Assembly (NCBI GenBank): GCA_030431615.1
Contig: JAUIID010000008.1
Coordinates: forward strand, 1 to 50,748
Length of the DNA: 50,748 nt
From: Alphaproteobacteria bacterium
GTDB lineage: Bacteria > Pseudomonadota > Alphaproteobacteria > Geminicoccales > Geminicoccaceae
Reading direction: 5' to 3'
Shown: piece by piece, positions 1 to 50,748 of the stretch
Position numbering within the stretch: the stretch's first letter is position 1
Layout of the letters: the number at the start of each line of letters is the position of its first letter
Notes under the pieces: generated by a model
Database searches by the model: none
What the model was told of the DNA's origin: nothing
The model's input: the letters and a program-made list of their open reading frames with translations, nothing else
Translations under genes and position numbers: made by a program

Positions 1-172
1 AGGTCCGGTCGACGCCCTCCTCCACCGTGTCGATACGGTCGTAGGCGTACCAACCTACACCCAGGGCGGCCGCGATCGGGATCAGCGTGAAGCCCGCCGT
101 CCGTCGGCGCTTGTCGCTTTCCCACTGGCGCAGATGCGCTTCGAGCTCGGAGATCCTGTTCGCCATGGCCAT
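1..172 (-). CDS. Small membrane protein with N-terminal charged helix (partial)
   Basis: Partial gene that runs off the left edge. About 57 residues are visible: a charged, probably coiled-coil N-terminus (NRISELEAHLRQWESDKRRR), then one hydrophobic segment (FTLIPIAAALGVGWYAY), then an acidic stretch. I do not recognise the family. Two in-frame ATGs exist, at 172 and 166; 172 is chosen because an AAGG sits about 12 nt before it, inside the stop region of the preceding gene. It lies 15 nt downstream of the 127-residue membrane protein gene, so the two are probably co-transcribed with the MotA/MotB-like pair. Reading frame and composition support a real gene; the function is unknown. Confidence 0.6.
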   Translation of the reverse strand, partial: MAMANRISELEAHLRQWESDKRRRTAGFTLIPIAAALGVGWYAYDRIDTVEEGVDRT

Positions 173-187
173 CCCGCACCAAGACCT

Positions 188-571
188 TCACGGTTTTTCG
201 TAGAGTTTCCACAAGAGCCCGAGGAAGCGCTCGCGATCCTGCTCCGGCTCGGTACTGGCGCCCTCGAGCTCACGCCATTCGTCGTGCAGCACCTGCAGAC
301 CGTCGATCCGCTCCTGGCGTTCGACGCCGTCACGATAGGGAAAGACCGACACCGCCGCCATCACCACACCGACGACCAGCGCCAGCACCTGGGGCAGAAT
401 GCCGATGAGGCCGAGCAGGATCAGCAAGAGGCCCATCACGAGCAGCAGCACGGCCGCAAGACGGTACTGCCGCAGGGCGCCGCGATGCACCGCGATCATG
501 CTGTCGAACGGAATTCGCTGGCCGACTCCGGGCGCCGCGCCCAAGAGATCACCCGATGCGCGTGTCAACAA
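188..571 (-). CDS. Small two-TM membrane protein (127 aa), unknown function
   Basis: Encodes 127 residues. A basic N-terminus is followed by two adjacent hydrophobic segments at about residues 38-56 and 60-78, separated by a Gly/Leu/Ile turn. The C-terminal third is charged and soluble (ERQERIDGLQVLHDEWRELE), so a hairpin inserted in the membrane with a cytoplasmic tail is likely. I do not recognise a named family. It lies 125 nt downstream of the OmpA/MotB-like gene on the same strand and 15 nt upstream of another small membrane protein, which suggests accessory parts of the proton-channel pair. The role is inferred from position only. Confidence 0.65.
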   Translation of the reverse strand: MLTRASGDLLGAAPGVGQRIPFDSMIAVHRGALRQYRLAAVLLLVMGLLLILLGLIGILPQVLALVVGVVMAAVSVFPYRDGVERQERIDGLQVLHDEWRELEGASTEPEQDRERFLGLLWKLYEKP

Positions 572-696
572 GCCCTCCCCGCCTTTGGACCGTCATCGGT
601 GGCCGGCCGCTCGTTCGAGCATTCCGGCCGGCCGCAGTCTTGCCGGATCGGGCAGGAAAAGCAATCACAGCGGCCGGATGAATCCCGGGCGACCGG

Positions 697-2142
697 TCAG
701 CGGGTCGTCAGCTTGATCTCGATGCGGCGATTGCGGCGATATGCGTTCGGCGTGTCCGCCGGATCGAGGGGCTGGAACTCGGCGAAGCCGCGGGCGGCGA
801 CCCGCTCGGGCGGAATACCCTGCTCGATCAGGAACTCCGCCACGGAGATGGCGCGCGCCGTCGACAGCTCCCAGTTGGAAGGGAAGCGCGACGTGCTGAT
901 CGGACGACGATCCGTGTGGCCGTCGACCTGCAGGACCCAGGGCAGCTCGTCCGGGATCTGAGCGGCGATGGCGCTCAGCGTCGCGGCCAGCTGGGCAAGC
1001 TGGCGACGACCCTCCGGGCCGATCTCGGCCTCGCCCGACTCGAACAGCACCTCGGACTGGAAGACGAACCGGTCGCCGACGATGCGCACCTCGTCGCGCT
1101 CGCCCAGCACCTGCCGGAGCCGTCCGAAGAAATCGGAGCGGAAGCGCGACAGCTCCTCGACCTGGGCCGCCAGCGCCACGTTCAGCCGATCGCCGAGATC
1201 CGCGATCGTGGCACTCTGCGTCGCGATCTCCGCTTCCTTCTGGGTGAGCACGCTGTCGATCTCGGCGAGTTGAATCGAGAGCGCGTTGATCTGGCGGTTG
1301 AGGAGGTCGACCTCGGCGAGCGCCGCCTCGCGGTCACGGGTCTCCTGGTCGAGCGCGGTCTCGAGGCTCGCCGCACTCCGCAGCAGCTCGTCCAGACGGA
1401 TCTCGCGCTCGTCCAGGTCGCGCTGCGCCAGCCGCGTGCGCTCCTCCTCGTCCGCGAGACGCGCCTCGAGCGCCGCCCGCTCGTCGCGCACGGCGCCGAG
1501 CTCGCTCGAGAGGTTGGCCCGCGCCGCGTCGGCGGCAGCCAGGAGGTCGGCCTGGCCCGCGACCTCGGCCTCGAGCTCGGCCCGCACCTGCGTCAGCGCA
1601 TCGATGTCGCGCCGCAGCTGCACGAGCTCGGCGAGCCGCGCCTCCAGCGTCGCGCGGTCGGCGGTGATGGTGGCATTCGCCGCTTCGAGGTCCTCGCGCG
1701 CGGCCGCCGCCTCCTCGGCGATCGCCTCACGGTCGAGCCGCATCGCCTCCAGCGTCTCGCCCAGCCTGAGCTCGCGATCGGCGGCCAGCGCCAGGGTCTC
1801 GGCCAGACGGTCGCGCTCGGCGGCGAGCTCGTCCGAGCGGTCGGCATCGGCGTCGCGCTCGGCGAGCGCCGCCCGCAGATCGGTCGAGAGCCGCGTCACG
1901 TTGCGGCGGAGATCCGCCGAGGTGTCGCGCTCGAGCCCGAGCTGCCGGTCGAGCTCGGCCACCGTCTCCTCCAGCCGGCTCATCGCCGCGTCGCGACCCT
2001 CGAGCTGCTGGCTGAGGAAGAACTGCGCCAGGACGAAGACCGCGAGGAGGAAGATGATGACCATGAGCAGGGTCGACAGAGCGTCGACGAAGCCCGGCCA
2101 GATGTCGACCGAGGCACTGCGCTGGGTGCGGCCGCGCGCCAT
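697..2142 (-). CDS. MotB/OmpA-like peptidoglycan-anchored stator protein with long coiled coil
   Basis: A 481-residue protein built like MotB. It has a short basic N-terminus and one transmembrane helix (about residues 21-45) preceded by an Asp at position 20 in the motif PGFVDAL, the place of the proton-carrying Asp in MotB. Residues about 48-330 form a very long Glu/Arg/Ala-rich coiled coil. The C-terminus (about 360-481) is an OmpA-like peptidoglycan-binding domain with the motif DGHTDRRP and the ending RRNRRIEIKL. The coiled coil is much longer than in flagellar MotB. The gene lies 74 nt downstream of the MotA/ExbB-like gene, so the two probably form one proton-driven complex spanning inner membrane to cell wall. 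No flagellar genes are nearby. Zorya ZorB has a comparable layout, but no Zorya effector is visible. Confidence 0.85.
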   Translation of the reverse strand: MARGRTQRSASVDIWPGFVDALSTLLMVIIFLLAVFVLAQFFLSQQLEGRDAAMSRLEETVAELDRQLGLERDTSADLRRNVTRLSTDLRAALAERDADADRSDELAAERDRLAETLALAADRELRLGETLEAMRLDREAIAEEAAAAREDLEAANATITADRATLEARLAELVQLRRDIDALTQVRAELEAEVAGQADLLAAADAARANLSSELGAVRDERAALEARLADEEERTRLAQRDLDEREIRLDELLRSAASLETALDQETRDREAALAEVDLLNRQINALSIQLAEIDSVLTQKEAEIATQSATIADLGDRLNVALAAQVEELSRFRSDFFGRLRQVLGERDEVRIVGDRFVFQSEVLFESGEAEIGPEGRRQLAQLAATLSAIAAQIPDELPWVLQVDGHTDRRPISTSRFPSNWELSTARAISVAEFLIEQGIPPERVAARGFAEFQPLDPADTPNAYRRNRRIEIKLTTR

Positions 2143-2216
2143 GCTCAGCCCACCCGCCGGCCACTGGACCAGTTACTGGGGTCGTGTCGCTGTTCCCGCA
2201 TCGGCCGACCCGGTGG

Positions 2217-3365
2217 CTAGGACCGCAGCGACTGCGGCTCGCCGGCAGCGATGGCGATGGTGCGCGAAACCAGCTTGATCTCGTTCCTGAGCTCGCGGAC
2301 GGTCTCCTCGCGGCCGCGCGCCAGCTCGTCGATCAGCCGGCCGAGCTTCTGGTCGGTGTTGCGAATGTGCTCCTTTGTCGCCTCGTCGAGCAGTCCGGCA
2401 CCGCCGCGACCGAGGGCTGCCTGGGCGCTCTGCTGCTGGCCGAGCAGCCGGGCCAGGCCATCCTGGTCGTGACGCAGCCGCTCGCCGAGCATGCCCAGGC
2501 GATCGTTGAGCACGGCGAGCAGCTCGTTGAGCTCGTTCCTGCCATGCTCGCTGCGGTCGAGCGCCAGGCGCAGCTGGTCGACATTCTCGGCGGTCTGCTG
2601 CAGCAGCGCCTCCATGTAGGCCGGCATCGGTGCCCCGCCGCCCATCTCGCCCATGCTGCTGCCAGCCGAGGAATGCCGCGTCAGCCCGGCGAGCCATTCC
2701 TCGAGGTCGTTGTAGAAGCTGTTCTGGGCCTGGGTCGCCTGCAGGTCGATGAAGCCGAGCACCAGCGATCCGGCGAGGCCGAAGAGCGACGAGCTGAACG
2801 CCGTGCCCATGCCGTGCAGCGGTGCCGCGAGCCCGGCCTTGAGCCCGTCGAAGACGCCGAGCATGTCGTCGCCGGTGAGCGAGAGGTCGCTGATGACCCG
2901 TCCGACCGACGTGATCGTCTCCAGGAGCCCCCAGAACGTGCCGAGCAGGCCCAGGAAGATCAAAAGGCCGGTCTGGTAGCGGGTGATGTCCCGGCTCTCG
3001 TCGAGCCGGGCGCTGATGCTGTCGAGCAAATAGCGCATGGAGAGCGCGTTGAGCGAGGCCCGGCCGCGCCTCTCCTCCTCGCCGAGTGCTCCGGCGACCG
3101 GGGAAAGGAGCCTCGGCGGGCTGGCCATCGAGAAGCCCGGGCCGGAGGTTCTGAAGGCCTCGATCCAGGCGACCTCGGGGCGCAGCGACCAGATACGGCG
3201 GAGCGCGTAGACGATGCCGAGCAGGAGCACGCCGAGAATCAGGCCGTTCAATCCCGGGTTCTGCAGGAACGCGCGCAGGATGATGTCGTAGAGGGCGCCG
3301 ACCACGACCACCGCGAGCACGAGGAAGAGGATGACGCGGATGATGTAGCGCTGCGGCTTGGTCAT
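2217..3365 (-). CDS. MotA/TolQ/ExbB-like proton-channel protein
   Basis: A 382-residue inner-membrane protein. Two hydrophobic segments lie near the N-terminus (about 10-30 and 38-55). The MotA/ExbB-type helices follow: GLLIFLGLLGTFWGLLETI (about 155-173) and GMGTAFSSSLFGLAGSLVLG (about 205-225). The C-terminal 130 residues are Gln/Glu/Arg-rich and likely coiled coil. Family knowledge: such proteins form a pentamer around two MotB/ExbD-type subunits and couple proton flow to mechanical work. The partner gene lies directly downstream. The gene is divergent from the DUF3775 gene and heads the leftward operon. The substrate is unknown; a cell-wall or envelope role is inferred. Confidence 0.85.
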   Translation of the reverse strand: MTKPQRYIIRVILFLVLAVVVVGALYDIILRAFLQNPGLNGLILGVLLLGIVYALRRIWSLRPEVAWIEAFRTSGPGFSMASPPRLLSPVAGALGEEERRGRASLNALSMRYLLDSISARLDESRDITRYQTGLLIFLGLLGTFWGLLETITSVGRVISDLSLTGDDMLGVFDGLKAGLAAPLHGMGTAFSSSLFGLAGSLVLGFIDLQATQAQNSFYNDLEEWLAGLTRHSSAGSSMGEMGGGAPMPAYMEALLQQTAENVDQLRLALDRSEHGRNELNELLAVLNDRLGMLGERLRHDQDGLARLLGQQQSAQAALGRGGAGLLDEATKEHIRNTDQKLGRLIDELARGREETVRELRNEIKLVSRTIAIAAGEPQSLRS

Positions 3366-3654
3366 GGGCGAGTGGGGCTCAACAAGGTCGGTCTGGGCAT
3401 GGTGCGGGCCAGAAGAATCGGACGCTAACGCCTCGATAGTATGTCTATAGCTGGCTCTACCAGTAATTCATGGATTTTTGGTGAATCCCGCAGGCCGGTT
3501 GTGGCGTGCCGGCACCGCGCGGCCGCAATGCCTGCCGTCCGCACCACCGAACTCGTTTTGCGCGACGCCCTGAAATTTGCCAAAGATCGTTGCCGAAGCA
3601 ATCAGCCATGCCATCATCCGCATGGCCAGGGCCGGGCAAGGAGGCGCGACGCGG
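3366..3654. promoter_or_regulatory. Divergent intergenic region between MotA-like and DUF3775 operons
   Basis: This 289-nt gap separates two diverging operons and must hold their promoters if both are transcribed from here. Part of it, about 3425-3480, is richer in A+T than its surroundings. A small inverted repeat (ATTCA...TGAAT) is centred near 3478. No -35/-10 pair stands out clearly on either strand. Confidence 0.35.
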
Positions 3655-4056
3655 ATGCTGACCATCGACTCCGACAAGGTGTGCTCCATCATCGTCAAGG
3701 CGCGTGTGTTCGACGCCGATCTGCCGCACGAGGGCGACGACCACGGCTCCGACCTGGCGCATGGCGAGGTCGACGAGCTCGAGGAGCATGTCGAGCCGGA
3801 GGACGAGGAGCATGACGACAATACCGAGGACGAGCTGCGCGCCCTGATCGACGACCTGAACGACGACGAGCAGATCGAGCTCGTGGCGCTGGCCTGGCTC
3901 GGCCGCGGCAGCTACGGCGTGGACGAGTGGGCCGAGGCGCGGGCCGAGGCGCGGCGCGCGCACAACAAGCGCACCGCGCAATACCTGCTGGGCATGCCGT
4001 TGCTCGCGGACTATCTCGACGAGGGGCTGGCCGCCTTCGGCGTCAGCTGCAGCTGA
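3655..4056 (+). CDS. DUF3775 family protein
   Basis: A 133-residue acidic soluble protein. The C-terminal half carries the DUF3775 signature: ELRALIDDLNDDEQIELVAL, then AWLGRG, then LLGMPLLADYLDEGL. The ATG at 3655 is chosen over an upstream one because AAGGAGG lies 10 nt before it. Function is unknown; the family is common in alphaproteobacteria. It is transcribed away from the MotA-like gene and lies just upstream of the XpaC/TelA operon, so it may belong to the same regulon. Confidence 0.8.
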   Translation: MLTIDSDKVCSIIVKARVFDADLPHEGDDHGSDLAHGEVDELEEHVEPEDEEHDDNTEDELRALIDDLNDDEQIELVALAWLGRGSYGVDEWAEARAEARRAHNKRTAQYLLGMPLLADYLDEGLAAFGVSCS

Positions 4057-4072
4057 GGGAAGGAAGGGCCAG

Positions 4073-4150
4073 GTGAACGTGCCCGAGCATAAAGCGATGG
4101 CGGATCGGCGCATGGCGGCACGGCCCGATCACCGGGACGGACGGCCGTGA
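4073..4150 (+). CDS. Possible 25-residue leader ORF
   Basis: A short ORF with GTG start, 17 nt after the DUF3775 stop and preceded by GGAAGG. It ends in a GTGA overlap with the next tiny ORF, the arrangement expected for translational coupling. The product is basic (starts VNVPEHKAM). There is no homology to judge by, and it may be chance. Confidence 0.2.
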   Translation: MNVPEHKAMADRRMAARPDHRDGRP

Positions 4151-4218
4151 CCCGCGGGCTCGGCACCGGCCTGCTGCTCTTCGGCTTCTGGCTCCTCGCG
4201 ACGCTGGCGCTCTTTTGA
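4147..4218 (+). CDS. Possible 23-residue membrane peptide
   Basis: A tiny ORF starting with the GTG of a GTGA overlap and ending just before the XpaC gene. The product is almost wholly one hydrophobic helix (GLGTGLLLFGFWLLATLALF), which is unusual for a random ORF and fits a small membrane peptide in an operon of membrane-stress proteins. The short length and GTG start keep confidence low. Confidence 0.3.
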   Translation: MTRGLGTGLLLFGFWLLATLALF

Positions 4219-4252
4219 GGGCGGGGTGGGACCACATGGACGGACCGGGTCG

Positions 4253-5146
4253 ATGAGCGAGCCGAACAGCGAATTCGCGCGAAGGATCGGCTCGCGTGTG
4301 ACCGAGGCGGGCTCCGGCGCGTCGGCCGCGATGTGGTCGGTGAGCCATCCGATCGCCCTGCATGTCGCCACCTTCTTCGCTGTCGGGCCGCTGGTCACCG
4401 GGTTGATGTTCGGCCAGGTCGGCAAGTCGCTGGGCGGGCTCGGCGCCATCGTCGCCCTGCAGGCGGCGGCCTGGCTGATCCGCCGGGGCCGCATCGCCGA
4501 GCGCGAATATGCCGAGCGGACGATCACGCGCGCCCCGCCACCGAGGAAGCTCACGGGGATCGCGCTGGTCGGCCTCGCCGCCTTCTCGCTCAGCGCGCTC
4601 GGCGACGGCCAGCCCGTGATCCTCGGCCTCGTGGCCGCCGGGCTGATGGGCTTTGCCGCCTGGCTCGCCTACGGGATCGACCCGCGCGCCGACAAGGGCC
4701 TCGACCAGAAGCTCGCCGACCGAGCCGGGCTCAAGACCGAGGCCGTGCTCGCCGCTCTCGAGGAGGCCCGCGCCAAGGTGCGGGCGATCGAGACGCAGGC
4801 CCGCGGGCTGCATTCGCGCGAGCTCAAGGAGCGCCTCGCCCGGATCACCCGGAGTGCCGAGGCGGTGCTCGCCCAGATCGAGAAGGATCCGGGCGATCTG
4901 CGCCGTCGCGCACGCCGCTTCCTCGTGACCTATCTCGACGGCACGCGCGACGTGGTGAGCGGCTACCGCGCCCAGCAGCAGGATCTCGCCGATACGCCAC
5001 TCGCCGACAATTTCCGGCACGTGCTGGAGACCGTCGAGCGGGTGTTCGAGGAGCAGCGCGAGATTCTCAAGCGTAACGAAAGCCTCGATCTCGAGGTGCA
5101 GATCGAGGTGCTGAAGACGCAGCTCGAACGCGAAGGTGTCCACTGA
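4253..5146 (+). CDS. xpaC: XpaC family protein (5-bromo-4-chloroindolyl phosphate hydrolysis protein)
   Basis: Encodes about 297 residues. Paired hydrophobic segments (about 30-75 and 100-145) are followed by a long helical cytoplasmic region (ALEEARAKVRAIETQARGLH...) ending in a coiled coil. This matches the XpaC family. In Bacillus subtilis xpaC shares an operon with yaaN, a TelA-family gene; here TelA follows 41 nt downstream, so the pairing is conserved. Despite the name, no hydrolase active site is evident. ATG 4253 is used; GTG 4226 is an in-frame alternative with a better-placed GAGG. It is probably a membrane partner of TelA. Confidence 0.8.
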   Translation: MSEPNSEFARRIGSRVTEAGSGASAAMWSVSHPIALHVATFFAVGPLVTGLMFGQVGKSLGGLGAIVALQAAAWLIRRGRIAEREYAERTITRAPPPRKLTGIALVGLAAFSLSALGDGQPVILGLVAAGLMGFAAWLAYGIDPRADKGLDQKLADRAGLKTEAVLAALEEARAKVRAIETQARGLHSRELKERLARITRSAEAVLAQIEKDPGDLRRRARRFLVTYLDGTRDVVSGYRAQQQDLADTPLADNFRHVLETVERVFEEQREILKRNESLDLEVQIEVLKTQLEREGVH

Positions 5147-5187
5147 GCCACCGCCCTTGGGGCCGGTGCCAATCCGGGAGACGAGCG

Positions 5188-6384
5188 ATGACCGAAACGC
5201 CAGAGCGGGTGCCGCCAGCCCCCAAGATCGCGACCGCCACCCAGGAGACCGCGCTCGCCACCAGCATGGCGGCGCTTTCGGGCGAGCTCGTCCAGGACCT
5301 CCAGCTCAATCTCGAGGGCACCGCCGTCGAGCAGGTCCAGCAGGCGATGAGCGAGCTCGACGTCACCGACAGCAACTCGATCATCTTCTTCGGCTCCAAG
5401 GCCCAGCAGCAGCTGACCGAGGTTTCCGATTCGATGCTCGAATCGGTGCGCACCAAGGATGTCGGCCCGGCCGGCGACGCCCTCAACTCGATGGTCGCCA
5501 AGCTGCGCGAGCTGAAGTTCGAGGCGATCGACCCGCGCGAGAAGCCGGGCTTCCTCGCCCGCCTCTTCGGCGCCAAGAACAAGCTGATGCAGTATCTCGA
5601 CGAGTACGAGACGGTGCGCGACCAGATCGACGGCATCACCAACGATCTGGAGCGGCACAAGACGACACTGCTCACCGACATCACCAAGCTCGACAAGCTC
5701 TACGACGTCAATCTCGACTATTTCCGCTCGCTCGAGGTCTATATCGCCGCCGGCCGGGCCAAGCTGAAGGAGCTGGACGAGACGGTCATTCCGGCGATGG
5801 CGAAAGCGGTCGAGAATGCCGACGACGTGATCGAGGCGCAGAAGCTGCGTGACCTGCGCGCCCGCCGCGACGACCTCGAGCGCCGGGTGCACGACCTGCT
5901 GCTCACCCGCCAGGTGACCATGCAGAGCCTGCCGTCGATCCGGCTGGTGCAGGAGAACGACAAGTCGCTGATCACCAAGATCAACTCGACGCTTGCCAAC
6001 ACCGTGCCGCTCTGGCGCCAGCAGCTCGCCCAGGCGATCACGATCTACCGCTCCGGCCAGGCGGCGGGTGCGGTCAAGGCGGCCACCGACCTCACCAACG
6101 AGCTCCTGGAGAAGAATGCCGACAACCTGCGCGAGGTGAATGCCGAGGTCCGCCAGCAGGTCGAGCGCGGCGTCTTCGACATCGAGGTGGTCAAGCGCGC
6201 CAACGACCAGCTCATCGCCACGATCGAGGACAGCCTGCGCATCGCCGACGAGGGCAAGGCGAAGCGCCGCGATGCCGAGCAGCAGCTCGTCGAGCTCGAG
6301 GGCAAGCTGAAGGAAAGCCTGAGCGCCGCCTCGGCCCGGGCCGCCGGCAAGGCGCCGCCCGCGGCCCCGGCGCAACCGGCCTGA
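5188..6384 (+). CDS. telA: Toxic anion resistance protein, TelA family
   Basis: A 398-residue soluble helical protein of the TelA/KlaA family. It contains the typical block IIFFGSKAQQQLTEVSDSML (about 70-90), the motif LFGAKNKLMQYLDEYETV (about 127-144) and long helices to residue about 375. The C-terminus is a Pro/Ala tail. The start follows GGGAGACG. Family members are linked to tellurite, colicin and envelope-stress resistance; the mechanism is not settled. It is the second gene of a tight operon with XpaC upstream and the SPFH protein 19 nt downstream, which supports a membrane-stress role rather than metal reduction. Confidence 0.9.
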   Translation: MTETPERVPPAPKIATATQETALATSMAALSGELVQDLQLNLEGTAVEQVQQAMSELDVTDSNSIIFFGSKAQQQLTEVSDSMLESVRTKDVGPAGDALNSMVAKLRELKFEAIDPREKPGFLARLFGAKNKLMQYLDEYETVRDQIDGITNDLERHKTTLLTDITKLDKLYDVNLDYFRSLEVYIAAGRAKLKELDETVIPAMAKAVENADDVIEAQKLRDLRARRDDLERRVHDLLLTRQVTMQSLPSIRLVQENDKSLITKINSTLANTVPLWRQQLAQAITIYRSGQAAGAVKAATDLTNELLEKNADNLREVNAEVRQQVERGVFDIEVVKRANDQLIATIEDSLRIADEGKAKRRDAEQQLVELEGKLKESLSAASARAAGKAPPAAPAQPA

Positions 6385-6403
6385 CCGGGAGAAGGAACGG
6401 CCC

Positions 6404-7513
6404 ATGATCATGGAAAAGCTCTTCGGCGAGTTCGTCGACGTCATCCAGTGGACGGACGACTCGCCCGACACGCTCGCCTGGCGGTTCGAGCGCTACAACA
6501 ACGAGATCAAGTTCGGCGCCAAGCTGACGGTGCGCGAATCCCAGATGGCGGTCTTCGTCAACGAGGGCGAGATCGCCGACGTCTTCACCCCCGGCATGTT
6601 CGAGCTCAGGACGGCCAACCTGCCGGTCCTCTCGACCCTGCAGGCCTGGCCGCACGGCTTCGAGAGCCCGTTCAAGGCCGAGGTCTATTTCTTCAACATG
6701 CGCCGGTTCACGGACCTCAAATGGGGCACGCGCAACCCGGCCATGCTGCGCGACCCCGAGTTCGGGCCGGTGCGCCTGCGGGCCTTCGGCACGTACGAGA
6801 TCCGGATCGCGGACCCGGCCGTGCTGCTGCGCGAGGTGGTCGGCACGGACGGCCACTTCACCCTCGACGAGATCACCGACCAGCTTCGCAACCTGATCGT
6901 CGCCCGCTTCGCCACGATCCTCGGCAGCTCCGGCATCCCGGTGCTCGATCTCGCCGCCAACTACGACCAGCTCGGCCAGTTCGTGCACGGGCGGATCGCC
7001 CCCGAGTTCGCGAATTACGGGCTCGAGCTGACCAGGCTTCTCGTCGAGAACGTCTCGCTGCCGCCCGAGGTCGAGCAGGCGATGGACCGACGGACCTCCA
7101 TGGGGGTCATCGGCGATCTGCGCAAATACACCCAGTTCCAGGCAGCCGAGGCGATGCGGGCAGCGGCTGCCAATCCGGCCGATGGCGGTGCTGCGACCGG
7201 CATCGGGCTCGGCATGGGCATGGCGATGGCGAAGCAGTTCGCGGACGCGATGGGCGCACCGGCGGCGACGCCGGCAGCGGCCCCGGCGACACCGCCGCCC
7301 CTGCCCGCCGGCCGATCGTTCCACGTCGCCCGCGACGGCAAGCCGGACGGGCCGTTCGAGCTCTCGGAGCTCCGCCAGCAGCTGCGCGACGGGCAGCTCT
7401 CGGCGGACAGCCTCGTCTGGGCCGAGGGCATGGCCGGCTGGGAGAAGGCGGCCGGCGTGACGGAGCTGGCGCCGCTCTTCCGCGCCGTGCCGCCGCCGCT
7501 CCCCGGCACCTGA
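6404..7513 (+). CDS. SPFH/YdjI-like protein with C-terminal GYF_2 domain
   Basis: A 369-residue protein. Residues about 1-270 match the YdjI-type SPFH/stomatin-like family (starts MEKLFGEFVDVIQW, with VRESQMAVFVNEGEIADVF and LTRLLVENVSLPPEVEQAMD). A Gly/Ala/Pro-rich linker leads to a GYF_2 (DUF4339) module at about 303-360 (FHVARDGKPDGPFELSELR...WAEGMAGWEKA). In B. subtilis, YdjI works with YdjG/YdjH to bring the phage-shock protein PspA to the membrane. Here the zinc-ribbon YdjG-like gene follows 10 nt downstream, but no PspA gene is seen. GYF_2 domains are thought to bind proline-rich peptides and may recruit a partner. Confidence 0.85.
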   Translation: MIMEKLFGEFVDVIQWTDDSPDTLAWRFERYNNEIKFGAKLTVRESQMAVFVNEGEIADVFTPGMFELRTANLPVLSTLQAWPHGFESPFKAEVYFFNMRRFTDLKWGTRNPAMLRDPEFGPVRLRAFGTYEIRIADPAVLLREVVGTDGHFTLDEITDQLRNLIVARFATILGSSGIPVLDLAANYDQLGQFVHGRIAPEFANYGLELTRLLVENVSLPPEVEQAMDRRTSMGVIGDLRKYTQFQAAEAMRAAAANPADGGAATGIGLGMGMAMAKQFADAMGAPAATPAAAPATPPPLPAGRSFHVARDGKPDGPFELSELRQQLRDGQLSADSLVWAEGMAGWEKAAGVTELAPLFRAVPPPLPGT

Positions 7514-7523
7514 AGCCCCGCCC

Positions 7524-8702
7524 ATGAAGTTCAGCCTTGGGCCGTGGGGGCCGCGGCCCGGCCCCGCTGCGCCCGATCCTCCGCCCGACCTGCCGGCCGC
7601 CCAGCCGGCCGCCGGTCGCGAGGCGCAGCTCGCCTGTGAGCAGTGCGGCGCCGTCCTCGCCTATGCCCCCGGCACGAACGCGCTCGTCTGCGCCTATTGC
7701 GGCCACGAGAACCGGATCGAGGTGGCCGCGGCCGAGATCGTCGAGCAGCCGCTCGAGGCGGCGCTCGCCCAGGGCGAGCTCACGCACGACGTGGAGGAGA
7801 CGCAAACCGTCAAATGCGCTTCCTGTGCCGCCGAGTTCACCTTCGACCCCGACCGGCACGCCGGCTCCTGCCCGTTCTGCGGCCATTCGATCGTCACCGA
7901 CACGGGCGTCCACCGCCAGCTCAAGCCGGCGGCCCTCCTGCCCTTCCTGATCACCGAGCGCGAGGCGCAGGAGCGGGTGCGCCAGTGGCTGCGCGGCCTC
8001 TGGTTCGCGCCCACGAAGCTCAAGAAATACGCCCGCGACCAGGGCCGCCTCGCCGGCGTTTATTTGCCGTACTGGACCTTCGACAGCTTCACCCGGAGCC
8101 GTTACCAGGGCCGGCGCGGCGATTTCTACACGGTGCCGACGCAGGTCCGGGTGAAGGTCGACGGCCGCATGGTGACCCAGACCCGCATGGTCCAGAAGGT
8201 GCGCTGGCGGCCGGCCACTGGCGAGGTCAGCCGGCATTTCGACGACGTGCTGGTGCTGGCCAGCCGCTCGCTGCCGACCTGGATGACCGACCGGCTGGAA
8301 CCCTGGGATCTCGCCGACCTCAAGCCCTACACGCCCGCCTTCGTCGCCGGCTTCCAGGCCGAGGCCTACCAGACCGGCCTCGCGGCCGGCTGGAACGTTG
8401 CAGCCGAGAAGATGCAGGCGCGGATCGCCGGTGACGTCAGGCTCGCCATCGGCGGCGACATGCAGGAGATCCACCGCCTCGACGTGCAGCACAGCGAGCG
8501 CACCTACAAGCACATCCTCCTGCCCTGCTGGCTCGGCGCCTATCTCTTCGCCGGCAAGAGCTACCATCTGAGCGTCAATGCCCGGACCGGCATGGTCCAA
8601 GGCGAACGGCCCTACAGCTGGATCAAGATCGCCGCCGCCGTGCTGCTCGGCCTCGTTGTCATCGGCATTGCCCTCGCGGTCGGCAACGTCCAGGGCTTCT
8701 GA
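7524..8702 (+). CDS. Double zinc-ribbon membrane protein, YdjG-like
   Basis: A 392-residue protein. After a Pro-rich N-terminus come two zinc ribbons: Cys38/Cys41 with Cys56/Cys59, and Cys98/Cys101 with Cys116/Cys119. A large globular region follows (WLRGLWFAPTKLKKYA..., LPYWTFDSFT), and one C-terminal transmembrane helix lies at about 368-388. This is the layout of TFIIB-type zinc-ribbon proteins of the YdjG group, often mislabelled as primosomal protein N'. It follows the SPFH gene closely and probably forms a membrane complex with it. No helicase motifs are present. Confidence 0.8.
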   Translation: MKFSLGPWGPRPGPAAPDPPPDLPAAQPAAGREAQLACEQCGAVLAYAPGTNALVCAYCGHENRIEVAAAEIVEQPLEAALAQGELTHDVEETQTVKCASCAAEFTFDPDRHAGSCPFCGHSIVTDTGVHRQLKPAALLPFLITEREAQERVRQWLRGLWFAPTKLKKYARDQGRLAGVYLPYWTFDSFTRSRYQGRRGDFYTVPTQVRVKVDGRMVTQTRMVQKVRWRPATGEVSRHFDDVLVLASRSLPTWMTDRLEPWDLADLKPYTPAFVAGFQAEAYQTGLAAGWNVAAEKMQARIAGDVRLAIGGDMQEIHRLDVQHSERTYKHILLPCWLGAYLFAGKSYHLSVNARTGMVQGERPYSWIKIAAAVLLGLVVIGIALAVGNVQGF

Positions 8703-8705
8703 GCC

Positions 8706-10034
8706 ATGGCCAGACTCACCCCGGCACCGGGACCTGCGCGCGATCTCTACGATCTGCTCACCGGCGACGACGAGGCACGGGTCTGCCTCGACATTCCCGA
8801 CGCCGCCTGCCGCGAGCAGCCCGCGAGCTTTTTCCTGCATCTCGCCAGCCTGTCCCTGACCAAGCTCGGCGACGGCCTCGCCGACACCAAGCTCGTGCTG
8901 AGCTGGCTGCTCGCCTCGCTCGGCGCACCAAGCTACATCGTCGGCCTGCTCGTGCCCGTGCGCGAATCGCTCTCGCTCCTGCCGCAGCTGATGGTCGCCG
9001 CCTGGATCCGGGGCCGTGCGGTGCGCAAGTGGTTCTGGGTCGCCGGCAGCCTGGTCGAGGCCACGGCCCTGGCCCTCATGGCGCTGGCAGCACTGCTGCT
9101 CGAGGGCGCCGTGGCCGGCTGGGCCATCCTCGCCCTGCTCGCTCTCTTCAGCATCGGCCGCGGCTTCGCCTCGATCGCGCACAACGATGTGCTCGGCAAG
9201 ACCATCAGCAGGACCCGGCGCGGCACGGTCAGTGGCTGGGCGACCACGGTCGGCAGCATCGGCACGGGCGCCTTCGGGCTCTACATGGTGCTGGCCGGCG
9301 ACACACACGGCGCCGCCTTCTTCGCCGCCGTGCTGGCGCTGGCCGCATCGCTCTGGCTCGTGGCGGCGCTGCTCTACAGCCGGATCGAGGAGGTGCCGGG
9401 TGCGACCGAGGGCGGCAAGAGCGCCGTCGCCTTCATCCGCAGCGAAATCGCACGGCTGGGCCAGGAGCCCGACTTCATGCGCTTCGTTCTGGCCAGGGCC
9501 CTCTTCGTCAGCATCGCCCTGATGCCACCCTTTCTGGTCGTGCTGAGCCAGCGCTCGGCGGATGCCGGGATTGGTGAACTCGGACTCCTCGTCCTCGCCT
9601 CGGGCATCGCCGGCGGGCTGAGCTCGGCCCTTTGGGGCCGCCTCGCCGACCGCTCGAGCCGCAAGGTGATGCGCGCCGCTGCCGCACTCGCCAGCCTCGT
9701 CGCCCTTGCAACGGGCAGCCTCGCATTGGCGGCGCCAGCGGCCCTGGCACTGCCGCTGCTCCTGCCCGCTGCCGTTTTCCTCGTCGCCCTGGCCCATGCC
9801 GGGATGCGGATCGGGCGCAAGACCTACATCGTCGATCTCGCCGGTGCCGGCCGCCGGGCCGGCTACGTGGCGCTCAGCAACACACTGATCGGCCTCGTCC
9901 TGATGACGAGCGGAATGATCGGCGTCTTCGCCGAGATCGCCGGTATCGGTGCCACGCTCCTGTTGCTGGCCGCCCTGGCCTGGCTCGGCGTCATCCTCGC
10001 CGGCGGCCTGCCGGAGGTACAGCAGCCGGGCTAG
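8706..10034 (+). CDS. MFS-type transporter
   Basis: A 442-residue polytopic membrane protein. A soluble N-terminus of about 45 residues precedes roughly 11-12 hydrophobic segments. MFS-like features are an RTRRGTVSGWATTVGSIGTG loop and a second-half loop GRLADRSSRKVMRAAA that resembles the cytoplasmic motif between helices. The substrate cannot be told. It starts 3 nt after the zinc-ribbon gene, so it is the last gene of the XpaC-TelA-SPFH operon. A transporter at the end of this cassette is not something I recognise from other genomes. Confidence 0.75.
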   Translation: MARLTPAPGPARDLYDLLTGDDEARVCLDIPDAACREQPASFFLHLASLSLTKLGDGLADTKLVLSWLLASLGAPSYIVGLLVPVRESLSLLPQLMVAAWIRGRAVRKWFWVAGSLVEATALALMALAALLLEGAVAGWAILALLALFSIGRGFASIAHNDVLGKTISRTRRGTVSGWATTVGSIGTGAFGLYMVLAGDTHGAAFFAAVLALAASLWLVAALLYSRIEEVPGATEGGKSAVAFIRSEIARLGQEPDFMRFVLARALFVSIALMPPFLVVLSQRSADAGIGELGLLVLASGIAGGLSSALWGRLADRSSRKVMRAAAALASLVALATGSLALAAPAALALPLLLPAAVFLVALAHAGMRIGRKTYIVDLAGAGRRAGYVALSNTLIGLVLMTSGMIGVFAEIAGIGATLLLLAALAWLGVILAGGLPEVQQPG

Positions 10035-10066
10035 GCACTTCCTGTAGCCCGGACCCGGATCCCCGA

Positions 10067-10822
10067 TCAGTGGATATGGGACCCGCCATTGACGTCGATC
10101 TCGGTGCCCGTGCAGTAGGCCGAGAGATCGGACGCGAGGAAGAGAGCGCAGCCGGCGACGTCAAGGGCTTCGCCGGCGCGGCCCATCGGGACGGCGGCGA
10201 CAATCGCCGCAAGCCCTTCGGCCGTCAGCTGCCCGGCGGCAATGTCAGTCGCGACGTAGCCCGGGCAGATGGCGTTGACGCGCACCTGGCCCGGGGCCAG
10301 CTCGCGCGCCATGGCCTTGGTGAGGCCGAGGATGCCGGCCTTGGCTGCCGCGTAGTGGGGGCCGCCGAAGATACCGCCACCACGTTGGCCGGCGACCGAG
10401 GCGATGTTGACGATGCTGCCGGCCCCCCGGGCGCGCATGCCCGGGATCACGGCCTGGCTCATGTAGAGCGTGCCGCGCAGGTTTACGTCGAGCACGGCTT
10501 CGTAGTGGGCCGGCGTGATCTCCATGATCTTCAGGGGCTGGGTGATGCCGGCATTGTTGACGAGGATGTCGATGCGGCCCCAGCGCCCGGCCAGCTCGGT
10601 CGCCACCGCCTCGCAGGCAGCCTTGTCGGTGACGTCGCAGGCATGGCCGACATGGGCATCGCCGATATCCCGGGCAGCAGCGGCCGCCGCATCGGCATCG
10701 AGATCGAGGAGGGCCACGGTGGCACCGTGCGCGGCGAAAAGCCGGGCGGTGGCCTTCCCCAGCCCGCGCGGCGAGGCGGCGCCGGTGACGATGGCGGTCC
10801 GGCCGTGCAGCAGTCCTTGCAT
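10067..10822 (-). CDS. SDR family oxidoreductase
   Basis: A 251-residue classical short-chain dehydrogenase. The nucleotide-binding motif TGAASPRGLGKA lies at about 12-23, NNAG at about 88-91, and the catalytic Ser-Tyr-Lys within NIASVAGQ...HYAAAKAG (Tyr about 157). The C-terminus DVNGGSHIH is typical. The ATG at 10822 is chosen since it begins MQGLLHGRTAIVTG, while the longer open frame upstream lies inside the transketolase gene. It is the last gene of a three-gene operon with split transketolase, so it probably oxidises a polyol or reduces a keto-sugar. Confidence 0.9.
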   Translation of the reverse strand: MQGLLHGRTAIVTGAASPRGLGKATARLFAAHGATVALLDLDADAAAAAARDIGDAHVGHACDVTDKAACEAVATELAGRWGRIDILVNNAGITQPLKIMEITPAHYEAVLDVNLRGTLYMSQAVIPGMRARGAGSIVNIASVAGQRGGGIFGGPHYAAAKAGILGLTKAMARELAPGQVRVNAICPGYVATDIAAGQLTAEGLAAIVAAVPMGRAGEALDVAGCALFLASDLSAYCTGTEIDVNGGSHIH

Positions 10823-10836
10823 GGTCGTCTTTTCCT

Positions 10837-11871
10837 TCAAAGCCAGGAGCGGATGCGTGCCGCGACCCGGTCCGTGGAGATCCCGTACATGTCGTGCAGG
10901 GTCGGCAGGGCGCCAGCCTCGAGGAAGGCGTCCGGCAGGCCGATCATGCGGAAGGCCGGCGTGACGCCCGCCGTCAGGAGCGTCGTTGCCACCGCCTCGC
11001 CAAGGCCGCCGACCACCGTGTGGTTCTCGGCAGTGACGACGAGCCGGCCGGCCTTGCCAGCTTCCTCGGTGATCGTCGCCCGATCCAGGGGCTTGATGGT
11101 CGGAACATGCAGGACGGCGACATCGATCCCGTCCTTGGCCAGCGCTTCGGCCGCATCCAGCGCCCGCATGGTCATGAGGCCGGTGGCGATGACGAGCACG
11201 TCCCGGCCCTCCCGGATCAGCTGTGCCTTGCCGAGCTCGAAGCGGTAGTCGGGCTTGTGGCGGGTCAGCACCACGGGCACGCGCCCGCGCAGCAGGCGGC
11301 AATAGACCGGCCCGTCATGGGCGGCGATCGCCGGCACCATTTGCGCAATGTCGACCGCGTCGCAGGGATCGACGATGGTCAGGTTGGGCAGGCCCCGGAA
11401 GATGGCGAGATCCTCCGTCGCCTGATGGCTCGGCCCGTAGCCGGTGGTGAGCCCGGGCAGCGCGCAGACGATCCTGACTGGCAGGTTCTCCTCGGCGATC
11501 GCCATGGCGATGAAGTCGTAGGCCCGGCGCGCGGCGAACACGGCATAGGTGGTGGCGAACGGCATGAAGCCCTCGCGCGCCAGCCCGGCCGCGGCCGACA
11601 TCAGCACCGCCTCGGCCATGCCCATCTGGTAGAACCGGTCGGGCATGGCCTCGGCGAAGACGTGGAGGTCGGTGTACTTGCCGAGATCGGCCGTGAGGCC
11701 GAGCACGCGCTCGTCCCGCCTCGCGAGTTCCACCAGCGCGTGCCCGAAAGGGGCCTGGACGGTGTCGTAGCCCTCGGCGGCGAGGGACGCGATCATGGCG
11801 GAGGTCGTGGAGCGCTGGCCCACCTGGACCTGCCGCGCCTTGTACTTGCGGGCCATGGAGGCGCTGGTCAT
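10837..11871 (-). CDS. Transketolase, C-terminal (Pyr/C) subunit
   Basis: Encodes 344 residues covering the pyrimidine-binding and C-terminal domains of a split transketolase. The Pyr domain has the motif FYQMGMAEAVLMSAAAGLAR and AFAARRAYDFIAMAI-type helices; the C domain has DVLVIATGLMTMRALDAAE and VVTAENHTVVGGLGEAV. The ATG at 11871 overlaps the stop of the N-terminal subunit (ATGA), a sign of coupled translation. The two products together make the ThDP enzyme that transfers two-carbon units. Split transketolases of this kind often serve dedicated sugar or sulfosugar pathways; the substrate is not evident here. Confidence 0.92.
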   Translation of the reverse strand: MTSASMARKYKARQVQVGQRSTTSAMIASLAAEGYDTVQAPFGHALVELARRDERVLGLTADLGKYTDLHVFAEAMPDRFYQMGMAEAVLMSAAAGLAREGFMPFATTYAVFAARRAYDFIAMAIAEENLPVRIVCALPGLTTGYGPSHQATEDLAIFRGLPNLTIVDPCDAVDIAQMVPAIAAHDGPVYCRLLRGRVPVVLTRHKPDYRFELGKAQLIREGRDVLVIATGLMTMRALDAAEALAKDGIDVAVLHVPTIKPLDRATITEEAGKAGRLVVTAENHTVVGGLGEAVATTLLTAGVTPAFRMIGLPDAFLEAGALPTLHDMYGISTDRVAARIRSWL

Positions 11872-12722
11872 TGCGGCCGCCCCTCCTCCAGGACGCCGAG
11901 CGCCTTGCCCCATTCCTCGGGCTCGACCCGGACGAAATGCGCGATCTCGCGCTGCTCGAGGAACGGCACGCCCTTGCACATCCGGGTGTCGAAGACGATG
12001 ACGCGCGGCACGGGCCCGGCGACCGCGCGGGCCGCATCGAAGGCGGCGACGACGGCTTTGAGGTCATTGCCGTCGACGCGCTGGCAATGCCAGCCAAAGG
12101 CCCGCCACTTCGCCTCGAGCGGCTCGGCGGACAGCATTGCCGTCGATCTGCCGTCGGCCTGCTGGTTGTTGAAGTCGACGAGGCAGATCAGGTTGCCGAG
12201 CCCGTGGTGGGCGGCGACCATGGCCGCTTCCCAGGTCGAGCCCTCGCCGAGCTCGCCATCCGACATCAGGTTGTAGACGAAGGCCCCTGCCCCCTTGCGC
12301 CGGAGGCCCATGGCCATGCCGAGGGCGATGCCCAGCCCCTGGCCGAGCGAGCCGCCGGTGATCTCCATGCCGGGCGTATAGGAGGCCATGCCGGACATGG
12401 GCATGCGGCTGTCGTCCATGCCGTAGGTCGCAAGCTCCTCCTCGGGCAGGATGCCGGCCTCCATCAGCGTTGCGTAGAGGGCGATGGCATAGTGACCGAC
12501 CGAGAGCAGGAAGCGGTCGCGCCCCTCCCATTCGGGGTCATCGGCGCGATAGTCGAGGGCGTGGAAATACGCTGCCGCGAGGACGTCGGCGATGCCGAGG
12601 GCCTGGCCGATATAGCCCTGCCCCTGCACCTCGCCCATGAGCAGCGCCTTTCTGCGGATGTTCCAGGCGCGCTGCTCCAGCGAGACGTTGGATCTCGCAC
12701 GCGCCCGAGGCCCTTCGGTCAT
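11868..12722 (-). CDS. Transketolase, N-terminal (ThDP-binding) subunit
   Basis: Encodes 284 residues. The ThDP/Mg2+ motif is MSDGELGEGSTWEAA followed by VDFNNQQADG (about 155-185). GHYAIALYATLMEAG and GSLGQGLGIALGMA are typical transketolase blocks. A strong GGGAGGG lies just before the ATG. It is the first gene of the transketolase-SDR operon; the TetR gene lies 77 nt upstream on the same strand, so either read-through or a promoter in that gap drives it. Confidence 0.92.
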   Translation of the reverse strand: MTEGPRARARSNVSLEQRAWNIRRKALLMGEVQGQGYIGQALGIADVLAAAYFHALDYRADDPEWEGRDRFLLSVGHYAIALYATLMEAGILPEEELATYGMDDSRMPMSGMASYTPGMEITGGSLGQGLGIALGMAMGLRRKGAGAFVYNLMSDGELGEGSTWEAAMVAAHHGLGNLICLVDFNNQQADGRSTAMLSAEPLEAKWRAFGWHCQRVDGNDLKAVVAAFDAARAVAGPVPRVIVFDTRMCKGVPFLEQREIAHFVRVEPEEWGKALGVLEEGRPQ

Positions 12723-12799
12723 CCTGCCCTCCCCGTCGGTTCACAAACCGAAAAAGCCGACGTTCCTGCTCGACATCTCCCTTATACAGGGTCCGGCAG

Positions 12800-13399
12800 C
12801 TAGGTTGATCGACTCCCGCTCAGGTCCCACTCGAAGGCGGCTTCAATCATGGCCTCGAGCTCGGCACCGACGGCCTCGAGCGGCGTGGCGTCACGATTGG
12901 CCCGGGCGATGATCAGGGCACCCTCGATGGCGGCGACCGCGAGCAACGCCAGCGGAGCCGTCCGGTGCGGGGCCAGTCCAGCCCGGGCAAAGGCGTCGCG
13001 CATCAGCTCCTGCCAGCCCTCAATCGTGGCCCGGCAGAGCTCGGCCAGCTCCGGGACATTGCCGGCCGCATCGAGGATGACGGGTGCTACCGGGCAACCG
13101 AAGGTGAAATCAGTCTCGCGCATCAGATGCGCGGCACCCTCGGCATAGGCGCGCACCGCGGCGGCCGGCCTCTCCATAGTATCGAGCAGATGGCGCAGCT
13201 CCCCGGTCGCCAGCTCGGCGGCGGCACGGGTCGCCTCGATGACCAGCTGGTCCTTGCCACCCGGGAAATGGAAGTAGAGCGAGCCGCGCGGTGCGGCGCT
13301 GGCGCTCAGGATGTCGCTGAGCGAAGTGCCGTAATAGCCCCGGTGCTGCAGCAGGGTCGCCGTCTTCTCCAGCATTCGGGTGCGCGTGTCCTGGGTCAT
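12800..13399 (-). CDS. TetR family regulator, LmrA/YxaF type
   Basis: A 199-residue repressor. The N-terminal helix-turn-helix (RMLEKTATLLQHRGYYGTSL...APRGSLYFHFPGGKDQLV) and the C-terminal pattern TFGCPVAPVILDA fit the LmrA/YxaF subgroup, whose Bacillus members bind boxes containing TAGA-N2-GGTCTA and answer to drugs or flavonoids. ATG 13399 is used; GTG 13405 is in frame just before it. It is divergent from the methyltransferase gene, with two matching half-palindromic boxes between them, so it probably represses that gene and itself. Confidence 0.9.
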   Translation of the reverse strand: MTQDTRTRMLEKTATLLQHRGYYGTSLSDILSASAAPRGSLYFHFPGGKDQLVIEATRAAAELATGELRHLLDTMERPAAAVRAYAEGAAHLMRETDFTFGCPVAPVILDAAGNVPELAELCRATIEGWQELMRDAFARAGLAPHRTAPLALLAVAAIEGALIIARANRDATPLEAVGAELEAMIEAAFEWDLSGSRST

Positions 13400-13417
13400 G
13401 GACACGGGCTAGCAGGG

Positions 13418-13448
13418 TTGCTCGACTATGACGACTGGTCTATATAAT
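13418..13448 (+). promoter_or_regulatory. Putative promoter of methyltransferase gene
   Basis: TTGCTC at 13418-13423 and a perfect TATAAT at 13443-13448, with a 19-bp spacer. The spacer is longer than ideal. The -10 lies between the two operator-like boxes, so a bound repressor would block it. Confidence 0.45.
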
Positions 13449-13463
13449 ATGACGATTGGTCTA
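13427..13463. promoter_or_regulatory. Two 16-bp TetR operator-like boxes, 21 bp apart
   Basis: TATGACGACTGGTCTA (13427-13442) and TATGACGATTGGTCTA (13448-13463) differ at one base and are exactly 21 bp apart, so both face the same side of the helix. The core GACTGGTC is a near palindrome and contains the GGTCTA half-site known for LmrA/QdoR boxes. They sit between the TetR-like and methyltransferase genes. Confidence 0.65.
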
Positions 13464-13500
13464 CATGATGCACCAACCGGCAACGAAGGGGAGCAGAAGC

Positions 13501-14301
13501 ATGGCGGACCAGGCGACGGGCCAGGTGACCGCGAGCGCCGCCGACATCTACGAGAGCTTCTTCCTGCCGGCGCTCTTCGCGCAATGGGCGCCGCAGGCGG
13601 CCGATGCGGCGGGGATCGGGGCAGGCCAGGCGGTTCTCGACGTCGCCTGCGGCACTGGTGTTCTTGCACTCGAGGCGGCGCGACGGGTGGCGCCGGGCGG
13701 GACGGTCGCCGGTCTCGATCGCAATCCCGGCATGCTGGGGGTTGCTCGTCGCAAGGCGCCGGCGATCGACTGGCGCGAGGGTCTGGCCGAGGATCTGCCC
13801 TTCGCCGATGCGTCCTTCGATGCGGTCGTCTGCCAGTTCGGGCTGATGTTCTTTGCGGACCGGGTGCAGGCACTCCACGAGATGTGGCGGGTGCTCCGGC
13901 CGGGCGGCCGCCTTGCGGTGCTCACCTTCGCGGCGGCAGAGCGGTCGCCCGGCTATGCGGCGATGATCCAGCTGCTCGACCGGCTCTTCGGCAGTGCCAT
14001 TGCGGCCGAGCTGCGCGGCCCCTTCGTGCTCGGTGACCGACGAGCGCTCGGCGCCCCATTTGCTGCTGCCGGAATCGCGAACGTCGTCATCGCCGAAATC
14101 GCGGGCGAGGCGGTGTTCCGGACGATCGAGGCCTGGGTCGAGACCGAGATCAAGGGCTGGACGTTGGCCGACCGGATCGACGACACACAGTACGAGACGC
14201 TGCTGCGGGCTGCAGCGAGCGAGCTCGGCCGCTTCGCCCGGGCCGACGGTCGGGTCAGCTTCGCCATACCGGCGCTGATCGCCACTGCGACGAAAAGCTG
14301 A
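13501..14301 (+). CDS. Class I SAM-dependent methyltransferase
   Basis: A 266-residue enzyme of the Methyltransf_11/UbiE-like type. The SAM motif is VLDVACGTGVLALEAARRV (about 45-63), followed by VAGLDRNPGML and the DAVVCQFGLMFFAD post-motif. The C-terminal half probably binds the substrate, which is unknown. ATG 13501 is chosen because GGGGAG lies 7 nt before it; the open frame extends upstream without a better start. It is probably controlled by the divergent TetR gene. It ends in convergence with the MscS gene. Confidence 0.88.
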   Translation: MADQATGQVTASAADIYESFFLPALFAQWAPQAADAAGIGAGQAVLDVACGTGVLALEAARRVAPGGTVAGLDRNPGMLGVARRKAPAIDWREGLAEDLPFADASFDAVVCQFGLMFFADRVQALHEMWRVLRPGGRLAVLTFAAAERSPGYAAMIQLLDRLFGSAIAAELRGPFVLGDRRALGAPFAAAGIANVVIAEIAGEAVFRTIEAWVETEIKGWTLADRIDDTQYETLLRAAASELGRFARADGRVSFAIPALIATATKS

Positions 14302-14311
14302 GCCGGCTCAG
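14298..14311. repeat. Perfect 14-bp palindrome spanning two convergent stop codons
   Basis: CTGAGCCGGCTCAG contains the TGA of the methyltransferase gene and, on the other strand, the TGA of the MscS gene. It is too short and loopless for a normal terminator. Confidence 0.5.
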
Positions 14312-16137
14312 GGCGAAGATCGCTGGGCCGAGCCTTCCGGGGGAAAGGGCAGCGTGTCCTGCAGCTCGCCGGCCGTGCCGCTCTCCATGAACGGAAAGGG
14401 CAGCGTGCCCGATTTGCGCCAGGCTGCCACCTTGGCCTCGGCGGCCTCGCGGCCGGCCAGGTCGTCCGGCGGATCGCGGCGCAGATAGACGGTCTGCGAC
14501 GGGAAGGCGACGCTCGAGCCGTTGCGGGCGACGATGTCCATCAGGCGGAGCATGAGGTCCTCGCGAATCGCGAGGTAGCTGTTGTAGTCGCTGGCCCGGA
14601 CATAGGCGAAGATCTCGATGTCGAGCGAGCTGGCGCCGAACTCGACGAACCGGGCGCGGGCCTGCTCCGGCGCCACCTCGGGGTGTGCGATCAGCAGGGT
14701 CCGGATGTCGGCGACGATGGCGCGAAGCTGGTCCGGGGTGGTCTCGTAGCGCACGCCGAGCGTGGTATGCAGCAGGATCCGGTCACGCTGGGCGAAGTTC
14801 TCGATATGCATGCCGGCGAGGTCACTGTTCGGGACGGTGACCACGGTGCGTTCGAGCGAGCGGATACGGCTCGAGCGCAGACCGATCGATTCGAGGGTGC
14901 CGAGACGATCACCAAAACGGCAGAACTCGCCGATCCTGACCGGCCGGTCGGCGATCAGCGAGGCGCCGCCCAGGAGGTTCTGCAGCGTACCCTGGGCCGC
15001 CAGGGCCACGGCGATGCCACCGACCCCGAGGCCCGTGACGATGCCGCTGACCGGCACGCCTAGGCGGTCCAGGGCATGGACCAGGATGCCGAGCGCCACG
15101 ACGAGGCCGAGAATGCGAAAGACCAGCCGCGCCGCCTGGGCGTCGCCCGGCCGCCGGTCGAGACGGGCGAGACCGATGAACAGGTCGGCGGCGAGCCGGA
15201 TCATGGCGAAGCCGAGGAGAATGGCGCCGAGGGTGAAGAGGGCGACCCAGAAGATCTCGAGGATGGCCAGCACCGGCCCGGTCAGCCGGAGCTCGTCGGC
15301 GACGGCGAAGCGGAGGCCGGCGGCGATCGGCATGAGCAGGAGGGGCAGGACGAAGCCGAAGACCCGGTTGCGCGACGTGCTTCCGCGTTGCCCGGCGCCA
15401 CGGCGGACGAGCACGATCGCCATGGCGGCAATGCCGAGGCCGGCAAGATGCAGGACAAGGGTGGCCGCGATCTTCCACAAGGGGATGTCGAGGATGCGCT
15501 GGCGCGACCAGTCCGGCGTGACCACCCCTTCCCGCTCCCCGAGCAGCCGGGTGAGCCAGGGCCCGACGCCGTCGCGCAGGACGACATAGGGATCGAACTG
15601 CAGCGCCCCCTGGCGGCGCGGCAGGCCGGCAATCAGGGGGTAGAGCTGAGCGGCGATGGCCGGGGTGTCGGGACCGAAGCGGAAGCGGGGCAGCCCGTCG
15701 TCGATCACCGAATCGAGGATGGTGAGGCCGGTGTCGGGCACCATCCAGCGCTGCAACTCGGTGCGGCGGACGCTGGCGAGGTCCGGGATCTCGTCGAGGG
15801 GCGGCAGATCGACCCTCCCCAAAATGACATAGAGGCGAAGGACGGTCTCGACGGCGAGCGGCGTCTGGAGATCCGGCGGCACCTGGTCGAGATCGATGAG
15901 GGCGAGGGCGCGCTGGCCGAGCAGCGAGCCCAGGTTGTGCGCGTCGCTTTCCGCGCGGAGGCGAAAGCCCCGCTCCACCTCGCCGAAGAGCGAGGCGATG
16001 GTGGCGCGCGGGCTGTCGGTGGCGGGCGGGCTGAAGTCCATCGTCGGCCGCGAATCGCGTGCGAGGACGGGCGCCGCCAGGGCGAAAAGAAGCGTCAGGA
16101 GCAGAAGTTGCGTCAGGCGGCGTGCGGCCGGGGTCAT
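14308..16137 (-). CDS. Large mechanosensitive channel, MscS family
   Basis: A 609-residue protein. A signal peptide (TPAARRLTQLLLLTLLFALA) leads a periplasmic region of about 200 residues, then about five transmembrane helices. The MscS core is at about 390-560: pore helix GLGVGGIAVALAAQGTLQNL, then DRLGTLESIGLRSSRIRSLE and VVTVPNSDL. ATG 16137 is chosen because it begins the signal peptide; an upstream in-frame start at 16182 would overlap the neighbouring gene. Family members release osmolytes on hypo-osmotic shock. The N-terminal periplasmic domain makes it an MscK/YbdG-like large variant. Confidence 0.88.
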   Translation of the reverse strand: MTPAARRLTQLLLLTLLFALAAPVLARDSRPTMDFSPPATDSPRATIASLFGEVERGFRLRAESDAHNLGSLLGQRALALIDLDQVPPDLQTPLAVETVLRLYVILGRVDLPPLDEIPDLASVRRTELQRWMVPDTGLTILDSVIDDGLPRFRFGPDTPAIAAQLYPLIAGLPRRQGALQFDPYVVLRDGVGPWLTRLLGEREGVVTPDWSRQRILDIPLWKIAATLVLHLAGLGIAAMAIVLVRRGAGQRGSTSRNRVFGFVLPLLLMPIAAGLRFAVADELRLTGPVLAILEIFWVALFTLGAILLGFAMIRLAADLFIGLARLDRRPGDAQAARLVFRILGLVVALGILVHALDRLGVPVSGIVTGLGVGGIAVALAAQGTLQNLLGGASLIADRPVRIGEFCRFGDRLGTLESIGLRSSRIRSLERTVVTVPNSDLAGMHIENFAQRDRILLHTTLGVRYETTPDQLRAIVADIRTLLIAHPEVAPEQARARFVEFGASSLDIEIFAYVRASDYNSYLAIREDLMLRLMDIVARNGSSVAFPSQTVYLRRDPPDDLAGREAAEAKVAAWRKSGTLPFPFMESGTAGELQDTLPFPPEGSAQRSSP

Positions 16138-16162
16138 GTCCCGCAGGCTCCGTCGCCCCGGC

Positions 16163-16471
16163 TCAGAGCCCGCCGAGGCCACGCTGCCGTGGCCGGCAGG
16201 CGAGCACGAGCAGACCGCCCGGCACGGCGAGGCTGAGCCAGGCGGGTGCCGCCAGCACGAACTGGACCGGCGCCCAGACCATGGAGCCCAGGTTCTTCTC
16301 GATCAGCGACTGGAAACCGACGAGGCTGTTGCCGTTGGTGGCGAACCACATCGAGCCGATCGAGATCGGCTGATAGGCGTCGCTCGCCCAGAGCGAGAAG
16401 AGCTGGGCGACAAGGGCGGCGCCGGCGAAAATCAGGAGCCCGAGTCCCACCACATAACCTACTCGCCGCAT
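16163..16471 (-). CDS. Small two-TM membrane protein (102 aa)
   Basis: A hydrophobic segment at residues 4-26 (VGYVVGLGLLIFAGAALVAQ), a loop of about 40 residues (YQPISIGSMWFATNGNSLVG), and a second segment at 72-91 with a short basic tail. The loop pattern resembles small proteins found beside channels, but I cannot name a family. It lies 25 nt upstream of the MscS gene on the same strand and is probably co-transcribed. Confidence 0.7.
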   Translation of the reverse strand: MRRVGYVVGLGLLIFAGAALVAQLFSLWASDAYQPISIGSMWFATNGNSLVGFQSLIEKNLGSMVWAPVQFVLAAPAWLSLAVPGGLLVLACRPRQRGLGGL

Positions 16472-16558
16472 CGCTCGTTTCCCGTCCTTGCCCGATGCTC
16501 AAACGCCCGTCCCCCGTGTTGCACAGCCGAAGGCGTCTGGCTATGGTCCGGCCCGTCC

Positions 16559-16646
16559 GGAGGGATGGCCGAGTGGTTTAAGGCGCACGCCTGGAAAGCG
16601 TGTTGGGGGCAACTCCTCACGGGTTCGAATCCCGTTCCCTCCGCCA
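16559..16646 (+). tRNA. tRNA-Ser (anticodon GGA)
   Basis: An 88-nt cloverleaf with long variable arm. Acceptor GGAGGGA (16559-16565) pairs with TCCCTCC (16636-16642). The anticodon GGA is at 16593-16595, the T-loop GGTTCGAATCC is present, discriminator G is at 16643 and the encoded CCA at 16644-16646. The long variable arm and GGA anticodon give serine (UCC/UCU codons). Confidence 0.97.
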
Positions 16647-17113
16647 TCCTGGAAGACTCTGCCGTTTTGCATCAAGCGCCTGATCCAGGCCAATATGTGC
16701 CCATCGCCTGAGGCTCGGGCAACCATACGCGCCGGCCGGCCCGGCAAGGCCGATCGGCAGCTCCATCGTCTGGCATGCCTGGCCCCGATCGCCACACCTG
16801 ATCGCTTGTTGGCGGCGTGGCGCCCTGACCAGACAGTGTCCACAAGGAACTGGCCTCGGCAGTCGGCCGGCCGTCCAGCTCGCGAGCCAGTCGCGACCGG
16901 TCCAGTGGCAGGACCGGTTACGGTGGTCTGCCTGCAAGATCCGGTTGGGTGATGCCAATGATCGGACGCTGCTCTTGGGCTGATGCAGGCCGCATTCGGG
17001 TGCGGCAGTTGGCATGACTGTCCTGAACCGTTATTAATCTTGTGCGTGACCATACCGGCATACGCAGGGGCTGGCGTGGCGCGCGACCGGGAGGATGGCA
17101 GAGAGCGCGGTTC
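16647..17113. other. Intergenic region after tRNA-Ser
   Basis: There is no credible gene in these 467 nt and no integrase or attL-like repeat of the tRNA 3' end that I can see. It holds an 8-bp stem hairpin, ACCGGTCC...GGACCGGT (16896-16918), not followed by a T-run, and a promoter-like pair listed separately. Confidence 0.5.
17009..17037 (+). promoter_or_regulatory. Putative sigma70-type promoter of redox operon
   Basis: TTGGCA (17009-17014) and TATTAA (17032-17037) with a 17-bp spacer. Five of six bases match at -35. It lies about 77 nt upstream of the first gene of the cytochrome/dehydrogenase cluster. Confidence 0.4.
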
Positions 17114-18625
17114 ATGGACACGCTCCGCAGATCGAGGACGACGAGGGCCGCCGGGTTGCGAGCCGGGGCGGGCCTCGTGGTTGCTGCGATGGCCGTCGCG
17201 GGCGCGCAGTCCCTGGCCGTGGCTGCCGAGCCTTCGATCACGCCGCAACTGAGTGCCGAGATCCCGTCCGACATCGATGTCCGGCTGCGCGACAGCATCG
17301 AGGCTGCGGCGGCACCCAACTGGCGAATCCAGGTGCATCGCCTCTTCGAGCAGCACGCCTGGGCGACGATGGTCGCGCTGAGCTGGCCGGTCGACGCGGC
17401 AGGTGCGCCCCTGCCGGGCATCGGCGACGCCGGCCCGCCACGCTGGAGCGGGTGGGCCGAGGCCTTCCAGGTCTTCAAGGCCGATGGCAGCCCGCCCGAC
17501 CCGTGGAATGGGGCCGGCCGCTCCGTGCCCGACATCGGGGCCATCGAGCCGCCCCGACAGGATGGGACGGTGATCGGGTTCGAGGCGGTGGCGGCGGGAC
17601 CGTCCGTGCCGCCCATCAACTCGGGCGACGCCCGGGTCCTGCACAATCTGAGCGCGATCGGCCCCCGCAACGTCCTCGACGAGGTGAACCAGGCCTTCTC
17701 GAGCCCGGTCTGGGACCAGAACGGCAACATGGTGCACTACGAGATCCTCATCAACGAGGAGCAGTACGACTACATCGTCGAGAACGAGCTCTACAATGTC
17801 GATGGTCAGGTCGCCTTCTTCCGCCGGCAGGACAGGCTGGACTTCCCGAGGGGCGCGTTCGGCACGGACCGCAAGGGGGCCATCGAGCTGAAGCTCGCCT
17901 GGAAGGTCATGGATCCCGAGCGGGACGATCTCGGCCGCTATGTCACGATGCCCGCCTACGTGCCGTCCGGCCCTGGCGATCCGCATTGGCAGCCAGCGGT
18001 CATGGGGCTCGTCGGCTTCCATATCGCCCAGAAGACCGAGAGTTCGCCGCAGTGGATCTGGTCGACCTTCGAGCATGTCGACAATGTCGAGGTCGATCTC
18101 CTCGACACCGTGACGGTGAACGGGGCGGAGACGCCGCTGCTGCCCTCGTTCAACGACCCCTATTGCGAATGGTGCCCGGTCAACGTGGTGCCGGCGCCTG
18201 GCGAGGACGGCGTCACCCGGACGCAGGTCACCCGGCTCGTGCCGATCATGGAGACGACGCGGCGGCTCAACGCGCAGATGCGGGTGCTGCTCGCCGAGCA
18301 CGGCTCGCGGCTGCAGTACTACGAGCTCGTCGGCGTGCAGTGGCCGGTCTTCCCGGAGCTCCCGCCGGCGGACCCCGACGACTTCCCGGGTGCGGTCACG
18401 AACAAGTCGGGCGGCGAGCCCTTCCCGACCTATCTCGTCAACAGCGTCATGGAAACCTACAGCCAGAATGGCAATCTGCCGGCGAACCGGCACCAGATGG
18501 CGATCGCGGCGAGCGACCGGCCGGTTTTCGGGACGGCGAGCTGCATGGGCTGCCACGCCAGCGCGCCGAGCGACGACTTCTCCTGGATCATGATCAAGGC
18601 GCAGCCGAGGCGCGCGCAGCCATGA
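17114..18625 (+). CDS. Periplasmic CMGCH monohaem cytochrome-like protein
   Basis: A 503-residue exported protein. A signal peptide (about 1-36, ending SLAVAAEP) precedes a long soluble region with conserved blocks VHYEILINEEQYDYIVENEL, KLAWKVMD and GLVGFHIAQKTESSPQWIWS. One haem c site, CMGCH, lies near the C-terminus. The gene at 23515 encodes a relative with the same blocks, so this is a paralogous pair. The family is unnamed to me beyond cytochrome c-like. It heads the operon with a cytochrome c, a phytochelatin-synthase-like protein and a FAD dehydrogenase, so it is probably an electron acceptor or a partner enzyme. ATG 17114 is chosen because it opens the signal peptide. Confidence 0.8.
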   Translation: MDTLRRSRTTRAAGLRAGAGLVVAAMAVAGAQSLAVAAEPSITPQLSAEIPSDIDVRLRDSIEAAAAPNWRIQVHRLFEQHAWATMVALSWPVDAAGAPLPGIGDAGPPRWSGWAEAFQVFKADGSPPDPWNGAGRSVPDIGAIEPPRQDGTVIGFEAVAAGPSVPPINSGDARVLHNLSAIGPRNVLDEVNQAFSSPVWDQNGNMVHYEILINEEQYDYIVENELYNVDGQVAFFRRQDRLDFPRGAFGTDRKGAIELKLAWKVMDPERDDLGRYVTMPAYVPSGPGDPHWQPAVMGLVGFHIAQKTESSPQWIWSTFEHVDNVEVDLLDTVTVNGAETPLLPSFNDPYCEWCPVNVVPAPGEDGVTRTQVTRLVPIMETTRRLNAQMRVLLAEHGSRLQYYELVGVQWPVFPELPPADPDDFPGAVTNKSGGEPFPTYLVNSVMETYSQNGNLPANRHQMAIAASDRPVFGTASCMGCHASAPSDDFSWIMIKAQPRRAQP

Positions 18626-18666
18626 GCGCAGCCGGCAGCCAGAGGAGGCGAAGGGGTGAGGCAATC

Positions 18667-18978
18667 ATGATGAGGCCCCTGATGGCGGTCCTCGGTGCTG
18701 TCGTCCTGGCGACGCCGCCGGCGGTCGCCGCCGATATCGACGTCGGTCGGCAACGGGCCGCACAGTGCTCGTCCTGCCATGGCGTCAACGGCCGCTCGCC
18801 GGTGCCGAACTATCCCAATCTCGCCGGCCAGAACGCCCTCTACATCCAGTATGCGCTGGAGCTCTATCGCGAGGAGGCGCGCACCGGCGGGCTGGCGGGC
18901 CTGATGCACGTCCAGGCGGCACCCCTGAGCGACGAGGACATCGCCAACCTCGCCGCGTATTTCGGCTCGCTGGACTAG
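18667..18978 (+). CDS. Small class I cytochrome c
   Basis: A 103-residue protein. A signal peptide (MMRPLMAVLGAVVLATPPAVA) precedes haem motif CSSCH (about 34-38), then PNLAGQNALYIQYALELYRE, which is typical of cytochrome c4/c553-like domains, and a distal Met (about 80-83). The C-terminus LSDEDIANLAAYFGSLD is the usual last helix. It probably shuttles electrons from the dehydrogenase encoded downstream to the respiratory chain. It lies 41 nt after the CMGCH protein gene and 44 nt before the phytochelatin-synthase-like gene. Confidence 0.9.
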   Translation: MMRPLMAVLGAVVLATPPAVAADIDVGRQRAAQCSSCHGVNGRSPVPNYPNLAGQNALYIQYALELYREEARTGGLAGLMHVQAAPLSDEDIANLAAYFGSLD

Positions 18979-19022
18979 CGGTGTTCCTGCGGATGACGCC
19001 GGCCGCCAACGGGAGAGGAAAG

Positions 19023-19739
19023 ATGCGAATGTCGGTCCAGCGCCGCACCCTTTGCCGGCTCGCTTTGCTCGCGTCGCTCCTGGCGCCACCGGCGGCGGCC
19101 GCGGCGCTGGAACCGCCGCTCGTCTACTTCGATCAGCCGGAGAGTGCCGAGCTCTTCGAGCGGGCCGGGATCAAGGACGATTACTGGACGCTGGCCCGCT
19201 TCTTCGTCAGCGAGAAGTATCTGACCTATTGCGGCATCGCCACCAGCGTGGCCGTCCTCAATTCGCTCGACGTTGCGTCGCCGATTTCACCACTGATCTA
19301 CCCGTACCAGGTCTTCACCGAGGACAACATCTTCACCAGGGAGGTGCTCGAGGTGAAGCCGGTCTCGGCGGTCGAGCAGGTCGGCCTGACGCTCGAGGAG
19401 CTGGCGCGGCTCCTCGAGGCGCATGGCGTGACGGTCGACTTCACCTACGGGCCGGACGCCACCCTTGACCAGTTCCGCGATGCGGCCAGGGCGGCGCTCG
19501 AGGCCGGGAATCAGCGGCTGATCGTCAACTACAGCCGGCCGGCCGTCGGGCAGAAGGGTGACGGCCATATCTCACCGGTTGCCGCCTATGACGCGGAGTC
19601 GGACCGGTTCCTCGTGCTCGACGTCGCCCGCTACAAGTACCCACCCGCCTGGATCACCGCTGCCGAGCTGCACGAGGCGCTGCAGGCCGATGACAGCGCC
19701 TCGCACAAGCCGCGCGGCTTTCTCGTGGTGACCAACTGA
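19023..19739 (+). CDS. Phytochelatin synthase-like cysteine peptidase, exported
   Basis: A 238-residue protein. A signal peptide of about 28 residues precedes the catalytic domain. The triad of the family is present: Cys70 in TYCGIATSVAVLNSL, His182 in GDGHISPVAAYD and Asp200 in LVLDVARYKYPPAWI. These positions almost equal those of the Nostoc enzyme (Cys70, His183, Asp201), which hydrolyses glutathione to gamma-Glu-Cys. The oxyanion-hole Gln expected six residues before Cys is Glu64 here. Length fits the bacterial one-domain form. GGAGAGGAAAG precedes the ATG. The stop overlaps the start of the dehydrogenase small subunit (TGATG), so it is firmly in the redox operon, where its job is unclear. 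Confidence 0.88.
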   Translation: MRMSVQRRTLCRLALLASLLAPPAAAAALEPPLVYFDQPESAELFERAGIKDDYWTLARFFVSEKYLTYCGIATSVAVLNSLDVASPISPLIYPYQVFTEDNIFTREVLEVKPVSAVEQVGLTLEELARLLEAHGVTVDFTYGPDATLDQFRDAARAALEAGNQRLIVNYSRPAVGQKGDGHISPVAAYDAESDRFLVLDVARYKYPPAWITAAELHEALQADDSASHKPRGFLVVTN

Positions 19740-20242
19740 TGGCGAGCGACCCCCTCGATCCGCGCGGACTGGACCGGCGCCGGTTCGTGGCGGCGCTGGC
19801 GCTGGTCGGCGGGGCGGCGCCGGCAGCACTCCTCCCGGGAGGGCCCGCGGCGGCGCGCCGGCTGGACGGCGAGGCGCGGAACCTGCTGGCGGCGCAGATC
19901 CTCAATGGCGCCCTGCCGGAGCCGATCGAGATCGTCGATGCCTGCTACGCCTCCCTGGCGACGGAGCTGGGCCGGGACACGCTCGACGCCTTGATCGCGG
20001 CGATCCTGGAGCGTGACGCCGCCAGCATCGACGCGCCCTTCGAGCGGCCCGAGATCGAGGCTGCCGCCCGGCGGCTCCTCGAGATCTTCTATACCGGCGA
20101 GACCACCGCCGCGGACGGCAGCCGCGACGTGCCCTACTTCCATCAGGCCCTGGCCTGGCACGTCCTCGGCTTCACCAAGCCGCCGGGCATCTGCGGCCCG
20201 GGCTTCGGCTGGTGGGCCGACAAGCCGCCGGCCGCGAGCTGA
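19739..20242 (+). CDS. FAD-dependent sugar dehydrogenase small subunit (Tat-exported)
   Basis: A 167-residue protein. The N-terminus has a twin-arginine type signal (DRRRFVAALALVGG) and an Ala-rich cleavage region. The body fits the FAD-SLDH/gluconate 2-dehydrogenase subunit 3-like group: ARNLLAAQILNGALPEPIEI near the start, then FHQALAWHVLGFTKPPGICG and GFGWWADKPP at the end. Small subunits of this kind act as hitch-hiker chaperones that carry the folded FAD subunit through the Tat system. It lies directly upstream of the GMC-type catalytic subunit, as in the gamma-alpha order of Burkholderia FAD-glucose dehydrogenase. Confidence 0.85.
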   Translation: MASDPLDPRGLDRRRFVAALALVGGAAPAALLPGGPAAARRLDGEARNLLAAQILNGALPEPIEIVDACYASLATELGRDTLDALIAAILERDAASIDAPFERPEIEAAARRLLEIFYTGETTAADGSRDVPYFHQALAWHVLGFTKPPGICGPGFGWWADKPPAAS

Positions 20243-20261
20243 GCGGCCGGGAGCGGGGACC

Positions 20262-21881
20262 ATGGAGAGGCTGGAAGCGAGCGTCGTCATCGTCGGCACG
20301 GGCATTGCCGGGAACCACGTTGCCTTCAAGCTGGCCGAGCAGGGCATCGATGTCCTGATGCTCGAGGCCGGCCCCCGGCTCAGCCGCGTCGACGCCGTCG
20401 AGAACTTCGCCCGCAACACGGAAAAGGGGCCGAACTCGCCCTACCCGTCGGTGCCCTATGCGCCCCATCCGCCGGACGACCAGCTCGACGAGTTCTATGT
20501 GCAGGCCGGGCCCGACCAGTTCCGGGGGCTCTACACGCGGATCCTCGGGGGCACCACCTGGCACTGGACCGGGTTCGCCGATCGCCTGCGCCCGGCCGAC
20601 TTCCGGATGCGCACGGATTACGGCGTCGCCGAGGACTGGCCCATCGGCTACGGCGAGCTCGAGCCCTATTACGACGAAGCCGAGAAGATGTGGGGCGTCG
20701 CCGGCGATCCCGACTACACATGGGGTGCGCCGCGCACGACGCCCTTCCCGCTGCCGCCGGTACCGGCGACGTACATGGACAAGGCGGTGGCACCGGCGGC
20801 AGGGCGCCTGGGCCTCGAGCTCAGGCAGTTCAGCCACGCCCGGAACTCCATCTATTACGACGGGCGGCCGCCCTGCTGCGGCAACAATACCTGCGTGCCC
20901 ATCTGCCCGATCCTGGCGAAGTATGACGGGTCGGTGCACACGCTGAAGGCCGAGGCCCTGGGCGCCCGGATCGTCGACCAGGCGCTCGCCATCCACATCG
21001 ACGTCGACGAGCAGATGGCGGTGAGCGGCATCCGCTTTCGCCGGCCCGACGGCAGCGAAGGCTCGGCGCATGGCCGCTACTATGTCCTCGCCTGCCACGC
21101 GATCGAGAATCCGAGGCTCCTCCTGGTCTCGCGCAGCGAGCGGCTGCCCAACGGCGTGGCCAATTCGAGCGGTGTCGTCGGCCGCTATCTGCTCTCGCAG
21201 TTCAATCAGGACACGACCGGCATCACGCGCGACCCCGTCTACCCCTATCGCGGCCCGCAGCAGACCTCCGGCGTTATCCAGTTCCGCGACGGCGATTTCC
21301 GCCGCGAGGAGGCTGCCGTGGGCACCTCGCTGATGAACGACGGCTGGTCGGGCAATGTCGGAGCACCGGAGCTCGCGAAGAAGCTGATCGAGGCGGGCAA
21401 GCGCGGCGGCACGCTCGTCCGCGAGCTGCGCCAAGAGATGGCGCGCCACCTGCGGCTCAACAGCTCGGCCGAGACGCTGCCCGACTACGACAACCGGATC
21501 GACGTCGACTTCGACGCCCGGGATTCGGCGGGGGTCCCGAAGCCGCGGGTCACCTTCACGGTCGACGATTACACGAAGAAGGGACTCGCCAACGCCACCG
21601 CCTGGAACGAGAAGATCATGAAGGAGATGGGGGCGACCCAAGTCTCGACCGACAAGCCCTATCTCTCGACCGCGATCATCTGCGGCACGGCCCGCATGGG
21701 CCTGGACCCGAAGCGTTCCGTCGTCTCGCCGGAGCTGCGCGCCCATGATCACCCCAATCTCTTCATCGTCGGCACGAGCGCGCATCTGACGGCGCCCGTC
21801 AATGCGCCGACCCTGACCGCCGCCGCGAACAGCCTGCGGGTGGCCGAGGTCCTGGCGACGGAGCTTGGCGGCAGGAACTGA
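20262..21881 (+). CDS. GMC-type FAD dehydrogenase catalytic subunit with Cys-x5-Cys-x3-Cys motif
   Basis: A 539-residue GMC oxidoreductase. The FAD-binding motif is VVIVGTGIAGNHVAFKLAE (about 7-25), with the GMC block GGTTWHWTGFADRL. Near the C-terminus GTSAHLTAPVNAPTLTAAA carries the catalytic His/Asn pair. Cys205-x5-Cys211-x3-Cys215 matches the 3Fe-4S ligand pattern of Burkholderia FAD-glucose dehydrogenase (Cys212/218/222). No signal peptide is present; export probably depends on the small subunit. The likely reaction is oxidation of a sugar or alcohol in the periplasm, passing electrons through the cluster to the cytochromes encoded upstream. The substrate is unknown. Confidence 0.9.
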   Translation: MERLEASVVIVGTGIAGNHVAFKLAEQGIDVLMLEAGPRLSRVDAVENFARNTEKGPNSPYPSVPYAPHPPDDQLDEFYVQAGPDQFRGLYTRILGGTTWHWTGFADRLRPADFRMRTDYGVAEDWPIGYGELEPYYDEAEKMWGVAGDPDYTWGAPRTTPFPLPPVPATYMDKAVAPAAGRLGLELRQFSHARNSIYYDGRPPCCGNNTCVPICPILAKYDGSVHTLKAEALGARIVDQALAIHIDVDEQMAVSGIRFRRPDGSEGSAHGRYYVLACHAIENPRLLLVSRSERLPNGVANSSGVVGRYLLSQFNQDTTGITRDPVYPYRGPQQTSGVIQFRDGDFRREEAAVGTSLMNDGWSGNVGAPELAKKLIEAGKRGGTLVRELRQEMARHLRLNSSAETLPDYDNRIDVDFDARDSAGVPKPRVTFTVDDYTKKGLANATAWNEKIMKEMGATQVSTDKPYLSTAIICGTARMGLDPKRSVVSPELRAHDHPNLFIVGTSAHLTAPVNAPTLTAAANSLRVAEVLATELGGRN

Positions 21882-21897
21882 CCGGGGCGGCCGGGCC

Positions 21898-21978
21898 ATG
21901 CCGGTACCGCTTCGTCGCTCGCGCCGGCCACGGCCCGTGATGAGGTTGGGGCTCGCGGCCGTCGAGCCCTCACCTTGA
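21898..21978 (+). CDS. Possible 26-residue leader ORF coupled to MFS gene
   Basis: A short ORF beginning 16 nt after the dehydrogenase stop. The ATG follows GGGGCGG. The product is very Arg/Pro-rich at first (PVPLRRSRRPRPV). Its stop overlaps the TTG of the next gene as TTGA. It may be a coupling leader, or the true N-terminus of the transporter if a frameshift exists here. Confidence 0.3.
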   Translation: MPVPLRRSRRPRPVMRLGLAAVEPSP

Positions 21979-23372
21979 TAGCCCTGGTCTTCTTCGGTGC
22001 GGCGCTGCGCCCGCTGTTCCTCACGCTCCTGCTGCTGGTGCAGCATGAGCTGGCCGGATGGCTCGGCCTGCCGCCCGCCTACATGGCCTTGCTGATCGGG
22101 CTTTCCGTCTTCGGCACGCTGATCGCGACGGTAGGCTTCGGGCTCGCTCTGCAGCTCCTGGGCTTGCGGCGAAGCGTGAGCCTCGCCCTGCTTGCGGCCC
22201 TCCTCGGTGTCGGCGGGCTGGTGGCCGGCGGCGCCTGGCTGCCGGACCAGATGGTGCCGCGGGTCGCACTGACGGCGCTCGTGGTCCTTGCCGTCGGCTT
22301 TGCGACCGGCATCACGGCGACGGCGATGAAGATCGTCGTCGGCATCGCCGGACCGCAGCGACAGAAGGAGATCCTCGACGCCGCCTGGAGCGCCGGATCG
22401 CCCTTCGGCCTGTGCCTCGGTGCCGCCGCGAGCAACCTGCATCTCCTGGACTCGACATGGTCGTCAGGGTTCCTCGTGGTGCTCGCCGCGACGGCGCTGC
22501 TGCTCGTGGGCGTGCTCGGCACGAGGCATGTGGACCAGCCGCCTCCGACATCGCCGGTGGCGGCGGACTATCGAGGGCTGGCGCTGATCTGCACCACGCT
22601 CCTGCTGTTCGAGCTCTGGTCGCTCTGGGCCAAGGCGTCCGGCTGGGACACGCCCGCATCGTTCGGCCTGTTCCTCGGCATGGGCCTCGCCGGTGGCGTC
22701 GCGGTCCGGCACATGATGCGGGTGAAGGACCCGGTGCTGCCCCTGCACCCCCTGCGGTCACGCTCCTTCCTCTTCGCCCTCGCCCTCTGTCTGGTCGTGG
22801 AGGTCGCGACGACGCAGGAGTTCGAGTTCCTCTTCCTCGAGGACGACCGGGGGCTGCCGATCGTCGCCATGAGCGAACGTACCGTGGTCGGCAACTTCAT
22901 CTCGCTCGGGGCAATGGTGCTGGCCGGCGCCCTCCTCGGCCGGATGCGGCTCGTCAACCTGCTGTTTGTCGGCCTCCTGGTGCTGACCGCGGGGCTTGCT
23001 TCTTACCTGGTCTATCCGATCGCTTCCTCCGATCCCGTGATCATCGCCACCCGAAGCCTGTCGGGACTGGGCTACGGTCTCCTCTTGCCCTGCATCCTCA
23101 CGCTGGCGCACCTCGACCTCGAAGAGAAGGACCGTGCGGCGGCTTCCGCGCTCCTGGTCTGCGTGCTGCTGCTGGGCAACGATGTCGGGCTCTCGATCTT
23201 CCCGATCATCATCGACGTCGTGTCGCGTCTCGATGGCGTGACGACCGGCTACTTCATCGTGTTCCTGATCCAGACCCTGCTCGTGGCGGCGATGATGCCG
23301 CTGAGCCTCCTGCTCGTGCGGGGCGGCGCCGCCACACGGCGGCCGCCGTACGGGCAGCGGTCCGATCCCTGA
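21975..23372 (+). CDS. MFS transporter, about 12-14 TM helices
   Basis: A 465-residue polytopic protein whose later half shows typical MFS helices (SLSGLGYGLLLPCILTLAHL, ASALLVCVLLLGNDVG). The first hydrophobic segment begins right at the start. The only start codon that keeps helix one is TTG 21975; the next ATG, at 22083, would remove it. No good ribosome-binding site precedes the TTG, but a short upstream ORF overlaps it by TTGA. The substrate is unknown; being downstream of the dehydrogenase suggests uptake or export of its substrate or product. Confidence 0.75.
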   Translation: MIALVFFGAALRPLFLTLLLLVQHELAGWLGLPPAYMALLIGLSVFGTLIATVGFGLALQLLGLRRSVSLALLAALLGVGGLVAGGAWLPDQMVPRVALTALVVLAVGFATGITATAMKIVVGIAGPQRQKEILDAAWSAGSPFGLCLGAAASNLHLLDSTWSSGFLVVLAATALLLVGVLGTRHVDQPPPTSPVAADYRGLALICTTLLLFELWSLWAKASGWDTPASFGLFLGMGLAGGVAVRHMMRVKDPVLPLHPLRSRSFLFALALCLVVEVATTQEFEFLFLEDDRGLPIVAMSERTVVGNFISLGAMVLAGALLGRMRLVNLLFVGLLVLTAGLASYLVYPIASSDPVIIATRSLSGLGYGLLLPCILTLAHLDLEEKDRAAASALLVCVLLLGNDVGLSIFPIIIDVVSRLDGVTTGYFIVFLIQTLLVAAMMPLSLLLVRGGAATRRPPYGQRSDP

Positions 23373-23514
23373 GCCTGGTGATGCGGCCCGTCAGTCCGGG
23401 TCCACGAGATGAAGCAGATGCAACTGAAGGTTTCGGTCGCTTGCCACGAGCGTCAGAATTGGTCAAACTCGGGCCAATATCGGAGAAAAGCCGCCGCAAG
23501 GGGAGGACACCGAG

Positions 23515-25104
23515 ATGCGACCCGGAATGTACTGGACGCGCCGGTTGCCGGTCTGGATTGGCTCTCTGGTCCTTGGCGTTCTGCTGCTCGCGCCAGGCCT
23601 TGTTCAGGCGGCCACGCCCCTGCTCTGCGGACTTCGCTACAATCTGCCGGGAGATGTCGACGTCAACTTGCCGGCGAGTGGTGTGCAGCGCACCTTTGAC
23701 CGGTATTCCTGGGATACCTTCCTGGCGCTCAACGCGTCCAGCGTCGGCGCGAGGGTGAGCCGCTGGGGGGACAATACCACGCAGTGGAGCCGCTGGTCGT
23801 CGACGGACGACCTGATCCAGTGCCAGGATACCGACCAGTCGAACTGCAAGTGCCCCGGCGGGAACTGCGACACTTCCGGCGCCCACTACTACCCGGCGGA
23901 GTGCAAGGCCATTCCGAACTTCGCGCGGTACCGCGTGCTGGGCGAGGTTGCCAAGGTCGACGACCTCTTCCTCGAGGCGGAGAACAAGGGGCTGTCGAAC
24001 GATCCGGTCATCGATTCCCGGGGCAAGTTCCTGCGCTACGAGATCCTGGTGAGCCCCGCCACCTATGACTTCGTGATCGAGAACGGGTACTACGACGACT
24101 CGGTCTTGGATGGCCTCACCCAGGCGATCACCTTCCCTTGCGGCGAGCTGAGCTATAGTGGCGGCAACCCGGCTGATCCGCGATCGGGTGCGATCGTGCT
24201 CAAGAACGCCTGGATGGAGCTCAACAACCGGGAACGCCGCCGGTATCATACCGAGGATCTGCTGGTCTACACGCCGGACTATCGCAACAAGAGCGGGGTG
24301 GCGACCTGCGAGCGCAAGACGATGGCGCTGGTCGGCATGCATGTCGCCCGCAAGACCGTGAAGCAGCCGAACTGGACCTGGTCGACGTTCGAGCATCGCC
24401 TGAATGCGCCTGAATGCGCCGGCCTGCCGCCGGCAGGAACCGGCAGCGGCTCCGGGCCCAACACGGCCTGCCCGGCCAACGTGCTGCTGGACTACAATTT
24501 TTATCCCCGATCCTGCTCGGCCCTCAGCCGTAACTCCGACGCGTGCCAGGCCTGCAACGTGGTCCCGGTCTCCAATGCGCCGGGTTGCGAAAATCCCAAC
24601 GTCGAGGGCGATGTGAGCTGGTGCCTCGACGAGCCGCCTGCGGCGCAGCTCGGCATGTCGAAGCTCTGCCGCCAGGTGCCGCTGCGAAGGAACCATCCGA
24701 CCGCGGCCTATCTCAACGGCATCTGCGGCGGCTTCATCGGGCCGCTCTCAGTCTGGAGCAATTATCAGCTGGTCTCGACGCAATGGTACAACATCGCCTC
24801 GAACCAGTGCCAGACGCTGGACACGGCCGACCGCACGCTGATCGAGCCGCAGGTCGACATCGCCTCGCCCTCGTCGCCCACCCGGCCGTATCTGGGCAAC
24901 ACCTCGATGGAGTCCTACTCGCGCGCCGACTGCATGGGCTGCCATGCGAATGCGACGGTCGATGGCGGGAAGAGCACGCCGAGCACCGACCAGATGTACT
25001 GGCTCCAGCTCGAGGTCGGTGCACAGGCCGCCGGACTCGACAATGCAAAGTCGTTCCACGGCTTTACGGACTTTGCCGAAGCCGGTGCGGTGGTCAGCGA
25101 GTAG
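23515..25104 (+). CDS. Cys-rich CMGCH monohaem cytochrome-like protein, paralog
   Basis: A 529-residue exported protein with signal peptide (to about residue 36). It shares the blocks RYEILVSPATYDFVIENGYY, LVGMHVARKTVKQPNWTWST and a C-terminal CMGCH (DCMGCHANATVDGG) with the protein at 17114. Unlike that one it carries about 25 extra cysteines in the middle region (CQDTDQSNCKCPGGNC, CQACNVV), which suggests many disulfides in the periplasm or at the surface. It has its own promoter region after the MFS gene. It may replace or partner the first paralog. Confidence 0.8.
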   Translation: MRPGMYWTRRLPVWIGSLVLGVLLLAPGLVQAATPLLCGLRYNLPGDVDVNLPASGVQRTFDRYSWDTFLALNASSVGARVSRWGDNTTQWSRWSSTDDLIQCQDTDQSNCKCPGGNCDTSGAHYYPAECKAIPNFARYRVLGEVAKVDDLFLEAENKGLSNDPVIDSRGKFLRYEILVSPATYDFVIENGYYDDSVLDGLTQAITFPCGELSYSGGNPADPRSGAIVLKNAWMELNNRERRRYHTEDLLVYTPDYRNKSGVATCERKTMALVGMHVARKTVKQPNWTWSTFEHRLNAPECAGLPPAGTGSGSGPNTACPANVLLDYNFYPRSCSALSRNSDACQACNVVPVSNAPGCENPNVEGDVSWCLDEPPAAQLGMSKLCRQVPLRRNHPTAAYLNGICGGFIGPLSVWSNYQLVSTQWYNIASNQCQTLDTADRTLIEPQVDIASPSSPTRPYLGNTSMESYSRADCMGCHANATVDGGKSTPSTDQMYWLQLEVGAQAAGLDNAKSFHGFTDFAEAGAVVSE

Positions 25105-25158
25105 CGGCGGCACACCTGTCGGGTTTTCGATCCGCGGCGCGGCGCGCCGGGCCGGGTG

Positions 25159-26175
25159 TCAGGGCCAGTGGACCGGGGTGTGCGGGCCGCCGCCGGCACC
25201 GGCCGCCAGCGGGAGCGGCTCGGTGATCAATGGGCGCGTCCGGGCCCAGAGCTGCAGCTTCGCCTGATCGAGCTGCTCGGCCTGACCCTGGAGGTTCCGC
25301 GCCTTCTTGACGACCAGCCAGGCGTGATCGAGCCAGTCCAGCAGGCGGTCCTGGGTGCTGACGGCGGCATGGCCAATGTCGAAGCCGAGCCGGCGCCCCG
25401 AGGCGCGCGCGATGCTGGCGCAGACGCGCCGCTGGTAGGCCGGCATGGACTGGCGCCACCGCTCCGTGTCCCGGCGGATCACGCGATTGTTGAGATGGCG
25501 GCGGTTGACGGCGTCCGTCATGACTCGCGAGTTGGGGCGCGGGGCCAGCATCGCTTCCTCGAGCTCGATGCCGAGGAAGCTGCACAGCCTCGTCAGTTCC
25601 GTCCGGGGCCGGCGCACGAGATCCTCGTAGCGGAGCAGATGCAGGCGCTCTGGCGCCGCCCGGCGCAGCGCGTCGATGGCGTCGCAGTGGCGCACCCAGC
25701 GGCGCGTCGCTGCGGAGATGGCGCTGGTGCCGAACCGGGCCCTGACCAGCGAGGCGGCGCTCGGCCGCGGATCGCGAATGATCGCGACGAACCTGGCATT
25801 CGGGAAGTGCTCGAGCAGATAGGGCCAGCACAAAGTGTGGCATGGCGTCTTCTCGACCCAGACCTTCTTCCCCCGCTGCGCCGTCCAGGCTTCGAGCATG
25901 GCGCGGGCGAGATCGGGATAGGTGGCGATCGGCCGGTGGTCGAGCCGGGCGGGATCGATGCCGGGCTCGATATAGGCGAGCGGCCGCGAGGCCAGCATGC
26001 GCGGCACCAGCTCCGGCCAGAACTCGGCGAAGCGGTCGCCCAGCTGCTCCGCCACCGACCGGTAGGCACCGAAGAGATGGCTCTCGACCATCACGGCGAG
26101 GTCCCGGTGGCCATCGAGCATGAAGGACAGGAGGGTGGTGCCGGAGCGTGGCGGGCCAATGATGAAGACTGCCAC
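25159..26175 (-). CDS. Sulfotransferase family protein
   Basis: A 338-residue PAPS-dependent sulfotransferase-like protein. The 5'-phosphosulfate loop is IIGPPRSGTTLLSFMLDGH at the very N-terminus and the 3'-phosphate motif is VAIIRDPRPSAASLVRARFG (about 130-150). A C-terminal helix pair ends the fold. It converges with the cytochrome gene, so it is not part of that operon. The acceptor is unknown; such enzymes usually modify surface glycans or lipids, and another sulfotransferase of a different family lies at 31895. Confidence 0.85.
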   Translation of the reverse strand: MAVFIIGPPRSGTTLLSFMLDGHRDLAVMVESHLFGAYRSVAEQLGDRFAEFWPELVPRMLASRPLAYIEPGIDPARLDHRPIATYPDLARAMLEAWTAQRGKKVWVEKTPCHTLCWPYLLEHFPNARFVAIIRDPRPSAASLVRARFGTSAISAATRRWVRHCDAIDALRRAAPERLHLLRYEDLVRRPRTELTRLCSFLGIELEEAMLAPRPNSRVMTDAVNRRHLNNRVIRRDTERWRQSMPAYQRRVCASIARASGRRLGFDIGHAAVSTQDRLLDWLDHAWLVVKKARNLQGQAEQLDQAKLQLWARTRPLITEPLPLAAGAGGGPHTPVHWP

Positions 26176-26499
26176 TGTTCGTCATCCTTTTGTCGCTGAG
26201 GTCGCTGAGGTCGGCGCGCGCGGCACTTGTGCCCGGCGCGGCTATGCGAACCCAACCACTGCAGGCTGCCAGCGTTCCATCGTGAGCCTCGCTCACGTCG
26301 GGCCGTGCGATGATGCCGTCGGAGGGTAACCTACACCTCCCGGTACAGCCGGCAAGCCGCTGGTTTCAACCTCGGCGATCCGTCATGGCGCCGCGCTTTC
26401 AGAACCGTTCGGGTTCCCTCTTACGCGGCTGCCTCGACGGCGAGGCGGCGGGCTCCAAAAATGCCTTTGGCCCGCAAGGGAAGGATGATCGACCAGAGA
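26176..26499. other. Intergenic stretch without genes
   Basis: It holds the upstream region of the sulfotransferase gene and leads into the repeat element. There is a short direct duplication GTCGCTGAG-GTCGCTGAG near 26192-26209. I see no gene here. Confidence 0.4.
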
Positions 26500-26628
26500 A
26501 GGATTTATAACCTATTTCGTATCCCCTGTCCAGATGCCCTTCGGTTCGTTCGGCAAATCAGGCTTTCCGGCCGGCGGGCGGGCCGGGAGAGGCGGCGAAA
26601 GCCGCGGCGGGGCTCGCCCCGGGCTCTC

Positions 26629-26750
26629 GGGTTCGTTGGTCGGCGCTCGGGTTCGTTCGCGATTCGGTGGGTTCGATTGCCGATTTGGCGGGTTCGTTCG
26701 CCCTTTCCCTGGGTTCGTTCGTCGGTACGGCGGGTTCGTTCGCCCGCAAC
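26629..26750. repeat. Six 20-21 bp tandem units (copy A)
   Basis: Each unit starts GGGTTCG(T/A)T and is followed by a variable 11-12 bp. The unit length is two turns of B-DNA. Confidence 0.9.
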
Positions 26751-26906
26751 TGTCGCGTTATACGCGACACTTGTCATAATACAGTCGCGGTATCCGCGAC
26801 ACGAGGGGCCTACTGTCGCGTTATATGCGACACTTGCCGTCAAACTGTCGCGTATAGCGCGACAGTCCCGGGTTTGGCGGAAGCGATTGTCGCAGAATCT
26901 GCGACA
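26751..26906. repeat. Five TGTCGC-N-GCGACA palindromes (copy A)
   Basis: Palindromes lie at 26751-26769, 26784-26800, 26814-26832, 26845-26865 and 26888-26906. The second reads GTCGCGGTATCCGCGAC where copy B has GTCGCGTTATACGCGAC. The fifth reads GTCGCAGAATCTGCGAC where copy B has GTCGCGGAATCCGCGAC. Both differences keep the dyad. Confidence 0.95.
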
Positions 26907-27124
26907 TGCCGAGAGCCGGCGAATGGAAGGGCGGAGGGCCTCGGCGGGCTTGCATCCGACGGCCAGGGTCAACCGGGATGCAACGCCGACTGCTATGTTT
27001 TCTACAACCAGCTTAATAGGGAGCAAGTCATCCGAACAGGCATCTCCGAAGAATTACGTCATGCGTCGCTCCTGTCAATGCTCGATCCCGGCGCGAGCAG
27101 GTTGTCTGGAAAAACATTCTTCAG

Positions 27125-28336
27125 TCAACTGAATCTTGTTGTAAATTCTTCTATTGCATTACACGTCTCATCGATGTCATCGAGAGAATTGTATAAATGG
27201 GCCGAAACCCTCAACAATCCACCATCAGCACCCGCCCGATGCACTAACGGATGCGCGCACATGGAACCGGATCGCACCATGATATTGTGGTTTTCGCTTA
27301 GCGAGGTCGCCACCGTATCCGATGTGATGTGAGGCGTTGAGAATGCAAAGGACACCAACGGCAATCGATCGGGCTGATCCGACATCAGAGAGCGGGCGCC
27401 GGGAATTCGAACTCCTCGCTCAGACATTTGATTGGAGAGCGTAACCAAGTGCGCTCGACGCTCTTCAATCGGCATGGCGCTCAAGAACTGCGCGGCAGCG
27501 GCGAGTCCGATCACCCCTGAAATGTTCGGTGTGCCAGCTTCAAAGCGATAGGGGACGTCTCTCAATACAAAGCCATCGCGAGTAACCGATGCGACGCTAC
27601 CACCACCAATGACGTACGGAGTCAAACGCTCCAACGCCTCGGGTCGTCCAGCCAAAACTCCAGTTCCGGGCGGCCCGAACATTTTGTGACCGCTGAAAGC
27701 AAGAAAATCACAGCCGAGCTGATCGAATTCAATCGGTTCGTGGCTAGCGGTTTGCGAGGCGTCAACACATGTGCTTATTCCATGTCGAGCGGCAATGGCG
27801 CATAAAGTTCGAATGTCGTTGACCGCACCTGTAACGTTCGATCCAGAAGAAAAGACAAACATACGTGGTCGGTTCGTCGCGATCACTTCCTCGAGGGTTC
27901 GCCCATCTACGGGCGCGCAAACCTCATGTTCGATCCATGCGAGTTCGCAAAGCCGCATCCAGGGCAATATGTTGGAGTGATGCTCCCCGATCGGAAGCGC
28001 CACTACGTCCGAGCGGGTGAATCCAAACCCATTGGCCACCATGTTGATCGACTCTGTCGCATTCTTCGTGAATATAATATTTCGTGGTGCCGTGCCGACA
28101 AATCGACCCATGACCTCACGCGCGGTCTCGTATTTCTCTGAAGCAATTTCAGAGAGCCTATGATGACCGCGATGAATATTAGCGGTATACGAAGTTGCAT
28201 ATTCGCGCTCTGCCTCAATGACGGTAGAGGGCTTCAACGTCGTCGCCGCCGAGTCCAAGTATCGCAGTGGCTTACCCGATCCGCAACTGGCCAACATCGG
28301 GAAACAATGCCGCAAGGCAGGTAGGTCAAATTTCAT
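27125..28336 (-). CDS. SufS/CsdA-like cysteine desulfurase
   Basis: A 403-residue class V aminotransferase. It has YLDSAATTLKP near the N-terminus, PLP-contacting HH at 119-120 (IGEHHSNILPW), Asp192, the Schiff-base Lys218 in SGHKMFGPPGTG and the persulfide Cys360 in SGSMCAHP. All catalytic residues are present and length is normal, so it is probably active in taking sulfur from cysteine. Base composition is clearly lower in G+C than the neighbours. No suf or isc partners are nearby. It lies 18 nt downstream of a PaaK-like adenylase gene and forms an operon with it, which suggests sulfur transfer to an activated carboxylate, not Fe-S assembly (inference). Confidence 0.88.
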   Translation of the reverse strand: MKFDLPALRHCFPMLASCGSGKPLRYLDSAATTLKPSTVIEAEREYATSYTANIHRGHHRLSEIASEKYETAREVMGRFVGTAPRNIIFTKNATESINMVANGFGFTRSDVVALPIGEHHSNILPWMRLCELAWIEHEVCAPVDGRTLEEVIATNRPRMFVFSSGSNVTGAVNDIRTLCAIAARHGISTCVDASQTASHEPIEFDQLGCDFLAFSGHKMFGPPGTGVLAGRPEALERLTPYVIGGGSVASVTRDGFVLRDVPYRFEAGTPNISGVIGLAAAAQFLSAMPIEERRAHLVTLSNQMSERGVRIPGARSLMSDQPDRLPLVSFAFSTPHITSDTVATSLSENHNIMVRSGSMCAHPLVHRAGADGGLLRVSAHLYNSLDDIDETCNAIEEFTTRFS

Positions 28337-28354
28337 AGACAGTATACCAGCATA

Positions 28355-29851
28355 TTACTCCGCATACACCATCGGTGTTTTGTATGAACGCGCAAAAGTT
28401 AACGCCTCAACCCTCCTGATACTAATGTCATGATCGAACAACAATTCTCGCAGCGCGTCGACAAGTGCCAAGGGTACAAAATTCTCTTCGCTTTCCACAA
28501 GTACGTCAAGCCGAATACTATTGTCTTTTTTGCTACAGGCAAGTTGGTATGCACCCTCGCGAATGAATGGATCAACAGCGTTATCAATAGCCCGGGGGGT
28601 GACAAAACCGGTCTCTGTCGGAATCGCCTCAATTGATCTGCCATGAAATGTGAAACACCGCCAGTTCGATGCGGCGCATCCACAGTGTATCTCACCCTCA
28701 ATGCATCCCATATCCCCGGTTTCATATCGCATGAGCGGACTCACACGATTCGCGAGGGTCGTCACAACGATCGAGCCGACATTCTTCGACACCTCGCGCG
28801 TTCGCGGATCGACGAATTCCACATAGCACTGGCTCTCATTCAGATGCCAGTTGCCCTCGGAGCATTCAAACCCGACGTTGCAACCGCCAAGCTCGGTCGC
28901 AGAATAAATATTGCGCACGGGGCATCTATATCTTTTCTCAAGAAGTCGTCGCTGGCACTCCGGCATAAATTGGAAAGACGTCAGTATTATATCAACGCTG
29001 GGAACCGCCAACCCTAATTCTTGCGCCTTGTCGGCCAAAATGTGCAAATAATATGGATTGCCAAATATTATCGACGATCGAAATTCAGAAATTTCCGAGA
29101 AAGTATAATCAATAAAGTCCCTATCGATCCTTGAAATGTCGAATGTCGATTCGAGATACAAAGTGTGATCGCCAATCATCCGGTCTGAGCGCTTTTTCCG
29201 TCCAATATTGCAGTCATTTGAACCGCATAGCGGTGATGTCAAAACTGATGTTCGAGGATGGCCGTCAACGAATGCAACGTCCCAAACAGACTCGTAGTCG
29301 GGCGGCATTCGGTCAATCCGCAAATCAGTCAGCACCTGAACCCGATCGGACGTTGAACCGCTTGTGCGCGCGAAACGCAGCGCTCCATCTGACAAAAGCG
29401 TCGAAGTATCAATGTTACTACTGATTAAATTCAGAAACTCTCTTTTCAAGATGTCCTTATTAATTATTGGCAGCTCGACGATTTCATCTAATGATGTAAT
29501 TTCGTTGCGCCAGTAGGCATCGCCAATGCTGTAGAATGGGACGAATGCTTTCGCATGCTCATAAACTTCAGAGATACGCTCAAGCGTTTGAGAATCCCGA
29601 AGGTTGGTAACTATCGGTCGTTGCCGATCCTGCACCTGTTCGATCGGAAGATCGCCGACGCACCCCACTTTTTTTAAGAACGATAGTATTTCGTCCGGTA
29701 TTTCAGTTTCCGAGGTAACGTCCACTGCCCCGAATTCGATATCAAATATAAAGCCAGTACGACCGTCCCGAACTTGCAAGAGATCGGGTGCCAATAGCGA
29801 TACAGAAACGCTATGATGGCAGATCGATTTCAGTTTCTGCTCGATACTCAT
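28355..29851 (-). CDS. PaaK-like adenylate-forming enzyme
   Basis: A 498-residue protein. ANL-fold motifs are present: TSGSTS (163-168), IYSATELGGCNVGFECSEG (about 355-373) and SPLMRYETGDMG (about 415-426). This resembles phenylacetate-CoA ligase and CapK. The first 65 residues (SLLAPDLLQVRDGRTGFIFD, then EIPDEILSFLKKVGCV) are extra to the fold and have a small-domain look, possibly like a PqqD/RRE domain; this is a guess. ATG 29851 (MSIEQKLKS) is used because upstream codons belong to an IS630 remnant. Low G+C marks it as acquired. The substrate is unknown. Confidence 0.8.
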   Translation of the reverse strand: MSIEQKLKSICHHSVSVSLLAPDLLQVRDGRTGFIFDIEFGAVDVTSETEIPDEILSFLKKVGCVGDLPIEQVQDRQRPIVTNLRDSQTLERISEVYEHAKAFVPFYSIGDAYWRNEITSLDEIVELPIINKDILKREFLNLISSNIDTSTLLSDGALRFARTSGSTSDRVQVLTDLRIDRMPPDYESVWDVAFVDGHPRTSVLTSPLCGSNDCNIGRKKRSDRMIGDHTLYLESTFDISRIDRDFIDYTFSEISEFRSSIIFGNPYYLHILADKAQELGLAVPSVDIILTSFQFMPECQRRLLEKRYRCPVRNIYSATELGGCNVGFECSEGNWHLNESQCYVEFVDPRTREVSKNVGSIVVTTLANRVSPLMRYETGDMGCIEGEIHCGCAASNWRCFTFHGRSIEAIPTETGFVTPRAIDNAVDPFIREGAYQLACSKKDNSIRLDVLVESEENFVPLALVDALRELLFDHDISIRRVEALTFARSYKTPMVYAE

Positions 29852-29871
29852 AACGGCCAGGAAAAACTCCG

Positions 29872-30488
29872 TGGTGGATTGCTTCCAACACCTGATTCCC
29901 ACATTTGTCGGCGGCGATGATGGCCTTCGGGTCCGCCCACGAGGCGGACGTGAAGTGGTAGGTCCAGAAGAATGGCGTGACGATTCAGCCAAGCTTGCGC
30001 CTTGGCGTGCTTGTGAGCGGTGCAGGTGTCGAACATGACGTGGAGCGAATTGCCGACCGGTATCTGCCGTTCGGCGGCATTCAGCAACTTATGTCGATGG
30101 CGCTGCGGACTTCGGCCGATGACGGTGCCATCGAGCATGTAGAGCGCGGCAGAGAGGATGATGGTGCCATCGCGCTTGTGGTTGGGGGCGCTCGGCGGCC
30201 TCACTTCATCGGCAGGCCCAACTGGGTCGGTCTCAGCGTCTGAGACTGCGCCTTCTCGTCGATCGACAACATTACCGCACGTTCCGCCGGGTCGAAACAG
30301 AGCCCGATCACTTCTTCGCCCTTGGCGGCGGAGACTTGATCGTTGAACAGCCTGGACTTCAGGAAGCGATCTGCCGCCAGCCCATTCTCTTGCCAGATTC
30401 GGTCCACCATTTCGGTCGAGACGCGATTCCCCTCGGTCATAACCCGCACGGTCCAATATGTGGCACTGGCCGTCCGTTCTACCTCCAA
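29872..30488 (-). pseudogene. IS630-family transposase remnant
   Basis: Frames must be switched at least twice to follow the protein. One part reads RVSTEMVDRIWQENGL and AVMLSIDEKAQSQTL...TQLGLP (DDE region start). Another reads HKRDGTIILSAALYMLDGTV and HVMFDTCTAHKHAKAQAWL. A third reads HFTSASW then IAADKCGNQVLEAIH. The N-terminal DNA-binding third is missing. It is therefore dead and truncated. It ends about 20 nt upstream of the adenylase start and may have brought or disrupted that operon's promoter. Confidence 0.85.
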
Positions 30489-30574
30489 TGCAAGCCGCAG
30501 CCCCCCGCCGCCCTCGTCACCGCAAGCTTCAGCCGGACCCTACCGCGCATCAGACCATCCACGTGCTCCTCGCA

Positions 30575-30613
30575 GGAAAAAGGCGCACCTCTTTGTCGAG
30601 ATGCGCCTTTTCC
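30575..30613 (-). terminator. Intrinsic terminator after tiny peptide gene
   Basis: On the minus strand a stem GGCGCA(T)CTC, loop GACAAA, GAG(G)TGCGCC is followed directly by TTTTT. The stem extends with GGAAAA/TTTTCC on the outside. It starts three bases after the stop codon of the 21-residue ORF. Confidence 0.8.
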
Positions 30614-30616
30614 GCG

Positions 30617-30682
30617 CTACACTGCGGTGACAGTGGCCACCGGCTTCGCGTTCGGCTTCGGGTTGGCGAGCTTGATCTTCAT
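30617..30682 (-). CDS. Putative 21-residue peptide gene
   Basis: A tiny ORF with ATG at 30682, preceded 7 nt upstream by a strong Shine-Dalgarno (AAAGGGGA) and followed at once by an intrinsic terminator. The product begins MKIKLANPKPNAKP and ends VATVTAV; it has four Lys, three Pro and no Cys. I know no family for it. Options are a bioactive or RiPP-type precursor, an antitoxin-like or leader peptide, or an mRNA-level element. It lies upstream, on the same strand, of the IS630 remnant and the adenylase/desulfurase pair, but the terminator separates it from them transcriptionally. Confidence 0.5.
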   Translation of the reverse strand: MKIKLANPKPNAKPVATVTAV

Positions 30683-30781
30683 GTTCCAGTCCCCTTTGGG
30701 TTACTGTTTCAGAAGCGTTGAAGCCACGAGCGCCCGGATCACTTCAGGAATGCACGGCGTTCGGCACTCCAACAAGGTGCG

Positions 30782-30810
30782 AGATCACAACAGACCAGCG
30801 AGAATGTCAA
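30782..30810 (-). promoter_or_regulatory. Putative promoter of tiny peptide gene
   Basis: A perfect TTGACA (minus strand, 30810-30805). Weak -10 candidates are TGATCT (17-bp spacer, 30787-30782) or TGTGAT (15-bp spacer). It lies about 100 nt upstream of the peptide ATG. Confidence 0.35.
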
Positions 30811-31441
30811 CTAAGGTTATTCGATTTTGTGCGTGGCAGCCTGATTGTGCGGGGTTAGGCAATGTTTTGCTCTTCGACGTTTAAAGCAGCCGCGAAATCG
30901 CTGACTTTCATGATTTTGATGAGCCGGCCGATCCGGTCGGCACCATCGAGCAGACACCCACTGCGCATTCGGCGGTGTCGGCGGGCCCGATGCGGCTGCC
31001 TCCCCACGGGTGTTCAAGGTTCAACGCTGGTGCAAGGCATACGCTGATGCAACTGCCCATCCATCGCGCACCAGGAGACGACAACGGCTGAGGAATTGCC
31101 TTTCAGCGCGGAATGCGTTCTGCATTATGCGATTTTAAATAAAATAAACGCATCAATGAAATATGGACGAGTTATAGATCTAGCACCAGTTCATTCGTTC
31201 TCAGATATGCCCGTCATTATAACTATAATATGCCTTACTATTTATCAAATCAGCCCTGTTTTTGGTATTCCGATAGCGAATTACTATCGGAAACATAGGA
31301 ATAATGATAATAAATTCACAGGATTGGCGCTGATTGCACAAATCGTTCATCCGCCAAACAGCGCTTCCTTGAACAGATGTTCAGAATGTCGACTTGGTGT
31401 CGTCAGCTGGAGCCGGCCAAAAAAAAAGGTTGCGGATGGGC
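30811..31441. other. Non-coding stretch with A+T-rich patch
   Basis: No gene is supported here. About 31100-31400 is strongly A+T-rich compared with its surroundings. An open frame from 31096 runs through it into the mtlK remnant, but it has no domain, no ribosome-binding site and changes composition halfway. Confidence 0.5.
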
Positions 31442-31463
31442 CCGGGAAGGCCTGCCTTCCCGG
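31442..31463. repeat. Dispersed hairpin repeat, copy 1
   Basis: CCGGGAAGGC-CT-GCCTTCCCGG, a 10-bp perfect stem inside GGATGGGC...GGAAT, 15 nt beyond the 3' end of the mtlK fragment. The same motif is at 40356 and 47430. Confidence 0.9.
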
Positions 31464-31477
31464 AATCCTCTTCCCCC

Positions 31478-31891
31478 TCACCGCCCCAGATACGCCTTGA
31501 GCGTCGCCTCGCAGCCCTCCGCCCAGAGCTGGGTGAGCCAGCGTTCGAAGGGGGTGGTGAAGGCTTTGTTTGTGGCGAGGTCGCCGTAGAGGTTGGGTTG
31601 GTCGAGCCAGGTGCGGGGGTTGGTGCGGGCGGCCCTGGCGGCCTTGGTGAGCTCGGGCCAGAGGGGGTCGTTGGGTTCGATGGTGGTGCCGTCTTCGCGC
31701 GTACCTTCGCACATGCGGGCCCAGAGGGCTTCGACGAGGGCGAGGCCGTCCGTCGGGGTGCCGGAGGCCAGGCCGTCCCTGGGGATGGGGAGGACGAAGC
31801 CGGTGTGGCGGGCGGAGAGGTCGAAGGCGACGCGGCGGGTGGTGTCCTCGATGGCGGGGTTGGCGAAGCGCCGGTCGATGGGCTCGACAGG
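31478..31891 (-). pseudogene. Truncated duplicate of mannitol dehydrogenase 3' end
   Basis: This piece aligns along its whole length with the last 417 nt of the mtlK gene (47477-47893) and keeps its stop codon and its downstream hairpin repeat. The protein reads ALWARMCEGTREDGTTIEPN...GDLATNKAFTTPFERWL. Homology breaks sharply after GCTCGACA at 31891, four bases before the Stf0 sulfotransferase stop. By eye the two copies differ at many positions, so the duplication is not recent or came from a related allele. Confidence 0.92.
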
Positions 31892-31894
31892 CGG

Positions 31895-33004
31895 TCAGGC
31901 GACGAGCGGCAGGCGCTTGAAGTGCCGCTCGAAGTCTTCGAGGAACTGCTGCTTGAAGCTCTCGTTGACCTCGTTGGCGATGCGCTCCCGGTTCTCGGCC
32001 TTGCTCAGGTCGCGGTTCCGGGCGCTGACGGCGAGGAAGTCGCAGATCTTCGTTCGCAGCCGGTCGGTGTCGAGGACGTCGGTCTCGTAGACGAGATCGA
32101 GCCGGCGATCGAAAAGTGAGCGCAGCGACTCCAGAAAGGCGCTCTGGCTGCCATAGCCGATATAGCGCTTGAGGAGGCTGTGGAAGTTGTAGCGAATCTC
32201 CGGCAGGCTGCCGATCTTCTCGCGGCTGGCTGCGTCGGTCACATGCCAGACGCCGCGCCGGGCCGCGAGCTCGCCGGAGATGGCCTGGAGCGAGCGATCC
32301 GACCGGTCGAGGAAGATCGGGAAGACCTCCATCCCGTCGCCGAGCGCCTGGTCGAGCTCGGCAAGGCCGCAGCTGTCCATGAAGTCGCTGACGAAGTGCG
32401 TGATCAGCTTGGTGCCGACCCAGCCGTCCTTCGCGGAGAACTGCAGGAAGTTGCGGATCGCCGCCGGCCTGTCGAAGCGGTAGCGCGAGGCAAAGAGCTC
32501 GATCAGGGTGTCGCGCAGGTGCTCCTTGGGCCGGCCGATGCCGAGGGCCTCGAGCAGGTCGCAGACATAGCTCGAGCCGGAGCGCGGCGTGGCGAAGAGA
32601 ACGGCGAGCCTGACCGGCGCCGGCCTGGCCGCCGGCGGCTCGAAGACCTTGTGCTGCGCCTGGGCGACCAGTGCAGCCACCACGTCCTGGGCGAGGCCGG
32701 CGAAGCGCAGCTCCGGATAGTCCTCGCGCAGCTGCGCCAGGCGTTCGGCCTCGCCGGCGGGCGAGGCCACCACGTAGAGGGGTGCTCCGTCCGGCTGCAT
32801 CGCCTGCCGGTGCAGCATCTCCATGGTCTCGATCGAGTAGGTGTCGACCGGCACCTCGAGCTCCACCGCGTGCCTGTCGTCGCGCCGCGCGTAATAGAGG
32901 TCGGCCACGAAGTCCGGGTCGCAGAGCAGCCGGACCTTCGCCGCACTGGCGTTCAGGAACTTCACGACGTTGATGTCGCTCGTCGAGGCGAAGAGGGTCT
33001 TCAT
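31895..33004 (-). CDS. Stf0-type sulfotransferase
   Basis: A 369-residue protein. The first 130 residues form an unassigned N-terminal domain (MKTLFASTSDINVVKFLNAS..., with DPDFVADLYYARR). Then follows the Stf0 sulfotransferase core: LFATPRSGSSYVCDLLEALG (PAPS loop) and GRPKEHLRDTL, with WVGTKLITHFV and IFLDRSDRSLQAISG. Stf0 of mycobacteria sulfates trehalose; here the acceptor is unknown. Its ATG overlaps the stop of the DUF6473-like gene (ATGA), so both are made together. Its 3' end abuts the mtlK fragment, meaning a rearrangement has removed whatever lay beyond. Confidence 0.88.
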   Translation of the reverse strand: MKTLFASTSDINVVKFLNASAAKVRLLCDPDFVADLYYARRDDRHAVELEVPVDTYSIETMEMLHRQAMQPDGAPLYVVASPAGEAERLAQLREDYPELRFAGLAQDVVAALVAQAQHKVFEPPAARPAPVRLAVLFATPRSGSSYVCDLLEALGIGRPKEHLRDTLIELFASRYRFDRPAAIRNFLQFSAKDGWVGTKLITHFVSDFMDSCGLAELDQALGDGMEVFPIFLDRSDRSLQAISGELAARRGVWHVTDAASREKIGSLPEIRYNFHSLLKRYIGYGSQSAFLESLRSLFDRRLDLVYETDVLDTDRLRTKICDFLAVSARNRDLSKAENRERIANEVNESFKQQFLEDFERHFKRLPLVA

Positions 33005-33915
33005 GCGCCGGCTCCGGCTAGCTCGCGGCCGGCCGCCTTGCGCCGCCTGGGCGCGGTCTCCGCCAGCACGTTGCGCAGGGCCGGCAGCATCAGCGCGAAC
33101 GCGTCCTCGTGCATCTCCGGCGAGGGATAGTATGTGTTGATCGAGTTGGCGATCTTGGCATCGCCCAGATGGACCTCGATGGGTGCGTCGGTGGTCCGGT
33201 CGGTGAGCACGTGCGGCATGCCGCGGCTGCTCACCACCTCGACATAGTGGTCGGCAAAGTCGGCGACCTCGTCGATCATCGCCCGGTTGACGAACTGCGG
33301 GAAGACGCCGGAGATCGCCTTGTAGCTCTGGGTGCCTTCGCGATAGTCGGGCGTTCGCTTGGAGAACCAGAGCAGCACCTTCGGCACCTTGATGCGGGCG
33401 AGCAGCTGGATGGTCTCGCGCACCCAGTTGGCGCGCAGCTCGCCGACCACGGCGCGGACCAGCGCCGCCGGCTCGTGCTCGATCATCTTCTGGAAGGCGG
33501 TGTCGCCGGGCACATAGGGCAGGCTCGAGCCGCGCGGCCGCAGCATGTTCTTGCCGTGGCGGGCCTCGAAATAGCTGTTGTGCGAGCCGCGCGCGCTCAT
33601 CACCTGGACGATGCAGAAGCGGGCGCGGTTGGCATAGTCGAGATAGGCCGGGTTGCGCAGATAGAGCCCGGGGGCGGCGCCGCCGACCGAGAGATTGAGG
33701 AAAGGAAAGCCGATCGACCGCTGCAGGAGGTGGACATAAGGATCGCGCACCAGCACCCCGAAGCTCTGCCCGGCGCCCAGGACGGCGGCATATTGCCGGT
33801 CGCCCAGGTCGGCCGGCCGCGGGCCGCGGAGCGTGTACTCGATCTCGTCCAGCTCGAAGAGCTCGTAATCGACAACCGCGGAATCGCGAACCTGGTACTG
33901 GACGATCTTGCTCAT
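33001..33915 (-). CDS. DUF6473-like protein of glycan loci
   Basis: A 304-residue soluble protein. The block VLGAGQSFGVLVRDPYVHLL followed by FLNLSVGGAAPGLYL resembles DUF6473, found next to sulfotransferases and glycosyltransferases in alphaproteobacteria. The NLSVGGAAP part looks like an SGNH/GDSL-type nucleotide or ester site, but I cannot prove a triad. ATG 33915 is used, since the open frame upstream has no ribosome-binding site. It is probably an adaptor or modifying enzyme for sulfated surface glycans. Confidence 0.7.
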   Translation of the reverse strand: MSKIVQYQVRDSAVVDYELFELDEIEYTLRGPRPADLGDRQYAAVLGAGQSFGVLVRDPYVHLLQRSIGFPFLNLSVGGAAPGLYLRNPAYLDYANRARFCIVQVMSARGSHNSYFEARHGKNMLRPRGSSLPYVPGDTAFQKMIEHEPAALVRAVVGELRANWVRETIQLLARIKVPKVLLWFSKRTPDYREGTQSYKAISGVFPQFVNRAMIDEVADFADHYVEVVSSRGMPHVLTDRTTDAPIEVHLGDAKIANSINTYYPSPEMHEDAFALMLPALRNVLAETAPRRRKAAGRELAGAGA

Positions 33916-34001
33916 CGGCGGCCTGGCTTCCCTCAATGGTGCTCCCGGACGGCGGAACCTCCGGACGTACGGTGCCCGGTTAGCGCGCCGAAGCCTTATC
34001 A

Positions 34002-34014
34002 ATCAATAGTTGAT
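34002..34014. promoter_or_regulatory. Palindrome in divergent glycan promoter region
   Basis: ATCAA-TAG-TTGAT, in an A+T-rich patch of an otherwise G+C-rich 220-bp gap between the DUF6473-like gene and the glycosyltransferase gene. It could be an operator shared by both operons. Confidence 0.35.
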
Positions 34015-34135
34015 TTTTATCCACAGAATTCCTACCAGTCCCGGCATTGCATTCACGGCATGCAAGCCACCCCGCTGGCGGCGCCACCACGGCCACGCGC
34101 CGCCGCACGGACTCGGGTCGCGCCAGGGAACTGCC

Positions 34136-37100
34136 ATGCAGCCTGCTACCGCCGAACTGCCAGTCGCCCCCCGCCACTCGGCCATGGCCGAGGCAACAGC
34201 GGTCGACGTGGCCTTCCTCGGACAACCGGCGCAGCCCGACGCCGCCGCTGCCTGGCAGGCGGAGATCGACCTCCTGCGCCGCGCCGGCTGGCGCGTCCGC
34301 CACCAGGCCAGGGCGGCGCGGCGGCCGGCACCGCTCGATGCGGCGATCGTGCAGATCGCCGATCCCAGGCTCCTGCGCGGGCTCGAGCTCGCCAGCGCCG
34401 AGACGCAGCTCGTCATCCGGCATGCCGACCCAGAGGATGTCAGGGGTCTCCCTGCCCTCGCCCGCAGGCTCGGGCGCCGGATCGCCGTCGCCCCGGCGCA
34501 TGCCCTCGAGCGACTGGCGCTGAAGCGCCATCTGCCGGAAGCCTGGCTCACCCTGGACGACTGGCCGCTGCTGGTTCCGGACGAGGCGCTGCACGCCAGT
34601 GCCGACAAGCGGCCGGGGCGCCCCCTTGCGGTCGGCCTTCTGGCACCCACCGCCGAAGGCCATCTGGCGCCGGGCAGGCTGGCGGCAGCACTCCGTGCGC
34701 GAGGCGTCGGCCCCGACGCCATCAAGCTTCGGGTGGTTCAGGATGACGCGGTGACGGTGGCGGACCTCGCCGCTCTCGACGTGCTCATCGGCCCGCCCCT
34801 CGCCACCGAGGCGGACCTGCCATTCCTCGCCCGCCGGGCGCTGCTCGCCGGGGTGGCGCTCGTGCTCTCCGATGCCTGGAAGCCCGTCCTGCGTGCCTCG
34901 GCCGCCTTCTGGGACTGGCGCGAGATCGTCGACCGGCTGGTCGAGCTCGCCCAGGATCCGGGCCTCTGGCAACCGCTCTACCTCGACATCGTCGATCGCA
35001 CCATCGAGCGGGCCGGCGAGGAATCCTGTCTCGACCGGCTGCGCAACGGCACGCTCGGCCCCGCCTGTCCGTCGGCCATCCCCAATGCGGGCAGCGTTGC
35101 GGCATCGGGCGCCGTCGGCACGACCTGCGATCTCTTGATCCTCGGCGACTTCCGGCGACGCGAGGAGGCCACGGAGCAGCTCGTGGCCCAGATCGCCGGC
35201 CATGCGGACGCGGGCCAGCGTGTCGGCCTCCTCCAGGTCTCCAACGGTGCGCCGGGTGCCTCGATCCACCCCGGCATCGAGGCCTGCATACGGCAAGGCA
35301 GGGCGGTGATCTGCGCACCCGGCGGCCATCACAAGGCACGCGCCGTGCAGCTCGTGGTGCCGCGGCTGACCATTCCCGCCGTCGAGCGGATGCGGCCGGC
35401 GATCGAGGCCGCCCGCTGGCATGTCATCGAGAGCGAGGCGAAGCTGCCGGACTACGATCCGGCCCGCCTGCATGCGCAACTCGCCTGTCTCTTCGGCGCC
35501 CAACCGCTCTGGCACGGCACCGCACCCGCCGCCCGGACGGCGCTCGCCGCCATCGTGCCGACCGCCGCCGAAGCCTGGCCCGTTCCGGCAGCGCCGGGGA
35601 TCGGCGCAAGGTGGCGCGCCCGCCAGCGTCCCGTGATCGGCATCGTCGCCTATGATCCGTCCGATGCCCGGCAGGCACTCGAGGCGCTGGCGCCGGGCCT
35701 CGTTGACCGGAAACGGGACTGTCGCGTCCTGCTCGCCGGCAACCGGCGCACCCTGGCACTGCCGGCCGGGCTTCCGGCGCAGGTTCTCGCGATTGACGGC
35801 ACGGACATGGCCCGCTTCGTCGATGGCCTCGATCTCCTGGTCGTGCCGCCGGACTGCGTGCCGGAAAGGCTGCCGCAACGTGCCGTCACGGAGGCGCTGG
35901 CCCGCGGCCTGCCGGTCCTGGCATCGCCCGGCGAGGCGCTGACGCTGCAGTCCGGGCCGGTCCACCTCCCGCCGGAGGAATGGCCGGACTTCATCCGTCG
36001 ATTGCGACGCCCCATGGCGCCACCGGCGGCGGCCCGACCGGCAGTGGCGGAGGACCTTGCCGACCGGCTGGGCCTACAGGACGGCACCGGCCAGCCGCGA
36101 TCCCTGCCGGCGGTCTCAAACCGGGTGCTCTTCGTGACGGCGAACGGCGTCGGTCTCGGGCACATCACCCGCCTCGCGGCGATCGCCCGGCGCCTGCCCA
36201 AGAGGTTCGAGCCGGTCTTCGCCACCATGAGCCAGGCGGCCAGCGTGCTCGAGCAGCTCGGCTTCGCCACCGAGCTCCTGACCACCTATGCCGGCAAGCC
36301 GGCCAGGCCCTGGAACGCAGCGACGCGCGAGCGGATGAACGCCATCCTGGACTACCATCAGCCCGCGGCGCTGGTCCTCGATGCGTCGAATCCCTATCAG
36401 GGCGTGGTGGAGGCGGCGGCCTGCCGGCATGGCACGCGGCTGGTCTGGGTGCGCCGCGGCATGTGGCGGGCGAGCCAGGACAACAGCGAGTTCCTGACCA
36501 GGACACCCTATTTCGACCTGATCATCGAGCCCGACGACATCGCCGCGCAGGCGGACGTCTTCCGCGAGCGGCCGGGCTTCGAGGCGACGCGCGTCCCGCC
36601 GATCGGCCTGCTCGACGAGGTGGAGGTGCTCGATCGGCAGGCGGCGCGCAGGGCCCTGGGCCTGCCGGAGGCGGCCGACGGCGGCTCCGTGCTCGTGCAG
36701 CTGGGCTCGGGCACGACCCGCGACCTCAACAGCCTGCTCGGCCAGGTCTTCGAGATCCTGCAGCGCTTCCAGGGGCTCGAGATCGTGCTGGCGCAGTGGC
36801 TCAATGCACCGACCGAGTATCAGGGCCGGTGGCCCGGCGTGCGTCTGCTGAGCGGCTATCCGATCCCGCGCTACTACCGCGCCTTCGACTTCACGATCAG
36901 TGCCGCCGGCTACAACTCGTTCAACGATCTCCTGCGCTTCGGCCTGCCGACGATCTTCATCGCCAACGACGCCGAGTGCATGGACGACCAGGGTGCCCGC
37001 GCCCGTCACGCGGAGGCCGCCGGTGCCGCCTTCGAGATCGACGAGAACGATCTCGGCCCGCTGCACGACTGCATCCAGGCGATCCTGCAGCCGGCCGTTC

Positions 37101-37189
37101 GCGACTACCTCGACGAGCGCGCCCGGAGCCTCGCCTTGCCGAACGGGGCCGCCGCCGCCGCCCGCGCCATCGCCCGCCTGCTGCCCTGA
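34136..37189 (+). CDS. Large two-part glycosyltransferase (1017 aa)
   Basis: The C-terminal part (about 662-1017) is a GT-B glycosyltransferase of the GT28/MurG-like kind: VLFVTANGVGLGHITRLAAI, VLVQLGSGTTRDLNSL and SAAGYNSFNDLLRFGLPTIF (nucleotide-sugar site). The N-terminal 660 residues contain two weaker Rossmann-like stretches (VDVAFLGQPAQ..., VIGIVAYDPSDARQALEALA, DLLVVPPDCVPERLPQ, then ARGLPVLASPGEAL) that look like a degenerate GT-B pair. ATG 34136 is chosen with AGGGA before it. It is followed 19 nt later by another glycosyltransferase. It probably builds a surface polysaccharide that the neighbouring sulfotransferase decorates. Confidence 0.8.
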   Translation: MQPATAELPVAPRHSAMAEATAVDVAFLGQPAQPDAAAAWQAEIDLLRRAGWRVRHQARAARRPAPLDAAIVQIADPRLLRGLELASAETQLVIRHADPEDVRGLPALARRLGRRIAVAPAHALERLALKRHLPEAWLTLDDWPLLVPDEALHASADKRPGRPLAVGLLAPTAEGHLAPGRLAAALRARGVGPDAIKLRVVQDDAVTVADLAALDVLIGPPLATEADLPFLARRALLAGVALVLSDAWKPVLRASAAFWDWREIVDRLVELAQDPGLWQPLYLDIVDRTIERAGEESCLDRLRNGTLGPACPSAIPNAGSVAASGAVGTTCDLLILGDFRRREEATEQLVAQIAGHADAGQRVGLLQVSNGAPGASIHPGIEACIRQGRAVICAPGGHHKARAVQLVVPRLTIPAVERMRPAIEAARWHVIESEAKLPDYDPARLHAQLACLFGAQPLWHGTAPAARTALAAIVPTAAEAWPVPAAPGIGARWRARQRPVIGIVAYDPSDARQALEALAPGLVDRKRDCRVLLAGNRRTLALPAGLPAQVLAIDGTDMARFVDGLDLLVVPPDCVPERLPQRAVTEALARGLPVLASPGEALTLQSGPVHLPPEEWPDFIRRLRRPMAPPAAARPAVAEDLADRLGLQDGTGQPRSLPAVSNRVLFVTANGVGLGHITRLAAIARRLPKRFEPVFATMSQAASVLEQLGFATELLTTYAGKPARPWNAATRERMNAILDYHQPAALVLDASNPYQGVVEAAACRHGTRLVWVRRGMWRASQDNSEFLTRTPYFDLIIEPDDIAAQADVFRERPGFEATRVPPIGLLDEVEVLDRQAARRALGLPEAADGGSVLVQLGSGTTRDLNSLLGQVFEILQRFQGLEIVLAQWLNAPTEYQGRWPGVRLLSGYPIPRYYRAFDFTISAAGYNSFNDLLRFGLPTIFIANDAECMDDQGARARHAEAAGAAFEIDENDLGPLHDCIQAILQPAVRDYLDERARSLALPNGAAAAARAIARLLP

Positions 37190-37208
37190 GAAAAGAGGAG
37201 CCCTGCGC

Positions 37209-38936
37209 ATGACGATCGTCAGCCGCGAAAGCCACCCCGCCGCGCTGACGCCGCGACCCTTCGCGCCCGCCAGCCGGCTGCACGCACAGCTCGAGCTGCA
37301 GGCGCGCGAGCTCCACGATCTGCGCGCCCGTCTCGGCGCGGCGCTCGCCGAGCTTGGCACCCTGGCACCGACGCTGCTGGCCCCGCCGCTCGGCCCGGTA
37401 CGCCGGTCGAGCTACCGGCGACTGACGATCGATGCGAACCGGATCCCCGAACCGCGTCCGACCTGGTGGCCCGGCGACGCCGAGACCGCAGGGCCGCTCC
37501 GGCCGGCGCCGGGCCATCGCTGCGCCGGGCTGATCGACGACCAGGTCCCGGTCGTCGCCGTCTCCTTCTGCGGCGTCGCCGCCGCGACCACGGCGGCGGC
37601 CCTCGAGCAGATCACCGAGCAGCAGATCCTGCGCCGGGCGTTCGTGCCGCTCTTCATCACCGACGATGCCAGCCAGCTCCATCTCTTCCGCCACCAGGGC
37701 TACGACGCCGAGCTCCTGCCGACGCGCGACGCCCTCGATGCCTGCCCCGGCGGCATCGACCCGGACCGCTTCCTCGCGGCGCGCCTCGTCGCGATCCGCG
37801 AGACCTGGCAGGTCGGGCGGTTCGTCGACATGGGGGCAACACCCCTGCCGCCGGTGGCGGAGCCCGATGGGCTGCCGCGCCCGCTCGCGACCCTCGTCTT
37901 CTACAAGGACTACCGGCGCTACAACCCCTACCAGCACCTGCTCTATGCGGCCCTGCCACGGATCGGCAGCATGGCGGGCGACGTCGAGCTGGCGATCGCG
38001 CAGGCCCGCCTCGGCCCCACCTTCTTCCATGTCAACTGGGAGGAGGCCCTTTATCGCGGCGCGCCGGACGCAGCGGCGGCACTGGCGCTGGTCGACGGTT
38101 TCCTCGAGCGCCTGGACCTCTTGCACGCGGCTGGCGGACAGGTCGTCTGGACGGTCCACAACAGCGAGCCGCACGACAACCCGTTCCCCGATGCCTATGC
38201 CCGGCTGGCCGCGGGCATCGCCGCGCGGGCGGCCCTCGTCCTCGTTCACTCGCGAACGGCCGCGGCCCTCGTGGCCGAACGCCACGGCATGCCCGACGAA
38301 CGCCTGCTCGTCGTGCCACATGGCGGCTACCACGCGCTCTACGGCGACCGGCCGAAGCCGGCCGTGGCCCGGCAGACCCTGGGCCTGCCCGAGCAGGGCG
38401 TTCTGTTCGGTTTCGTCGGCAATGTCCGCGCCTACAAGAACCTGCCGCTCCTGCTCGAGGCTTTCGCACGCCTGCCCCGCGGCCGGGCACGGCTCCTGGT
38501 CGCCGGCCGGCAGGACCCGCCGCTCGAGCTCGACGGGCTCGATCCGGCGGTGCTGCAGGAGCTGGTCGTCCGCGACGAGGTGATCGAGGATGGCCTGCTG
38601 CCGCACCACCTCGCCGCCTGCGATGCCATCGTCCTGCCCTTCGGCCGTATCCTGACCTCGGGCAGCCTGATGCTGGCCCTGTCGCTCGAGGTGCCGGTCA
38701 TCGTCCAGGCCGTGCCGAGCCTGCTCGAGGTGGTGACGGACGGCCAGAACGGCATGGTTTTCGAACCGGGCGACGCCGCCTCGCTCGCCGAGCGCATGAC
38801 GGCCCTGCTCGACGCCCCCGGCCGCCAGCGCGTGGCCATGCGGCGCGCCGCGGGGCGGACGGCCCGGCGGTGCGACTGGGGGTGGATCGGGCGGCGGGTC
38901 GGCGAACGGCTGCTCGCACTGGTCAACGTCGGCTAG
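37209..38936 (+). CDS. Glycosyltransferase family 4-like protein
   Basis: A 575-residue protein. Residues about 1-190 are an N-terminal extension with a coiled segment (LHAQLELQARELHDLRARLG). The GT-B core follows: VVWTVHNSEPHDNPFPDAYA, VLVHSRTAAALVAERHG, LFGFVGNVRAYKNLPLLLEA and FGRILTSGSLMLALSLEVPV, with DGQNGMVFEPGD near the end. GAGGAG precedes the ATG by 8 nt. It forms an operon with the preceding glycosyltransferase. Its last 14 nt overlap the convergent BTLCP gene. Confidence 0.88.
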   Translation: MTIVSRESHPAALTPRPFAPASRLHAQLELQARELHDLRARLGAALAELGTLAPTLLAPPLGPVRRSSYRRLTIDANRIPEPRPTWWPGDAETAGPLRPAPGHRCAGLIDDQVPVVAVSFCGVAAATTAAALEQITEQQILRRAFVPLFITDDASQLHLFRHQGYDAELLPTRDALDACPGGIDPDRFLAARLVAIRETWQVGRFVDMGATPLPPVAEPDGLPRPLATLVFYKDYRRYNPYQHLLYAALPRIGSMAGDVELAIAQARLGPTFFHVNWEEALYRGAPDAAAALALVDGFLERLDLLHAAGGQVVWTVHNSEPHDNPFPDAYARLAAGIAARAALVLVHSRTAAALVAERHGMPDERLLVVPHGGYHALYGDRPKPAVARQTLGLPEQGVLFGFVGNVRAYKNLPLLLEAFARLPRGRARLLVAGRQDPPLELDGLDPAVLQELVVRDEVIEDGLLPHHLAACDAIVLPFGRILTSGSLMLALSLEVPVIVQAVPSLLEVVTDGQNGMVFEPGDAASLAERMTALLDAPGRQRVAMRRAAGRTARRCDWGWIGRRVGERLLALVNVG

Positions 38937-39567
38937 CTGCCCTCTCGATGTCGCCCGCCGCGCGCCCATGGCCGGCGAGCATCGCGAACACGGTGCCGTA
39001 GGGCGAGATGCTCCAGCTGCCGTCGGGGCCGGCCCCCTCGACCGCGATCAGTCGGTAGCCCAGGGCCTCGAGCCGCGTCCACGGCAGGGCATCGTCGAAC
39101 CGGTTGTCGAGGACCAGCGGTCCCGCCGCCGCGTCGACGAGGAGCACCGCGTGATACTCGTCGCTCTCCGTCGCGACGGTGGCGAAGCGCAGCTGCTCGC
39201 CGGGCCAGCCGGCGGCGATGAGCCGGTGCTTCTTGGTCAGGGCGAAGTCCTCGCAGTCACCCGCTTCCGGCTCGATCTCCCACCGGTCGCGACCGTCCGG
39301 CTCGAGCGCGGGAGCGATTGCCGCGTTGACCGCGTCGTTGATCCGCTCGAGCGCCTGCAGTGCCGCACTGTCCGGCAGCTCGCCGGGTCGCGGGGCGGTG
39401 CCGTTGCACAAGCCCGGGGCCTGCGCGCAGAGCGCCTGCCAGCCCGCAGGTCCGGCGAAGCCCGCGGCATCAGCCCCGAACGGCAGGCCGGCCGCGGCGA
39501 GCAGCAGGACGATTCCCAGCCACCGTCCGGTGCTGCGCCGGATCCGCGGCCTGCCGCCATCGACCAT
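38923..39567 (-). CDS. Transglutaminase-like cysteine peptidase (BTLCP)
   Basis: A 214-residue exported protein. A signal segment (WLGIVLLLAAAGLPFGADA) precedes the catalytic domain. Catalytic residues are Cys in EAGDCEDFALTKKHRL (about 107), His in EYHAVLLVD (about 138) and Asp in LVLDNRFDD (about 150). Family knowledge: these bacterial transglutaminase-like peptidases often sit beside surface adhesin or secretion genes and process them in the periplasm (LapG is the best-known member). No LapD or large adhesin gene adjoins it here, but the giant secreted protein at 41668 lies 2 kb away. Confidence 0.88.
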   Translation of the reverse strand: MVDGGRPRIRRSTGRWLGIVLLLAAAGLPFGADAAGFAGPAGWQALCAQAPGLCNGTAPRPGELPDSAALQALERINDAVNAAIAPALEPDGRDRWEIEPEAGDCEDFALTKKHRLIAAGWPGEQLRFATVATESDEYHAVLLVDAAAGPLVLDNRFDDALPWTRLEALGYRLIAVEGAGPDGSWSISPYGTVFAMLAGHGRAAGDIERAASRR

Positions 39568-39777
39568 CTGGAGAACCCCTCGCCGGCATCACCACCCGCC
39601 ACAATTAATAAACGATTAACCATAAACAACGCGAGGCCCGGGTAGAGAAATACGTTCTCCAGTACTTTGCCCCATTCACCCAATTTTAAAGCGCTCGGCG
39701 GTATAAGCCCGGTCACGGATCCGGTACCAGTGTTCGACGTGGTGCTGACCGAGAGTGAATCCCCAATCAGGAGATCC

Positions 39778-40206
39778 ATGATGGCACAACGGCCGAACAA
39801 GCTGCTGCTGACCCTGAGTGCGCTCGGCATTGCCGCCGGCATCAATGCCGGCGAGGCGCAGGCCCAGACGGTGAACTATGACAGCTTCGGCGAATTCGTC
39901 AGCTATGCCCGGGCATCGCTGTTCAACGACCACATGGCCAAGATCGATTTCGTCCGCGCCTATCCGCACAGCCCGGTGGCGCAGCGCGTGGCGCGTCAGG
40001 TTGCCCGGCACATGCATGCGATGCCGGTGGCGGAACGCCGTTCCTTCATGGACGCCGTCGCCGCCCGCGGCGGCCTGCCACCGACCGTGGCGGAGGCGTC
40101 CAGGCTTGCCGGCCTGTCCTCGGCCTCCATCGGTCAAGGCGGCCGCCAGTCCAGCGGCGGGGTCGCCCAGTCTCCCGAGCAGGGCCCTGCCTCCTCGTAC
40201 ATGTGA
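39778..40206 (+). CDS. Small secreted protein, unknown function
   Basis: A 142-residue protein with a clear signal peptide (KLLLTLSALGIAAGINAGEA, cleavage near QAQ). The mature part begins VNYDSFGEFVSYARASLFND and has helical blocks (RVARQVARHMHAMPVAERRS) and a Gly/Ser/Gln-rich tail. AGGAGATCC lies directly before ATG 39778, an excellent ribosome-binding site. I know no family. It is divergent from the BTLCP gene and followed by a strong hairpin. Confidence 0.75.
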   Translation: MMAQRPNKLLLTLSALGIAAGINAGEAQAQTVNYDSFGEFVSYARASLFNDHMAKIDFVRAYPHSPVAQRVARQVARHMHAMPVAERRSFMDAVAARGGLPPTVAEASRLAGLSSASIGQGGRQSSGGVAQSPEQGPASSYM

Positions 40207-40214
40207 CGTAGCGG

Positions 40215-40247
40215 GGCGTCGCCCCGAGAGAGCATCGGGGCGACGCC
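40215..40247 (+). terminator. Strong hairpin after secreted protein gene
   Basis: A perfect 13-bp stem, GGCGTCGCCCCGA / TCGGGGCGACGCC, with loop GAGAGCA, beginning 8 nt past the stop codon. There is no T-run, so it may be a U-less terminator or an mRNA 3' stabiliser. Confidence 0.55.
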
Positions 40248-40355
40248 AGGGCACCGCGTCCCCGCCGCCCGGCGCGACAGCCGGGCGGGCACCGATGCGG
40301 TTGCCCGCTGCGCTCCGCCCCCCAACCGCCACCGAGCCAAAGACCGGATGGGCCC

Positions 40356-40373
40356 GGGAAGGCGTGCCTTCCC
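40356..40373. repeat. Dispersed hairpin repeat, copy 2
   Basis: GGGAAGGC-GT-GCCTTCCC inside the same GGATGGGCCC context as the copies at 31442 and 47430. The outer CGG of the right arm is changed to TGA, so the stem is 8 bp. It is not next to mtlK sequence. Confidence 0.88.
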
Positions 40374-40625
40374 TGATTCATCCTGCCCCTTCTCCGCGTG
40401 GCCCGGTGCAGGCGACCGGGTGAGCGCTGAAAGCTCCGAGCATGATCTACCCGTTCGCGCCGCCGCGCCGCGACCGGCGGCGGGTGAACCACTGTAGGAT
40501 TTATACCCTATGACGCGCGCGCTGTCCAGCGCTTGTCGGGTTCGATCGGCAAAAGCGGGTTCCTGGCGTGTCTGCGGGTGCGGCAAGGCGGTGGAAAGGC
40601 ACGGCTGGGCTGATTTTGGGCTCTC

Positions 40626-40747
40626 GGGTTCGTTGGTCGTCGGTCGGGTTCGTTCGTCGATTCCCTGGGTTCGATCGTCGATTTGGCGGGTTCGTTCGCC
40701 CTTTCCGTGGGTTCGTTCGTTGGCCCTGCGGGTTCGTTCGCATGGAA
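40626..40747. repeat. Six 20-21 bp tandem units (copy B)
   Basis: Units start GGGTTCG(T/A)(T/C); the first is 20 bp, the rest 21 bp. In copy A the first two units are 20 bp, so the frames of the two copies differ. Confidence 0.9.
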
Positions 40748-40904
40748 CTGTCGCGTTATACGCGACAGTTGTCATAATACTGTCGCGTTATACGCGACAC
40801 CAGGGGCCAACTGTCGCGTTATATGCGACACTTGCCGTCAAACTGTCGCGTATAGCGCGACAGTCCCGGGTTCGGCGGTGACGGTTGTCGCGGAATCCGC
40901 GACA
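40748..40904. repeat. Five TGTCGC-N-GCGACA palindromes (copy B)
   Basis: Palindromes lie at 40748-40768, 40781-40799, 40812-40830, 40843-40863 and 40886-40904. All arms are perfect except one position in the third, which has G opposite T in both copies. Confidence 0.95.
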
Positions 40905-40948
40905 TCCCGAGGGGCGGCAAACGGGCCGTTGGATGGCTTCGGCAGGAT

Positions 40949-41667
40949 TATTCGGGGAAATTCTGCGCCGGTCGGCGATATTCGTCGGCGTGGCGGTGAA
41001 AACCGCGCTGAATTATCTCGTCGTGTGCTGGCAGTTCTTTTGTGGTCGCTGCATCTCGTCCGGCAAACGCGTCCGGCCAAGCTGTCAACGAAAAGAGCGG
41101 CCATGCTGGTAGCGCTACGACACCTCGGCGCTGGGTGCAACAGTGACCAAGTGTGAGACTGGACGAGATCGATCCACCTCGCTGCGCGTCAGTTCGGTCG
41201 GTAGCTTTTCCCATGGCGCTACGAGAACAGCACCGAAGTTCGGGCGTCGAATGGCGAAGGTCGCAAAGATCACGCCAGATCACACAATCAGAGACGCTGC
41301 GTCTGATAAGAAAGATATCTCAGGCTGAAATTCTGCTTCACATTGGCAGTGCCTGGTTGTATCTATTAGGATAATACGCTATCATTTTATCCGCCGTCGC
41401 TGAAAGGTAATATCGTCCTCGCATCGGGCATTGTGTGAGGCAGACAGCGCTCACCCACTAAGCCCAGATGTTAGCGTGTTGGCGGATTCGTCGCTGTTCG
41501 CGCAGGGAGCGTGGTCCGCGACCCGATGACCGAGCGTCACAGCTGAGAGATGGTGGGCGCGTCGCCTAGTGGAACCGAGTCGCCACATGGTAGAAACGCT
41601 CGTCAATGAGAACAGATCCTCTCGATGTCACTGTCATTGGAATCAATCGTTCCAGGGAGATCCAAAA
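40949..41667. other. Intergenic region upstream of the giant secreted protein gene
   Basis: No gene is supported. Base composition falls in G+C from about 41200 onward, matching the acquired gene downstream. Confidence 0.5.
41357..41385 (+). promoter_or_regulatory. Possible promoter upstream of giant secreted protein gene
   Basis: TTGTAT (41357-41362) and TATCAT (41380-41385) with a 17-bp spacer in an A+T-rich patch. It would give a 5' leader of about 280 nt. Confidence 0.3.
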
Positions 41668-44600
41668 ATGAAAAATCTCTTTGTCGCGAGACTGCATCCA
41701 TTTTTGGCAATTCTACCCTTACTCCCCTTAATATTTATCTCCTCCTCTGCAAAATCGCAGGTCGCGTCAACCGATCCAGCTTCAGGAATAAGTCCCAACC
41801 TTATGCGAGTACAGCCGTTAGACAACAGCACACCGACGGCGCTGTTCATGGGGGTTTGGGAACCAATGCTCGGCGGTGGCAGCTGGTTGTCTTTTGATCT
41901 TGACTTTACAACAGCGGCTGACCCTCTCGACCTCCTTGAGGCACGAGTCACCTATCGCGACGATACGGGTGCAGCAGTCGCGAATGCGACCGTTGGCCCC
42001 GATGAACTCGCTCTCGCCGTACTAAAGCAAATGGACGCTACCACAGGCACCTCTCGTGCACCCGCGTTTGACAAGACCGGCGGAACGGTTACTGATTTTG
42101 GCAGTATCGCCAGCCAGTGCATACACGATCTCGAGATCGATTCAATGGGCTTCATAGTCGCCGGTGGCACCGGCGTATTTTCTCCTCCACTTGAATTTGG
42201 CTCAAGGCCCCACGGTTCCCTTATTGCTCGTTATACAACGACGGGTGAACTTCATAGCTCATTTGACGAAGATGGAAAGAATAATGTAACTTTTGAACAC
42301 CCTTTCGATAGTAGTGCCGAATTTCATCATGGGATTAACGCCATAGCAATAGATCCACTGTTACAGATTTGGACCGTCGGCTACGCTATTCTTGATGATT
42401 TTCCGGACGATGGAGAGGCCACGAGCCGATGGGCGCTATCGCACCTGGAGTTTAGTGGAGAACTTGATGAGGCGGTTGGAGCTAAAGTTTTGGGCTCAAC
42501 GACGGACGGTGGTCGACTATTTGATGCTCTCTTTCATAACGGACGTTTAATTGCTGTAGGAACTCTCGGCGAACTCGGTTCCATCGGAACTCAGGACCAG
42601 CAAACTGTCGCTGCCATCGCTGCGTTTGATCTGGCTGGCGAAATTGATCCGAGTTTCGGTCTAAAGACTGCCACATTCTTGCCTGATGATACAGTTTCCG
42701 CATTCACAGCAGTCGCCATTGATAGCGCGGACCGCATCTATGCTACCGGGTGGTTCGGTCTACCCGACCCAGACATTCCTGATCCTGAACCTGACGACAT
42801 CATTCATGAGGATCGGACTTGGTTCGTCGTAAGGTATCTTCAAAGTGGAATCGTAGACGAGACCTTTGGAATCGCTGGACTCTCTGAGATCGACTTCGTT
42901 GGGTTTGACCGCGGATACCCTAAGGCAATTGCCATTGATGGCTCCGGTCGAATCGTGACAGTTGGTACCGTCGAGGTCGGGCAAGGCATCGGCTCGCAGA
43001 ACGCGGCTATTTCAAGGCTTCTGCCTACCGGTCAACCCGATCCAACCTTCCAACCCCTACAACCGGGCGTTGGGCAACTTGTAACCGATGGCGGTGCCTC
43101 CCCCATAAGCGCAGGAGGCGTTGCCGTTGACGGAGATGATCGCATCATTGTCTCTCTTGGACCTTCGCTCCTGCGTCTCGTTAGCGACGATGGGAGCCTA
43201 GACCCGAGCTTCGGCGACCAGGGGAGGGCTTTTCTGCACCATCCGGACACCAACGATAATTTCGGAGGGACCTCCATTGTCGTCGATGGTAGTCGCATCC
43301 TGGTGGGTGGCTGCAGTGGTGATAATTTTGCCGTCGTGCGACTGCTCGAAGATGGGAGACTTGACAGCGACGGGAACTCGATCCCGCCCAACTCAAGAAT
43401 AATACTAGCGTTTCCGGATGAAGCGTTGCCCGACGAGACCCGCGTAATGCCTCTGCCTGATCCCCTTCCAACAACGGTCGATGTAGAACTCGATGTAGGC
43501 CCAAGTGATGCCGACGGCGTCTGGACTCTCAGTTGGGTCGACATTCCAGTTCTTGATCAACCTGGGAAAACTTTTCTCAACGGATCCTACATCTTTCCTC
43601 TTGCGCCAACGCAAGTCAATGTCTCGCTGCCTGATGATGCAACATGCCAAGCGGCAAACACCGCCACCCCCGAAGCCCCAAAACTGCGGTACGGAATTTC
43701 TCAGGCCCACGAACTTCGTTTCGAAGATAACTATTCTGGTCACAGAAATCTAGTGCAATCGATCAATGGTCCGAACGCGTCAAATGACCAACGTTTTGCT
43801 TATGATTTCGTTGTCGAAGATCAAAGTGGTCACAGATACCTACAAACGGACAGCGATTGCCTACCAACATCGGAAATCACGAACGCTTCCTCGTATATTT
43901 GGGGTCAAAGTGTCGTCGCGATTGCAGATGGCGACATCGTCAACATTGACACCGCCCAACCGGACAATCCTGAGCCTGGCACCAAAACCCCTGACATACC
44001 GCGTGGTGGCAATACTATTACTATCGATCACCGCAATGGCCAGTATTCTCGCTATTCACATTTGATGGCAAACTCGGTTCCAAAGAAATTTGCTGAAATA
44101 TCTTCCTGTTCCGGAATGGATGTTTGCACAGTCAAGCAAGGCGAGGTATTGGGTCTCGTGGGCAATTCGGGCAACTCGACCGGCCCACATTTGCATTTTG
44201 CGCTAATGGACGGCGCGGACGCCGACCAAGATGAGGGGAGACCGATCTCTTTCAATAACACGCTCGTCGGTGGAATGATTCAGACCAATGTCGGATTCCA
44301 CACGGGTACCATTTTCAGCGGCATTCTACCTCAATCATCGAAAATTCAGCTGAATACACCGTCTTCATCCGGAGCAATTTGGGAGGTCGAGAACAACGAT
44401 TCACTCGAATCTCACCAAGCTCTGAGCCTTCCAGCGACTGTAACCGGAAGCATATCGTCACTAGAAAATCCGACCCTTGCGGTTCGAGGGGATCCAATCG
44501 AGGATATATACCGCTTCGAGGTCAAAACGCGTGCGCAGCTGAAAATCGAACTCGTAGCCGAGAGCGATGGGGTCAATCTTGATGTCTACCTTCTGAACGA

Positions 44601-45672
44601 CGGTCTGCAAATGCTGAATCTCGATCGTGCCGGATGGGGACCGACTTCGAACGAGACCGTCTCGATGGTTGTTCCGCCCGGACACTACTACGTTGGGGTG
44701 TCAGAAGCTGAGAATTTCCCAGGCAGCGACTACAAATTGATTGTCGATGCTCGTCCATTTGCGTGGAAATATGCCGCGAAGGTCGTCTGCGGCGAACAAA
44801 GTAATCCAGGGGACGGTCGGCTTACCGTTGGCACCTACGCCACCACGGTAAACATCCATCATCCTGGTGGCACACCGGCGTTCTTATCGAAACAACTGGC
44901 ATTAGCGTTTCCTCCAGATGAACAACAACCTGGGCAAACATTGGATATCGGCGAAGATAGTCTTGGTTATGATCAAGCAGTCAAAACCGATTGCGGCGAC
45001 ATTTTGGAGACTGCGCTTTCCCCACAAAATCTTGGAGAAAATACGTACTTTGAGGGCTTCGTTGTGATCCAAAGCACCGAAAAACTAACTGTCTCTGCGG
45101 TCTATACTTCTGCGGATCTGACCGACGGACGCGGCCAGCGATCAATAGATGTCGAGACTGTTCCGGAGCTTGGGTTGGGCGTCGATTTGCAAATATCAAA
45201 GTCGTTACTACGACCTGAAGAGATCGACAAACAAAGCCAGTTAGGACAGCGGCTCATTGCTCTACAGGACAGTCTGACCGAGGATGTATGGCATAACTTT
45301 TTTGTGTATCAGATTGAGATTGGGAATCTTGGGCCTGCGACTGCAACTGATGTCAGGGTCGTTGACATCCTAGAACTGCGGTCGGAAGACAACGTTGGAG
45401 TTCTCATAGATGAATCTGCATTTGAGTTTCCGCCTGGCGGAAAACTGATTGGCCTTGAATCCTTATCGCCGCTGAGATCTACACGCGCAGAGATTTCGGT
45501 CGGTGGCATTGCGCCTGGCACAACCAAGACGCTGAGGCTCGCAGCAGTGGCAGTGGGAATTGCACTTATTGAAACTCCGCAAGGTTCAGTTCAGAATACG
45601 GCAACCATACAGGCTGGCGAGGCGGAACTTTTACAAGACGACAATACAGTACAAATTACAACTTTATTTTGA
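41668..45672 (+). CDS. Giant secreted multidomain protein: delta-60 repeats, M23, PPC, DUF11-like
   Basis: A 1334-residue protein with signal peptide (1 to about 29). Residues about 135-570 hold delta-60-type repeats (DETFGIAGLSEIDF, DPSFGDQGRAFLHH), probably a beta-propeller. An M23 peptidase-like domain spans about 677-855: Asp713 in FAYDF, HRNGQYSRYSHL and His841-Leu-His843 in GPHLHFAL. A usual first zinc His before Asp713 is not obvious, so activity is uncertain. A PPC domain lies at about 905-1030 (WEVENNDSLESHQ...PPGHYYVGVSEAE), and a DUF11-like domain at about 1170-1310 (QIEIGNLGPATATDVRVVDI). GGGAGA precedes ATG 41668. Low G+C suggests transfer. It is probably a cell-surface or released protein acting on cell wall. 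Confidence 0.8.
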   Translation: MKNLFVARLHPFLAILPLLPLIFISSSAKSQVASTDPASGISPNLMRVQPLDNSTPTALFMGVWEPMLGGGSWLSFDLDFTTAADPLDLLEARVTYRDDTGAAVANATVGPDELALAVLKQMDATTGTSRAPAFDKTGGTVTDFGSIASQCIHDLEIDSMGFIVAGGTGVFSPPLEFGSRPHGSLIARYTTTGELHSSFDEDGKNNVTFEHPFDSSAEFHHGINAIAIDPLLQIWTVGYAILDDFPDDGEATSRWALSHLEFSGELDEAVGAKVLGSTTDGGRLFDALFHNGRLIAVGTLGELGSIGTQDQQTVAAIAAFDLAGEIDPSFGLKTATFLPDDTVSAFTAVAIDSADRIYATGWFGLPDPDIPDPEPDDIIHEDRTWFVVRYLQSGIVDETFGIAGLSEIDFVGFDRGYPKAIAIDGSGRIVTVGTVEVGQGIGSQNAAISRLLPTGQPDPTFQPLQPGVGQLVTDGGASPISAGGVAVDGDDRIIVSLGPSLLRLVSDDGSLDPSFGDQGRAFLHHPDTNDNFGGTSIVVDGSRILVGGCSGDNFAVVRLLEDGRLDSDGNSIPPNSRIILAFPDEALPDETRVMPLPDPLPTTVDVELDVGPSDADGVWTLSWVDIPVLDQPGKTFLNGSYIFPLAPTQVNVSLPDDATCQAANTATPEAPKLRYGISQAHELRFEDNYSGHRNLVQSINGPNASNDQRFAYDFVVEDQSGHRYLQTDSDCLPTSEITNASSYIWGQSVVAIADGDIVNIDTAQPDNPEPGTKTPDIPRGGNTITIDHRNGQYSRYSHLMANSVPKKFAEISSCSGMDVCTVKQGEVLGLVGNSGNSTGPHLHFALMDGADADQDEGRPISFNNTLVGGMIQTNVGFHTGTIFSGILPQSSKIQLNTPSSSGAIWEVENNDSLESHQALSLPATVTGSISSLENPTLAVRGDPIEDIYRFEVKTRAQLKIELVAESDGVNLDVYLLNDGLQMLNLDRAGWGPTSNETVSMVVPPGHYYVGVSEAENFPGSDYKLIVDARPFAWKYAAKVVCGEQSNPGDGRLTVGTYATTVNIHHPGGTPAFLSKQLALAFPPDEQQPGQTLDIGEDSLGYDQAVKTDCGDILETALSPQNLGENTYFEGFVVIQSTEKLTVSAVYTSADLTDGRGQRSIDVETVPELGLGVDLQISKSLLRPEEIDKQSQLGQRLIALQDSLTEDVWHNFFVYQIEIGNLGPATATDVRVVDILELRSEDNVGVLIDESAFEFPPGGKLIGLESLSPLRSTRAEISVGGIAPGTTKTLRLAAVAVGIALIETPQGSVQNTATIQAGEAELLQDDNTVQITTLF

Positions 45673-45987
45673 TGGACTTGGCATTTCATTTGAGCTCGTC
45701 GTCGGATATTTCGGAATAACAAGAGGTGCCTATTTGATGCGTGATAACACCAGTTGCAGACGGCGCCTTGGCGCGGATCGATGATTTGCCGATCAGGAGT
45801 GCGGCATGGCAATCCTGACCTCTCCCTATCATCCGAGCCATTGGGAGCTATAGTTTTCCGATGTTCGATCCTTGAAGGGGGAAGGCTGTTGAAGCGCGGT
45901 CGGTCCAGCTAGGAACCCCCGGATTGATCTGCGTCACCGATCCCGTAGTGGAGTGTATTCGGATTGTCGGTCGACTTTTCTGTCCAT
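45673..45987. other. Intergenic stretch without genes
   Basis: I see no coding region and no clear terminator in the 315 nt after the giant gene. Composition returns to higher G+C along it. Confidence 0.4.
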
Positions 45988-46110
45988 TTAGCATTCTTGA
46001 GTGACGAATCGCTGGACCGTTTCCCACGGCCTTCGGCCCTGGTTCCGATAGCCCAGATGCGGCCTCTCCCGGTTGTAGTGGTGGAGCCGGGCGGTCGATG
46101 GCGATTGCGC
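45988..46110 (-). pseudogene. Integrase-core transposase C-terminal remnant
   Basis: The minus strand encodes about 35-40 residues typical of the end of IS3/IS481-type integrases: HHYNRERPHLGYRNQGRRPW followed by ETVQRFVTQEC and a stop. The rest of the gene is absent; the IS630 element lies 130 nt further on. Confidence 0.75.
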
Positions 46111-46242
46111 CCAGGTCATGTTGTCGCTTCGGGGCGGGCTGATTGCCGCTGAGACGACCGTAGCGGGAGAGCGTCTGGACTGGCGCTCAGCGACAGAGGC
46201 GGTCTAACGGAGATCGACCGGACTTGCCAACGGCTTCAGCTA

Positions 46243-47345
46243 GAGCGGGTTCCTGAAAGATAGAATCATTTCAGGGATTCCCAACTTTTGATAGATGTGA
46301 TTCAAGCTGTTGGCTGGACGAGGAGGCCAGCCATGGATGCCGCGTCCCTATTCGAACGACCTGCGCCAGAAGATAGTCGAGACGGTCCGGCACGTCCCGC
46401 CGGCAGGCTGCCGGGCAGTTCAAGGTCAGTGTGAGCTTCGTCATCAAGCTGCTGCAGCGGGTGCAGGCGACCGGTGACGTGTCGCCGGCGCAGTTCGGCG
46501 GCTACAAGGTCTCACCCCTGGCGGCGCACGAGGCGGATCTGCGGCGCTGGGTGGCCGAGCGCTCGGAGATCACCATCGCCGAGCTGCAGTCACTCCTGTC
46601 GGAGCGTGGCACGAAGACGAGCCCGGCGGCCCTTGCGAGGTATCTCGGCAAGCTGGGCCTGACGCGAAAAAAAGTCGGCAAGAGCCGCCGAGCAGTCGCG
46701 CGCGGACTTCGCCGCGGCCCGCCAGGCCTGGCTCGGCTGGCAGCGCGGATTGAGCCCCGGCAAACTGGTCTTCGTCGACGAAACCTGGACGGCCACCAAC
46801 ATGGCGCCGCGCTACGGCCGTGGCCCGAAGGGGCAACGCGTCGATGGTATCGCACCGCACGGACACTGGAAGACGACTACCTTCGTCGCCGCACTTCGAC
46901 ACGATCGGATCACCGCACCCTGTGTGTTCGACGGACCGATCAACGGCGCCGCCTTCAGGGCCCTCCGCCGCCTCCTGGCGGCGTCCATTCCATGGATCGG
47001 ATCATCCGTCTGCTGACGGATGATGGACCGAGCAGGCCCTCGTGCCGACGCTGGACCCCGGCGACATCGTCATCCTCGACAATCTCGGCAGCCACAAGGT
47101 CGCCGGCGTCAGGACAGCCATCGAGGCCAAAGGCGCCAGGCTCGTCTACCTGCCGCCCTACAGCCCGGATCTGAACCCGATCGAGCAGGTCTTCGCCAAG
47201 CTCAAGCATCTCTTGCGCAAGGCCGGCGCCCGAACCGTCGAGACCCTGCACGATGCCATCGGCAGCCTGCTCGACGCGTTCTCGCCAACAGAATGTCGTA
47301 ACTACATCACAAACTCGGGCTATTCCAGGTAAACGGGAAACGCTC
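46243..47345 (+). mobile_element. IS630-family insertion sequence
   Basis: About 1.1 kb. The ends are GAGCGGGTTCC (left) and GGGAAACGCTC (right), imperfect inverted repeats, each flanked by TA, the target dinucleotide that IS630 elements duplicate. The transposase inside is broken. Confidence 0.8.
46337..47332 (+). pseudogene. IS630-family transposase, frameshifted
   Basis: ATG 46337 (MPRPYSNDLRQKIVETV) has AGGAGG 10 nt upstream. The frame is lost near 46389, resumes as TSRRQAAGQFKVSVSFVIKL, is lost again at an A7 run (46667-46673), resumes as SPGKLVFVDETWTATNMAPR, and shifts once more near 47000 before VPTLDPGDIVILDNLGSHK and PPYSPDLNPIEQVFAKL. The DDE residues (VDE, LDN, NPIE) all remain. 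The A7 shift could once have been programmed, as in some IS630 relatives; the others are mutations. Confidence 0.88.
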
Positions 47346-47429
47346 TAGTCGATCTGCGGGAATTGATCGCTGCCCGTGCGGCCACGCAGCTACGGTGGAA
47401 CTGCCACCACGCGAAGAAACCGGATGGGC

Positions 47430-47451
47430 CCGGGAAGGCGTGCCTTCCCGG
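47430..47451. repeat. Dispersed hairpin repeat, copy 3
   Basis: CCGGGAAGGC-GT-GCCTTCCCGG, 26 nt beyond the mtlK stop codon. Context GGATGGGC before and GGAATC after match copy 1. It could act as an mRNA 3' hairpin for mtlK. Confidence 0.9.
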
Positions 47452-47476
47452 AATCTCATTCATTCCCCTGCCCCCC

Positions 47477-48943
47477 TCACCGCCCCAGATACGCCCTGAG
47501 CGTTGCCTCGGCCCCTTCTGTCCAAATCTGGCCGAGCCAGCGTTCGAAGGGGGTGGTGAAGGCCTTGGTGGTGGCAAGGTCGCCGTAGAGGCTGGGTTGG
47601 TCGAGCCAGACCCGGGGGTTGGCGCGGGCGGCTTTGGCGGCCTTGTTGAGCTCGGGCCAGATGGGGTCGTTGGGCTCGATGGTAGTGCCGTCCTCGCGGG
47701 TACCTTCGCACATGCGGGCCCAGAGCGCCTCGACGAGGGCGAGGCCTTCAGTCGGGGTGTTGGATGCGAGGCCGTCCCTGAGGATGGGGAGGACGAAGCC
47801 GGTGTGGCGGGCGGAGCCGTCGAAGGCGACGCGGCGGGTGGTGTCCTTGATGGCGGGGTTCGAGAAGCGGCGGTCGATGAGCTCGACATAGGCCTTGGGG
47901 GTCATGCCGGGGACGGCGTGGACGTGGGGGGCAATTTCCTCGTGCTCGACCTTGCGGAAGAAGGGGCCGATGAGGGGGTGGGCCATGCAGGCGGCGATGG
48001 TGGGCACGGCCAGGATCTCGCCGGCATTGGCGAGGACCTGGTGGCCGGCATTGAGGATGCGGATCTTCATGGTCTCGTAGTCGTGGACGCGATCCGTGAA
48101 GGTGGCGCCGGCGCGGTCCCAGTCGGGTCGGCCGGCGCAGAAGCGGTCCTCGATCACCCACTGGCGGAAGTTCTCGTGGGTCACGGGTGCGGCGTCGTCG
48201 ATGCCGAGCGAGCGGACGAGGGCGAGCTCGTCCGGGCCGGTCGCCGGGGCGATGCAGTCGACCATGGAATTGGGGAAGGTGCAGTTCCGGTCGATCCAGT
48301 CGGCGAGGCCGGGATCCCTGAGCCTGGCGAGGGCGACCGTGGTCTGGCGGAGGATGGTGCCGTTGCCCTGGAGGTTGTCGCAGCTCAAGGCCGTGAAGGG
48401 GCCGTGGCCGGCGGCGCGGCGGTGCCTGAGGGCGGCGATCATCGCGCCGAAGGCGGTGCGCGGGGCGTCGGGGTTGGCGACGTCGTGGGCGATGTCGGGG
48501 TGGGCGGCATCGAAGGCACGGCTCACCGGGTCGACATAGTAGCCGCCCTCGGTGACGGTCAGCGCCACGATGCGGATGGCGGGGTCGGCCATGGCTTCGA
48601 TGAGGGCACCGTTGCCCTCCTCGATCGGGACGTAGCCGATCATCGAGCCCACGATTTCGGCGGACCGGCCGGAGGGGTCGAGCTCGATCAGCGTCGTCAG
48701 GCAGTCCTGCTCCAGGAGCTTCTGGCGCATGGCGGCGTCGTAGGCGCGCACGCCGGCGCCGAGGATCGCCCAGTCCAGGGCCTGGCCCTCCTGCATCAGG
48801 CGGTGGAGGTACCAGGACTGGTGGGCGCGGTGGAAATTGCCGACGCCGATATGGACGATGCCGGGCCGGAGCGTGCTGCGGTCGTAGCGCGGTCGCAGGA
48901 TGGTATCGGGCAGCCGGTCCAGGTTGGCGTTCGACAGCTTCAT
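47477..48943 (-). CDS. mtlK: Mannitol 2-dehydrogenase family protein
   Basis: A 488-residue polyol-specific long-chain dehydrogenase. The NAD-binding motif is IVHIGVGNFHRAHQSWYLHR (about 29-48). The catalytic region has HENFRQWVIEDRF and MKIRILNAGHQVLAN, with the Asn and His of the NxxH motif. Full length. It oxidises mannitol or a related polyol to the ketose in the cytoplasm. It follows the ABC ATPase gene by 58 nt, and the permease lies upstream of that, the usual Smo/Mtl operon. Its last 417 nt exist again, diverged, at 31478-31891. Confidence 0.93.
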   Translation of the reverse strand: MKLSNANLDRLPDTILRPRYDRSTLRPGIVHIGVGNFHRAHQSWYLHRLMQEGQALDWAILGAGVRAYDAAMRQKLLEQDCLTTLIELDPSGRSAEIVGSMIGYVPIEEGNGALIEAMADPAIRIVALTVTEGGYYVDPVSRAFDAAHPDIAHDVANPDAPRTAFGAMIAALRHRRAAGHGPFTALSCDNLQGNGTILRQTTVALARLRDPGLADWIDRNCTFPNSMVDCIAPATGPDELALVRSLGIDDAAPVTHENFRQWVIEDRFCAGRPDWDRAGATFTDRVHDYETMKIRILNAGHQVLANAGEILAVPTIAACMAHPLIGPFFRKVEHEEIAPHVHAVPGMTPKAYVELIDRRFSNPAIKDTTRRVAFDGSARHTGFVLPILRDGLASNTPTEGLALVEALWARMCEGTREDGTTIEPNDPIWPELNKAAKAARANPRVWLDQPSLYGDLATTKAFTTPFERWLGQIWTEGAEATLRAYLGR

Positions 48944-49002
48944 CTACCTATCCGCTTCCTGCATCTGCATGGCCGTCCCGGGCCGCTATGGACATGAGCG
49001 CG

Positions 49003-50007
<1,005 letters not shown>

Positions 50008-50049
50008 GAGCGTTCTCCCGATCTTGATGGTTCGACTTGCGGTCGCCGG

Positions 50050-50748
50050 TCACTTGACGGCGCCGAACGTCAGGCCGCGGACCAGCTGCTTCTGGCTGAA
50101 CCAGCCGAGGATCAGCACCGGTGCGATGGCCATGGTCGAGGCGGCGGAAAGCTTGGCGAAGAAGAGGCCTTCCGGGCTCGAATAGCTGGCGATGAAGGCG
50201 GTGAGCGGTGCTGCCTTGGCGGCCGTGAGGTTGAGGGTCCAGAAGGCCTCGTTCCAGGCGAGAATGAAATTCAGGAGCATGGTCGAGGCGATGCCCGGGA
50301 CGGCCATTGGCGTCAGGATGTGGAGGATCTCCTCCTTCAGGCCGGCGCCGTCCATGCGGCAGGCTTCGAGGATCTCGCCCGGGATCTCCTTGAAGTAGGT
50401 GTAGAGCATCCAGACGATGATCGGCAGGTTGATCAGCATCAGCACGATGACGAGGCCGATGCGGGTGTCGAGGAGGCCCATGGAGATGAAGATCAGGTAG
50501 ATCGGGTAGAGCACGCCGACCGCCGGCAACATCTTGGTGGAGAGCATCCAGAGCAGGATGTCCTTGGTCCGCTTCGACGGCACGAAGGCCATCGACCAGG
50601 CGGCCGGCACGCCGATGATGATGCCGAGGATGGTCGAGCCGCCGGCGATGATCACGGAGTTCCACAAGAACCGCATGTAGTCCGATCGTTCCTGCACGAC
50701 CTGGTAGTTCTCCAGCGTCCAGTCGAAGAAGAGCCAGAGGGGCGGATC
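50050..50748 (-). CDS. Carbohydrate ABC transporter permease (partial)
   Basis: The 5' end is cut by the window edge; 232 residues are visible, with the frame open to the last base (DPPLWLFFDWTLENYQVV). Five hydrophobic segments remain. The EAA loop that contacts the ATPase is EILEACRMDGAGLKEEILHI. This is the MalG/SmoG-type inner-membrane subunit. The binding protein and second permease are expected just outside the window. Confidence 0.93.
   Translation of the reverse strand, partial: DPPLWLFFDWTLENYQVVQERSDYMRFLWNSVIIAGGSTILGIIIGVPAAWSMAFVPSKRTKDILLWMLSTKMLPAVGVLYPIYLIFISMGLLDTRIGLVIVLMLINLPIIVWMLYTYFKEIPGEILEACRMDGAGLKEEILHILTPMAVPGIASTMLLNFILAWNEAFWTLNLTAAKAAPLTAFIASYSSPEGLFFAKLSAASTMAIAPVLILGWFSQKQLVRGLTFGAVK

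Follow-up and report, generated by a model that had tools for sequence, protein, structure and literature searches.

A non-coding module of roughly 450 bp, in which a predicted outward-facing promoter, a run of iterons and a row of palindromes follow one another, is a discrete unit with at least 38 copies in the genome of an uncultured alphaproteobacterium (Geminicoccaceae) and further copies in related MAGs. We give an about even chance to the interpretation that this element is a dispersed promoter-operator module under selection at each locus, for which we infer the binding proteins, the promoter activity and the regulatory role from the sequence.

Two copies of the element lie on the forward strand of the window, that is, the whole stretch of 50,748 nucleotides analysed here. 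Copy A (26492..26951) and copy B (40488..40949) can be aligned with 81% identity across their whole span, and their flanks differ. An earlier sequence-only reading had located both copies, but its spans of 26500-26950 and 40496-40948 were slightly short of the homologous unit. By direct reading, we confirmed its description of six GGGTTCG units followed by five palindromes in the same order in both copies. The six iterons with the junction occupy 26629..26750 in copy A (starts at 26629, 26649, 26669, 26690, 26711 and 26732) and 40626..40748 in copy B (starts at 40626, 40646, 40667, 40688, 40709 and 40730), all on the forward strand, with a pitch of 20-21 bp. While the six-unit array stood, a seventh unit beside the promoter, GGTTCGTTCGGCA at 26543..26555 (+) in copy A, had been overlooked; the promoter-proximal iteron of copy B, also read directly, is GGGTTCGATCGGCA at 40538..40551 (+). 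The five phased palindromes, TGTCGC-N7-GCGACA, follow on the same strand at 26751..26906 in copy A (starts at 26751, 26783, 26814, 26846 and 26888) and at 40749..40904 in copy B (starts at 40749, 40781, 40812, 40844 and 40886). The reported spacings of 32, 31, 32 and 42 bp are present in A and in B, and palindrome 2 of copy A has a single arm mismatch (AGTCGC). On the reverse strand, the outward promoter is predicted at 26504..26532 in copy A (-35 TGGACA 26527-26532, 17-bp spacer, -10 TATAAA 26504-26509) and at 40500..40528 in copy B (-35 TGGACA 40523-40528, 17-bp spacer, -10 TATAAA 40500-40505). The window also contains an 87% direct repeat (31433-31889 and 47421-47888), made up of a 3' fragment of a mannitol dehydrogenase gene and the 3' end of the intact gene. 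Considered jointly with elements A and B, this repeat suggests a single old segmental duplication, from which the two window copies probably derive and hence are not independent.

We searched the 5.3-Mb assembly of the same genome (G000, 314 contigs) with a composite pattern in which the last iteron is joined to the first palindrome. This pattern, allowing up to 3 mismatches, gave 40 matches, a few of which are second or chance matches; the reversed control gave 0. One further copy was recovered via the iterons, bringing the total to at least 38 copies, 37 of which were analysed in detail. The statement that the element is present twice holds for the window alone, as the genome carries these copies between unrelated genes. 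The general plan has a fixed order, with the promoter at the left border, normally 4-6 iterons every ~21 bp and normally five 19-bp palindromes. Copies retaining both ends measure 439-494 bp between borders, and no conserved reading frame was seen in the element copies. The elements at L032 and L036 are 87% identical over ~445 bp, from TAGGATTTATA to CATAACGATTCGTGATGG, and their flanks are unrelated. Together with L030, these two form a subfamily whose iterons do not all point the same way, some being inverted. The copies at L034, L039 and L048 are partly degenerate, and ~144-bp tandem repeats with 84-92% identity occupy L039:1-652 at a contig end. According to a gene finder trained on the codon usage of the genome itself, the elements are intergenic. 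Their neighbours are ordinary genes (PAS/GGDEF, glycosyltransferases, ABC, metabolic enzymes), and the flanks have no family in common except the frequent PAS, GGDEF and ABC proteins. The genomes carrying the element are fragmented MAGs.

At the left border, TTGNNN-17-TATAAT-like boxes face away from the array and are followed by TCCTA, and a GGTTCG unit is placed immediately upstream of the -35 box. From the consensus, these boxes are predicted to be a conserved sigma-70-type promoter. A promoter score of at least 13.4 was obtained for 78% of the 37 copies in the outward direction, compared with 0% in the opposite direction and 4% for dinucleotide shuffles. The spacer between the -35 and -10 boxes is exactly 17 bp in 31 of 37 copies, and conservation reaches 62% in the -35 box and 65% in the -10 box against 44% in the intervening spacer. 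Likewise, a TTGNNN-17-TATAAT-like site was found in all 19 elements tested from other genomes, many with TTGACN-17-TATTAT. The element thereby has the predicted outward sigma-70 promoter on a dispersed repeat that defines mobile promoters of the Correia/PMP type. In 25 of 36 cases, the gene next to the promoter has its 3' end facing the element, usually within 50 bp, which is a modest orientation bias (p 0.029). No uniform helical phase was seen for the distance between promoter and array. The sequence-only reading had missed this promoter, the number of copies across the genome and the way in which the palindromes differ by lineage.

The palindromes keep a strict spacing. Among 143 spacings, 139 are 31/32 or 41/42 bp (32 bp in 98, 31 bp in 38, 42 bp in two and 41 bp in one), and the remaining four sit in partly degenerate arrays. 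Because a turn takes 10.5 bp, ~31.5 and 42 bp correspond to three and four turns, and the spacing, where it changes, shifts by a whole helical turn. The proposed helical phasing was borne out, including in copies elsewhere, where a loss of the spacing had been named as one refuting outcome, and the geometry is as expected for cooperative dimers. The arms are perfect in 162 of 180 palindromes, and the identity of the spacers between copies is ~40% for the first three and 56% for the fourth. Such far-diverged spacers indicate that the copies are mostly old. Since arms, iterons and promoter are intact nonetheless, selection seemingly acts on each locus, and constraint per locus seems the simplest explanation for intact arms in old copies.

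Of 32 genomes in the family, only those of a single genus (G000, G001 and G002) contain the iteron array; isolated matches in the others are without an array. A search of ~85,000 species genomes for the exact iteron pair found it in the Geminicoccaceae/Rhodospirillales MAGs JAABSG, SLRI and CAKZLS, in one Myxococcales-labelled contig and in an unrelated cyanobacterial stretch. The contig from the Myxococcales-labelled MAG (L083, JAGQIT010000410.1) carries a single G000-type element and is probably mis-binned; otherwise, it would represent a transfer. We rejected the cyanobacterial match (L088), which has just two units without the architecture, and a weak match in G007, a short two-unit match just upstream of 16S rRNA without the remaining element. 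Promoter, iterons and 31/32-bp ruler are all retained in the relatives, but the palindrome arms vary by lineage: TGTCGC in G000, TGGCGCA- or TGAGTCG-type in G001/G002 and CGTTGC-type in CAKZLS. One copy in G000, L067, has a mixture of palindrome forms. Element positions mostly differ between related species. Two pairs, L032/L065 and L047/L049, lie after orthologous genes of different species in the same orientation and are apparently at orthologous positions, an assignment resting on the flanking genes because the variable parts of the elements are not alignable. An empty site was found in G001 (C235), where the ortholog of the gene adjacent to L025 has no element after it; for L018, the search for an empty site did not find the orthologous flank.

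In the promoter-operator module that we propose, the five palindromes would be bound cooperatively on one face of the DNA by one putative dimeric protein, and a second putative site-specific protein would bind the 21-bp iterons, including the one beside the -35 box. A nucleoprotein complex of both proteins might then act as the switch of the outward promoter. Transcription from this promoter would enter the 3' end of the neighbouring gene in antisense at 25 of 36 copies and follow the sense direction of the neighbour at the rest. The copies together could constitute the regulon of a master DNA-binding protein, and a drift in the specificity of this protein, followed by all copies, would result in lineage-specific palindromes. 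We put forward only tentatively, as a possibility rather than an expectation, that such a chromosome-wide regulon is wired by a copied multi-operator promoter module, whose operator was re-tuned in concert in each lineage under a fixed helical ruler, with the master protein co-evolving with nearly two hundred sites. Counted against the module are the mostly antisense promoters, for which a benefit is not obvious, the few degenerate copies, the modest orientation bias, the lack of a uniform phase between promoter and array and the fragmentation of the MAGs. Dispersed bacterial repeats are usually viewed as decaying mobile debris, whereas here almost all copies seem to have preserved a complex protein-binding array amid scrambled filler DNA, and related lineages exchange the site sequence under an unchanged geometry. 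This raises the questions of how a repeat can spread a regulon and how a DNA-binding protein can shift its specificity along with ~190 sites.

One alternative is a non-autonomous, MITE-like mobile element. The iterons and palindromes could be the assembly site for a transposase or recombinase encoded elsewhere, and the arrays would be conserved since only intact copies would move. The sharp borders and unrelated flanks of the dispersed copies, presence or absence between species and the restriction to a genus are consistent with this explanation. So is a TAAGC-N3-CGTGA-type motif, which is found within spacer 2 in about one third of the copies; those copies mostly have another one at the right border, 65 bp beyond the last palindrome. 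However, terminal inverted repeats are absent, as the left border starting with TAGGATTTATA is not an inverted copy of the right border ending in CATAAGCGTTCGTGATGG. Nor did the 10 copies with both borders show a target-site duplication, the mean best match being 0.6 bp against 0.5 bp for shuffled pairs. On both counts, the element falls short of a strictly defined MITE. No linked transposase or recombinase was found among the 25 most frequent of the 127 flanking families, and the spacers are mostly too diverged for recent copies despite perfect arms, an upkeep that a purely selfish element does not need. We therefore regard a MITE-like nature as unlikely, if conceivable. The elements could alternatively be landing sites for foreign DNA, at which accessory islands enter on the palindrome side. 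We compared 35 element-bearing gaps with 319 other gaps of the same loci, counting a gap longer than 3 kb as an island. Islands of 3-6 kb with 54-56% GC were present on the palindrome side in 4 of the 35 element gaps but in 0 of the 319 others (p 8e-5). These low-GC islands with atypical codon usage are found in the window at 26952-31432 and 40950-47420, at L023:7430-12076 and at L048:5690-8996, and one of them carries a GmrSD-type restriction gene (PADLOC HEC-05-like) and a Schlafen AlbA_2 gene. On the other hand, 31 of the 35 copies are without an island, and the two window copies do not count independently given their probable common duplication. A distant blastn gave no match indicating a plasmid or phage origin, and three patterns searched in viral contigs had no match. 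An integration boundary as the main role disagrees with the dispersal of at least 38 copies among ordinary genes, and the landing site appears very improbable to us. A low-GC island of the window includes, at 41569-45672, a gene for a 1367-aa protein with M23 peptidase, PPC, DUF5122 and DUF11 domains.

Phased multi-site arrays throughout the genome, with two copies 10-22 kb apart on several contigs, could also serve to organise the nucleoid or segregate the chromosome through an architectural protein, similar to MatP/matS or ParB/parS. In the genus, each genome has one ParB_N gene and two perfect canonical parS, which lie beside the ParB gene. ParB is thus an unlikely binder, and a centromere-like site for ParB found no support: the element palindrome is not a ParB site of the TGTTTCACGTGAAACA type, and no extra ParB gene was found. 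A segregation site would not need a conserved promoter either, nor does the mostly different placement in related species fit such a site. In plasmid centromeres, of which sopC of F is an example, a tandem palindrome array is bound cooperatively, with one site per plasmid beside the partition genes. Unlike sopC, the element has at least 38 copies without linked partition genes and an attached promoter. We consider a role in segregation or nucleoid organisation improbable. Replication iterons, also suggested by the sequence-only reading, are likewise at odds, as the main role, with so many copies (at least 38) scattered next to ordinary genes, and we rejected an iteron replication origin, as no Rep family was found among the 25 most frequent of the 127 flanking families. 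The palindromes might instead function in RNA, as hairpins within the 3' UTR of the gene upstream. The element is often placed between the stop codon and the next terminator-like hairpin, and the palindromes would fold as RNA. However, the combinations at palindrome positions 7/13 are GC 57, GT 49, AC 48 and AT 8, so that A.C mismatches are as frequent as G.U and A-U pairs are avoided (Fisher p 5e-5). An RNA stem would prefer A-U and G.U over A.C. The observed pattern favours DNA half-sites, from which it would be expected if pairs of weak halves were avoided. Moreover, an RNA role gives no reason for a strict 31/32-bp spacing across near-random spacers, and Rfam identified only a tRNA-Ser in the window. 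We find an RNA element scarcely credible. REP/BIME repeats, with units of 20-40 bp forming RNA stem-loops, were rejected because the element is a ~450-bp composite with a promoter and no RNA-type pairing constraint.

The element matched no known family in the libraries searched, in line with its earlier description as undescribed, and we found no published description of the repeat in the open-access literature. None of the known systems we found combines a dispersed outward promoter, modularity and sites that follow the lineage. BrickBuilt of Porphyromonas gingivalis, with ~19 intergenic copies, internal 23-nt tandem repeats, outward promoters able to give antisense transcripts and restricted hosts, resembles the element in its intergenic copies, internal short tandem array, outward promoter and restricted host range (PMC4596501). 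BrickBuilt differs by terminal inverted repeats of the MITE type, target-site duplications at some copies and a repeat number that expands and contracts, and neither a phased palindrome row nor a lineage-wide site change was found for it in the text consulted (PMC4596501). Correia elements of Neisseria are also dispersed and intergenic with a sigma-70-type promoter, and their protein-binding site is one for IHF; however, they are shorter (204 bp in the original report), have terminal inverted repeats and lack a multi-operator array (PMC10969869). BOX of Streptococcus is likewise a modular composite repeat with a tandem central module, but has been analysed mainly as RNA-folding modules and is without the plan of a promoter plus phased palindromes (PMC3049150). 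The stoperators of cluster A mycobacteriophages share with the element many dispersed sites and a consensus that varies by lineage, which for stoperators changes together with one repressor (PMC6550527). Stoperators are single 13-bp sites in a phage genome (PMC6550527), whereas here arrays of five palindromes with iterons are found on the chromosome.

GANTC sites are enriched 4.4-fold in the elements, with 6.6 per kb against 1.5 per kb in the surrounding loci. We rejected a promoter controlled by CcrM (GANTC) methylation, as neither the genus nor three other genomes of the family have the CcrM RAMA domain. In the 37 elements of G000, GANTC occurs 56 times at iteron positions 14-18, compared with 31.5 under column independence.

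Follow-up and report, generated by a model that had tools for sequence, protein, structure and literature searches.

Palindromes of a dispersed intergenic element as probable protein half-sites in a helically phased two-part array next to a predicted outward promoter

Two copies of an element about 460 bp in length are found in the window (the whole stretch of DNA analysed, 50,748 nucleotides), and each copy ends in five palindromes. In a preliminary description, both arms of palindromes 2 and 5 were seen to have changed together between the copies, which was taken as selection on the dyad, either for a DNA-binding dimer or for an RNA stem. The locus thus raises the question of which of the two the palindromes serve, and what the complete element might do. 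The features of both copies are listed by position in the window; the promoter hexamers are predictions from sequence matches, and the palindromes are from a TGTCGC-N7-GCGACA search.

40488..40949, minus strand (the promoter strand): element copy B, whole, as the extent of blastn homology with copy A
40500..40505, minus strand: copy B predicted -10 hexamer TATAAA of the leftward promoter
40523..40528, minus strand: copy B predicted -35 hexamer TGGACA, 17 bp from the -10
40538..40553, plus strand: copy B promoter-proximal direct-repeat box GGGTTCGATCGGCAAA
40626..40740, plus strand: copy B direct-repeat array, six GGGTTCGTTCG-type units with a 20-21 bp period
40749..40767, no strand: copy B palindrome 1
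40781..40799, no strand: copy B palindrome 2
40812..40830, no strand: copy B palindrome 3
40844..40862, no strand: copy B palindrome 4
40886..40904, no strand: copy B palindrome 5, 42 bp past palindrome 4, which is one extra helical turn
26492..26951, minus strand: element copy A, whole, as the extent of blastn homology with copy B
26504..26509, minus strand: copy A predicted -10 hexamer TATAAA
26527..26532, minus strand: copy A predicted -35 hexamer TGGACA
26543..26555, plus strand: copy A promoter-proximal direct-repeat box
26629..26742, plus strand: copy A direct-repeat array, six units
26751..26906, no strand: copy A five palindromes, starting at 26751, 26783, 26814, 26846, and 26888

The two copies match at 81% over 463 bp (blastn), and similarity stops outside the element. 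Ten TGTCGC-N7-GCGACA sites (at most one mismatch) occur in the window, against 0.45 expected from shuffles. The letters first quoted for both copies are present exactly at their positions, and palindrome 3 does have G opposite T in copy A and copy B alike. The paired changes keep perfect dyads within the quoted 17-mers, but not over the full 19-bp dyad of copy A palindrome 2: this is AGTCGC...GCGACA, as against TGTCGC...GCGACA in copy B. Only one arm has changed here, one base beyond the quoted letters, and the cited example is thus imperfect as a 19-bp dyad.

The genome (5.33 Mb in 314 contigs, 96.9% complete) contains at least 38 scorable elements, including both window copies, with 181 palindromes in total. 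The set was defined by blastn matches together with the exact-dyad sites listed, giving 36 genomic stretches around matches plus the window's two; a 39th element (L179), truncated at a contig end, was left out of the counts. The dyad and promoter-box motifs are rarely found outside these elements: of the 169 exact TGTCGC-N7-GCGACA sites per strand, 167 fall inside the 38 (the reversed control pattern has 0 sites), as do 16 of 18 exact promoter boxes if the truncated 39th element, which holds one of them, is included; the other two boxes are in coding sequence. In order, an element consists of a left box TAGGATTTATARCCTA, ~17 bp, GTCAAG, a box GGGTTCGTTCGGCAAAAT, a spacer, the direct repeats, 19 bp, and the dyads. 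The direct-repeat array has about five GGGTTCGTTCGTCGAWTC units at intervals of mostly 20-21 bp, and the 19 bp between the last repeat and the first dyad is found in 35 of the 38 elements. Of the 38 elements, 32 have five dyads, 4 have four, 1 has three, and 1 has two. Each dyad is 19 bp long, and all 143 intervals between them are near whole helical turns (32 bp in 101 cases, 31 bp in 39, 42 bp in two, and 41 bp in one); both 42-bp intervals are those of the window copies. GANTC reaches a density of 18.1/kb in the direct-repeat arrays (70 occurrences) vs 1.35/kb in the flanks, and it forms 25 of the 181 dyad cores. Variations were also seen: three elements (L075, L077, and L079) each have two direct repeats inverted, and many elements carry, in either orientation, a 13-bp motif TCACGATNGCTTA in the linker that joins dyads 2 and 3 (examples are L062, L070, L071, and L074 in this genome and L130 and L136 in same-genus genomes), which is possibly a third binding site or a flip.

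With 181 units available, the paired changes could be viewed against the whole family. Between copies the arms are 98.4% identical, and across the 38 elements they carry 17 mismatches in 2172 positions, whereas the linkers are only 39-56% identical, and selection on the dyad was thereby upheld. Compensatory change was not. The preliminary description had named one-arm changes as frequent as paired ones as the outcome that would speak against it; over the six arm pairs, 17 changes were one-sided and none was two-sided. The arms are fixed rather than covarying. At pair 7/13, the site of the palindrome 5 change, G..C occurs 62 times, G..T 55, A..C 53, and A..T 11, so that 73 units are complementary vs 97.7 (sd 6.3) after shuffling, an expectation that, like all those for arm pairs, disregards relatedness among units; complementarity here is rarer than in the shuffle. 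Pair 8/12, the site of the palindrome 2 change, is complementary in 116 units vs 91.6 shuffled, but this excess is due to the 25 units with a GANTC core, and none is left without them (91/156 vs 96.2). At pair 9/11, most units are non-complementary, the usual core being the asymmetric TTATA/TATAA.

The same element is present in two same-genus genomes (86% and 82% complete), where the dyads are made of half-sites of the form TGNGYCR. Common to both lineages is a 19-bp frame, TG...CR-N5-YG...CA, at an interval of 31-32 bp; the middle triplet of the arm differs between species, and the layout is unchanged, with same-genus dyads lying at 29, 61, 92, 123, and 155 from the last repeat. Using a pattern chosen by reading those elements, with two mismatches allowed, 51 units were obtained from 14 of 18 elements (four gave none); near-identical copies inflate these counts. 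Complementary arms were found in 7/51 units at pair 3/17 (12.3 shuffled), 24/51 at 4/16 (29.9), 21/51 at 5/15 (24.7), and 10/51 at 7/13 (26.0). A shared frame with non-complementary arms is explained by a dimer that reads its half-sites independently, not by a paired stem. The dyad is thus two independently conserved half-sites, as for a protein dimer, and the first of the two original alternatives is supported. More generally, paired changes between two palindrome copies need not mean base pairing, which corrects a common inference.

The idea that the palindromes are transcript stems maintained by compensatory change has lost nearly all of its appeal, and we consider it very improbable. It has in its favor that the arms could form 6-bp stems closing 7-nt loops, the two original paired-change examples, and the surplus complementarity at pair 8/12; yet that surplus comes from one core class, 0 of 17 arm changes are two-sided, and the non-pairing A..C occupies 7/13 in 53 of 181 units. 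Same-genus arms are no more complementary than shuffled ones, particularly at 3/17 and 7/13, and a dyad spacing in whole helical turns is likewise not what a stem would call for. No Rfam family reaches its gathering threshold in the element; below threshold, two microRNA families and one sRNA were reported with E values of 0.003-0.44, far under gathering scores. The Rfam match in the window is a tRNA gene elsewhere, at 16559-16643 on the plus strand (RF00005).

The other end of the element is of a different nature. Read leftwards, the left box is TTGNNN-N17-TATAAT, a predicted sigma70-type promoter pointing out of the element; -35 and -10 hexamers are both present with the ~17 bp spacing expected for sigma70. 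The N17 spacing is found in 27 of the 35 scored elements (3 of the 38 were below the box threshold and were left out) and in 14 of 15 scored same-genus elements. By a simple consensus count devised for this analysis, the mean promoter score is 8.06 vs 6.13 for the other strand and 5.81 for shuffles; in the same-genus elements, the corresponding values are 9.67, 6.07, and 5.94. A direct-repeat box is located 7-10 bp upstream of the -35 hexamer in most elements and 17-20 bp upstream, about one turn more, in several. One direct-repeat motif thus occurs at two places, about -50 of the promoter and in the distal array.

All elements are intergenic; using gene calls from a simple codon-usage model devised for this analysis, 0 of 38 overlap a called gene. 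The promoter-side gene is oriented towards its element for 27 of 37 elements (P 0.0076), and for 13 of 16 in the same-genus set; the right-hand gene shows no orientation bias (20 and 17). In 16 of the 27 convergent cases, the left box is -4 to +15 bp from the stop codon of the promoter-side gene. For these 27 of the 37 elements, the predicted promoter would then fire against the 3' end of its neighbor, an odd arrangement for an ordinary regulon. Among 40 neighbor proteins scanned, no shared function was seen (they are metabolic and other, unrelated proteins), nor was any transposase or par gene present. Orientation relative to replication is not clear, local GC skew relative to the element being positive in 25 of 38.

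The two sides of the element also differ in base composition. Across 36 elements, GC content over 3 kb is lower on the palindrome (PAL) side than it is on the side of the promoter (Wilcoxon P 0.0014), and flanks below 60% GC are found on 6 of 38 right sides, those of both window copies and one defence-like island among them, vs 0 of 36 left sides. In the window, low-GC islands at 26950-31400 and 41000-46400 start at the PAL end of copies A and B, with a GC content of 0.42-0.62 (in 300-bp steps) vs about 0.65-0.73 in the surroundings. They encode a class-V aminotransferase and a 1367-amino acid protein with M23 peptidase, PPC, and DUF11 domains; a second end of these islands was looked for to the right of the window copies and was not found. 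Another low-GC island on the PAL side (L051:7308-11018) contains a GmrSD-type protein and a Schlafen/AlbA_2 protein, a defence-like cargo. At L049:6665-7279, one called ORF matches both the BrnT toxin and the BrnA antitoxin, as a fusion or a read-through of two genes.

Element locations are not stable within the genus. Only two of the 18 same-genus elements share their adjoining genes with an element found here (L130/L077 and L139/L081); the adjacent genes there are 64% and 76% identical, others nearby being 76-86%, and the direct-repeat (DR) and PAL modules resemble those of other copies in their own genome rather than the ortholog. All three of the other left genes tested have an ortholog (81%, 68%, and 81%) in a same-genus genome without an element behind it, one of these sites being judged on 417 bp of sequence. 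In a same-genus genome (L156, past the gene that ends at 2388), the expected place of the element is taken by another repeat, which has inverted ends (GAGGCTGTCCGAGAAGTT... / ...AACTTCTCGGACAGCCTC) and is perhaps an IS-like insertion. Between copies A and B of the window, the DR and PAL blocks are 88-91% alike, in contrast to the promoter module, the similarity of which ranks 19 of 41 and is thus average. Because of the own-genome resemblance at shared sites, the empty sites, and this contrast between modules, the pattern suggests that array blocks are copied or converted between loci and that sites are gained and lost. Relatives often lack the element at orthologous sites, which makes a role for the host at fixed loci doubtful.

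The ends of complex transposons carry arrays of binding sites for their transposase, and the arrays described here could likewise be transposase or recombinase sites used in trans by a non-autonomous element, with an outward promoter at its end and an insertion preference for the 3' ends of genes. The dispersal of copies, the 3/3 empty orthologous sites and only 2/18 shared locations, the closeness of the left box to stop codons, and a PAL side that faces lower-GC, foreign-looking DNA (including the GmrSD/Schlafen island) all agree with this. However, an unsystematic look at the ends of the two window copies revealed no terminal inverted repeats or target duplication, the scanned neighbors include no transposase, and the genome has no RAYT gene; moreover, old copies each retain intact sites and promoter, unlike dead insertions. 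Mobility as the main explanation seems to us unlikely, though worth keeping in mind.

Outside the genome, the element is limited to one genus in the samples searched. Among 60 relatives searched, this genome alone had a dyad-pair pattern; among 385 genomes of the class, it alone had a repeat-triple pattern. With blastn, the element was detected in 3 of 32 genomes, which all belong to the genus. Complete elements were also present on two MAG contigs, L087 (labelled Chloroflexia), which carries a CobT gene, and L088 (labelled Myxococcales); since these taxon labels disagree with each other, we infer that the contigs were misbinned. Two exact patterns had 0 matches in viral_contigs, and blastn of the element found no match in plasmids or phages; a phage or plasmid origin was discarded on these grounds. 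Tandem palindromes of an unrelated TGTCGCCTTCAAGGCGACA type, also with 32-bp spacing, were noticed in a MAG labelled Akkermansia muciniphila (L089 1627-1709 and L090 7133-7215).

A further possibility is that proteins for folding or positioning the nucleoid are loaded at the arrays, as chromosome-organising or segregation sites (like parS clusters, SlmA sites, or matS), the promoter being incidental. The roughly 38 copies, intergenic and dispersed, each a multi-site array with phased spacing and motifs exclusive to the element, would suit this role, but the outward promoter with its own box is well kept, locations turn over, and confinement to one genus in the samples searched does not fit; we regard this explanation as improbable. 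A parS/ParB centromere in particular was rejected, as the 16-mer parS consensus has 0 matches in the window with up to 3 mismatches.

The reading that we favor, with some but not strong confidence, is that the palindromes are one half of a two-part, helically phased protein-docking array, carried by a dispersed intergenic element with an outward sigma70-type promoter at its end; it is drawn from sequence patterns throughout. One protein would read the dyads as a dimer, with TGTCGCR as the half-site of each subunit here and TGNGYCR as that in the relatives, and a second protein would read the direct repeats; bound to the box at about -50, the latter might switch the promoter on or off. Arrays occupied on one face of the helix could form a single assembly, perhaps looped, that would control outward transcription into the neighbor, usually antisense to its 3' end. 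Copying of array blocks between loci would keep the family uniform within a species. The five-by-five layout could equally serve transposition or chromosome organisation.

A bolder form of the docking-array reading is put forward tentatively, its chances being short of even: a genus-restricted, previously undescribed nucleoprotein system in which two dedicated proteins and about 39 cassettes, with five plus five phased sites, would drive or gate transcription mostly antisense to the adjacent 3' end. The specificity of the dyad dimer would have switched between sister species in all copies together, within the fixed frame TGnnnCR-N5-YGnnnCA; in this form, the concerted switch may be likened to centromere or drive-type concerted evolution, as a bacterial analogue. 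A published description of the element was not found in the open-access literature searched. If the docking-array reading holds, dozens of two-array docking platforms in one genome changed specificity in all copies between sister species with frame and spacing fixed, a natural experiment in how a DNA-binding protein co-evolves with a large set of dispersed sites. The notion of dispersed intergenic repeats as regulated antisense promoters at gene ends would become testable as well.

Several known systems share parts of this arrangement. In Fis-activated rrn promoters, a sigma70 promoter has activator sites upstream of it at whole turns (about 31 and 41 bp), and the element similarly has whole-turn-spaced sites upstream of a predicted one; unlike them, it has two different motif arrays, is dispersed through the genome, and has its promoter aimed at the 3' ends of genes. 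Plasmid centromeres, such as R1 parC, consist of repeat sets around a promoter, bound by one dedicated protein; repeat sets around a predicted promoter are found here also, but in about 38 chromosomal copies and with no par genes among the scanned neighbors. BIME, REP, and REPIN-RAYT families are dispersed intergenic palindromic units, mosaics of motifs located mostly 3' of genes. The element resembles these in having short palindromic repeats dispersed in intergenic DNA; it differs in its fixed order, in which five direct repeats are followed by five dyads, in the whole-turn spacing of these, and in its conserved outward promoter. Membership in REPIN-RAYT is ruled against by the absence of a RAYT (Y1_Tnp) gene, for which there were 0 matches in this 96.9% complete genome, 5 of 14 control genomes being positive.

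The Caulobacter CIR are CcrM-associated intergenic repeats of about 110 bp with conserved GANTC and two long RNA-type arms (PMC2229807). An intergenic repeat family with conserved GANTC is thus a shared trait, and that length and those arms set CIR apart (PMC2229807). A CcrM-linked CIR, or control by CcrM through GANTC, was rejected: GANTC is enriched, yet a RAMA search found no CcrM-type RAMA domain methylase in the genome, the control Caulobacter being positive. Correia/NEMIS of Neisseria are small dispersed elements with putative promoters, a protein-binding site, terminal inverted repeats, and target duplications (PMC2229807). The first three traits are like those of our element; the last two were not noticed where copies A and B of the window end, and the multi-site phased array is a further difference. 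Overall, we place the element as a variant among the dispersed intergenic elements, and a lesser case can be made for a separate kind.
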